The notes under the pieces are model-generated. The model had not been told where the DNA came from. It saw only the letters and a list, made by a program, of their open reading frames with translations, and searched no databases. From Planctomycetota bacterium (GTDB taxonomy: Bacteria; Planctomycetota; Planctomycetia; Gemmatales; Gemmataceae): 35,131 nucleotides of DNA. Position numbers and translations under genes: made by a program. Shown here one piece after another: positions 1 to 35,131 of this stretch. Position 1 is the first letter of the stretch. Each line of letters opens with the position of its first letter. The stretch spans positions 1 to 35,131 of the forward strand of contig JAIOPV010000268.1 of NCBI GenBank assembly GCA_021413735.1, given 5' to 3'.

Positions 1-80
1 TCTTGGCCCAAACTGTCTCGAAACAACTTGAGGTACTTCGCGAACGCCGGACCGAGGTCCGTAATCTCTTGCTCTGTCAT
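1..80 (-). CDS. Partial transposase, probably IS701/IS4 type (5' end only)
   Basis: The minus strand from the ATG at 80 to the window edge encodes about 26 residues beginning MTEQEITDLGPAFAKYLKLF. A strong ribosome binding site (GGGAGGA, about 88-94) precedes the ATG. The pattern of acidic residues, then LGPAF and a YLK.FR segment, resembles from memory the N-terminus of IS701-like DDE transposases that are abundant in Gemmata-group genomes. If so, an insertion sequence lies left of the window and 81-147 should include its end. Only the first 26 residues are visible, so the family call is tentative and intactness cannot be judged. Confidence 0.5.
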   Translation of the reverse strand, partial: MTEQEITDLGPAFAKYLKLFRDSLGQ

Positions 81-147
81 CGGGAATCCTCCCCGATAAA
101 CAACTTACGGAGAAACCCGACACCCGCGCTGTACAGCTAACCTCAGG

Positions 148-1776
148 TCACTTCACTTTGAACTGATCGAGCGTCGTCAAGAGGCGTAGGCCCTTGCCCT
201 TCAACTTGCCCTTCACGGTCAGTTGATCGCCGCCCGTGACGGTGATGCTCAATGTGTCCTTGCCAACCGGCGAGCCGTCACCGAACGCATCCTTCAACAT
301 CGCCTTGACTTCATCCGGCTTGAGATCCTTTCCGATCAGCGGAATTAACTTGGCGAACGCGACATCGACCGTCAACACCGACGCCGCAGCAGGCTGTGCC
401 TTGAGACCGGCCTTCAATGACGTGCCGTCTGACTCGATGCTGAACGCAATGTGATCTTCGGAGGTCGCGAGCCAAATCTTGTTGGAGCCGAACAACTTCT
501 CGACTTCCGGTGGCATCGCGGCGACCGTAATCGTGTGAACCTTGAACGAACCCACCGTTTCCACGTCGAACTGAAACTTTGCCGCGTCGCCGAGGAACGG
601 CCCGAAGTCCTTGACGAGATCCTTTATCAACTTCTCGATATCCTTGCCGCCCTTCACCCCGACCGCACCGATGAGGGTGTGAGCCCCCTTACTGTTCGGG
701 CCATTCAACGCCACAGCGAAATCGACTTCGCCGGCCTTCAGGGTTGGAGCAAGCGTCTTCAGCACGCGCTCGATGATCGGCTTCTGTTCGTCTGGGAGAT
801 CCTTCACGATCTCCGTGATCGCGGCATCGACCACCTTGCCAAGATCTTTCTTCACGCCGTCTGGAAGCCCAGCCTTCGCGGTCAACCGGGCAACCGAATC
901 CTTGCCGGTTCCGATGATTGCAGCGGGAAGACTCGTTCGACCCGCAAGATTGGCGATGTTCTTCGCCAGAACCGTGCCCGTCTTGGAAGTGAGTGTGATT
1001 TCCGCGGAAAGATCGTCGGCCTTCTCGTCAATGAACACGCGAAGTTGCAGTTCCTTCGCGTTGTCGATGAGACTCGTAATGGCGCTCGTCGTGTTCTCGC
1101 CGACCCAGTCGAGGATTGCCTTCTGTGCGGCCGATTCCTTCTCGCCGTTCTTCTTGCGTTGTTCCGCGATTCCCAGTTCGAGTTGCCCGATCACGAATGT
1201 CTTGAGTTCGGCGGGGATGCTATCGAAGCGAACCAGCACGGAGCCAACCGCTCCGTCGTCTTTCGCGAAGAACGCCTTGGGGGTAGGCAGCGTCTTCGCG
1301 TCGAGATCCTTCACCGAGCGACCGATGTAGACGTAGTCGTTGGCGAACCGCAGGTAGACTTCGTTGATGACCGGCACAGCAGCCTTGAGAGTGCCATCGG
1401 CGGCCTTCTCAGGCGTGACGTCGAGGCGTTCCTTGAGCAGTTTCAGGAAGCGGTCTTGGTCAGCGATGGGAATCATGATCGTCAGCGGACTGCTCACGAC
1501 ATCGCCGGTGAGCGTCGCTGTGAGGCCGAACGGCTTCTTAGTGTCGATGCCTTCGAGTCCCTTGCCGTCGGCGCTGAGTTGCTTGACGATCCCGCGAACG
1601 CCCTTGATCGCTTCTTCTTGCCCGATCAGCCCGCCGACGTATTCGGCCTTGTCGAGCAGATCGTTCACCGAACGCAACCGCACTTCGACGGTTGGTTGCC
1701 CTTTCGGGGCTTCTGCCTGAACCGCGTCAGTCGCCAAGAACATCGCCGCAAGTGCTGCAATCCACCGGATTCGCAT
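148..1776 (-). CDS. Exported protein of unknown function
   Basis: This encodes 542 residues when started at the ATG at 1776, which has GGGAG five bases upstream; a TTG at 1791 in the same frame is less likely. The N-terminus (MRIRWIAALAAMFLATDAVQA) is a classical signal peptide with a probable cleavage site after AQA/QAEA. The rest is soluble, with alternating beta segments and lysine-rich helices and no membrane segment. I recognise no catalytic motif. It resembles the large exported alpha/beta proteins of planctomycetes that are usually left as hypothetical. A TATAAC hexamer at 1821-1826 (minus) could be a -10 box, but no good -35 is seen. It is divergent from argH, with a large palindrome between them. 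Confidence 0.85.
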   Translation of the reverse strand: MRIRWIAALAAMFLATDAVQAEAPKGQPTVEVRLRSVNDLLDKAEYVGGLIGQEEAIKGVRGIVKQLSADGKGLEGIDTKKPFGLTATLTGDVVSSPLTIMIPIADQDRFLKLLKERLDVTPEKAADGTLKAAVPVINEVYLRFANDYVYIGRSVKDLDAKTLPTPKAFFAKDDGAVGSVLVRFDSIPAELKTFVIGQLELGIAEQRKKNGEKESAAQKAILDWVGENTTSAITSLIDNAKELQLRVFIDEKADDLSAEITLTSKTGTVLAKNIANLAGRTSLPAAIIGTGKDSVARLTAKAGLPDGVKKDLGKVVDAAITEIVKDLPDEQKPIIERVLKTLAPTLKAGEVDFAVALNGPNSKGAHTLIGAVGVKGGKDIEKLIKDLVKDFGPFLGDAAKFQFDVETVGSFKVHTITVAAMPPEVEKLFGSNKIWLATSEDHIAFSIESDGTSLKAGLKAQPAAASVLTVDVAFAKLIPLIGKDLKPDEVKAMLKDAFGDGSPVGKDTLSITVTGGDQLTVKGKLKGKGLRLLTTLDQFKVK

Positions 1777-1898
1777 GGTTTCTCCCACCAAGAGTGCCGG
1801 GATCGTGCCCCGGGGTGCATGTTATACCCGATGGGGGCAACTTGGGTGTCACCGTGTGCCGGAAATCGTAAAACCCCACGGTTGAGAACGGGTCTTGA

Positions 1899-1955
1899 CT
1901 TCGCCGCTTGCGGCGTAGCACTCACAATAAGAGCGCTACGCCGCAAGCGGCGAAG
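1899..1955. repeat. Nested palindrome, family 1 (copy a)
   Basis: The arms 1899-1919 and 1935-1955 are perfect 21-base inverted repeats. The stem can extend past one A/C mismatch by three more pairs (CTC/GAG), leaving an ACAATAA loop. Each arm contains GCCGCTTGCGGC, itself a palindrome. The element lies between two divergently transcribed genes, ending 24 bases before the argH ATG, so it is not a terminator for either neighbour. It may be a repeat insertion or structure in the argH leader. Related copies are at 8154-8207, 12095-12148 and 14317-14370. Confidence 0.9.
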
Positions 1956-1979
1956 ACTAAATAGCGCAGGGTCAAGTTC

Positions 1980-3356
1980 ATGAGCCAGAAGACGTGGGGC
2001 GGGCGGTTTGAAGGCGGAACCGACGCGCAAGTGGAGAAGTTCACCGAGTCGATCACGTTCGACCGCCGACTCTTCCAGCACGACATCCGGGCAAGCCGAG
2101 CTCACGCTGCCATGCTCGCCGAGGTTGGGCTAATCTCCGCTGCCGAGGCCGATGCGATTCGCTCTGCTCTCGACGAAATCGGCAGCGAGATCGAAGCCGG
2201 GAAGATGGAGTTTTCCATCTCTCTTGAAGACATCCACACACACATCGAACGTGCCCTCATCGCACGCCTAGACGATGTCGGGCGGAAACTGCACACGGGT
2301 CGCAGTCGGAACGATCAGGTCATCACCGATGTCAAGTTGTGGGTTCGCGACGCCATCGACGATCTCGACGGGTTGCTCGTGGAATTGCAGCGTGCGTTCG
2401 TGGCGTCGGCCGAGCGAGAACACGGCGTCGTGCTGCCTGGCTATACGCATCTTCAGCGAGCGCAGCCGGTGCTCGCGGCTCACTACTTCCTCGCGTATGT
2501 CGAGAAGTTCCAGCGTGACCGTGAACGCCTCGCCGACTGCCGCAAGCGTGTGAACATTCTTCCGCTGGGTGCCGCGGCTCTCGCAGGCAGTTCGCTCCCC
2601 ATCGACCGCGAATCGGTACGCCAAAAACTCGGCTTCGATTCCATCGCCCGCAACAGCCTCGATGTCTCCAGCGACCGCGATTTCTTGCTGGAGTTTGTGT
2701 TCGTGCTGTCGATGATCGCCACGCACTTGAGCGGTTGGGCCGAGGAATGGGTGATCTGGAGCACGACCGAGTTCAACTTCCTCGATCTGCCGGATGCGTT
2801 CTGTACGGGGTCGAGCATTATGCCCCACAAGAAGAACCCCGATGTACTGGAACTGACCCGCGGCAAAACCGGCCGCGTGATCGGTGCGTTGCAGGGATTG
2901 TTTGTGCTGGTGAAGGGCCTGCCGTTGGCGTACAACCGCGACCTGCAAGAAGACAAGCAAGCCCTGTTCGACGCATACGACACGGTGGGCGGCTGCCTGG
3001 CCGTGGCGGCCCCATTGGTTCTTCAGACGAAACTGCGGCGTGAGGTGATTGTGTCGCGACTCGAAGACGGCTTCCTCGACGCGACGACGCTAATGGAATC
3101 GCTGATCTCGCGGGGCGTGCCGATGCGTTCGGCTCACGAGGTGGTCGGCAAGTTGGTGCGGCAGTGCGAGCAGAAGCAGTGCCGGCTCGTGGACTTACCG
3201 GACGCTGAGTTCGATCAGCCGGGCGCGAGCGGTGCCGACATCAAAAAGACGCTTGGCGTGGCGAATGCGCTGGCGGCGTTTAAGAGTTACGGTTCGACGG
3301 CTCCGTCGGAAGTGGCGAAGCAACTCGACGAGTGGAAAACCCGTCTCGGAATGTGA
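1980..3356 (+). CDS. argH: Argininosuccinate lyase
   Basis: This enzyme cleaves argininosuccinate to arginine and fumarate, the last step of arginine biosynthesis, in the cytoplasm as a homotetramer. The 458-residue length is normal. Family hallmarks are visible: the N-terminal WGGRF segment, the HTGRSRNDQ motif near residue 108, [10 protein letters not shown] near 160, and the fumarase/aspartase-superfamily signature loop [11 protein letters not shown] at 277-287, which carries the catalytic serine. The start is the ATG at 1980, with CAGGG about eight bases upstream. Downstream genes on the same strand are a small membrane protein and lysA, so this is an amino-acid biosynthesis neighbourhood, though a long palindrome separates argH from the next gene. 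Confidence 0.97.
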
Positions 3357-3357
3357 G

Positions 3358-3466
3358 GCTCTTATTGTGGTCCGCTCGCTCCGCGAGCGGTTCCGAAGCG
3401 GGCAGGATCATGAACGGGCGCTGGGTTCGCAGACCGCTCGCGGAGCGAGCGGACCACAATAAGAGC
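3358..3466. repeat. Long perfect palindrome with nested arms
   Basis: The arms 3358-3391 and 3433-3466 are a perfect 34-base inverted repeat around a 41-base spacer. Each arm contains CCGCTCG-CTCCG-CGAGCGG, a hairpin in its own right. The architecture is the same as family 1. The outer end shares the 12-mer CACAATAAGAGC (3455-3466) with the loop of the 1899 element (1923-1934). It starts two bases after the argH stop and ends about 20 bases before the next start codon, so it could attenuate or terminate argH transcription, but there is no T-run. Confidence 0.9.
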
Positions 3467-3487
3467 ACCCATTTGAGGAAGCGAAAC

Positions 3488-3817
3488 GTGTTGAGCAATC
3501 CTGTTGGTGTGGTTCGGACGGTCGGAACCATCGAAGGCGTGTCGGCGTTGATCTTGTTCTTCATTGCGATGCCGTTGAAGTACGTCGCGAAGATCCCGGA
3601 AGGCGAAGCGATCGTGTTCTGGGTCGGTCTCGTCCACGGAATCCTGTTCACGTTGTACGCGGCGGTTACGTTCATTGCGTGGGGGAAGGGTGCGATCACT
3701 GCGAAACTTGTGGGCATGGCTGCGGTCGCGTCGATTGTGCCGTTCGGTCCGTTCGTCATCGACCGGAAACTCAAGGCAGTCGAACCCACGCCGGACACCG
3801 CGACAGCATCCGGGTAG
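3488..3817 (+). CDS. DUF3817-family small membrane protein
   Basis: This encodes 109 residues from a GTG at 3488, preceded by GAGGAAG at 3475-3481; a TTG directly after it is an alternative. An upstream in-frame ATG would place the N-terminus inside the palindrome and is rejected. The protein begins VLSNPVGVVRTVGTIEGVSA and has three hydrophobic segments with short loops. VGTIEGVSALILFF, a central MPLKY segment and VFWVGLVHGILFTLY are typical of DUF3817, a small integral membrane family of unknown role. The conserved E (TIEG) and H (VHG) are present. Location: cytoplasmic membrane. Confidence 0.85.
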   Translation: MLSNPVGVVRTVGTIEGVSALILFFIAMPLKYVAKIPEGEAIVFWVGLVHGILFTLYAAVTFIAWGKGAITAKLVGMAAVASIVPFGPFVIDRKLKAVEPTPDTATASG

Positions 3818-3853
3818 AATCACCGCAACCGATTCTTACCTACGGATTCCGCA

Positions 3854-5167
3854 ATGGATCATTTCGAGTATCGCGACCGCAAGCTGTTTTGCGAAGACGT
3901 GCCAGTCAGCGAACTGGCCGAGACCTACGGCACACCACTGTACGTCTATTCCGAAAAAGTCCTCGTCCAGAAACTCAAAGAAATTCAGACCGCGTTCGCG
4001 CCCGCGAACCCCACCATCTGCTACTCCGTCAAAGCCAACGGCAACGTCAGCATTTGCCGGCTCATGGGACAGCACGGCGCTGGCTTCGATGTCACCAGTG
4101 GTGGCGAGTTTTTTCGCGCTCTCAAAGCTGGTCCCGCCGGCTCCAAGATCGTGTTCGCGGGCGTCGGCAAGACCGACGCCGAGATTCGCTACGCACTCGA
4201 TCAAGGCGTCTTCCTGTTCGATGTCGAGAGCGAACAAGAACTGCTCACCATCGGCGAGATCGCGAAGTCGATGGGCCGGAAAGCCGCAGTCGCGCTGCGA
4301 GTGAATCCGGACTTGCCGCCGAAAACCCACGTCAAAACCGATACCTCCGTCAAGGGCGTCAAGTTTGGCCTCGACATCGAAACGGTCGTCGATGTCGCTC
4401 GCGGTGTCGTCGGGCATCCGGGGCTTGCAGTCGTCGGGTTGCACATGCACCTCGGCTCGCCGATTCTGAAGGTCGAGCCATACAAGCAAGGCTGTGCGAA
4501 GGGCATCACGCTCATCAAGGCGCTCCGCGAGTTGGGCCACGACATCCGCTACCTGAACATGGGCGGTGGCTTCGGCATCAACTACCGCAAAGACGAAGCA
4601 CAACCCGCCAGCGCGTTCGCTGCGGTGATTCTGCCAGCGGTGAAGGAAATCGGCTGCCAACTCGTGCTGGAGCCTGGACGGTTCATCGTGGGGAATGCCG
4701 CCATCCTCGTGAGTCGCGTCGTGTTCACGAAGTCCACGGGCGGCAAGCACTACGTCATCCAAGACGCCGCGATGAACGACCTCATCCGGCCGACGCTGTA
4801 CGGCTCCTTCCACCGCCTGTGGCCCGTGCAACCGGCTGCTGATGTCCCCGTTGAACCGGACGTGAACGGCGACCCCGACGACCCGAATCCGTTCCGTGCG
4901 ATGGCGAACTGCTTCAATCAGGACGTCGTAGGACCAGTATGCGAGTCGGGTGACTTCCTCGCGAAAGATCGACCGTTGCCGACCCTGAAGCGGGGCGATT
5001 TGCTCGCCACGTTCTCGGCGGGTGCCTACGGCATGGCGATGGCCTCGAACTACAATTCGCGGCTTCGGGCCGCGGAAGTGCTCGTTACAGGCAGTACACA
5101 CCGATTGATCCGCCGTCGGGAGACGTTCAAAGACCTCGTTGCGTGCGAGGAGGATTGCTTAACCTGA
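3854..5167 (+). CDS. lysA: Diaminopimelate decarboxylase
   Basis: This PLP-dependent enzyme converts meso-diaminopimelate to L-lysine and CO2, the last step of lysine biosynthesis. It has 437 residues and a fold-type III barrel. Visible motifs are CYSVKANGN with the PLP lysine K60, the GGEFFRAL segment, GLHMHLGSPI, GGGFGINY for phosphate binding, LEPGRFIVGNA, CESGDFLAKDR with the active-site cysteine, and GAYGMAMASNYN with the C-terminal tyrosine. The start is the ATG at 3854. It follows the DUF3817 gene by 36 bases, so co-transcription is plausible. The window shows no lysine-riboswitch-sized leader (the gap is too short). Confidence 0.96.
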   Translation: MDHFEYRDRKLFCEDVPVSELAETYGTPLYVYSEKVLVQKLKEIQTAFAPANPTICYSVKANGNVSICRLMGQHGAGFDVTSGGEFFRALKAGPAGSKIVFAGVGKTDAEIRYALDQGVFLFDVESEQELLTIGEIAKSMGRKAAVALRVNPDLPPKTHVKTDTSVKGVKFGLDIETVVDVARGVVGHPGLAVVGLHMHLGSPILKVEPYKQGCAKGITLIKALRELGHDIRYLNMGGGFGINYRKDEAQPASAFAAVILPAVKEIGCQLVLEPGRFIVGNAAILVSRVVFTKSTGGKHYVIQDAAMNDLIRPTLYGSFHRLWPVQPAADVPVEPDVNGDPDDPNPFRAMANCFNQDVVGPVCESGDFLAKDRPLPTLKRGDLLATFSAGAYGMAMASNYNSRLRAAEVLVTGSTHRLIRRRETFKDLVACEEDCLT

Positions 5168-5271
5168 CTCGCGCCGTCAGAATCAGTAATGATGGGTGGC
5201 GATCTCTGCATCGCCGCACCTTAATACACCGTCGCCGCTCGCCAAGACTCGGCCGCCCGGAGGAGTCACCC

Positions 5272-8136
5272 GTGAGAATCGCTCCGTCGATTGCCCTCGT
5301 GTTCACCCTTTTCGGGCTGGCCGCCTCCGGCTCCCTCGCAACAGCACAAGATCCCAAAGTGGTTCCCAAACCACAGGCGATCTACGCTCAGTTCCGCGAC
5401 CTCATGAACGAAGGCAAGTTCGACCTTGCCGCGACTTTCCTGCAAGCCTTCCTCGACTCCAACCCCAGCGATGTCGATCTCCTCGAGATCGAACGCAAGT
5501 TCGGCACCACGGCCTTCAGCGGTCTGCGGACCGTTCCCCGTTGGTCGGACGATCCGGTTGCGGAGAAGAAAACACGCGCGAACGTCGAGGAATCCGTGAA
5601 ACGCGCACGGGCTGCCGGCGACAAACTGCTGCGTGACCCTGCACGGGTGCAGAAGTACATCCGCAACCTTGGCGCAACTTACGAAGAGCGTATCTTCGCG
5701 GAGCAAGAGCTGAAGCGAACCGGCGATTACGCGATTCCCTTCATGGTGGATGAACTCCGCAATACCCGCGACAAGGATATTCGCGACGGCATCCTGAGCG
5801 CCATTCCGAAACTCGAACCCCAAACGATCGCAGGCTGGGTCGCGGCCTTCGACGGCATGACGCCCGACTTGCAGTACGGCGTTCTTCGTGCCATCGCTCT
5901 CCGCGAAGATCTTCTCTCGCTGCAGTCGAACGCACAGACCGATCTGGCCCCAGTTCTCTGGCGAATCATGGGACTCCCGCCCGAGCAGGCGCCGACCCTG
6001 CGTGCCTATGCGGAAACCCTCCTGAACACGCTTCGCCCCGGAACGAAGGCTGGCTCTCGGATTTCCGAAGCGGAACTCGTGGCTCTGGCTCGCACGTTCT
6101 ACGATCACACGGCTCGTTACGCCGGCGCGAAGACCAACCCAGACGGCACCCCCTCGACGATTCCGATGTGGATTTGGGAAGCCACTGACCCGGCCAACCC
6201 CAAACTCATCAAGGTTGAGGATGTGCCGGTCGGACAGGCGGAAGAATACTTCGGCTTGCGATATGCCCGGTGGGCACTGGAACGCCGACCCGATTACGAA
6301 GTCGCACAAGGGTTGATCCTCGCGCTTGCAGCAGAACGAGCGATCGAACGCGCGAAACTCGGCTCCCTTGCCAAAGCGGAACCGGCCGTGTTCAAACTGC
6401 TCTCCAATGCACCGTCAGGTGTGCTGGCCGATCTTCTCAGTCGCGGGTTGAACCAGAAGAAGACGGGTCTCGCGGTCGCAATGCTTCAGGTTCTCGGCGA
6501 TCGTGCCGACAAGACTGTTTCGCCGCTTCTGGTGAAAGCACTGAGCTACCCCGACCCGACTGTTCAGATCACGGCAGCCGACGCTCTGCTTCGCTCGCCT
6601 GTGCCGGTGACGCCTGAAGTGCGTGGCAAGATCGTCGAGATTCTGCGTCGCGCAGTGGGAAGCGATGCCGCACCTCCGACCGCGAAGGGCACCGCACTCG
6701 TTGCGGATCCGAGCAAGTTCCGTGCGGATGCCACTGGCAACCTGTTCCGTGGCCTCGGCTACAGGGTCGAAGTTTTCACGAGTGGTCGCGATCTGTTGCG
6801 ACGAGTTGCTCGGTCGTCTGACTTCGACGTTCTCTTCATCGACTACCACACTCCGAACCCCGAGCTGATCGACCTCGTCGGTCAGCTTCAAGATCATCCG
6901 CAGACCGGCAACCGCCCAACGTTCGTGGTTGCCTCGCCGGACAGGTTGCGTGTGCCGACCTTCGATCAACTGGTGGTTCGCTTCGCTTCGCTGATCGCCG
7001 CAACGGAGAATCAGCCGATTCCAATGCCGCCGCCATACATCCCAGACACGAAGAACTACACGACGGAAGAGAATGCGATTGCCAAGAAGCGGAACCAGGA
7101 GAATCGCGATAACCAGTTCCGAACCGCAGCCGCTCAGCGAATGGCACGCTTGAAGCGAGTGATCGACAGCACTGGTATCAAGCTCACGGGAACGCAAGAA
7201 CTCCTCCTCAAGTTGCGAATGGAACTCATCACTTACGCGATCCTCGAAGCGGAGTTTCCGTTCTCGTCGGCCTCGGCTCCGGGCACTGCCATTCATGTGG
7301 CGAAGCTTCAGAAGCAGATCGAAGCTCAACCACCAAGCCCGCCATACGGAACCGGCACGCCGACCACGGACATGCTGAAATTGATGGAGCGATTCGAGAT
7401 CGACCTCGCCCGTGTCGCGACGGCCAAGCAGAAGTTCGAGGAACTGTATTCGCAGGTTGACCCTGCATCCCTCGGCTTGCCGGTCGAGACGTTCCGTGAT
7501 GCGGCGTTGGAGGCTCGGCTCATGAAGACGCTGAAGAACTACCCGGCTGTGCGAGTGGTGCCGGAACCATTCGGCCGTTCTTCTCTCGCTGCCGATCTGG
7601 AATTGGCGCAAGCAGAACCCGGTCAGGCTTCGCGTGACCCCGCTGACAAGAAGACAGCACAGAAGCTCGCTCTTGACTGGCTGCGTCGGATGGCAATCGG
7701 CGACATTCCTGGTTATGAGTTGAAGTCAGTGGAGCCTGAACTGCGTGAAGCACTGCGTGCGGACGATCTCGCCGACATGGCGATTGAAGCCATCGCGCGA
7801 TTTGGTTCGGCCGATGTACAGCAATCGCTTCTGACGCTGGCGTTGAATATCGGCAAGCCGGTTCCGCTGCGAAACAAGGCAGCCGACGCTGTCATCAAGC
7901 ACATTCAGGTGAACGGGAAGCTGATCCCGAAGAACCTTGTCGATCCGCTCGTTGAACTGTCCGACAAGGAACCCGATGTCGCTTTACGTGGCAAGTTCCT
8001 GACGCTGAAGGGATTGCTGGCACACGTCCCGGCTGAGTTCGTGGGGCAGGTGAAGGGCTACAATCCGCCGTTGTTGCCGGTGCCGCCGAAGGATATGGAA
8101 CCGAAGAAAGACCCCGAGCCGAAGAAAGATCCGTGA
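5272..8136 (+). CDS. Exported HEAT-repeat protein with an embedded receiver-like domain
   Basis: This encodes 954 residues from a GTG at 5272 with an excellent GGAGGAG at 5259-5265; a longer in-frame start at 5143 overlaps lysA and lacks a signal peptide. The N-terminus is a signal peptide (VRIAPSIALVFTLFGLAASG, then ATAQD). Helical HEAT-like repeats occur near residues 130-230 and 385-465. Residues about 473-560 look like a response-regulator receiver fold: a TALVADPSK strand, an FDVLFIDYHTPN strand with a candidate phospho-acceptor at D524, and an RPTFVVASP strand. More helical HEAT-like sequence follows. The C-terminus is EPKKDPEPKKDP, a motif shared with the kinase encoded next door. Function unknown; the envelope location is inferred from the signal peptide. 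Confidence 0.85.
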   Translation: MRIAPSIALVFTLFGLAASGSLATAQDPKVVPKPQAIYAQFRDLMNEGKFDLAATFLQAFLDSNPSDVDLLEIERKFGTTAFSGLRTVPRWSDDPVAEKKTRANVEESVKRARAAGDKLLRDPARVQKYIRNLGATYEERIFAEQELKRTGDYAIPFMVDELRNTRDKDIRDGILSAIPKLEPQTIAGWVAAFDGMTPDLQYGVLRAIALREDLLSLQSNAQTDLAPVLWRIMGLPPEQAPTLRAYAETLLNTLRPGTKAGSRISEAELVALARTFYDHTARYAGAKTNPDGTPSTIPMWIWEATDPANPKLIKVEDVPVGQAEEYFGLRYARWALERRPDYEVAQGLILALAAERAIERAKLGSLAKAEPAVFKLLSNAPSGVLADLLSRGLNQKKTGLAVAMLQVLGDRADKTVSPLLVKALSYPDPTVQITAADALLRSPVPVTPEVRGKIVEILRRAVGSDAAPPTAKGTALVADPSKFRADATGNLFRGLGYRVEVFTSGRDLLRRVARSSDFDVLFIDYHTPNPELIDLVGQLQDHPQTGNRPTFVVASPDRLRVPTFDQLVVRFASLIAATENQPIPMPPPYIPDTKNYTTEENAIAKKRNQENRDNQFRTAAAQRMARLKRVIDSTGIKLTGTQELLLKLRMELITYAILEAEFPFSSASAPGTAIHVAKLQKQIEAQPPSPPYGTGTPTTDMLKLMERFEIDLARVATAKQKFEELYSQVDPASLGLPVETFRDAALEARLMKTLKNYPAVRVVPEPFGRSSLAADLELAQAEPGQASRDPADKKTAQKLALDWLRRMAIGDIPGYELKSVEPELREALRADDLADMAIEAIARFGSADVQQSLLTLALNIGKPVPLRNKAADAVIKHIQVNGKLIPKNLVDPLVELSDKEPDVALRGKFLTLKGLLAHVPAEFVGQVKGYNPPLLPVPPKDMEPKKDPEPKKDP

Positions 8137-8153
8137 TCGGCTGGGGTAGGGTA

Positions 8154-8207
8154 TTCGCCGCTTGCGGCGTTGCACTTGTCGAATCGTGCAACGCCGCAAG
8201 CGGCGAA
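8154..8207. repeat. Nested palindrome, family 1 (copy b), possible terminator
   Basis: The 22-base perfect arms 8154-8175 and 8186-8207 surround a 10-base loop. The arms share TTCGCCGCTTGCGGCGT with the 1899 and 14317 copies and continue TGCAC as in the 12095 copy. It starts 17 bases after the stop of the HEAT protein, where an intrinsic terminator would be expected, but no T-run follows. The remaining 106 bases before the kinase gene show no clear promoter. Confidence 0.9.
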
Positions 8208-8313
8208 GTCGTTTCCAGGCAGATGCCGGTTCGATTCGAGGATGCCTCTTGCTCCGTCGGTCGAGTGAAGGCACAATGAGAGGTATCGGCCCACAGCTTC
8301 TCCGGGGCGTCTG

Positions 8314-10587
8314 ATGCTCGCACAGACCGTCACCTGCTCGCACTGCAAGACTGTCTACCCGCTGCCGGTCTCCCTCGCCGACGCCATTGTCGCGAAGTGC
8401 CCCACGTGCGGTCGCTCCGCGACGTCTGAAGCTGAGTCCACACGCGCCTCGATCGCGGTTCCCATCCATCACGCTCCGGATTCAGACTCCGCTCTGGTTC
8501 GGCCTGGGGCGCCGACTCGTGGCCCCGTGACGAACAAGTTCTCGTTTCTCACGCCGCCAACACAACCTGATGAACTCGGCAGCCTCGGTTCATATCGGAT
8601 TCTGGGAGTGCTCGGTGCTGGCGGAATGGGAATCGTGTTCCGTGCTGAAGACCCGGCCCTTCGCCGACAGATCGCGCTGAAGGTGATGCTCCCGCATTTC
8701 GCCAGCGACCCTAAATCGAAGGCTCGGTTTCTCCGCGAAGCACGCGCTCAGGCCGCCATCGAACACGACCACATCATCGACATCTATCAGGTTGGCGAAG
8801 AACGCGAGATCCCCTACATCGCGATGCCGATATTGAAGGGGCAGACGCTCCTCGACGCGCTCAAAACCAACCCGGACGTACCCATCGGCGAAGCGATTCG
8901 CATTGCTCGCGAGATGGCTGAAGGACTTGCCGCAGCGCACGAACAGAACCTCATTCACCGCGATATCAAACCCGCGAACATCTGGCTGGAGAGCCGACAT
9001 CGCCGGGTGAAGATTCTCGACTTCGGACTCGCTCGCGCTGAAACCGGAGCCGAGGGCACCGAACTGGTGTCGCAGCAAGGTTCGGTCGTGGGCACGCCGT
9101 CGCACATGAGTCCGGAACAGGCACAGGGCGAACCCGTCGATGCCCGCACGGACCTGTTTAGCCTGGGCGTCGTGCTTTATCAGATGCTCACGGCACAACA
9201 GGCGTTCGCAGGCAAGAACCTCGCGGCGACTCTGCTGGCGGTGATGTCACGCAATCCCCCGCGGCCAGTGTCGCTGAACCCGCTCGTGCCGCCTGCGCTC
9301 GATCTCTTGACGATGCGACTTCTCTCGAAGAATGCGTCCGGGCGACCGGCGAACGCGGCGGCGGTCGCGGACGAACTGCGGACGATCGAAGTCGATCTGA
9401 ACCTGACCGCGACAATTCCTTCTGTATCGACCGAGGCCGTGATCGCTGACCCGTGGATGTCGGTCGCGAAGACCGATCCCGATTCGGAGTTGCCCAAATC
9501 GCATCTGCTGGCGAGCGTGACTCCCGCGTCCCTCGCTGAACTTGAGCTGGAAGCGGAAGAGGAACCGCGACGCCGGCAGCGTTCGTGGTTCCTGCTCCCC
9601 GTGCTGTTGGCGTTCGCGGCGGTCGCAGCGGTTGCGATGGGCATCTTCATCGCCCACAAGAGCAAGCGCGAACCCGACACGAAAGTTCCCGATGGGCCCC
9701 TCGCCACGGCAACCAAGAACGACAGCGAACCAGCACCGAAACTTCCCGACGACCCGCCGATCATCGTGCCGAAGAAGGCCGATCCGGAGCCAAAGAAGAT
9801 CGATCCAGAACCAAAGAAGGTCGATCCAGAACCCAAAAAACCCGATCCGGAGCCGAAGAAGGTTGATCTGGAGCCAAAGAAGATCGATCCACCCGAGGAA
9901 GCACCGCCGCCGGTTCCCGTGTTCGACCACCGCACCGCTGCGGAATGGGTCATCAACATCGGTGGTGTCGTGCGAGTCAACGAACTCGGTCCCGACATCA
10001 AACTTTTCTCGGAGTTGCCTCGCGAACCGTTCCGCCTCACATATGTCTGGTTGCGGAACACCAAGGCGAGCGACGCCGCGATTGCCTGTTTCAAAGACTG
10101 CCGCACGCTGACGTACTTGAACCTGAGCGGCACGCAACTGACCGACGCGGCTCTGGTTCACTTCAAGGACTGCAAGCACCTGACGGCACTCAACCTGAGC
10201 AATACGCAGGTGAGCGACGCGGGTCTGATTCACTTCCGAGAGTGCACGAATCTGGCGGCGATCAACCTGAGCGGAACAGAAGTGACCGACAGCGCTCTGG
10301 CCAACTTCAAGGACTGCAAAGGTCTGATGTATCTGAATCTGAGCGGCACGCAGGCAACCGACGCGGGGCTTGCTCACTTCAAGGACTGCAAAGCCCTGAC
10401 CTACGTCGGCTTGAGCAAGACGAAAGTCAGCGACGCAGCGCTGGCCAATTTCGGTGACTGCAAGAACCTCACGAACCTGACGTTGAGCGGAACGAAGGTC
10501 ACGGCGGGAAAACTCACTGAGTTCGCGAAGATGTTCCCGCTTTGCGAAATCGCGTGGGATGGTGGCGTTATCAAACCGAAGAAGTGA
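8314..10587 (+). CDS. Membrane Ser/Thr protein kinase with zinc-ribbon N-terminus and C-terminal leucine-rich repeats
   Basis: The protein has 757 residues. A zinc ribbon (C8-x2-C11 and C29-x2-C32) comes first, then a Hanks-type kinase domain (about 94-365): glycine loop GAGGMG at 101-106, K123 in IALKVM, the HRDIKPAN loop with D217, DFGLA with D236, and MSPEQ in the activation segment. It is expected to be catalytically active. A single membrane segment lies at about 425-447. A Lys/Pro-rich spacer with EPKKxDP repeats (about 488-532) follows, then seven leucine-rich repeats of 24 residues (about 570-735) with LNLSGTxxTDAxLxxFKDCK consensus. The predicted topology is a cytoplasmic kinase and an outside LRR sensor, inferred rather than shown. 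It may phosphorylate neighbouring regulatory proteins. Confidence 0.95.
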   Translation: MLAQTVTCSHCKTVYPLPVSLADAIVAKCPTCGRSATSEAESTRASIAVPIHHAPDSDSALVRPGAPTRGPVTNKFSFLTPPTQPDELGSLGSYRILGVLGAGGMGIVFRAEDPALRRQIALKVMLPHFASDPKSKARFLREARAQAAIEHDHIIDIYQVGEEREIPYIAMPILKGQTLLDALKTNPDVPIGEAIRIAREMAEGLAAAHEQNLIHRDIKPANIWLESRHRRVKILDFGLARAETGAEGTELVSQQGSVVGTPSHMSPEQAQGEPVDARTDLFSLGVVLYQMLTAQQAFAGKNLAATLLAVMSRNPPRPVSLNPLVPPALDLLTMRLLSKNASGRPANAAAVADELRTIEVDLNLTATIPSVSTEAVIADPWMSVAKTDPDSELPKSHLLASVTPASLAELELEAEEEPRRRQRSWFLLPVLLAFAAVAAVAMGIFIAHKSKREPDTKVPDGPLATATKNDSEPAPKLPDDPPIIVPKKADPEPKKIDPEPKKVDPEPKKPDPEPKKVDLEPKKIDPPEEAPPPVPVFDHRTAAEWVINIGGVVRVNELGPDIKLFSELPREPFRLTYVWLRNTKASDAAIACFKDCRTLTYLNLSGTQLTDAALVHFKDCKHLTALNLSNTQVSDAGLIHFRECTNLAAINLSGTEVTDSALANFKDCKGLMYLNLSGTQATDAGLAHFKDCKALTYVGLSKTKVSDAALANFGDCKNLTNLTLSGTKVTAGKLTEFAKMFPLCEIAWDGGVIKPKK

Positions 10588-10695
10588 GCTGGTTGCGGCG
10601 GTGATTCCAGCCGTTTCTCTGGCGTGAATTGCGTCAGAAAACCGCAAGCAATTTGACTGTCAATTGATGCGTCGGATAGCGTCGTTCTGATATAG

Positions 10696-10724
10696 TTTCT
10701 TCCGGACGAATAGAATGGTTCCGG
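10696..10724 (+). promoter_or_regulatory. 29-bp conserved intergenic element (copy A), upstream of rplM
   Basis: This 29-base sequence has TTTCTTCCGGACGAAT, one variable base, then GAATGGTTCCGG. It matches 28 of 29 positions in the opposite orientation at 28864-28892. The similarity extends weakly downstream (GTGGGGTG, then GCCCGGAA). It lies 206 bases upstream of the rplM start, in the 342-base gap 10588-10929. Four TCCGGA palindromes lie in this gap (10701, 10720, 10796, 10821). A conserved binding site or an RNA leader element is possible. No known family was recognised. Confidence 0.6.
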
Positions 10725-10835
10725 AGGTGGGGTGGGGAAGTCGCCCGGAATCAAATTCCAGCGCACGCCACGCTTGACTCACACCTCGCGTTGACTCCGG
10801 AACTCCTCTTGCAGCTGCTTTCCGGAATGCCGGGG

Positions 10836-10863
10836 TTGACGCCCTCAAGACGCGCCGTACCAT
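10836..10863 (+). promoter_or_regulatory. Candidate sigma70 promoter for rplM-rpsI
   Basis: TTGACG at 10836-10841 and TACCAT at 10858-10863 are separated by 16 bases. Transcription would start near 10870, giving a leader of about 60 bases before the rplM ATG at 10930. The -35 is a 5/6 match to consensus and the -10 is a 4/6 match. It is placed as expected for a ribosomal-protein operon, but it is only a pattern match. Confidence 0.4.
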
Positions 10864-10929
10864 GATAAACTTCCGGTGTTCCCCGGACGCATTGCGTATT
10901 TCCCGGCTTCTTTGCGGCGGATCGAAAAG

Positions 10930-11373
10930 ATGTCCACGTTCATTGCCAACGCTGCCACGGTTCAACCGAAGTGGATCGTGATCGACGCGACAGATTTGGT
11001 GGTCGGCCGACTCGCCGCTTCGATTTCCTCGATCCTGCGAGGAAAGCACAAGCCCGACTACACCCCACACACCGACACTGGCGATTTCGTCGTCGTGGTG
11101 AATGTGGAGAAGGTGCAGTTCACCGGCAACAAGTGGGAGCAGAAAGAGTACCAGGACTACTCTCACTACGCTGGCGGTCAGAAGATCACCACGGCCAAGG
11201 AAATGCTGGCGAAGAAGCCCGAAGAGATCATTCGCCGAGCGGTGAAGCGAATGATGCCGCGTGGCCCGCTGGGCTTCAAGCAAATGACGAAGCTCCGCCT
11301 CTACGCTGGCAACCAGCACCCGCATCAGGCACAACAACCGCAAGAACTCAAGCTGAAGAACAAGAACGGCTAA
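10930..11373 (+). CDS. rplM: 50S ribosomal protein L13
   Basis: This 147-residue protein of the large subunit binds 23S rRNA early in assembly. The sequence carries the family's N-terminal WIVIDATDLVVGRLAASI, the LRGKHKPDYTPHTDTGDFVVVVN segment and the MMPRGPLGFKQM motif. The start at the ATG at 10930 gives normal length; a frame extending to 10876 is in phase but adds non-homologous residues. rpsI follows after 68 bases, the usual L13-S9 order found in many bacteria, so the two are probably co-transcribed from the promoter proposed at 10836-10863. Confidence 0.97.
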   Translation: MSTFIANAATVQPKWIVIDATDLVVGRLAASISSILRGKHKPDYTPHTDTGDFVVVVNVEKVQFTGNKWEQKEYQDYSHYAGGQKITTAKEMLAKKPEEIIRRAVKRMMPRGPLGFKQMTKLRLYAGNQHPHQAQQPQELKLKNKNG

Positions 11374-11441
11374 CGTGATGTGGCGATCCCGTTGGGGTCG
11401 CTGCTCAACAATACGAACACCCGCAACGGACCCGAACGATC

Positions 11442-12077
11442 ATGGCCGAGAAGAAAGCAAGCAAGGCACCGCGAACGTATTACATCGCCACCGGCCGGCG
11501 GAAGACCGCTGTTGCTCGCGTGCGAGTGACCGAGGGCAAGGGCACCATCCTCATCAACGACCGCCCGGTCGATCAGTACTTCTCGGAAGACAAGGACCGC
11601 GCTGCGGTTCTCGGGCCGTTGAAGATCACCGATCAGGCGAACCGCGTTGACGTGTTCGTGAAGACGACAGGCGGCGGCATCACCGGGCAGGCCGGAGCCG
11701 TGTGCCAGGGTCTGGCGCGAGCGATGAAGACGATGTTCAGCCCGGCTTCGGAACAGAAGTCACGCGTGTTCAACAACACAACAATCATCAAGGGTTATCA
11801 GGACGAGAAGAAGGCCAGCGAGAAGGCGAAGGCGATTCTGGCGAAGCCGCCAGCACCGGCTCCTCGCGTGATGGGCGGACCAGCACTGCTGCCGGTTCCA
11901 GTTCCAGGTGCAACCCCGGCTGCTCCTGCCGCACCGTTGGACCCAGCCGAAGTCGCAACGGGTATGATCAAGAAGCTTCGCGACTCGGGTTACCTGACCC
12001 GTGACGCCCGCATGAAGGAACGTAAGAAGTACGGTCTCCGCGGTGCTCGCCGTGGGACGCAGTTCTCGAAGCGCTAA
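11442..12077 (+). CDS. rpsI: 30S ribosomal protein S9 with large internal insert
   Basis: The small-subunit protein S9 (uS9) has a C-terminal tail that reaches the P-site tRNA. Conserved parts are YYIATGRRKTAVARVRV (14-30), GGGITGQAGAVCQGLARAM (77-95), and the C-terminus GYLTRDARMKERKKYGLRGARRGTQFSKR (183-211), including the terminal SKR. The protein is 211 residues, against about 130 for the family. Between the helix ending near residue 96 and the segment beginning near 167-172 there is an extra stretch of about 70 residues: a Lys/Glu-rich part followed by a Pro/Ala-rich linker (KPPAPAP, PVPVPG, TPAAPAAP). The frame is open and both flanks are intact, so this is an insertion within a functional gene. 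It follows rplM. Confidence 0.95.
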   Translation: MAEKKASKAPRTYYIATGRRKTAVARVRVTEGKGTILINDRPVDQYFSEDKDRAAVLGPLKITDQANRVDVFVKTTGGGITGQAGAVCQGLARAMKTMFSPASEQKSRVFNNTTIIKGYQDEKKASEKAKAILAKPPAPAPRVMGGPALLPVPVPGATPAAPAAPLDPAEVATGMIKKLRDSGYLTRDARMKERKKYGLRGARRGTQFSKR

Positions 12078-12094
12078 TCGAGATTGGTTTTCTG

Positions 12095-12148
12095 GATTTG
12101 CCGCTTGCGGCGTTGCACCTTTGAGTGCAACGCCGCAAGCGGCAAATC
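12095..12148. terminator. Bidirectional hairpin between rpsI and the sugar kinase (family 1, copy c)
   Basis: The 24-base perfect arms 12095-12118 and 12125-12148 surround a 6-base loop. The stem begins 17 bases after the rpsI stop and its right arm ends on the base next to the stop codon of the convergent PfkB gene (12149-12151). With GATTT at one end and AAATC at the other, it gives a short T-stretch on each strand. The core is identical to the other family 1 copies (GCCGCTTGCGGCGTTGCAC). Confidence 0.75.
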
Positions 12149-13078
12149 TCATTTCTGGAACACCACCAACTCAACTTCGCGTCGATCAATTCGAGGTGTG
12201 CCGCCGGGCTGTTCGCAGACGCGAGCGGCGTAGTGAACGGCGAACTTGGCACATTCCCGCAGCGGTCGCCCTTCGAGGTGCAGACACACCATCGCGGCCG
12301 TGAACGCATCGCCCGCCCCGACAGTATCGACGACCTTGGCGGAAACGCCGGGTTGAGAAAAACGCTCATCAGGATACCATTCCCCACCCTCACCATCATC
12401 GACTTCCCAACAGCGGTAGACTTCGCAACCACCGCTCCCGCGGGTCATAATAGTGACGCCGCAATGAGGCCAATCCCCGTATGGGCTGGAACTCCATCGA
12501 AGTCCGGTCAGGCCATCCAGGATGGCAAATTCATCTTCATTCACTTTCACCCAATCGCCGATGGCCAACCCTCCACGCAGCGTGAGCGGGTGGAAGAATG
12601 CCCCTCGAAGATTGACGTCAAAGACAACTAAACCGGGAGGCCGACGCCCTCGGACAGTTTCTGCCATCCGCTGAAGTGCGACAGGAGTTCCTGTTCTCTG
12701 TGCGAGCGTACCAAAACACAGCGTCCTCGCGGCGAGTGCCAGTTCTGCGAGCTTCTCATCCCACGCGATGTGGTCCCACGCGACGTTCTCCGTGATCGTG
12801 TACGTCGGCACCGCGTTCGCGTCGAGCGTCACCTGCACCGTGCCGGTCGGGTGTTCGTCATCGGTCTGGATGTACTCGTCGCTCAGACCGAGTTCCCGCA
12901 CACGCTCGCGGAGTTCGCGGCCGAGGTCGTCGTTGCCGACACGCGACACGATCACCGCGGGATGGCCGAGTTGATGGCAATGGAACGCGAAGTTGAACGG
13001 AGCACCGCCCGCGACCTTGCGGCCGTCCGGGTACACGTCCCACAGCAGTTCGCCGATGCCAACGATGGGGTTCGTCAT
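12149..13078 (-). CDS. PfkB-family carbohydrate kinase (fructokinase-like)
   Basis: This ribokinase-family enzyme phosphorylates a sugar with ATP. It has 309 residues from the ATG at 13078. The N-terminal GIGELLWDVYPDG and GGAPFNFAFH (PfkB signature 1 region) and the C-terminal DTVGAGDAF (catalytic base D257 in GAGD) are present, with anion-hole glycines. The N-terminus GELLWD is typical of fructokinase-like members, but the substrate cannot be fixed from sequence. Its ATG overlaps the TGA of the upstream enoyl-CoA hydratase gene (ATGA at 13075-13078), so translation is likely coupled. The hydratase and the kinase have no obvious metabolic link. The gene ends against the palindrome at 12095-12148. 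Confidence 0.9.
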   Translation of the reverse strand: MTNPIVGIGELLWDVYPDGRKVAGGAPFNFAFHCHQLGHPAVIVSRVGNDDLGRELRERVRELGLSDEYIQTDDEHPTGTVQVTLDANAVPTYTITENVAWDHIAWDEKLAELALAARTLCFGTLAQRTGTPVALQRMAETVRGRRPPGLVVFDVNLRGAFFHPLTLRGGLAIGDWVKVNEDEFAILDGLTGLRWSSSPYGDWPHCGVTIMTRGSGGCEVYRCWEVDDGEGGEWYPDERFSQPGVSAKVVDTVGAGDAFTAAMVCLHLEGRPLRECAKFAVHYAARVCEQPGGTPRIDRREVELVVFQK

Positions 13079-13851
13079 TTGGGAGACCACGGAGCGGGCT
13101 TCTTCTCGAAGAACGCCGTGAGGCCGTGCCTGCACTCTTCGGTCAGTCGCGGTTCGGCGCTGCCCTTCGCAAGCTCTTCCACCGACAGCGCATGATTCCC
13201 ACACCGACGCAGCAAGTCCTTCGTTGTGGTCAGCGCCTTCGGGCCGCCCTCAGCGAGCGACCTTGCCCACGCATCGGCGGCTTCGAGCAGTCGATCCTGA
13301 CCCACCACCGCGTTGATGAACCGCAAATGCAACGCTTCCACGGCGTCGATGAGTTCGCCCGTGAGCAGCAGATAACGGGCAGCTCGTTCGCCGACGTGTC
13401 GTAGCAAGTGCGGCATCACCATCGCCGCCACCAATCCGCGGCGAACTTCAGGGTAGCCGAACTTCGCATCCGGCACCGATACTGCCAGATCGCAGACCGT
13501 GACGAGGCCCGCACCGCCCGCAACCGCAGCACCGTTCACCGCGGCAATCGTCGGCTTCGGCAGTGTGTAAATCAGTTCGTACAGCGACGATAGTTTCGCC
13601 GCATCATCCCAAACTTTGTCGGCATCGTCGCCGAGTGTGCCGCGAAGTTCTTCGAGGTCCATGCCCGCACAGAACGCACTGCCAGTGCCGGTCAAAATGA
13701 CACAGCGAGCATCGGGGTCGGTGGTGGCGCGGAGGAAGGCTTCGGTGAGTTCCGCGATGAGCGCCCTGGAGAGGGCGTTGCGCCTGTCCGGCCTGTTGAT
13801 GGTGACGAGGGCCGCAGGTCCGCGATGTGTGTACTGAACGATGTCCGACAT
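13075..13851 (-). CDS. Enoyl-CoA hydratase/isomerase family protein
   Basis: This crotonase-superfamily enzyme has 258 residues, the normal length. It probably hydrates an enoyl-CoA in fatty-acid or branched-chain acid breakdown. RPDRRNALSRALIAEL, the oxyanion-hole segment GSAFCAGMDLEEL (near 60-70) and AAVNGAAVAGGAGLVTVCDLAV (near 103-125) are the typical signature. It lies downstream of the AtuA-like pair on the same strand and overlaps the PfkB gene by four bases. The pairing of AtuA-like proteins with crotonases is seen in acyclic terpene and leucine/isovalerate degradation clusters. That is family knowledge, and the acyl-CoA carboxylase and dehydrogenase expected in such clusters are not in this window. 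Confidence 0.93.
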   Translation of the reverse strand: MSDIVQYTHRGPAALVTINRPDRRNALSRALIAELTEAFLRATTDPDARCVILTGTGSAFCAGMDLEELRGTLGDDADKVWDDAAKLSSLYELIYTLPKPTIAAVNGAAVAGGAGLVTVCDLAVSVPDAKFGYPEVRRGLVAAMVMPHLLRHVGERAARYLLLTGELIDAVEALHLRFINAVVGQDRLLEAADAWARSLAEGGPKALTTTKDLLRRCGNHALSVEELAKGSAEPRLTEECRHGLTAFFEKKPAPWSPK

Positions 13852-13854
13852 TCA

Positions 13855-13951
13855 GACCCCTCCCCAAACCCCTCCCCCAAGGGAGAGGGGCTCAAAACAA
13901 ACCCGGCTCTGGCTCCCCTTCCTTCTTAGGAAGGGGCTGGGGGGTTCGGTT
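13855..13951. repeat. C/G-rich inverted-repeat element
   Basis: The gap between the AtuA C-terminal gene and the enoyl-CoA hydratase gene has C-rich and G-rich runs. It includes a perfect 8-base hairpin CCCCTTCC-TTCTTA-GGAAGGGG and an imperfect CCCCTCCC...GAGGGG hairpin. Words such as CCCTCCCCAAACCCCTCCC are typical of interspersed intergenic repeats in several phyla. It lies within a probable operon on the minus strand. Confidence 0.6.
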
Positions 13952-13954
13952 GTT

Positions 13955-14299
13955 TTAGACCGGGCGAACGAGCGCCTCGGGATCGGCGGGAACGTCAAAC
14001 GGCATTCGCAAGAGTGCGACCGCGAGCGTCTTTCCCTGCGTGTCGGTGCGAAGTGAACTGCTAGCTCCGCCCGCGAGAGCATCATAGAGAACAAAGTTCA
14101 GACCGCGAACATTCGCCGCCTCAAATCGCTCGACCCGCGTGGCCCCGAGTGGGGCGAAATACGTCGCGACGACTTCCGCTGTGAGCTTGTCGCGGAGCCA
14201 CGCGAAGCCCACGTCGGTGTACGCGATCACCGCCACGTTCGCGTGGTTTCCCTTGTCGCCACTGCGACCGTGAGCAATTTTTGAGAGGGGGAGTTTCAT
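13955..14299 (-). CDS. AtuA-related small protein (C-terminal, ferredoxin-fold-like domain)
   Basis: This encodes 114 residues from the ATG at 14299 (MKLPLSKIAHGRSGDKGNHANVAVIAY). The GRSGDKGNHANV motif is the signature of the C-terminal domain of AtuA-type proteins, which in Pseudomonas AtuA is fused to the DUF1446 domain. Here it is a separate gene. AtuA is needed for acyclic terpene (citronellol/geraniol) use in Pseudomonas; its biochemical role is unresolved, so I claim only the family. The upstream open frame in phase covers a palindrome and is not used. The gene is followed by the enoyl-CoA hydratase gene. Confidence 0.85.
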   Translation of the reverse strand: MKLPLSKIAHGRSGDKGNHANVAVIAYTDVGFAWLRDKLTAEVVATYFAPLGATRVERFEAANVRGLNFVLYDALAGGASSSLRTDTQGKTLAVALLRMPFDVPADPEALVRPV

Positions 14300-14316
14300 G
14301 GGAGTATTCCGAGGTC

Positions 14317-14370
14317 TTCGCCGCTTGCGGCGTAGCGAGAACTCACGACCGCTACGCCGCAAGCGGCGAA
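14317..14370. repeat. Nested palindrome, family 1 (copy d), between the two AtuA-like genes
   Basis: The arms 14317-14337 and 14350-14370 are perfect 21-base inverted repeats around a 12-base loop. The sequence TTCGCCGCTTGCGGCGTAGC matches the 1899 copy. It fills most of the 84-base gap between the AtuA N-terminal gene (stop at 14384) and the small C-terminal-domain gene (start 14299), exactly where other lineages have a continuous gene. Confidence 0.9.
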
Positions 14371-14383
14371 ATCCGAGTCACAG

Positions 14384-15742
14384 CTAAATCAGCGTCACGG
14401 ATGGTGTCACCGCAGACTTCGCGATGAGCGCCGGCCAGTACGCGAACACTTCTCTTACCGGCGGCCGACCCGTGGTGTAACCGGTCGTGCCAGGGAAGCC
14501 TGCGGTTACCAACGGCGCAAACTCCTTGGTGAATCGCTCGATCGACGCTCGAATCGGATCACGCATCGCGATTCGCAACACGACTTCTGGTGGTTCGTGG
14601 TCGAACTTCAACACACCCGGAACGGTTGCACCCGTGCCAAGTATTTCGACATGCGATGCAGCAAAGGTGAACCCCGCACGACGCAACCGTTCGAGGAAGA
14701 TCGCTGCGGACTCGCGTGCTTTCTCCACGGCATGCGGACCCGCGATCACGAGCGTTCCCGCTGCCATGTATCCATCACGGTAAGCGATGGATACCTTGTA
14801 CGTGTCGGTGATGCCGTTCGCCTTGCTGCCGCTCACCGCGACCACATCCGGATCAGTTTCCTTCAGCCGAACGGTTGTGAAGTCTGCCACGACATCGGGC
14901 GTGTAATACTTCGCCGGGTCCGCGACCTCGTAGAGAAGCTGCTCGGAGATCGTTTCAATGTTGACCGCACCGCCCGTACTCGGCGGCTTCATAATGTTGA
15001 ACGTGCCATCGACTGCCATGTCCGCGATGGGATAGCCGACATTGCCGAGGCGGGTGCTGTCGTCGGCGTTGATCCACAAACCGCCGGTCGCCTGTGCCCC
15101 GCATTCGATCAAGTGCCCGGCGACGGTCGCAGCCGCGAGGCGGTCGAGATCGCTCGGCTCGAAGCCCCAGCCGAACTCGAACGCAGCTGGGCCAACCGTG
15201 AGCGAAGCGTCCGCAACTCGCCCCGTGATGACGATGTCGGCGCCCAACTTCAACGCATCGACAATCGGCTTTGCACCCAGATAGACATTCGCGCTGACAA
15301 CTTTCGAGCGAATCGTCGAAAGCGGATCGCCGGAATCGAGGTGCTTGAGTTCGTGGCCCGTGGCGATCAACTCATCCAGTTGCGGCATGATGTCATCGCC
15401 GCTGACGACTGCGATTGCCTTCTCGGGCAGACCGCCTTTTGTGAGAATTTCCCTCGCAGCAGCGGCGCAGGCATGGGGATTCATGCCGCCGGCGTTGGTG
15501 ACGATCTTGAGCTTTGGGAGCAGATTGAGCGTGGTCGTGAAGCGACTGAGAACGTCGATGAAGTCCGTGGCGTAGCCGACGTTGGGATCTTTGGCCTTTT
15601 GCACGGCCAAGATCGACATGGTGAGTTCGGCGAGATATTCGAGGGTGAGGTAGTCGAGCTTGCCGGTGGCGGCCAGACGTATCGGGGCATCGAGGTTGTC
15701 GCCCCAAAACCCGCACCCGTTACCGATCCGCACTCGGTTCAT
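14384..15742 (-). CDS. AtuA-like protein, DUF1446 domain
   Basis: This encodes 452 residues. The N-terminus RIGNGCGFWGDNLDAPIRLAATGKLDYLTLEYLAELTMSILA and TNAGGMNPHACA are typical of the DUF1446/AtuA N-terminal family; GADIVITGRVADASLTVGPAAFEFGW is another strong match. It belongs to the family whose members act in acyclic terpene and branched-chain acid use in Pseudomonas, with no known mechanism. The start at 15742 has only a weak GGCAGGG upstream. The companion C-terminal domain is encoded by the next gene on the same strand, after a palindrome. Cytoplasmic; no signal peptide. Confidence 0.9.
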   Translation of the reverse strand: MNRVRIGNGCGFWGDNLDAPIRLAATGKLDYLTLEYLAELTMSILAVQKAKDPNVGYATDFIDVLSRFTTTLNLLPKLKIVTNAGGMNPHACAAAAREILTKGGLPEKAIAVVSGDDIMPQLDELIATGHELKHLDSGDPLSTIRSKVVSANVYLGAKPIVDALKLGADIVITGRVADASLTVGPAAFEFGWGFEPSDLDRLAAATVAGHLIECGAQATGGLWINADDSTRLGNVGYPIADMAVDGTFNIMKPPSTGGAVNIETISEQLLYEVADPAKYYTPDVVADFTTVRLKETDPDVVAVSGSKANGITDTYKVSIAYRDGYMAAGTLVIAGPHAVEKARESAAIFLERLRRAGFTFAASHVEILGTGATVPGVLKFDHEPPEVVLRIAMRDPIRASIERFTKEFAPLVTAGFPGTTGYTTGRPPVREVFAYWPALIAKSAVTPSVTLI

Positions 15743-15904
15743 GCGCGGCCCTGCCGGGAAAAGGTGTATCCCGGATTATCATACTAGTCGAACCAGTGCC
15801 GCGCGTCGGAATTATGATTCGTTCGGGCATAATCGGATGAGTGCTGCCCTAACAATCGGCAGAAAGCGATTGCACACAAGACGCCCATCTCCGAATCGTC
15901 ACAA

Positions 15905-16780
15905 TCAAGCCAGCTCGCTGAACGCAACTGCTTCGAGGTGACTGTCGGCCTTGTGAACTTCCTCCCATTTCAAGGCATCGGTCGACCGCATGATCCGCCC
16001 TCGCCATCGCGGACCCACGAAAACGCCCGCTCCGTAAACCATCGATACCGGGGCGTCGGCGTTCGCGGTGCGTTCCCACTTCAGGCCGTCCTTGGAGGTG
16101 AACGTCGCTCCGGCTCCGACTGCGACGAACCGATCCTTGGCCCACACGACCGAGTTGAGGTGTTCGCCCTCTTCGCCGGTTTGTCGGTCGGTCCATTTCA
16201 CGCCGTCGGTGGTGAGCATTCGCAAGCCATGCAACCCGACGCCGACGAACACCCCGTTGCCGAACGCGACATCAACGAGCGTGTCAATGGCCTTTACTTC
16301 CGGGGCGTCAGTCCAGGTTTTGCCATCCGGGGAAGCGGCACGTCGGCCACGGTCACCGACCGCGACGAACAACTTGTTGCCGAACGCGAGCCGACGCACC
16401 ATGAACTTGCCGGGGATGTCGTGCGGCCCGTCCCATTTCTCGCCGTCGGCACTCATCAGCACGAACGGCCTCGCCAATCCTACGGAACCTGGGTCGCCGC
16501 CGAGTGCGAGGAAGTTGCCGTTGCCGAACCCCACGCCGCGGATGTAACGCGAGTATTGCGCATCCTTGATGGAGGTCTTCCAGGCGCTGCCGTTGATGGT
16601 CGAAGCGAAGATGTTGCTGCCGCCGTAGCTGCCGATGACGGCCATGCAGCCGTTGCCGCCGACGGCACAGCGATACGTTTCGCCTTCTTTGCCGAGGCTC
16701 GGAGCGTCCCACTCCTTGGCGTCGGCCGACGTGATCCGCGTTCCGTTGTGACCGACAGCGAGGAAGAGTGGTTTCGGCAT
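15905..16780 (-). CDS. Beta-propeller-like repeat protein (BNR/sialidase-type repeats)
   Basis: This encodes 291 residues from the ATG at 16780 (MPKPLFLAVGHNG); an in-frame upstream start would run into an inverted repeat. At least six imperfect repeats share the pattern FGNGxFVAVGxxGxxxxSxDGxxW, with a spacing of about 40-48 residues (for example VFVGVGLHGLRMLTTDGVKW). These are characteristic of BNR/Asp-box-like beta-propeller blades, with the SxDGxxW turn in each. No signal peptide or enzyme motif is visible, so it may be a cytoplasmic binding protein or lack a recognised leader. No Shine-Dalgarno is evident. Confidence 0.8.
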   Translation of the reverse strand: MPKPLFLAVGHNGTRITSADAKEWDAPSLGKEGETYRCAVGGNGCMAVIGSYGGSNIFASTINGSAWKTSIKDAQYSRYIRGVGFGNGNFLALGGDPGSVGLARPFVLMSADGEKWDGPHDIPGKFMVRRLAFGNKLFVAVGDRGRRAASPDGKTWTDAPEVKAIDTLVDVAFGNGVFVGVGLHGLRMLTTDGVKWTDRQTGEEGEHLNSVVWAKDRFVAVGAGATFTSKDGLKWERTANADAPVSMVYGAGVFVGPRWRGRIMRSTDALKWEEVHKADSHLEAVAFSELA

Positions 16781-16811
16781 GAGTTCTGAATCCAGTTGAA
16801 AAGACAAAATC

Positions 16812-16952
16812 GCCGCACGATTGAAACCCGATAAAAATACGATCAAACCAAGACCGAGACACAGTGTTGAAACCCTTTCGTTCCGTGTCTTTGAACAATG
16901 TCTCTCTGGTTTTGGTTTGATCGTTCCTTTTATCTGTCTTTGATCGTGCGGC
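16812..16952. repeat. Imperfect inverted repeat, family 3 (copy a)
   Basis: The left arm 16812-16849 and right arm 16914-16952 are inverted copies matching at roughly three quarters of positions. The right arm end, 16927-16952, is a 26-base sequence found identically at 34162-34187, beginning CTTTTATCTGTCTTTG and ending ATCGTGCGGC. Both copies are followed by CTGTCTTGGT. It fills the gap between the propeller gene and the DUF1552 gene and precedes the propeller gene's start on the minus strand. Confidence 0.8.
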
Positions 16953-16974
16953 TAATTCTTCTGTCTTGGTCTTC

Positions 16975-18459
16975 TCACACCAAGCCGGGGAGGCGGCCGT
17001 TGAATCGCTGCTCCTTCGACGTGTGGCTCTCGCCGAACGAGTCCACCTTCGCCCCCATGCGTTCCAGCATTTCGACGTACAGATTCGATACCGGCGTGTT
17101 CTTCGGGAAGTCGATCTGCCGACCCGTTTTCAGGGTGCCGCCAGCATTCCCCGCCAGCAGAATCGGGTAGTCATGCGTGCCGTGACCGCCGTCGGCCATG
17201 TACGAACTGTACATCACGAGGCAGTTGTCGAGCAGCGTGCCGGCGCCTTCGTCAATCGACTTCATCTTGCGAATCGCCTCGGCGAACAGCGACGTGTACC
17301 ACATGTGAATCTGCCGCAGTGCCTCGCGTGAAATCGGGTCGGCGTCTTCGGGGCGACCCGCGTTGCCCTGGTGTTCGAGCGTGTGGCAGTGCGTCTCGTA
17401 ACCGACCGTGACGACGCCCGGGAACATCGCGTCGTCGGCACCAACGGCGAGTGTCGCGACGCGAGTGGAATCAGTCTGAAACGCCATCACCCACAGGTCG
17501 GACATCACGCGGATGTACTCGGCGTGCTTCTCCGGATCGCGGTACACGAGATCCTTCATCTTGTGAATCGGCTGCTTGCGGTCGGGCAACGTCGGCGTCA
17601 CGAGCTTCGACGGGCCGGGCTCCTTCATGTCGGCTGCTTCCATTCGCAGTCGAGCTTCGAGGCGTTCGACCCGCGACTCCAGCGACCGCACCGAATCGAG
17701 GTACTGGTCGAGTTTCTGCTTATCGGCAGTGCCGAGCTTGTTGCGAAGGGTCTTTGCCTCTTCACTCACGGCATCAACGACGCTTCGTTCGTAGGTGTCG
17801 GTAGGTGCGGAATCGCGAACCGCAGCGCCGCTTGCTGCTGCCGCGCGTCGTTGCCAGTTCGGCACGACCGGCTTGCGGCCCCTGAACATGCGGTCGAACA
17901 CCAAACGCGGATCGTCTTCGTAGGGCACCGGCTCATCGACCGACCGGAACGAGTACTGCGTCTCGTGGTTCGAGAGCCCGAACTCCATCGACGGCAGGAA
18001 CGTCTCCGCGCCGGCGACTCGTGCCGCCGCCTGGTCGACTGAGATGCTCGCGTACCGACGACCGGCCATCTTGCCGACCTTCGCGGCACCCGTGAGGTGC
18101 TTGAACGCGCAGTTCTCGTGACCGTTCAGATTCTCGGAGTGGCCGCCGTGCGACAACCCCGTGAGCAGCAGCACGTCGTCCTTGGCGAACTCCAACGGCC
18201 GCAGAATCGACGGCATTCGTGTGAGCGGGCCGGCGGTCTTCATTCGCCACGATTCGAGGACGGTTCCACCCGTGACGGTGAAGATGCCCATTCGCAGCGG
18301 TGGCTTCACGGTTGACTTTGCCGGTGCGCCTGTCGCGCGTGCGAGCGAGTACGCCCACGATTCCATGAAGGGCAACGCCAACACAGCGCCCGCACCGCGA
18401 AGTGCCGCACGACGTGTGAGGGGAGCGGTCCAATTCGCCGACGTGTTCCAAACTCGCAT
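16975..18459 (-). CDS. DUF1552 protein with Tat-type signal
   Basis: This encodes 494 residues from the ATG at 18459, with GAGGAAG nearby upstream. The N-terminus has an RR pair (R16-R17 in LTRRAALRGAGAVLALPFM), a twin-arginine-like signal, so the protein is probably exported folded. LLLTGLSHGGHSENLNGHENCAFKHLTG and the C-terminal MYSSYMADGGHGTHDYPILLAGNAGG are DUF1552 hallmarks, with several histidines that suggest metal binding. DUF1552 proteins in planctomycetes are usually encoded next to a DUF1592 c-type haem protein, as here (18583-20466, 124 bases upstream on the same strand). Substrate and reaction are unknown; an exported role in polymer or sugar oxidation is only an inference. Confidence 0.9.
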   Translation of the reverse strand: MRVWNTSANWTAPLTRRAALRGAGAVLALPFMESWAYSLARATGAPAKSTVKPPLRMGIFTVTGGTVLESWRMKTAGPLTRMPSILRPLEFAKDDVLLLTGLSHGGHSENLNGHENCAFKHLTGAAKVGKMAGRRYASISVDQAAARVAGAETFLPSMEFGLSNHETQYSFRSVDEPVPYEDDPRLVFDRMFRGRKPVVPNWQRRAAAASGAAVRDSAPTDTYERSVVDAVSEEAKTLRNKLGTADKQKLDQYLDSVRSLESRVERLEARLRMEAADMKEPGPSKLVTPTLPDRKQPIHKMKDLVYRDPEKHAEYIRVMSDLWVMAFQTDSTRVATLAVGADDAMFPGVVTVGYETHCHTLEHQGNAGRPEDADPISREALRQIHMWYTSLFAEAIRKMKSIDEGAGTLLDNCLVMYSSYMADGGHGTHDYPILLAGNAGGTLKTGRQIDFPKNTPVSNLYVEMLERMGAKVDSFGESHTSKEQRFNGRLPGLV

Positions 18460-18491
18460 GGGCTTCCTCGGTTATCGAGTATTCTGCGTGA

Positions 18492-18570
18492 GTGAGCGTC
18501 GAGCCGTCCGGCCGACGGTTGCTTCCATCGTTTTCTGGAACCACCGTCGGGCTTACGCCTCGACGCTCTC
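18492..18570. repeat. Inverted repeat, family 2 (copy a)
   Basis: This element starts GTGAGCGTCGAGCCGTC-GGCCGACGG and ends CCGTCGGGCTTACGCCTCGACGCTC, an imperfect palindrome. It lies in the 123-base gap between the DUF1592 stop and the DUF1552 start on the minus strand. A close copy is at 34035-34129. The variable centre suggests a repeat unit with a conserved structure rather than a conserved loop. Confidence 0.8.
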
Positions 18571-18582
18571 TAAATATTCGTT

Positions 18583-20466
18583 TCACTTCTCGGATTTCGC
18601 ACGGCGTTGACGGAACGGAACGCTCTTCACGATCTCCGTCACCATCACGTTGAACTTGTAATCGGCCTTCTTCATCGCGGCGAAGACTTCTCGCACGGTG
18701 CATTCGTCTTGCCCGTCAAGTTCGCGGCCCAACGCATACTCCAGCACCTTTGCGATTGCGTTCTGCGTGAACTCATCTTTGCGTGACACCAGCACTGCCT
18801 TCAACCCCGCGTAGCCGTCAACTTTCTGGCCGCCTGGCAACACGCCAGACACATCCAACGGCACATCTTTAGTGCCGACACGCCATTCGCCAATCGCGTT
18901 GAAATTGTCGAGCGCGAAGCCCAGCGGGTCGATCTTCTTGTGACAGCCCGCACACGATGCCTGCGTCGCGTGCTGGCTCAGTTGCTCGCGGAATGAACGT
19001 GGTTGCTTCTTCTTGGGGTCGTCGTCTTTGATGGTGCCCGCATTCGCTGGCGGTGGTGGCGGTGGCGTGCCGAAGATCACTTCAAGGACGTACTTGCCGC
19101 GTTGCGTCGGACTCGTGCGGAACGTGTGCGATGTCATCGCGAGAATGCCGCCCATGCCGAGCAAGCCGCCACGGTGATGCTCAGGTTTGAATTCCACTTT
19201 ACGCATGTCGCGACCGGTCACGCCGGGGATGCCGTAATGCTTCGCGAGTGTCTCATTGACGAACGTGTAGTCAGCGTCGAGGAGATCGGTGATTGGGCGG
19301 TCGGCAGTGCGGAGGTAATCGACCGCCATTCGCACTTCCTGCGTCATCGGTCGCTTGAGGTCGTCGTGGAACGTCGGGAAGAACTCTTGGCTTGGCCGCG
19401 CTCGCGGGAACGATTTCATCATCAGCCAGTTGTTCGCGAGCGCATCAGACAACGATTGCGCCCGCCCGTGCTTCAGCAATCGGGCGAGTTGCTTCTCCAA
19501 CCCGGCGGGGTCAGTGAGTTGCTTCGCGTCAGCGGCACGCAGTAGTTCGTCGTCAGGCGTGGTGCCCCACAGGAAGTACGAGAGCCGCGTCGCGAGTTCG
19601 TAATCATCAACCGCGACGCCGATCGTTTTGCCTGGCCGGTCTTCTTCAACGCGAAACAAGAACCTCGGAGACACCAGAATCGGCTTGATCGTCGCACGGA
19701 TGCCGTCCTCGAATGTGCCGCCCTTGGCGATGGCCTTGTCGAAGAAGGCGAGCAACCGGTTCACGTCTTCGTCGGTTGGCGGGCGGCGGAATGCCTTGCG
19801 TGCGAGGTTCGTCAGAATCTGCTTCGCGGCGTCGCGTTCGCTGAGCTTCGGCCCCGGCTTCGGGTTCAGCACGCGGTTCTTCGCGCCTTCATTCACGAAC
19901 AACGAATCGGTAATCTTGTCCGCGGCCGCGAAATACTTCTCCATTAGCGTCGGCGAGATTCGCAAGATCGCGGCCTGATTGTCGAAGTGGCCGTCGCCAG
20001 CGTCTTCGCTCGGCAAGCCGAGATCGTTCCGTGGGTCGGGATGCACGAACAGGAAGTCAGCGATTGAGGAGATGTATTCCTGGTGCGTGAGACGGCGAAG
20101 CGGCGGCGGACCGGGATCGCGTCGGCTCAGATCGCAGTCGAGATATTCGCCGGCTTCGGAGAGCCACTTCGTGAGCTTGGCTTTGTCGGCCAGCGTCATC
20201 TGCTTGGCGTCTTCGGGCGGCATCTCGCCAGCGAGAACGCGAGCGTAGCCACGCTTCCACAGATTCCGCTTGGCCGTCGCGGCTGCGTCATCAGGGAAGC
20301 TCGCGAGATCGACGCCGCCCTCTTGCTTCTTCGCGTCGTGACAGCGCGTGCAGTATTGCGTCAGGAGTGGCTTGCCGTCTTTGATGAATGAGGGCGGATC
20401 TGCTGCGTTCGCCTGAACGACGAGGGACAAGTTGAGGCTAAAAGCGATGAAAAGCGGAAATCGCAT
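18583..20466 (-). CDS. DUF1592-type exported c-haem protein (planctomycete cytochrome C-like)
   Basis: This encodes 627 residues. A signal peptide (MRFPLFIAFSLNLSLVVQANA) precedes a CxxCH haem motif, C39-TR-C42-H43. A second CxxCH occurs near the C-terminus at C505-AG-C508-H509, followed by KKIDPLGFALDNFNAIGEWR, the typical DUF1588 C-terminal block; the last part (DECTVREVFAAMKKADYKFN) fits DUF1585. The middle has DUF1595/DUF1592 features (RLLAFFDKA, RVEEDRPGK, YELATRLSYFLWGTTPDDELL). The two haem motifs suggest electron transfer in the periplasm or paryphoplasm. It is paired with the DUF1552 gene downstream. Confidence 0.92.
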   Translation of the reverse strand: MRFPLFIAFSLNLSLVVQANAADPPSFIKDGKPLLTQYCTRCHDAKKQEGGVDLASFPDDAAATAKRNLWKRGYARVLAGEMPPEDAKQMTLADKAKLTKWLSEAGEYLDCDLSRRDPGPPPLRRLTHQEYISSIADFLFVHPDPRNDLGLPSEDAGDGHFDNQAAILRISPTLMEKYFAAADKITDSLFVNEGAKNRVLNPKPGPKLSERDAAKQILTNLARKAFRRPPTDEDVNRLLAFFDKAIAKGGTFEDGIRATIKPILVSPRFLFRVEEDRPGKTIGVAVDDYELATRLSYFLWGTTPDDELLRAADAKQLTDPAGLEKQLARLLKHGRAQSLSDALANNWLMMKSFPRARPSQEFFPTFHDDLKRPMTQEVRMAVDYLRTADRPITDLLDADYTFVNETLAKHYGIPGVTGRDMRKVEFKPEHHRGGLLGMGGILAMTSHTFRTSPTQRGKYVLEVIFGTPPPPPPANAGTIKDDDPKKKQPRSFREQLSQHATQASCAGCHKKIDPLGFALDNFNAIGEWRVGTKDVPLDVSGVLPGGQKVDGYAGLKAVLVSRKDEFTQNAIAKVLEYALGRELDGQDECTVREVFAAMKKADYKFNVMVTEIVKSVPFRQRRAKSEK

Positions 20467-20539
20467 TGGTGGAATCTTTGGGCGCGAGATTGCTTTGCTG
20501 AATTCAGTTTGAGGCTACCCTCAACCTGGGTCAAGCAGA

Positions 20540-21532
20540 TTACGGGGCCTTCCACTGCTTCTTGGACGCACGAATCGCATCTTCGTTCCCTTCGATGCTC
20601 AACAGCTTCTCGCCAGCCGTTCCACCCGGATACGCGGCTCGCCGCTGAGTCGGGTAAGCCTCGCTGCGACGGTGCGCAAGCATGTGGTGACCGCTGCGTC
20701 GTTCGCGCTCGGCACGCAACGCGGCCACATCCACGGGTGCAACGACGATCTTCTCGCCAGGTCCGGGATCGGCTTGTGCCAGGATTCGCCCGTCGTAATC
20801 AACCACCATGCTGCCGCCTGGCCACGAGAACGGCGGATAGTGCGACAGGCTCGCCCCCTGATTCGCTGCAACCACGAACGCCAGGTTTTCCAGCGCCCGG
20901 CAGCGGTTCACGACGGTCCACCAGTCCATCGGCGGCGTCGCCCCCCACGGGTCCATGTACGCCGACACCCGCACCAGCACTTCCGCCCCCTGCACGGCTA
21001 ACTCGCGAATCGCTTCGGGGAACAGCCAGTCGTAACAGATTGCGGTGCCGATCACGCCGATGTCGGTGTCCGCGACCGGGAACAGCGGCTCGTCATATCC
21101 CGGAATGTCGTGCGGACTGGCGTGGACCTCCCACGGAATCCAGGTGTGAACCTTGCGGTACTTGTAACGCAGCCCTTCGGGACCGATCAGGCACGTCGTG
21201 TTGAACACGCAACCCGGATACTTGCGATCGACTTCCAGGAACGTGCCGGTCTGAATGTAGACGTTCCGCTCTTTCGCCTTTGCGATGTAGCGGTCGGTCT
21301 GCTCGTTCGGCAACTCCACGGCGAGCTTATCGCGGAGTTCTTCGATTGTGAGATAAACCGGCGCCGCGTGTGCGAATTCCGGAAACGCCACGAGTCGCAC
21401 GTCGCCGAACGGAGCGTACCCGCCAACTGCGTTGTCGATCAGATTGAGGAGGTGTCCCACTCGCTCAGGGAGCGAACTTCGATCGGGCGGGTTCGGCAGG
21501 TCGGTCTGAATCGCGGCCGCAAGGTATCTCAT
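20540..21532 (-). CDS. Carbon-nitrogen hydrolase (nitrilase superfamily)
   Basis: This encodes 330 residues from the ATG at 21532 (MRYLAAAIQTDLPNPPD). The catalytic triad of the superfamily is visible: E52 in VAFPEFAH, K127 in RYKYRKVHTW and C166 in IGTAICYDWLFPEAIREL. These enzymes hydrolyse amides or nitriles (amidase, carbamoylase, nitrilase). The large lid GVRVSAYMDPWG and the DYDGRILAQADPGPGEKIVVAPVD segment favour an aliphatic amidase or N-carbamoyl amidohydrolase, but the substrate is not determined. Cytoplasmic. It is in line with the DUF1592 gene but 73 bases away. Confidence 0.9.
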   Translation of the reverse strand: MRYLAAAIQTDLPNPPDRSSLPERVGHLLNLIDNAVGGYAPFGDVRLVAFPEFAHAAPVYLTIEELRDKLAVELPNEQTDRYIAKAKERNVYIQTGTFLEVDRKYPGCVFNTTCLIGPEGLRYKYRKVHTWIPWEVHASPHDIPGYDEPLFPVADTDIGVIGTAICYDWLFPEAIRELAVQGAEVLVRVSAYMDPWGATPPMDWWTVVNRCRALENLAFVVAANQGASLSHYPPFSWPGGSMVVDYDGRILAQADPGPGEKIVVAPVDVAALRAERERRSGHHMLAHRRSEAYPTQRRAAYPGGTAGEKLLSIEGNEDAIRASKKQWKAP

Positions 21533-21554
21533 GTTCGCCACAGGTGCGTGCTCC

Positions 21555-21720
21555 TCAACCAAGACGGGAAACCGGGAAAAGACGAATTTCGGGCACGGGC
21601 ACGGGCTCGGGCAGGGGCACGGACAAGAGAAACCAAGACCGTGCCATCTGGTTCGTTGGTCTTCGGTTTTTCCCGCTTCCCGGTCTTGGTTTTATCCGTG
21701 CCCGTGCCCGTGCCCGATTT
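21555..21720. repeat. Mosaic inverted-repeat region with GGGCAC/GTGCCC runs
   Basis: The gap 21533-21849 (317 bases) between the amidase and fabH contains AACCAAGAC...GGGAAAA (about 21558-21581) and its inverted counterpart at about 21668-21692, plus G-rich GGGCACGGGCACGGG and its complement CCGTGCCCGTGCCCG further on. The order of the arms is A, B, A', B', so this is not a simple palindrome. The GTCTTGGTTT word recurs in the 16812 and 34145 repeats. No promoter was assigned, though a TATAAC hexamer is at 21790-21795 and a CCCGGC-AGAT-GCCGGG hairpin at 21808-21823. Confidence 0.6.
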
Positions 21721-21849
21721 TTCTGCTTTCGGTGGTGCTTCCCACTCTGCGAACTCAAAGACTGCAATTCGCGAGGGGCGAGGATTACATATAACACCCT
21801 TTCCCCTCCCGGCAGATGCCGGGCCTTACCACCGTGCGGGTGTCGTCTG

Positions 21850-22872
21850 ATGAGCAGCGAGCGACTTTCGCCGCCTCGGCCCAAGTGCAAGTCCATGATG
21901 GGCGTTCGAGTTGTGGGCACGGGCAAATACGTTCCCGAGATGGTTGTCGGCAACGACCACCTCCACGCCCGCCTCGGATTCGATTCCGATTGGATCGTGA
22001 AACGCACCGGCATCCTCGAACGCCGGCACGCAGCCGCTCATCAAGCGACTTCCGATCTGTGCGTCGAAGCTGCGAACGATCTCTTCGCCAAAACTGGCAA
22101 GACCGCCAAGGACTGCGATCTCCTCGTTCTCGGCACATTCACGCCGGATATGTCGTTTCCCAGCACCGCATGCCTCGTGCAGGATCGACTCGGCTTAACT
22201 GGCCCTGCCATCGAAGTCGAAGCCGCGTGTGCGGGCTTCATGTATGCGCTCATCACGGCCGCTGCGTATGTGAAGGCAGGCGTCAGCGACCGCGCCCTCG
22301 TGATCGGTGGCGACACGAATAGCCGCGTGCTGAACCCTGCCGACATCAAGACCTATCCGCTATTCGGCGACGGAGCGGGTGCGGTGTTTGTGGAACCGGG
22401 TCGCCCGGATCAGGGCATTCTTGCGTACAGCATGGGTTCGGATGGCCACGGCGGCCCCCTCCTGCGACGCGAGACGTGCGGAAGTCGTCAGCCACCGACG
22501 GCGGAGTTGCTCGCGGAAGGCAAGCACTTCATGTACATGGACGGCTACGCGGTCTTCAAGTGGGCAGTGAACATCCTGTGCGACACAATTCGCGACGTGC
22601 TCTCGGCAGCGAACGTGACCGTGGAGGATGTGTCGTTGTTCGTGGCACATCAAGCGAACATCCGGATCATTAACGCTGCGATTGACGCGCTGAGCATTCC
22701 GCGTTCGAAGGTGTTCAACAACCTGGAAAAGTACGGGAACACGTCGGCGGGCAGCATTCCCATCGCGTTGGATGAGGCTGCGGCTGAGGGCAAGTTCAAG
22801 GAAGGCGATTTGATTGTGATGAGTGGCTTCGGCGCTGGCTTGGCCTGGGGCACTGCTCTCATCCGCTGGTGA
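21850..22872 (+). CDS. fabH: Beta-ketoacyl-ACP synthase III-like ketosynthase (FabH family)
   Basis: FabH condenses an acyl-CoA with malonyl-ACP to start fatty-acid synthesis. The protein has 340 residues from the ATG at 21850; an internal ATG at 21895 (MMGVRVVGTGKYVP) gives 325, close to the usual length, and is a good alternative because residues 1-15 are not conserved. The catalytic triad is present: C127 in EVEAACAGFMYAL, H267 in FVAHQANIRI and N297 in YGNTSAGSIPIAL. The C-terminal GFGAGLAWGTALIRW is typical. No other fab gene is adjacent, so a specialised starter condensation (or a second FabH) is possible, but that is inference. Confidence 0.9.
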   Translation: MSSERLSPPRPKCKSMMGVRVVGTGKYVPEMVVGNDHLHARLGFDSDWIVKRTGILERRHAAAHQATSDLCVEAANDLFAKTGKTAKDCDLLVLGTFTPDMSFPSTACLVQDRLGLTGPAIEVEAACAGFMYALITAAAYVKAGVSDRALVIGGDTNSRVLNPADIKTYPLFGDGAGAVFVEPGRPDQGILAYSMGSDGHGGPLLRRETCGSRQPPTAELLAEGKHFMYMDGYAVFKWAVNILCDTIRDVLSAANVTVEDVSLFVAHQANIRIINAAIDALSIPRSKVFNNLEKYGNTSAGSIPIALDEAAAEGKFKEGDLIVMSGFGAGLAWGTALIRW

Positions 22873-22899
22873 GCCAGACCACGAGATGGTAAACTCGAA

Positions 22900-22922
22900 C
22901 CGGGCACACATCTTTTGCCCGG
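22900..22922 (+). promoter_or_regulatory. Hairpin overlapping the ribosome binding site of the TIGR02996/GspE-like gene
   Basis: CCGGGCA (22900-22906) and TGCCCGG (22916-22922) form a 7-base-pair stem with a 9-base loop. The stem's last bases (CGG) overlap the GGAG (22921-22924) that serves the ATG at 22932. Folding would partly sequester the ribosome binding site. This is a small structural observation with no known family. Confidence 0.4.
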
Positions 22923-22931
22923 AGACGTGTC

Positions 22932-23945
22932 ATGTCATCGCACCCCGACGCCGACGCTTTCGTGTGTGCTATTCTCCGCAACCCAGCCGAGGTTACAACG
23001 CGGCTCATCTTTGCGGACTGGCTGGAAGAACAAGGCGATCCGTCGAACGTGGCCTGGGCACACTTTATCCGGCTGAACGCCGAGATCGCGAAGTGCCCCG
23101 CCAACAGTTACGAACGCCCGAAATTGGAAAGGCAGCGGACCGAACTCGCGGCACAACTCCGAGCAACTCTGTCGATTCCCGCGTCTGTATTCGTCGCCAG
23201 TTCAGGATTACTGCTGGAACTACTCCCATCACATCGCTTCCGAGTGACGCTCGCTGGATTCGAGATTCCGCGGGCAATTCTCGAGTACATGCCGGAGTCA
23301 GTTGCCCGTGAAAATCTTGTGCTGCCGATTTCGCTTGAGGGGTACACGCTCACAATCACCACCGCTGACCCGAACGACTACGACACCATCCAGAAACTCC
23401 AGTTCATTCTGAACAAAGACATCATCGCGGTGGGCGCAGAGAGAGAAGACATCCGCGATGCAATCATCTTTTACTGCGGCGACCACGAGTACGAGTATGT
23501 GGATTCCGTGCTGGTCGAGTTTGGAGGCGTGGGCTTGGTCGAACGCAGCGAATCGTTGGCGCTGGAACCCCCAGCTTCGACGAATGCTGCCGTCATCCAT
23601 CTTGTAAATCTGATCATCCAAGAAGCCATCAACCTCCGCGCAGACTGCATTCTCCTTGCCCCCAGTTCATCCGGGGTCGGGGTGAGCTATCGAATTCGCG
23701 ACGAGTGGGTTCCGCGTGACGAGCTGCCATTCAGACTCCTCACGGGCGTCGCAGGGCGCATCGCGTTGATCTCAAGGATTTCGCTGAGATTTGAGGGGCC
23801 TGACATCGTCGGCCCTGACATCGTCAATGCAGCGTTTCAATTGACTGTCCACGGGATCAACTACATTATTCGGACGTCCATCGAGATCACCGAGTTCGGC
23901 CCGCGGATCACCCTCGACATCTCTCGTCAGTCAGTGACCGCATAA
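22932..23945 (+). CDS. TIGR02996 domain fused to an ATPase-less GspE/PilB-like region
   Basis: This encodes 337 residues. Residues 1-52 (FVCAILRNPAEVTTRLIFAD, then WLEEQGDP) match the TIGR02996 domain of Gemmata-group proteins. Residues about 119-190 (VARENLVLPISLEGYTLTIT, ADPNDYDTIQKLQFILNKDI) look like the MshEN domain, the N-terminal domain of GspE/PilB secretion and pilus ATPases. Residues about 216-335 (VIHLVNLIIQEAINLRADC, then YRIRDEW...VAGRIALISRISLRF and FQLTVHGINYIIRT) resemble the N2 domain that precedes the RecA-like ATPase. The protein ends where Walker A should follow, so it has no ATPase. It may be a regulator or binding partner of a type II/IV secretion or pilus machine. Function inferred, not known. 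Confidence 0.75.
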   Translation: MSSHPDADAFVCAILRNPAEVTTRLIFADWLEEQGDPSNVAWAHFIRLNAEIAKCPANSYERPKLERQRTELAAQLRATLSIPASVFVASSGLLLELLPSHRFRVTLAGFEIPRAILEYMPESVARENLVLPISLEGYTLTITTADPNDYDTIQKLQFILNKDIIAVGAEREDIRDAIIFYCGDHEYEYVDSVLVEFGGVGLVERSESLALEPPASTNAAVIHLVNLIIQEAINLRADCILLAPSSSGVGVSYRIRDEWVPRDELPFRLLTGVAGRIALISRISLRFEGPDIVGPDIVNAAFQLTVHGINYIIRTSIEITEFGPRITLDISRQSVTA

Positions 23946-24013
23946 CGTGAACCCCTCCCATCTTCTGCGTGTCAATGGTTCCGCATGAGTCGTGGGCGGG
24001 GTATCATCCCAGC

Positions 24014-24424
24014 ATGTACGAGTTATTCGAACACACCGCCGATCTTGGCCTCCGCGTTCGTGCGACCGACCTGAACACACTCTTCGCGGAAGCGGCAGCG
24101 TGCCTGTTCTCGGCGGTCGTCGAGGACATTGGCAGCGTTGAGCCGCGAGTTGCCGTGACGGTCGAACTCAGCGGCACCGATCGCGAGTTCCTGCTGTTCG
24201 ACTGGCTCCGCGATCTACTCCTGAAGCACGCCGAAGATCACGTGGTTTTCGGCAAGTTTGAGGTGCAGGTTCGCGATGACGGACTGACCGGAACCGCGTG
24301 GGGTGAGCCGTTCGACGCGGCACGCCACATGCTCGCACATGAAGTGAAGGCGATCACGTATCACGAGTTGAAGGTCGTGCGCGACGGCGACGAGTGGTTG
24401 GCAGAAGTTATCGTCGATATTTGA
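24014..24424 (+). CDS. Archease
   Basis: This encodes 136 residues from the ATG at 24014 (MYELFEHTADLGLRVRATDLNTLFAEAAACLFSAV), the archease signature. HTADLGLRV, FLLFDWLRDLLLKHAED and AHEVKAITYHELKV are conserved, with the calcium-binding acidic residues near the N- and C-termini. Archease is a cofactor for the RNA ligase RtcB: it speeds ligase turnover and broadens nucleotide use. It is encoded directly upstream of rtcB, in line with the known archease-RtcB partnership. The stop is at 24422-24424 and the ligase start is 44 bases on, so the two are co-transcribed. Cytoplasmic. Confidence 0.95.
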   Translation: MYELFEHTADLGLRVRATDLNTLFAEAAACLFSAVVEDIGSVEPRVAVTVELSGTDREFLLFDWLRDLLLKHAEDHVVFGKFEVQVRDDGLTGTAWGEPFDAARHMLAHEVKAITYHELKVVRDGDEWLAEVIVDI

Positions 24425-24467
24425 AATGACCAGCCCGAGCGCGAGCAAGGGCAGGCGAGAGATAAAC

Positions 24468-25931
24468 ATGGCGAAGCCCGAATTTGCTGGAACGCTGGAA
24501 AAGATCGGCTGCAACTGCTGGCGCATTCCCAAGAGCTTCAAAGCCGGGATGCGTGTGGACGGCCACATCTTCGCCAGCGACAAACTCATGGAGACGATCC
24601 GCAAGGATCAGGCTCCGGATCAGGTCGCGAACGTCGCCACGCTGCCCGGCATCCAGAAGGCCAGCCTCGCGATGCCCGACATCCACTGGGGCTACGGCTT
24701 CTGCATCGGCGGCGTCTGCGCGACCGATCCGGAAGAGGGCGGCGTCATTTCCCCCGGCGGCGTCGGCTACGACATCAACTGTGGCGTGCGTCTGGTGAAG
24801 ACGAACCTGTTCCTCGACGACGTGAAGAAGCACATCCGCGAACTGGTGAAGGCACTGTTTTACACCATTCCGTCGGGTGCGGGGCGAGCGGGCCGATACA
24901 AGTTCAACCCGGTCGAAACCCGGCGGCTCATGGGCGAGGGTCCAAGGTTTGTCCTCGATCGCGGGCTTGGCATTGAGCAGGATCTCGTTCACACGGAGTC
25001 GAACGGACGTATCCCCGACGGCGACCCCCACGAGGTTTCGGACCACGCGGTGAAGCGTGGTGCCGACCAGTGCGGCACCCTCGGCAGCGGCAACCACTTC
25101 CTCGAAGTGCAGGTTGTCGATGCGGTGGTCGATGCCGACGTCGCGAAGGCGTTTGGCCTCGAACTGAACCAGATCTGCGTGATGATCCACTCGGGGTCAC
25201 GCGGCCTCGGTTACCAGGTCTGCGACGACGCCCTGAGCGTGTTCCGCAACTGCCCCGAGAAGTACAAGTTCGAGTTGCCCGACCGCCAACTCGCGTGCGC
25301 TCCCGTTGGCAGTCCGGAGGGTCGAAAGTACATCGCTGCGATGCGGGCGGCCGCGAACTACGGCTTCTGCAATCGGCAACTGCTGATGCATCAGGCCCGC
25401 GAAGTGTTCGCCGAGGTGTTCGGGCGGTCGTGGCAAGACCTCGGCATGGAACAGCTCTACGACGTGGCCCACAACATCGCGAAGCTTGAAGAGCACGACA
25501 TCGACGGCGTGAAAAAGAAGGTTTGGGTTCACCGCAAAGGGGCGACGCGAGCGTTCCCGGCGGGGCATCCTGATGTGCCGGAGCAGTTCCGTTCAGTGGG
25601 ACAGCCGGTGATTATCCCAGGCGACATGGGCCGTGCGTCGTGGGTGTTGGTCGGCAGCGCCGGCAGCATGGAGAAGACGTTTGGCTCCACGTGTCACGGG
25701 GCCGGACGAGCGATGAGCCGCACGGCTGCGAAACTCGACGGGGCCGGTCGCAAGATCGAGAAGGAACTGGAAGCTCGCGGCGTGATCGCGATGGCCACGA
25801 GTCGCAGTGGACTCGCGGAGGAGCAGCCGAAGGCGTACAAGAACGTGGACGACGTGGTGGACACGGTTCACGAGGCCGACCTGTCGCGGAAGGTTGCCCG
25901 GATGCGACCGATCGGCGTTATCAAAGGTTAG
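24468..25931 (+). CDS. rtcB: RNA-splicing ligase RtcB (GTP-dependent RNA ligase)
   Basis: RtcB joins a 2',3'-cyclic phosphate or 3'-phosphate end to a 5'-OH end through a covalent histidine-GMP intermediate with manganese. It has 487 residues, the usual length, from the ATG at 24468 with GGCGAGAG upstream; an ATG at 24426 in the same frame is a weaker option. Metal-site and active-site segments are visible: VGYDINCGVRL with C105, CGTLGSGNHFLEV, MIHSGSRGLGYQV, DVAHNIAKLEEHD and FGSTCHGAGRAMSR with the guanylated histidine H410. The C-terminus VDTVHEADLSRKVARMRPIGVIKG is typical. It is encoded after archease, which activates RtcB in other systems. It probably repairs cleaved tRNA or other RNA. 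Confidence 0.97.
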   Translation: MAKPEFAGTLEKIGCNCWRIPKSFKAGMRVDGHIFASDKLMETIRKDQAPDQVANVATLPGIQKASLAMPDIHWGYGFCIGGVCATDPEEGGVISPGGVGYDINCGVRLVKTNLFLDDVKKHIRELVKALFYTIPSGAGRAGRYKFNPVETRRLMGEGPRFVLDRGLGIEQDLVHTESNGRIPDGDPHEVSDHAVKRGADQCGTLGSGNHFLEVQVVDAVVDADVAKAFGLELNQICVMIHSGSRGLGYQVCDDALSVFRNCPEKYKFELPDRQLACAPVGSPEGRKYIAAMRAAANYGFCNRQLLMHQAREVFAEVFGRSWQDLGMEQLYDVAHNIAKLEEHDIDGVKKKVWVHRKGATRAFPAGHPDVPEQFRSVGQPVIIPGDMGRASWVLVGSAGSMEKTFGSTCHGAGRAMSRTAAKLDGAGRKIEKELEARGVIAMATSRSGLAEEQPKAYKNVDDVVDTVHEADLSRKVARMRPIGVIKG

Positions 25932-25978
25932 CGGCCGCCGCAGCGGAGCGGCACGTCGCCCCGCTGCGGCGACCGCTA
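25929..25978. terminator. Bidirectional hairpin between rtcB and the oxidoreductase gene
   Basis: The arms 25929-25946 (TAGCGGCCGCCGCAGCGG) and 25961-25978 (CCGCTGCGGCGACCGCTA) pair at 17 of 18 positions around a 14-base loop. The left arm contains the rtcB stop codon and the right arm ends nine bases before the stop of the convergent gene at 25987. It is placed to end transcription from both sides. No T-run follows. Confidence 0.65.
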
Positions 25979-25986
25979 CACTGTCA

Positions 25987-27405
25987 TCAACCAACGCCCA
26001 GCAAATCCCAGCCCTTGCGGTATTCCTTGCGGACCAACTTCGTCGCGGTTTCGGAGTTCGTGAACGTCAGCTTTGCCGCGTCCCATTCGAGCTTCTGACC
26101 GGCGAACCGCACCGCGATGTTGCCCATCAGCATCGTCTCGGTGAGCTGGCCCGCGTAGTCAAAGTTCGACGACGCCAGTTCCGGCTTGTTCGCCTTGATC
26201 GCCTCCAGCCATTCCTTCTTCATGTGCGAATCGTTGTCGCCGTCGACGCCCGCGGTCAACTTCTCGGGCTTCTTCGTCTGCACTTCCGCGAAGTCCTTCT
26301 CAGGCGTGAGGCGGAAGGTTTGTCCGTAGTCGCTAGGGCTGAACAGAATGCCCTTGTCGCCGACGAGAATGGAACCGCTGTCGGTGAGTTTCTCGCCGGG
26401 CTTCAGCAGCTTCGCGAGCAACTCCTCCGGCGGCAGCACCTTCTTGTCGCCCTTCTTGCCCTCGTACCAGTGCAGCGTGCAGCCCGGCAGTTCACCACGT
26501 GCCGCGAAGATGTACTGAATGTGTGCCCAAGCTGGGTAGGTTTCGGGGTTGATCTCGCCGGCCTCGGCGGTCACTGCGATCGGTGCGCCGAGCTTCAACG
26601 CACGGAACGCCATGTTCGCGGTGTGGCAGGCCATGTCGCCGAGAGCACCGGTGCCGAAGTCCCAGTAACCGCGCCAGTCGTGCGGGTGATACGCGGGTCG
26701 CGGCGCAAACGCCACCGCATACGGACGCATCGGCGCCGGCCCGATGAACTCTTCCCAGTGAACGTGCTTCGGCACTTCCGTTTCCTTCGGGCGTGCCACG
26801 ATGTCGGGGGCTTGCTTCCAGTAGTGAGCAGGTCGGTTCGTCCAGACGTGGGCTTCTTTGATCTGCCCGAGAATACCCGACTGCACGATCTCGACCGCCC
26901 GCCGCAAGCCGTTCAGCGCCGACCCCTGGTTCCCCATCTGCGTGCAAACCTTCTGCTTCGCCGCAATCTCACGCAGCACGCGGGCCTCGTGAACCGTGTG
27001 CGTCAGTGGCTTCTGGCAGTAGACGTGCTTGCCCGCTCGCATCGCCAGCGCCGAAGCCGGGGCGTGCGAGTGATCGGCGGTGGAAACGGTGACGGCGTCG
27101 ATTTCCTTGGCCATCTTGTCGAAGAGGGCACGGTAATCGAAGAACGTCTTGGCGTCGGGCCATTTCTTCGCCTTGTCGGCAAGGCGAATGTCGTCGATGT
27201 CGCACAGCGCGACGACCTGCATCAAGCCGCCAGCCTGGTCGATGTCGCTGGAACCCTTGCCGCCGATGCCGATGCCCGCGAGACGAATCTTCTCGTTCGC
27301 ACCGAGAGCGCGAGCGACCGAAGCGGCAGGACCGGCGAAGAGATAGCCGAGCGAGCCGACGGCTCCGGTTTGGAGGGCACGACGGCGTGTGATACGGCGA
27401 GACAT
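25987..27405 (-). CDS. Gfo/Idh/MocA-family oxidoreductase with Tat signal
   Basis: This encodes 472 residues from the ATG at 27405. A twin-arginine signal (MSRRITRRRALQTGAVGSLG) precedes the Rossmann fold with GIGIGGKG at 44-51 and the conserved QKPLTHTVHEARV motif (K132). The C-terminal half fits the Gfo/Idh/MocA family, with segments FGTGALGDMACHTANMAFRAL and VGDKGILFSPSDYG. These planctomycete proteins are expected to oxidise a sugar or sugar acid, with NAD(P) carried across in the folded protein. They are usually encoded in carbohydrate-use clusters. The substrate is unknown. The longer in-frame start at 27855 enters the upstream gene and is rejected. It is 62 bases from the dehydratase gene upstream on the same strand. 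Confidence 0.93.
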   Translation of the reverse strand: MSRRITRRRALQTGAVGSLGYLFAGPAASVARALGANEKIRLAGIGIGGKGSSDIDQAGGLMQVVALCDIDDIRLADKAKKWPDAKTFFDYRALFDKMAKEIDAVTVSTADHSHAPASALAMRAGKHVYCQKPLTHTVHEARVLREIAAKQKVCTQMGNQGSALNGLRRAVEIVQSGILGQIKEAHVWTNRPAHYWKQAPDIVARPKETEVPKHVHWEEFIGPAPMRPYAVAFAPRPAYHPHDWRGYWDFGTGALGDMACHTANMAFRALKLGAPIAVTAEAGEINPETYPAWAHIQYIFAARGELPGCTLHWYEGKKGDKKVLPPEELLAKLLKPGEKLTDSGSILVGDKGILFSPSDYGQTFRLTPEKDFAEVQTKKPEKLTAGVDGDNDSHMKKEWLEAIKANKPELASSNFDYAGQLTETMLMGNIAVRFAGQKLEWDAAKLTFTNSETATKLVRKEYRKGWDLLGVG

Positions 27406-27467
27406 GGGGAGAACTCCAAGGAAAGGGTGCTGTCGATCAACGATATCAATGCGACGGCGTGCCGCAA

Positions 27468-28667
27468 TCAGTAATCCGAAATCGAGCCGTCCTTGAGCTT
27501 CTGACCGGGCCACTTGTACGTCTGCGGTTTCTTCGCTTCCTCCTCCAACTTCTTCTCGTCTACTTCCACCCCGAGCCCAGGACCGCCGGGCAAGCCCGTG
27601 TAGCCGTCCTTGTCGATCGCCCACTGCATCTGCGTGATGCCCTGACCGGTGAAGCCAACATTCGTCGGGTAAAACTCGTGGATCAGGAACAGCGGAATCG
27701 CGGCGGCAACGTGCAGGCTCGCGGCAATGCCGAGGAAGCCCGCTGTGCAGTGCGGCGCGAGCGGCACCTGATACGTCTCCGCGAGAATGGCAATCTTCCG
27801 CATCGACGTGATGCCACCCGTATGACAGCAATCGGGCTGCAAGATGTCGAGGCAACGGTGTTGCAGGTACGGCAGGAACTCGAAGATGGTGCGGTCGCGT
27901 TCGCCAGCGGCTAGCGGAACCGAAATCTTCTCTTTCAGCCGCTTGAACACCTCGATGTTGCCGGGCACGGCAGGTTCTTCGATGAACAGCAAATCGTAGG
28001 GCTTCAGTGCCGAGGCGAGTTGAATCAGGCTGGCTGGCGGGATGGCACAGTGAGCATCGAACATGACCGCGCCGCTCGGCCCGACATCCTCGCGAGCTTT
28101 CTTGATGTTGGCGACGATCTTGTCGACGTCGGCCGGTGTTAAGCTGTGTTCGTAAGGGCCGCCGGGCGGAATCTTCTTGGCTTGCGGCGTGTGGTAAACG
28201 CGAATCTTGTCACGGGTCGGGCCGCCGAGCATCCGGTAAACGGGCGTGTTCCACAACTTGCCGGTGAGATCCCACAAAGCGATGTCGATGCCGGCCATCG
28301 TGTGAATCATGAACGGCCCGCCGCGAATGTCGCGGTGCGCCCGATAGAGCTTCTGCCAGATGTGTTCGATGCGGGTCGGGTTCTCGCCGTCGATCAACTC
28401 GAACAGCGACTCGGCCAACGGCTTCGACACTCGTGGATCGACGCCCTTGATTTCACCCCAACCGGTGATGCCGTGGTTCGTCTCGATCTTGACGTAGACA
28501 CGCGGGCCAACCCACGTCGCCTGCATCTTCGTGATCTTGATTGTCGACGACCGATCCGCGACCTGTGCGGCCGGGTTCTTGTCTTGCGCGACAGCCTCCG
28601 AGAGCAACGCTTGCCCGGCGGTGACGGCTCCGAACGTGGTGAGCATTTCGCGGCGAGAGAACGACAT
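27468..28667 (-). CDS. Enolase-superfamily sugar-acid dehydratase, D-galactonate dehydratase-like
   Basis: This encodes 399 residues from the ATG at 28667. A Tat-like signal (MSFSRREMLTTFGAVTAGQ) is present, unlike cytoplasmic DgoD. The metal ligands are D204 (VMFDAH), E230 (LLFIEE) and E256 (PLAAGE). The catalytic histidines are H206 and H306 (APHCTAG). The D204-E230-E256 spacing (26 and 26 residues) and the D-to-H spacings (+2 and +102) match E. coli D-galactonate dehydratase DgoD as I recall it (D183, E209, E235, H185, H285). A related mannonate/galactarate specificity cannot be excluded. It is probably co-transcribed with the Gfo/Idh/MocA gene, giving an exported sugar-acid route. Confidence 0.88.
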   Translation of the reverse strand: MSFSRREMLTTFGAVTAGQALLSEAVAQDKNPAAQVADRSSTIKITKMQATWVGPRVYVKIETNHGITGWGEIKGVDPRVSKPLAESLFELIDGENPTRIEHIWQKLYRAHRDIRGGPFMIHTMAGIDIALWDLTGKLWNTPVYRMLGGPTRDKIRVYHTPQAKKIPPGGPYEHSLTPADVDKIVANIKKAREDVGPSGAVMFDAHCAIPPASLIQLASALKPYDLLFIEEPAVPGNIEVFKRLKEKISVPLAAGERDRTIFEFLPYLQHRCLDILQPDCCHTGGITSMRKIAILAETYQVPLAPHCTAGFLGIAASLHVAAAIPLFLIHEFYPTNVGFTGQGITQMQWAIDKDGYTGLPGGPGLGVEVDEKKLEEEAKKPQTYKWPGQKLKDGSISDY

Positions 28668-28698
28668 GGCAAACCTCGGGGAGACGGAGGGATGCCAG

Positions 28699-28727
28699 AT
28701 TGTCGGTCCCGCTCCGTCATGCGTCAA
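28699..28727 (-). promoter_or_regulatory. Candidate promoter of the dehydratase-oxidoreductase operon
   Basis: On the minus strand TTGACG (28727-28722) and GACAAT (28704-28699) are separated by 17 bases, with the dehydratase ATG at 28667. The leader would be about 25 bases. The -35 is a 5/6 match and the -10 a 4/6 match. This is only a pattern match. Confidence 0.4.
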
Positions 28728-29062
28728 TCAGTTCTCGCCGTGTGACGCTGAGGAGATGTGCTCCATTCGATTGCGACGTGTCAAGTGTTTTGGCGACTTT
28801 TGGTCGTTCTCATTGGTTCCGGGCCACATGCACACCCCACGTCCGGAATCATCCATTTCCGCCCCGGAACCATTCGATTCGTCCGGAAGAAAGTTTGTTA
28901 GAGCAAGCGGCGGATTAATTCAGTGATGCATCTCGTTGTGCGACAGTATCTTGAGGATCGTGTCGCCGACGCCCGCGCGCAGACGCCAAAAACGCACGTC
29001 CGGAACCAACACGGAATGCCTGTGTCGGGCTCCAAAGGCCGCGAACATCATTCGAGCACCGC
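28728..29062. other. Gene-free stretch upstream of the dehydratase operon
   Basis: I see no gene here. Open frames in this stretch are short or lack ribosome binding sites and homology. It holds the 29-base conserved element at 28864-28892 (minus orientation) and three TCCGGA sites (28842, 28882, 28999). TTCCGGACGTG on the minus strand near 28994-29004 resembles part of the element's downstream flank. A TTGACA box on the minus strand (28784-28779) has no good -10. Confidence 0.5.
28864..28892 (-). promoter_or_regulatory. 29-bp conserved intergenic element (copy B)
   Basis: This is the minus-strand copy of the element at 10696-10724: TTTCTTCCGGACGAAT, one base difference, then GAATGGTTCCGG. 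It lies 197 bases upstream of the dehydratase start. A downstream block with GTGGGGTG then GCCCGGAA is shared with copy A, displaced by about 22 bases that look like a partial duplication (ATTCCGGACGTGGGG). The different neighbouring genes (ribosomal proteins versus sugar catabolism) make a simple shared regulon unlikely but not impossible. Confidence 0.6.
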
Positions 29063-29269
29063 TCACTTCGTGATGCCCATTTGGTCGAGCATGAACGCCA
29101 GCACGATCGCGTCTTCCTTGAAGTGGTCGTAGCGACCCGACGAACCGTGGCCGGCGTCCACGTTGCAACGCAGCAGAAGCGGCTTCTGGTCTGGCTTCAG
29201 CGTGCGGAATTTCGGAGCGCACTTCGCAGGGGCATTCGCGACATGGGCATTTCCGGTGGCGTGATTCAA
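29063..29269 (-). pseudogene. Remnant of a prolyl-oligopeptidase (S9) C-terminus
   Basis: About 55 residues end in KFRTLKPDQKPLLLRCNVDA, then GHGSSGRYDHFKEDAIVLAF and MLDQMG. This is the conserved end of S9-family prolyl oligopeptidases/oligopeptidase B, including the catalytic-histidine segment DAGHG. The rest of the catalytic domain and the propeller are absent and no start codon with a ribosome binding site is present. Next to it (29266-29377, minus) a frame reads NNRVDGKFGISVELTLQYPG and then stops; I do not recognise it, and it may be another remnant. The surroundings look like a decay zone. Confidence 0.65.
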
Positions 29270-29377
29270 CTTTGAATGCCGCCCGGGTACTGCAAAGTGA
29301 GCTCGACGGAGATGCCGAACTTGCCATCAACGCGATTGTTGATGCAAGCGATGAAATTCGTGGAGTTATTCGACTCG

Positions 29378-29677
29378 TCACTTCGCGCGCTTGGTGGGTG
29401 GAGTGGGCGGGGTGGGCGTGCTGGGGAAATCGCACTCGCCGTACTCAGCCGCGTGTTGACCGAGTTCCGTCAGTGAATATGTGGCGACGAACGGTTCCTT
29501 GTCGGTGCCTGTCACTCGGGTCAGCAATCCGGCCTGCACAAGACCGTTCAGGAACGTGCCGTCCTTGGTGTTGCGTGTTGGTGAGAGTCGAAGTTCGCGG
29601 CCCGTTGGAGGTTTGCGGCTCCGTTTCACCGCTCGGAGTATTTGCCAGTGGTGATGGGGGATGGGGAATACAGCCAT
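29378..29677 (-). CDS. Small winged-helix-like protein of unknown function
   Basis: This encodes 99 residues from the ATG at 29677, with AAGGAG in ideal position. The sequence HHHWQILRAVKRSRKPPTGR, then a FLNGLVQAGLLTRV segment and a YSLTELGQHAAEYGEC segment, has the layout of a winged helix domain (helix, helix, recognition helix, then a beta-wing). The C-terminus is a Pro/Thr tail (STPTPPTPPTKRAK). A DNA-binding or regulatory role is an inference from fold-like pattern only. It is divergent from the DUF4139 gene at 29901. The gap between them has an inverted CCGTTAC/GTAACGG (29772-29802) of unknown meaning. Confidence 0.7.
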   Translation of the reverse strand: MAVFPIPHHHWQILRAVKRSRKPPTGRELRLSPTRNTKDGTFLNGLVQAGLLTRVTGTDKEPFVATYSLTELGQHAAEYGECDFPSTPTPPTPPTKRAK

Positions 29678-29900
29678 GACAATGCTCCTTTTGGAATTGA
29701 CCGGCTCCAATGGACATTCTTGCATTGCCACTATGTTGCAGTCAATCGTCGGATTCTTCGGAATAGACATCCGTTACACAATACCACGTGAATCGTAACG
29801 GCCTCCGACTCATTCGGTGACGGAACGTAACTTGTCGGGTACGATCAGCGCAAGTTCAATTCGCTTCGCCCAAATTGGGCTTCCTCTCTGGAGATTAGCA

Positions 29901-32102
29901 ATGGTTTCGAAGTGGTTGCTTCTCGCGCCTGTTGTCGGTGCGGTCGGTTTGGGTGTGGGCATCGGCGTCGGTGCAGACAAGCTTGTTGGCGCAGCCCCCG
30001 ATGCCGTCAAGCAAGACGTGAAACCAGCAGTGACGCTACCAATCACGAGAGTCGTGCTGTTCAACAGCGGTGTCGGCTACTTCAGCCGCAGCGGCGACGT
30101 GACCGACGATGCCCGCGTCGATCTCAGCTTTCAAGAGACGGACATCAACGATCTGCTCAAGAGCATGATTCTTGAGGACTTCGGCAAGGGTCGCATCGCT
30201 GCCGTCAGCTACGACAGCCGCGAACCCATCAGCCGCACTCTCAGCAGCTTCGCGGTGAACCTGAACGGTCAGCCGACGTTCGCGAGCATCGTATCGCAGA
30301 TGCGTGGCGAACGCATCGAAGTCGTCACAACCCCAGGTGCCGCGAATCAACCCGGCAAACTGTCGGGCGTGATTGTCGGCGTCGAGAACCAAAAGGTTCC
30401 AGCCGGCACAACGACCGTTGACACGGCCGTTCTGAATATGTGGTGCGCGGAAGGTCTGCGAGCCGTGAAGCTCTCCGAAGTGCAGCAACTCCGATTCTCG
30501 AACCCAATCATCGAGAATGAATTCCGCCGCGCTCTCGACACACTCGCACTGACCCACGATTCGCAGAAGAAAGCTGTTCAGTTGCACTTCGCTGGCGACG
30601 GCCAACGCAAGGTTCAGGTGGGTTACGTCATCGAAGCGCCGATCTGGAAGACGAGCTACCGAATGGTTCTCGCCGACAAGGAGAAGCCCTATCTGCAAGG
30701 TTGGGCGATGGTCGAGAACCCCACCGACGAGGATTGGGGCGGCGTCAAGATGGCTCTGATCTCGGGTCGTCCGATCAGCTTCAAGATGGACCTTTACAAC
30801 CCGCTCTACATCAACCGCCCGACCGTCGAGCCCGAACTCTTCGCATCACTGCGACCCGTCACTTATCGCGGTGGGTTCGGCAACGACAAGGACGGCTTGG
30901 CGATCAACGGGCTTCAGAAGCAAGTTGAAGTACTCGATAAGAGCGACGGCGGAGATCGCAAAGCCTTCAAGGGCGAGGCACAGAACCGGGCGCTCGCCGC
31001 TGGCGTCCCTGGGGCACCTCTCGGCAAGATGCGACCAGCCGAAGCCAAGGCTGGCGACGAACGCTTCGGTAAGGATCTGGCAGCAGAACTCGGTAATCGA
31101 CCAAACCTTGGTGGCTCGGGGAGCGTGGCAACGGCCGGGAATCTGGGCGACTTCTTCCAGTACACGATTGACCACCCCGTGACGCTCGGCCGCCAGAAGA
31201 GTGCGATGCTGCCGATCGTGGGCAAGGAAATCGAAGGCCAGAAAGTCTCGATCTACAACCAGAACGTGCAGAAGTCGCACCCGCTGCTCGGCCTCAAGTT
31301 CAAGAACACGTCCGGCGCTCACTTGAATCAGGGACCGATCACCGTGTTCGAAGGCAGCGTTTATGCTGGCGACACCCGCGTTCTCGACGTCAACCTCAAC
31401 GAAGAACGACTCGTCTCTTACGCCATCGACCTGGGCACGGAAGTCGATCCGCAAATCGGTCCTGGCAACCAGAAGATCACGAGCGTGAAAGCAGTCCGTG
31501 GTATCGTTCACACGATGACGAAGTTCTCGGAAGAGAAGAAGTACAAGATCATCAATCGCAGCCAGACCGACCGAACTCTCTTGATCGAACACGCGAACCG
31601 CACCAACCAGCAGTTCAAACTCGTTGGCACCGATAAGCCGACGGAAGACACCCCAGATGTCTATCGCTTCACAGTGCCGGTGAAGTCCGGCGAAACGAAG
31701 ACCTTCACCGTGAAGGAAGAAAAGGACATCGCCAGCACGATCTCGCTGACCAACGGTGCCGAGAACCAGATCCGCTACATCATCAACTTGGCCGAAGCCA
31801 GCGACTCGCTCAAGCAGAAGTTGACGGAAGCTCTGACCATCAAGGCGACATGGGATGTGGCGCTGCGTGAACTGAATCAGATCGGTGCCGATCTGCAACG
31901 GCTGAATCTGGATCAGGACCGCATCCGCAAGAATCTGCGTGAAACGCCGAAGGAAGCGGAAGTGTACGCCACTTACCTCAAGAAGCTCTCCGACCAGGAG
32001 AAGGAAATCGACGCCCTCACCACCAAGCAGAAGTCACTCATGACCAGCGAGTTCACTGCTCGCAAGAAGTACGAAGATTACCTCGCCAACATCTCCGACT
32101 GA
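29901..32102 (+). CDS. DUF4139-domain exported protein
   Basis: This encodes 733 residues from the ATG at 29901 with GGAG nearby (about 29890); a longer in-frame start at 29817 adds a non-hydrophobic N-terminus. The N-terminal hydrophobic segment KWLLLAPVVGAVGLGVGIGV is a signal anchor or signal peptide. The region VVLFNSGVGYFSRSGDV starts the domain. YVIEAPIWKTSYRMVL and GWAMVENPTDEDWGGVKMALISGRP are typical DUF4139 motifs (mucoidy-inhibitor-like family). The C-terminal 90 residues (about 640-733) form a charged helical, coiled-coil-like region. Function unknown. A perfect hairpin follows the stop. Confidence 0.9.
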   Translation: MVSKWLLLAPVVGAVGLGVGIGVGADKLVGAAPDAVKQDVKPAVTLPITRVVLFNSGVGYFSRSGDVTDDARVDLSFQETDINDLLKSMILEDFGKGRIAAVSYDSREPISRTLSSFAVNLNGQPTFASIVSQMRGERIEVVTTPGAANQPGKLSGVIVGVENQKVPAGTTTVDTAVLNMWCAEGLRAVKLSEVQQLRFSNPIIENEFRRALDTLALTHDSQKKAVQLHFAGDGQRKVQVGYVIEAPIWKTSYRMVLADKEKPYLQGWAMVENPTDEDWGGVKMALISGRPISFKMDLYNPLYINRPTVEPELFASLRPVTYRGGFGNDKDGLAINGLQKQVEVLDKSDGGDRKAFKGEAQNRALAAGVPGAPLGKMRPAEAKAGDERFGKDLAAELGNRPNLGGSGSVATAGNLGDFFQYTIDHPVTLGRQKSAMLPIVGKEIEGQKVSIYNQNVQKSHPLLGLKFKNTSGAHLNQGPITVFEGSVYAGDTRVLDVNLNEERLVSYAIDLGTEVDPQIGPGNQKITSVKAVRGIVHTMTKFSEEKKYKIINRSQTDRTLLIEHANRTNQQFKLVGTDKPTEDTPDVYRFTVPVKSGETKTFTVKEEKDIASTISLTNGAENQIRYIINLAEASDSLKQKLTEALTIKATWDVALRELNQIGADLQRLNLDQDRIRKNLRETPKEAEVYATYLKKLSDQEKEIDALTTKQKSLMTSEFTARKKYEDYLANISD

Positions 32103-32116
32103 TGATTGAATCAGAT

Positions 32117-32158
32117 AGCCGGTTGCGGCTTCGCATCTTTGCGAAGCCGCAACCGGCT
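32117..32158. terminator. Bidirectional terminator hairpin between the DUF4139 gene and a glycosyltransferase gene
   Basis: The 19-base perfect stem 32117-32135 and 32140-32158 has a 4-base loop (TCTT). It lies in the 59-base gap between two convergent genes and is a classical bidirectional terminator in position and shape, although neither side has a long T-run. Confidence 0.8.
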
Positions 32159-32161
32159 TCA

Positions 32162-33790
32162 TTATGGGCCAGACTGAAGGACGGGATGAGTCTTCACATC
32201 GCCAGGATCGCGGGCAACGCAGTGAATCGTGCAGTAGATCGAGGAATGCACCAGCGAATGCGGCTGAATCACATATTCGGTTCGGGCAATGCTCACCCAG
32301 CCTGAACCCAGCGCGGCCAGCAACTCGGCTTCTTCCTTCACCCCAGGCTCCTTGTTCGTGATGACGATTAGCCAGACTCGCCGAGTCTCGGCGTGAGTCA
32401 CGGGCGGTCCATGAAACGAAACACGTTCGCCGAATCGCGTCATGTACCAGTCGAAGGTTTCGCGTTGCCCCGGGATTGGACTGCGATATGCGATCTCGTC
32501 GCCCGGTTGCAGTTGGCGATCGAGTTGCCGGGCGATCCGCTGAATCCACCGGCCATACGGTTCGCGGTGCGGCTTGTACGCATCAACCGCCATCTCACCA
32601 ACCCCGAACGCCGCCAACAGAATGAAAGTGCCCTTCACCCAGACGAACCGCTTTCGCAAGTCACCGACCATTTCGAGCAGGTGGGCCAACCCAATTCCGA
32701 TCAGCAAGCAGATTGCGGGAGACAGGTGCATCGAGAGGCGAGTACACGCGCCGTAAGGGTACTGCCCCGCGACCGCAGCCACGAAGTTCAGCGCGAAGGG
32801 TGTCAGGCACAGCACGAGCAATGAGCGATTGCCAGACTTCCAGCAGGCATACACGCCGGTCAGAAACCAGAGGAACGTGACCGTGCTTCCGCCGTGGCCG
32901 TCGCCGTAGGGGAACGACATCAGCCGCCCGGTGTGAATCTTGATAAACCACCAAACGAACTCGAACGGATGGGAGGGCGGGAAGCCGTGCGCCCAGTAAC
33001 TTCGCATGAACGCTTTGAGTTCCGCCGTCTGGGGATCGGCCGCTTGTCGCAGCACGAGCGCGAACACTGCACCGAACGACACGAGCATCATCGCGTTGTA
33101 CATCACGAACAAAACTGCCGAGCGCTTGTCACGCTGTTGCCAGATCGCGGGCAGCAGATACACGCTCACCGCACCTGCGACGAACACCGTCGGATACGAC
33201 ATTCCGAGCGTGAACGGCACCACGCACATCAGCGCGACCAGCGGCCAGAGCCGTTCCGGGCGTTGTCGCCAGCGAACGGCAAGAGCCATCAGCAGCGTCG
33301 CACAGAAGAGGTCGGCGGTGTATGGCTTCAGGGTTCCGGACATCAGCACGGGCCAGCGTGCGACTGCCATGATCCCTATCGCTAGCGATGCGGCAGTTGG
33401 TTGAACAACTCGACGTGCGAAGTCCCAGAAGACAATCAACCCAGCGAGTCCGAACAGGAACGGCACAAGCCGCATCGCCCATTCGGAACTGCCGAACACC
33501 AGCAACACCGCCCGCTCAGCCCAGAGAAACAGAATCGGCGCGACCTGGAGTTCGTCGAGGGCGTGCGTGAGTCCTTCAAAGTCGCGGCGGATGATGTTCA
33601 GCGCGACGGCGGCCTCGTCGTTCCAGATGGAGCCATCGAGGAGGTAACGGAAGGCACGGGCGAGCAACCCGAGACCGATGAGCCACGCGGTCATGCGGTG
33701 GAGTTTTCGGAGGTACTCGCGACGAGACAGCTCGGGGATTGGCGAGGCGACCGCGGTTGGCAGAGGCGCGGCTTCAAGAGCGGAGGCCAC
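32162..33790 (-). CDS. GT-C-type membrane glycosyltransferase (ArnT/PMT-like)
   Basis: This encodes 542 residues from a GTG at 33790 that has GGTGGAG seven bases upstream. A TTG at 33829 extends the frame but without a good ribosome binding site. After a short N-terminal region and the first membrane segment there is a DGSIWNDEAAVAL loop; the D/E after the first transmembrane helix is a GT-C hallmark. About ten or more hydrophobic helices follow, then a soluble C-terminal domain. Such enzymes use polyprenyl-phosphate sugars to glycosylate lipids or proteins at the outer face of the membrane. Substrate unknown. A second GT-C-like gene follows upstream on the same strand. Confidence 0.85.
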   Translation of the reverse strand: MASALEAAPLPTAVASPIPELSRREYLRKLHRMTAWLIGLGLLARAFRYLLDGSIWNDEAAVALNIIRRDFEGLTHALDELQVAPILFLWAERAVLLVFGSSEWAMRLVPFLFGLAGLIVFWDFARRVVQPTAASLAIGIMAVARWPVLMSGTLKPYTADLFCATLLMALAVRWRQRPERLWPLVALMCVVPFTLGMSYPTVFVAGAVSVYLLPAIWQQRDKRSAVLFVMYNAMMLVSFGAVFALVLRQAADPQTAELKAFMRSYWAHGFPPSHPFEFVWWFIKIHTGRLMSFPYGDGHGGSTVTFLWFLTGVYACWKSGNRSLLVLCLTPFALNFVAAVAGQYPYGACTRLSMHLSPAICLLIGIGLAHLLEMVGDLRKRFVWVKGTFILLAAFGVGEMAVDAYKPHREPYGRWIQRIARQLDRQLQPGDEIAYRSPIPGQRETFDWYMTRFGERVSFHGPPVTHAETRRVWLIVITNKEPGVKEEAELLAALGSGWVSIARTEYVIQPHSLVHSSIYCTIHCVARDPGDVKTHPVLQSGP

Positions 33791-33902
33791 GGGAGTTCTC
33801 CACCTTAAGGGCGGACAGAGCGTGAACAATCCGACAATCGAAGCTTGTATCGGCTAACCTGGGTTCGCGAGTTTACCGATTCTCGCGATTGTGAAGGGTT
33901 AC

Positions 33903-34023
33903 AACCAGTGCCGTTGCGTGTTTCCCATTGGGTTTGTGAAGCGCACCCCCTCCCTTGCAGGTGCCAGCGAGGGGGTGGCGATTGCCCATCTCACACAATG
34001 TGAAACACGCAACGGCACTGGTT
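33903..34023. repeat. Long palindrome with an inner hairpin
   Basis: The 22-base perfect arms 33903-33924 and 34002-34023 (AACCAGTGCCGTTGCGTGTTTC and its complement) enclose 77 bases. Inside there is a second hairpin, CACCCCCTC (33944-33952) with GAGGGGGTG (33969-33977). It is one of three inverted repeats filling the 468-base gap 33791-34258 between the two glycosyltransferase genes. No gene is seen in this gap. Confidence 0.85.
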
Positions 34024-34034
34024 TCATTCTGGGG

Positions 34035-34129
34035 TTTGTGAGCGTCGAGCCGTCAGGCCGACGGTGGAACTGTTCTGGCTGCCAGATGCTTTCGGCACAC
34101 CGTCGAGCTTACGCTTCGACGCTCACAAA
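34035..34129. repeat. Inverted repeat, family 2 (copy b)
   Basis: TTTGTGAGCGTCGAGCCGTC at 34035 onward is inverted at 34097-34129 (CACCGTCGAGCTTACG, then CTTCGACGCTCACAAA), with a variable centre. It is the close relative of the 18492-18570 element and retains longer, cleaner ends, starting 12 bases after the preceding palindrome. Confidence 0.85.
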
Positions 34130-34144
34130 ATGAACGCTCTTGGT

Positions 34145-34245
34145 CTTTGTCTGGATCGTGTCTTTTATCTGTCTTTGATCGTGCGGCGGCTGTCTTGGTT
34201 TTGATCCTCTTGATCCGCGGTTCATCCGTGCGATCTGCGTGCCAA
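34145..34245. repeat. Repeat region with family 3 core (copy b)
   Basis: The 26 bases 34162-34187 are identical to 16927-16952. CTGTCTTGGTTTTGATCC follows, related to the same words at 16961 and 21683. The next bases (ATCCGCGGTTCATCCGTGCG) resemble the widely scattered CATCCGTG-type interspersed repeats of planctomycetes and other phyla; that comparison is from memory. It reaches to within about 15 bases of the end of the last gene. Confidence 0.7.
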
Positions 34246-34258
34246 TGCTTCGGCTTCA

Positions 34259-35131
34259 TCACTTCGCGGCAGGTTCGCGGAAGTCGTAGACCACAAACGT
34301 CGGTGTGCGTGCAACCGGCTTCTGTGTGCGGAGATATTCCACCACCACACGCTTCGCAAGCGTTGACTCCGGGTGAAGCGACGTCACGGTTGCCCCCACT
34401 GCCACGTACCGCGGACCCACGAAGCGTCGGAAGTCATCGCCCGTAGCAATCGACGCACGCTCAGGAGCGATCTGAACGAACGGCGGCTTCCACGCTGCTG
34501 GATCGGTTCCGAAGTACCACAACGCAATCTCGGGTTCGCCATTGGCTTTATGCCATTCCAGTAGATCCGGAATGCCTTGCCCCCAGTCCAGGTTCGAGTC
34601 AGCAACCCGATCGTGAGCCGCGGAAGGTCCGCCCGCAAGCTGGTTCAAGTAACACAACCCGTGCGGCCACACCCACACAGACGTCGCGGCAATCACCAGC
34701 ACCGCCGTGAACCCCGCATACGTTCCACAGCGTCCGAAGCCGCGAACCACACCCACAGCGACAGCGACATACCCGAGCGCGATCACCGGCAGCACGAGTC
34801 GCACCCCGATCTGAAGTTTCGCGGTGAGCGTGACGAGAACGAGGAGCAGGGCGACAACCATGAACGGATTGAAGGAACGGCGGAAGCGGAACAGCGTTGC
34901 GAACGCCAGCAACATGACCGGCAGCGGAATTTTCATCACCATCAGCACGGGGAAGTGGAACCAACAACCAGTCGGGTAAAACGTGCCGTTCAAGAATGCG
35001 GGCCGCCCCTCCGAATTGTGCCACGCCTGGAACGCGAACGCCACGACCGCGTAGGGCGCCTCGTCGTACTGCTCCGCATACTGTTGATATTTCGGCCAAA
35101 GCGGTTCGGTCTTGGGGATCGCACGAGCTAC
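34259..35131 (-). CDS. GT-C-like membrane glycosyltransferase, partial (C-terminal part)
   Basis: The frame is open to the window edge; 290 residues are visible and the N-terminus lies beyond. Six or so hydrophobic helices, AWHNSEG-RPAFLNGTFYPTG and the VADSNLDWGQGIPDLLEWHK motif are typical of large planctomycete membrane proteins related to dolichyl-phosphate-mannose glycosyltransferases (GT39/PMT-like). The SNLDWGQ motif marks the start of the C-terminal soluble domain. The ATG at 35044 is not a credible start because the sequence continues upstream in frame (ending ...YDEAPYAVVAFAF). Substrate unknown. It is in line with the glycosyltransferase gene at 32162-33790, separated by repeats. 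Confidence 0.75.
   Translation of the reverse strand, partial: VARAIPKTEPLWPKYQQYAEQYDEAPYAVVAFAFQAWHNSEGRPAFLNGTFYPTGCWFHFPVLMVMKIPLPVMLLAFATLFRFRRSFNPFMVVALLLVLVTLTAKLQIGVRLVLPVIALGYVAVAVGVVRGFGRCGTYAGFTAVLVIAATSVWVWPHGLCYLNQLAGGPSAAHDRVADSNLDWGQGIPDLLEWHKANGEPEIALWYFGTDPAAWKPPFVQIAPERASIATGDDFRRFVGPRYVAVGATVTSLHPESTLAKRVVVEYLRTQKPVARTPTFVVYDFREPAAK

Follow-up and report, generated by a model that had tools for sequence, protein, structure and literature searches.

What is the additional stretch that interrupts ribosomal protein S9 (uS9) at this locus, where did it arise, and what might it do? The window, meaning the whole stretch of 35,131 nucleotides that we analysed, carries rpsI on the plus strand at positions 11442 to 12077. 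The frame comprises 211 codons with no internal stop, and its translation ends in SKR. The Pfam model Ribosomal_S9 (PF00380) matched the product in two stretches, with 135.6 bits against a cut-off of 22.5 and the best stretch at residues 18 to 108. The protein also passed the NCBIfam model for 30S S9, PRK00132.1 (137.5 bits; cut-off, 112), and stayed below the cut-off of the archaeal-type uS9 model TIGR03627 (74.5 against 162.75 bits). The best-matching S9 chains in the PDB, of 130 residues, aligned with residues 13 to 96 and 175 to 211 and left the insert in between. A genome search recovered one S9 gene in the source genome (G000), the rpsI of the window. Its upstream neighbour is rplM (positions 10930 to 11373, plus strand), which codes for the 147-residue ribosomal protein L13; this gene order is that of E. 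coli. In an alignment of 23 S9 proteins, GRRK, GGG, LTRD-RMKERKKYG and the final KR were invariant. Judged by family models, by its core and SKR tail, and by a single gene beside rplM, the product is a bacterial uS9. After rpsI we observed a palindrome with an 18-nt arm (window 12100 to 12143, and again at 8157 to 8204). It is a dispersed repeat: the arm has 232 forward and 258 reverse copies genome-wide at up to two mismatches, and a reversed control gave 2 and 5.

The size of the insert was measured between conserved motifs. From GTGRRK to TRD, the window S9 counts 170 residues and an S9 without insert 97, so the net insert is 73. The RA-to-DAR stretch (93 residues, against 20 in E. coli) gives the same figure. 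Using residues 97 to 168 as the bounds, we distinguish four parts, all on the plus strand. The N-terminal canonical half (residues 1 to 96; positions 11442 to 11729) closes with the GLARAMK helix. It is followed by insert module A (residues 97 to 133; positions 11730 to 11840) and by linker B (residues 134 to 168; positions 11841 to 11945), which is rich in Pro and Ala. The C-terminal canonical half (residues 169 to 211; positions 11946 to 12077) holds the GMIKKLRDSG helix, the TRDAR motif and the basic tail to SKR. A preliminary description of this DNA had proposed an S9 of 211 residues with both halves intact and an SKR end, interrupted at residues 97 to 167 (nucleotides 11730 to 11942) by a Lys/Glu-rich start and then a Pro/Ala-rich linker. 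The translation and the Pfam, NCBIfam and PDB matches bear out the first part, and the bounds were right to within a few residues. The composition was also about right, as residues 97 to 133 hold 7 Lys/Arg and 4 Asp/Glu among 37, and Pro or Ala makes up 21 of the 35 residues from 134 to 168.

We then compared S9 across the order Gemmatales. S9 matches were obtained in 83 of 95 Gemmataceae (f1) genomes and in 90 of 102 genomes of the order, of which both families were drawn; the S9 search gave no match in the other 12 of the 102. Insert lengths were available for 89 S9 proteins; a script supplied 88 of them and inspection by eye that of G058, with G054 excluded because it is cut by a contig end. 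All 89 carry an insert at the same loop; G060 has the shortest, of 11 residues, genus g24 the longest, of 76, and family f102 has 15 to 21 residues. In the window genus 19 genomes were searched, and the long form of the insert (46 to 76 residues) was present in all 17 that had an S9 match, including two single-contig assemblies. The source genome of the window is a draft in 293 contigs, which would leave room for a sequencing or assembly error. This recurrence across independent assemblies refutes that reading, to which we assign a negligible chance.

Outside the order, the loop behaved differently. None of the 141 genomes of the same class with an S9 match has the insert, so the length of this loop is otherwise very stable: 138 matches span 363 nt, one spans 366 nt, that of G531 spans 363 nt, and the S9 of G522, which is cut at its end, has no insert at this loop. 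Elsewhere in the Planctomycetota, S9 proteins have up to 12 extra residues; in all 20 genomes found to have at least 2 extra, at most 1 lies at this loop. Ten of those 20 proteins were aligned, and their remaining extra residues sit in the N-terminal beta hairpins. Such hairpin extras, up to 12 in all, were seen in families f8 and f68 (L233-L237, L241, L243 and others). We considered these small inserts as parallels and rejected them, as their positions differ from this loop. The sample from the phylum outside the class consisted of 156 re-searched genomes, which take in every one of the draw with an E value worse than about 2.7e-43 and of which a few are fragmentary and miss the loop (e.g., G123, G185, G328 and G241); roughly two dozen phylum genomes with better E values were left out of the S9 measurement, the best Gemmatales S9 having an E value of 3.1e-43. 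Among 134 S9 loci outside the order taken from best-scoring matches, 133 have 0 to 2 extra residues between the anchors and one is N-masked; this set is biased against inserts, may hold some species twice and is not the basis of our claim about the outside of the order. A phage collection yielded seven records, in which the S9 matches were partial and covered at most 30% of the query. None of the titles and abstract openings of the literature matches listed concerned an S9 insert in this group.

By sequence comparison the insert is thus specific to the order: every Gemmatales S9 that we measured has the enlarged loop, and no S9 measured in other groups does. The preliminary description had called the insert lineage-specific, which these data support and sharpen, and had asked if it was shared by the group or particular to this organism. 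It is confined neither to the window organism nor to its genus. The first combination of findings named there as fatal to the idea, relatives with a normal S9 together with a sequencing or assembly error, did not materialise, since the relatives examined all have an enlarged S9 and independent assemblies agree. Two further records were conspicuous. At G178:C7:114815-115178, S9 is split into two overlapping matches in different open frames, resembling a frameshift. Record L066 (G057:C35) is titled Candidatus Kuenenia stuttgartiensis and encodes an S9 with the Gemmatales insert; the title is probably wrong.

The history of the insert was traced on a tree of the S9 core, with the insert cut out, combined with L13. 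The tree holds 98 of 101 rows and was built by a quick method whose program warned of long branches; G061, L155 and L157 were dropped by a script pattern and not because of their content. The long form appears in 33 rows from seven genera, which fall into one group (SH-aLRT 99) and require one change on the tree. The presence of an insert in the order, set against ten outgroup rows, likewise requires one change (SH-aLRT 83). G005, the row adjoining the long-insert group, has 32 additional residues. Among the remaining Gemmatales, lengths of 11 to 37 residues are scattered over the tree, and growth before the long form was therefore not steady. These results fit a single origin of the order's insert and a single origin of the long form.

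To what extent is the inserted sequence constrained? Across the 33 long inserts, module A retains the motifs K-x-M-F-S/G/A-P/S and E/D-Q/R-K/R and a stretch around T-I-I/V-K/R, and in most it ends in a charged DEKK-x-REKAKA. The linker (134 to 168) aligns poorly and varies in length, also between close relatives. The mean frequency of the top residue was 0.82 in the N-terminal core, 0.62 in module A, 0.39 in the linker and 0.91 in the C-terminal part. We pooled pN/pS over ten independent close pairs and obtained point estimates, without error bars, of 0.117 for the N-terminal core, 0.145 for module A, 0.333 for the linker (134 to 170) and 0.060 for the C-terminal part. Gapped columns between close pairs affected the linker in 11 of 13 cases and module A in 2 of 13. 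Conservation of module A across the seven genera is moderate; the g20, g24 and g6 versions have diverged, and pN in module A is high (0.238) in the pair G044/G047. By these measures module A is under purifying selection near the level of the S9 core, and the linker is looser. Given this near-core level of constraint on module A, we conclude that the segment is translated and that module A is functional, and we regard it as virtually certain that the insert is real and translated.

These values bear on a simpler explanation, in which a low-complexity linker grew by tolerated, near-neutral change in large genomes and docks nowhere. The Pro/Ala richness of the linker and its different lengths in close relatives are in keeping with such growth, as is the lack of a common motif, by eye, in the short inserts of most of the order. 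S9 is also not the sole enlarged ribosomal protein of this genome. We compared the S10-spc stretch of G000 (L318, contig C95) with 25 queries from E. coli (24 ribosomal proteins plus rpoA), of which 17 were matched. L22 ends there in a Pro-, Ala- and Thr-rich tail of about 47 residues, and S8, L4, L16 and L2 exceed their E. coli counterparts by about 23, 16, 14 and 12 residues within the aligned part; none comes near 73. Near-neutral growth does not readily account for the core-like pN/pS of module A, for motifs common to seven genera, or for an insert that is missing from none of the 89 S9 proteins. We therefore regard it as a possible explanation of lesser probability.

A second explanation would remove the segment from the mature protein by splicing, excision or ribosome skipping. 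We found no support for it beyond the arrangement itself, an insert flanked by intact S9 halves, as expected of such an element. Pfam and NCBIfam scans of the whole window S9 (E up to 0.001) detected no intein splicing domain and returned S9 models only. To our knowledge, all inteins are well above 73 residues, which also counts against a spliced-out segment. Moreover, selection within the insert acts at the amino acid level, and insert lengths are graded across the order. Loss of the segment from the mature protein is accordingly very unlikely.

We used AlphaFold2 to predict the structure of the window S9. The model showed an S9 fold with a mean pLDDT of 77.9, and residues 11 to 100 scored 94 to 97 per ten-residue block. 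Helices were predicted at residues 80 to 99, 112 to 134 (blocks of 60 and 81) and 168 to 182, with a disordered linker between the last two (blocks of 46 to 65) and a poorly predicted C-terminal tail (about 53). The underlying alignment contained 23 sequences and module A in only two of its rows, the window and L063, so the module A helix is weakly supported. The top Foldseek matches of the model were ribosome entries. In the model the enlarged loop joins two S9 helices. The preliminary description had read the insert as a surface extension of the 30S subunit, and exposure of the insert on the head surface appears likely. A specific contact made by module A seems somewhat less assured, albeit likelier than its absence.

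Taken together, we consider it probable that the insert elaborates, in this order alone, the loop between alpha2 and alpha3 of S9 on the 30S head, and that module A is a docking element and the linker a strap. This loop, which links two helices of the globular domain, would have lengthened in the ancestor of the order, with 11 to 37 residues in most genera, and would later have been enlarged to 46 to 76 residues in one group that includes the window genus. Module A (K-x-MFSP..EQK..., TT-I-K, ..DEKK..REKAKA) may be a charged helix docked beside S9 on the outer face of the head. Linker B would then return the chain as a strap, without displacing the conserved C-terminal helix or the tail that extends to the P site. 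The most likely effect would be on the shape of the head surface and on partner binding, rather than on decoding itself.

Which surfaces would such an element meet? In published ribosomes, uS9 contacts h39, h40, h41, h43, uS7 and uS10 (PMC11711686). A second paper describes one reconstruction of the Thermus 100S particle in which the 30S heads touch at uS7 and uS9, an RNA polymerase contact with uS2 and h40, and an E. coli-based dimer model involving uS9, uS10 and h39 that was not borne out in Thermus (PMC6177447). For Staphylococcus aureus, h26, h40 and uS2 are given as the corresponding surfaces in a third (PMC5620080). A surface element on S9 would thus adjoin known docking surfaces. A more specific and rather less probable proposal is that module A is a lineage-specific docking site at the back of the 30S head, near uS7, uS9, uS10, h39/h40 and uS2, which would couple these ribosomes to a partner of their own. 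Candidate partners would be a hibernation factor, a polymerase, or a membrane or nucleoid protein. This bacterial group is noted for heavily folded internal membranes. The uS7, uS9, uS10, h39, h40 and uS2 surfaces are among those used, or proposed, for ribosome dimers in other bacteria and for RNA polymerase contact (PMC6177447, PMC5620080).

Another explanation is that protein replaced RNA and the insert offsets a shortened tip of 16S rRNA helix 39/40 beside S9. Of 102 Gemmatales genomes, 57 yielded a 16S rRNA and 49 gave both values; G088 (a 134-nt foreign-looking rRNA fragment), G028 (a scripted length running past a divergent end), G019 (segment missing) and G089 (no S9) were excluded. An h39/40 hairpin of at most 57 nt, as compared with 60 nt in most others, occurred in 19 of 25 genomes with long inserts and in 3 of 24 with short ones, and the two lengths were correlated (Spearman rho -0.50). 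However, this raw correlation means little, because a control helix, h17, gave an equally strong one (rho 0.50), and the link was gone once ancestry was counted (independent contrasts r -0.07, p 0.65, n=48). Exceptions ran in both directions: g24, g14, G017 and G020 combine long inserts with hairpins of 58 to 60 nt, and g12, g16 and g38 combine short inserts with short hairpins. Contrasts of the controls h33, h44 and h17 with insert length were not significant (p 0.51, 0.48 and 0.084). We do not claim an h40 trade-off or co-evolution, which failed the phylogenetic test, and replacement of RNA by protein appears improbable.

The 16S rRNA of these bacteria showed other peculiarities. The h33 segment measured 60 to 64 nt in 41 of 47 Gemmatales genomes and 50 to 54 nt in 6 (L249-L264, L277-L312). 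Relative to E. coli, h33 (at about position 1017) is mostly 13 to 16 nt longer in Gemmatales and 3 nt longer in five other Planctomycetia. The tip of h44 is shortened in many Gemmatales, not in all. At L302 (G491:C203:7581-9931) the 16S match spans 2351 nt, as opposed to about 1530, seemingly with a large intervening stretch.

In two relatives, G088 and G072, a large protein carries a further S9 domain as its C-terminal part. A 1131-residue frame of G088 (contig C300, L231:2998-6393, minus strand) combines a TIR_2 domain (33.2 bits; cut-off, 28) with a Gemmata-type S9 that includes module A; an AAA_22 match was weak (21.8 bits, below the cut-off of 27). Relatives of its N-terminal part (L326, L327, L329 and L333, in the same and other genomes) have ends that look repeat-like by eye. 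In G072 (contig C7, L232:886-3351, plus strand) an 821-residue frame has a diverged S9 domain at its end (57.8 bits). Directly after it, a 984-codon frame begins at 3352 and is cut by the end of the stretch; it matches Druantia DruE (E 1.5e-93) and has a DEAD helicase domain. These two cases raise the possibility that defence systems recruited S9 as a sensor or decoy.

The enlarged loop has consequences beyond this locus. A constrained internal module in one bacterial order indicates that the 30S head can be remodelled by internal protein insertion. The insert is a clear molecular signature of Gemmatales, and module A marks a place to seek a lineage-specific ribosome contact. Caution is warranted when structural models derived from the S9 of E. 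coli are applied to this order.

Finally, we compared the window S9 with known S9 systems. It shares with the 130-residue E. coli S9 both halves, the GRRK motif, the GGG-x-x-GQAGA helix, the TRDAR...QFSKR tail, a single copy and the rplM-rpsI order, and it differs in the 73 additional residues between two helices. The S9 proteins of the Planctomycetota families f8 and f68 also have extra residues, yet at most one of them at this loop. In human RPS16 (146 residues; sequence checked against PDB chains) the inter-helix stretch also exceeds that of E. coli, with 31 against 20 residues, but these eleven extra residues are, by eye, unrelated in sequence to the window insert. We take the human and Gemmatales loop enlargements to be independent. 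Bacterial S9 chains of 150 to 173 residues, such as 8crx and 5v93, presumably from Cutibacterium and Mycobacterium, and mitochondrial uS9m of 244 to 430 residues are likewise cases of an old protein enlarged in one lineage. In the 8crx, 5v93 and uS9m rows compared, however, the extra residues precede the core, whereas in the window S9 the core itself is interrupted internally by a module and a linker.
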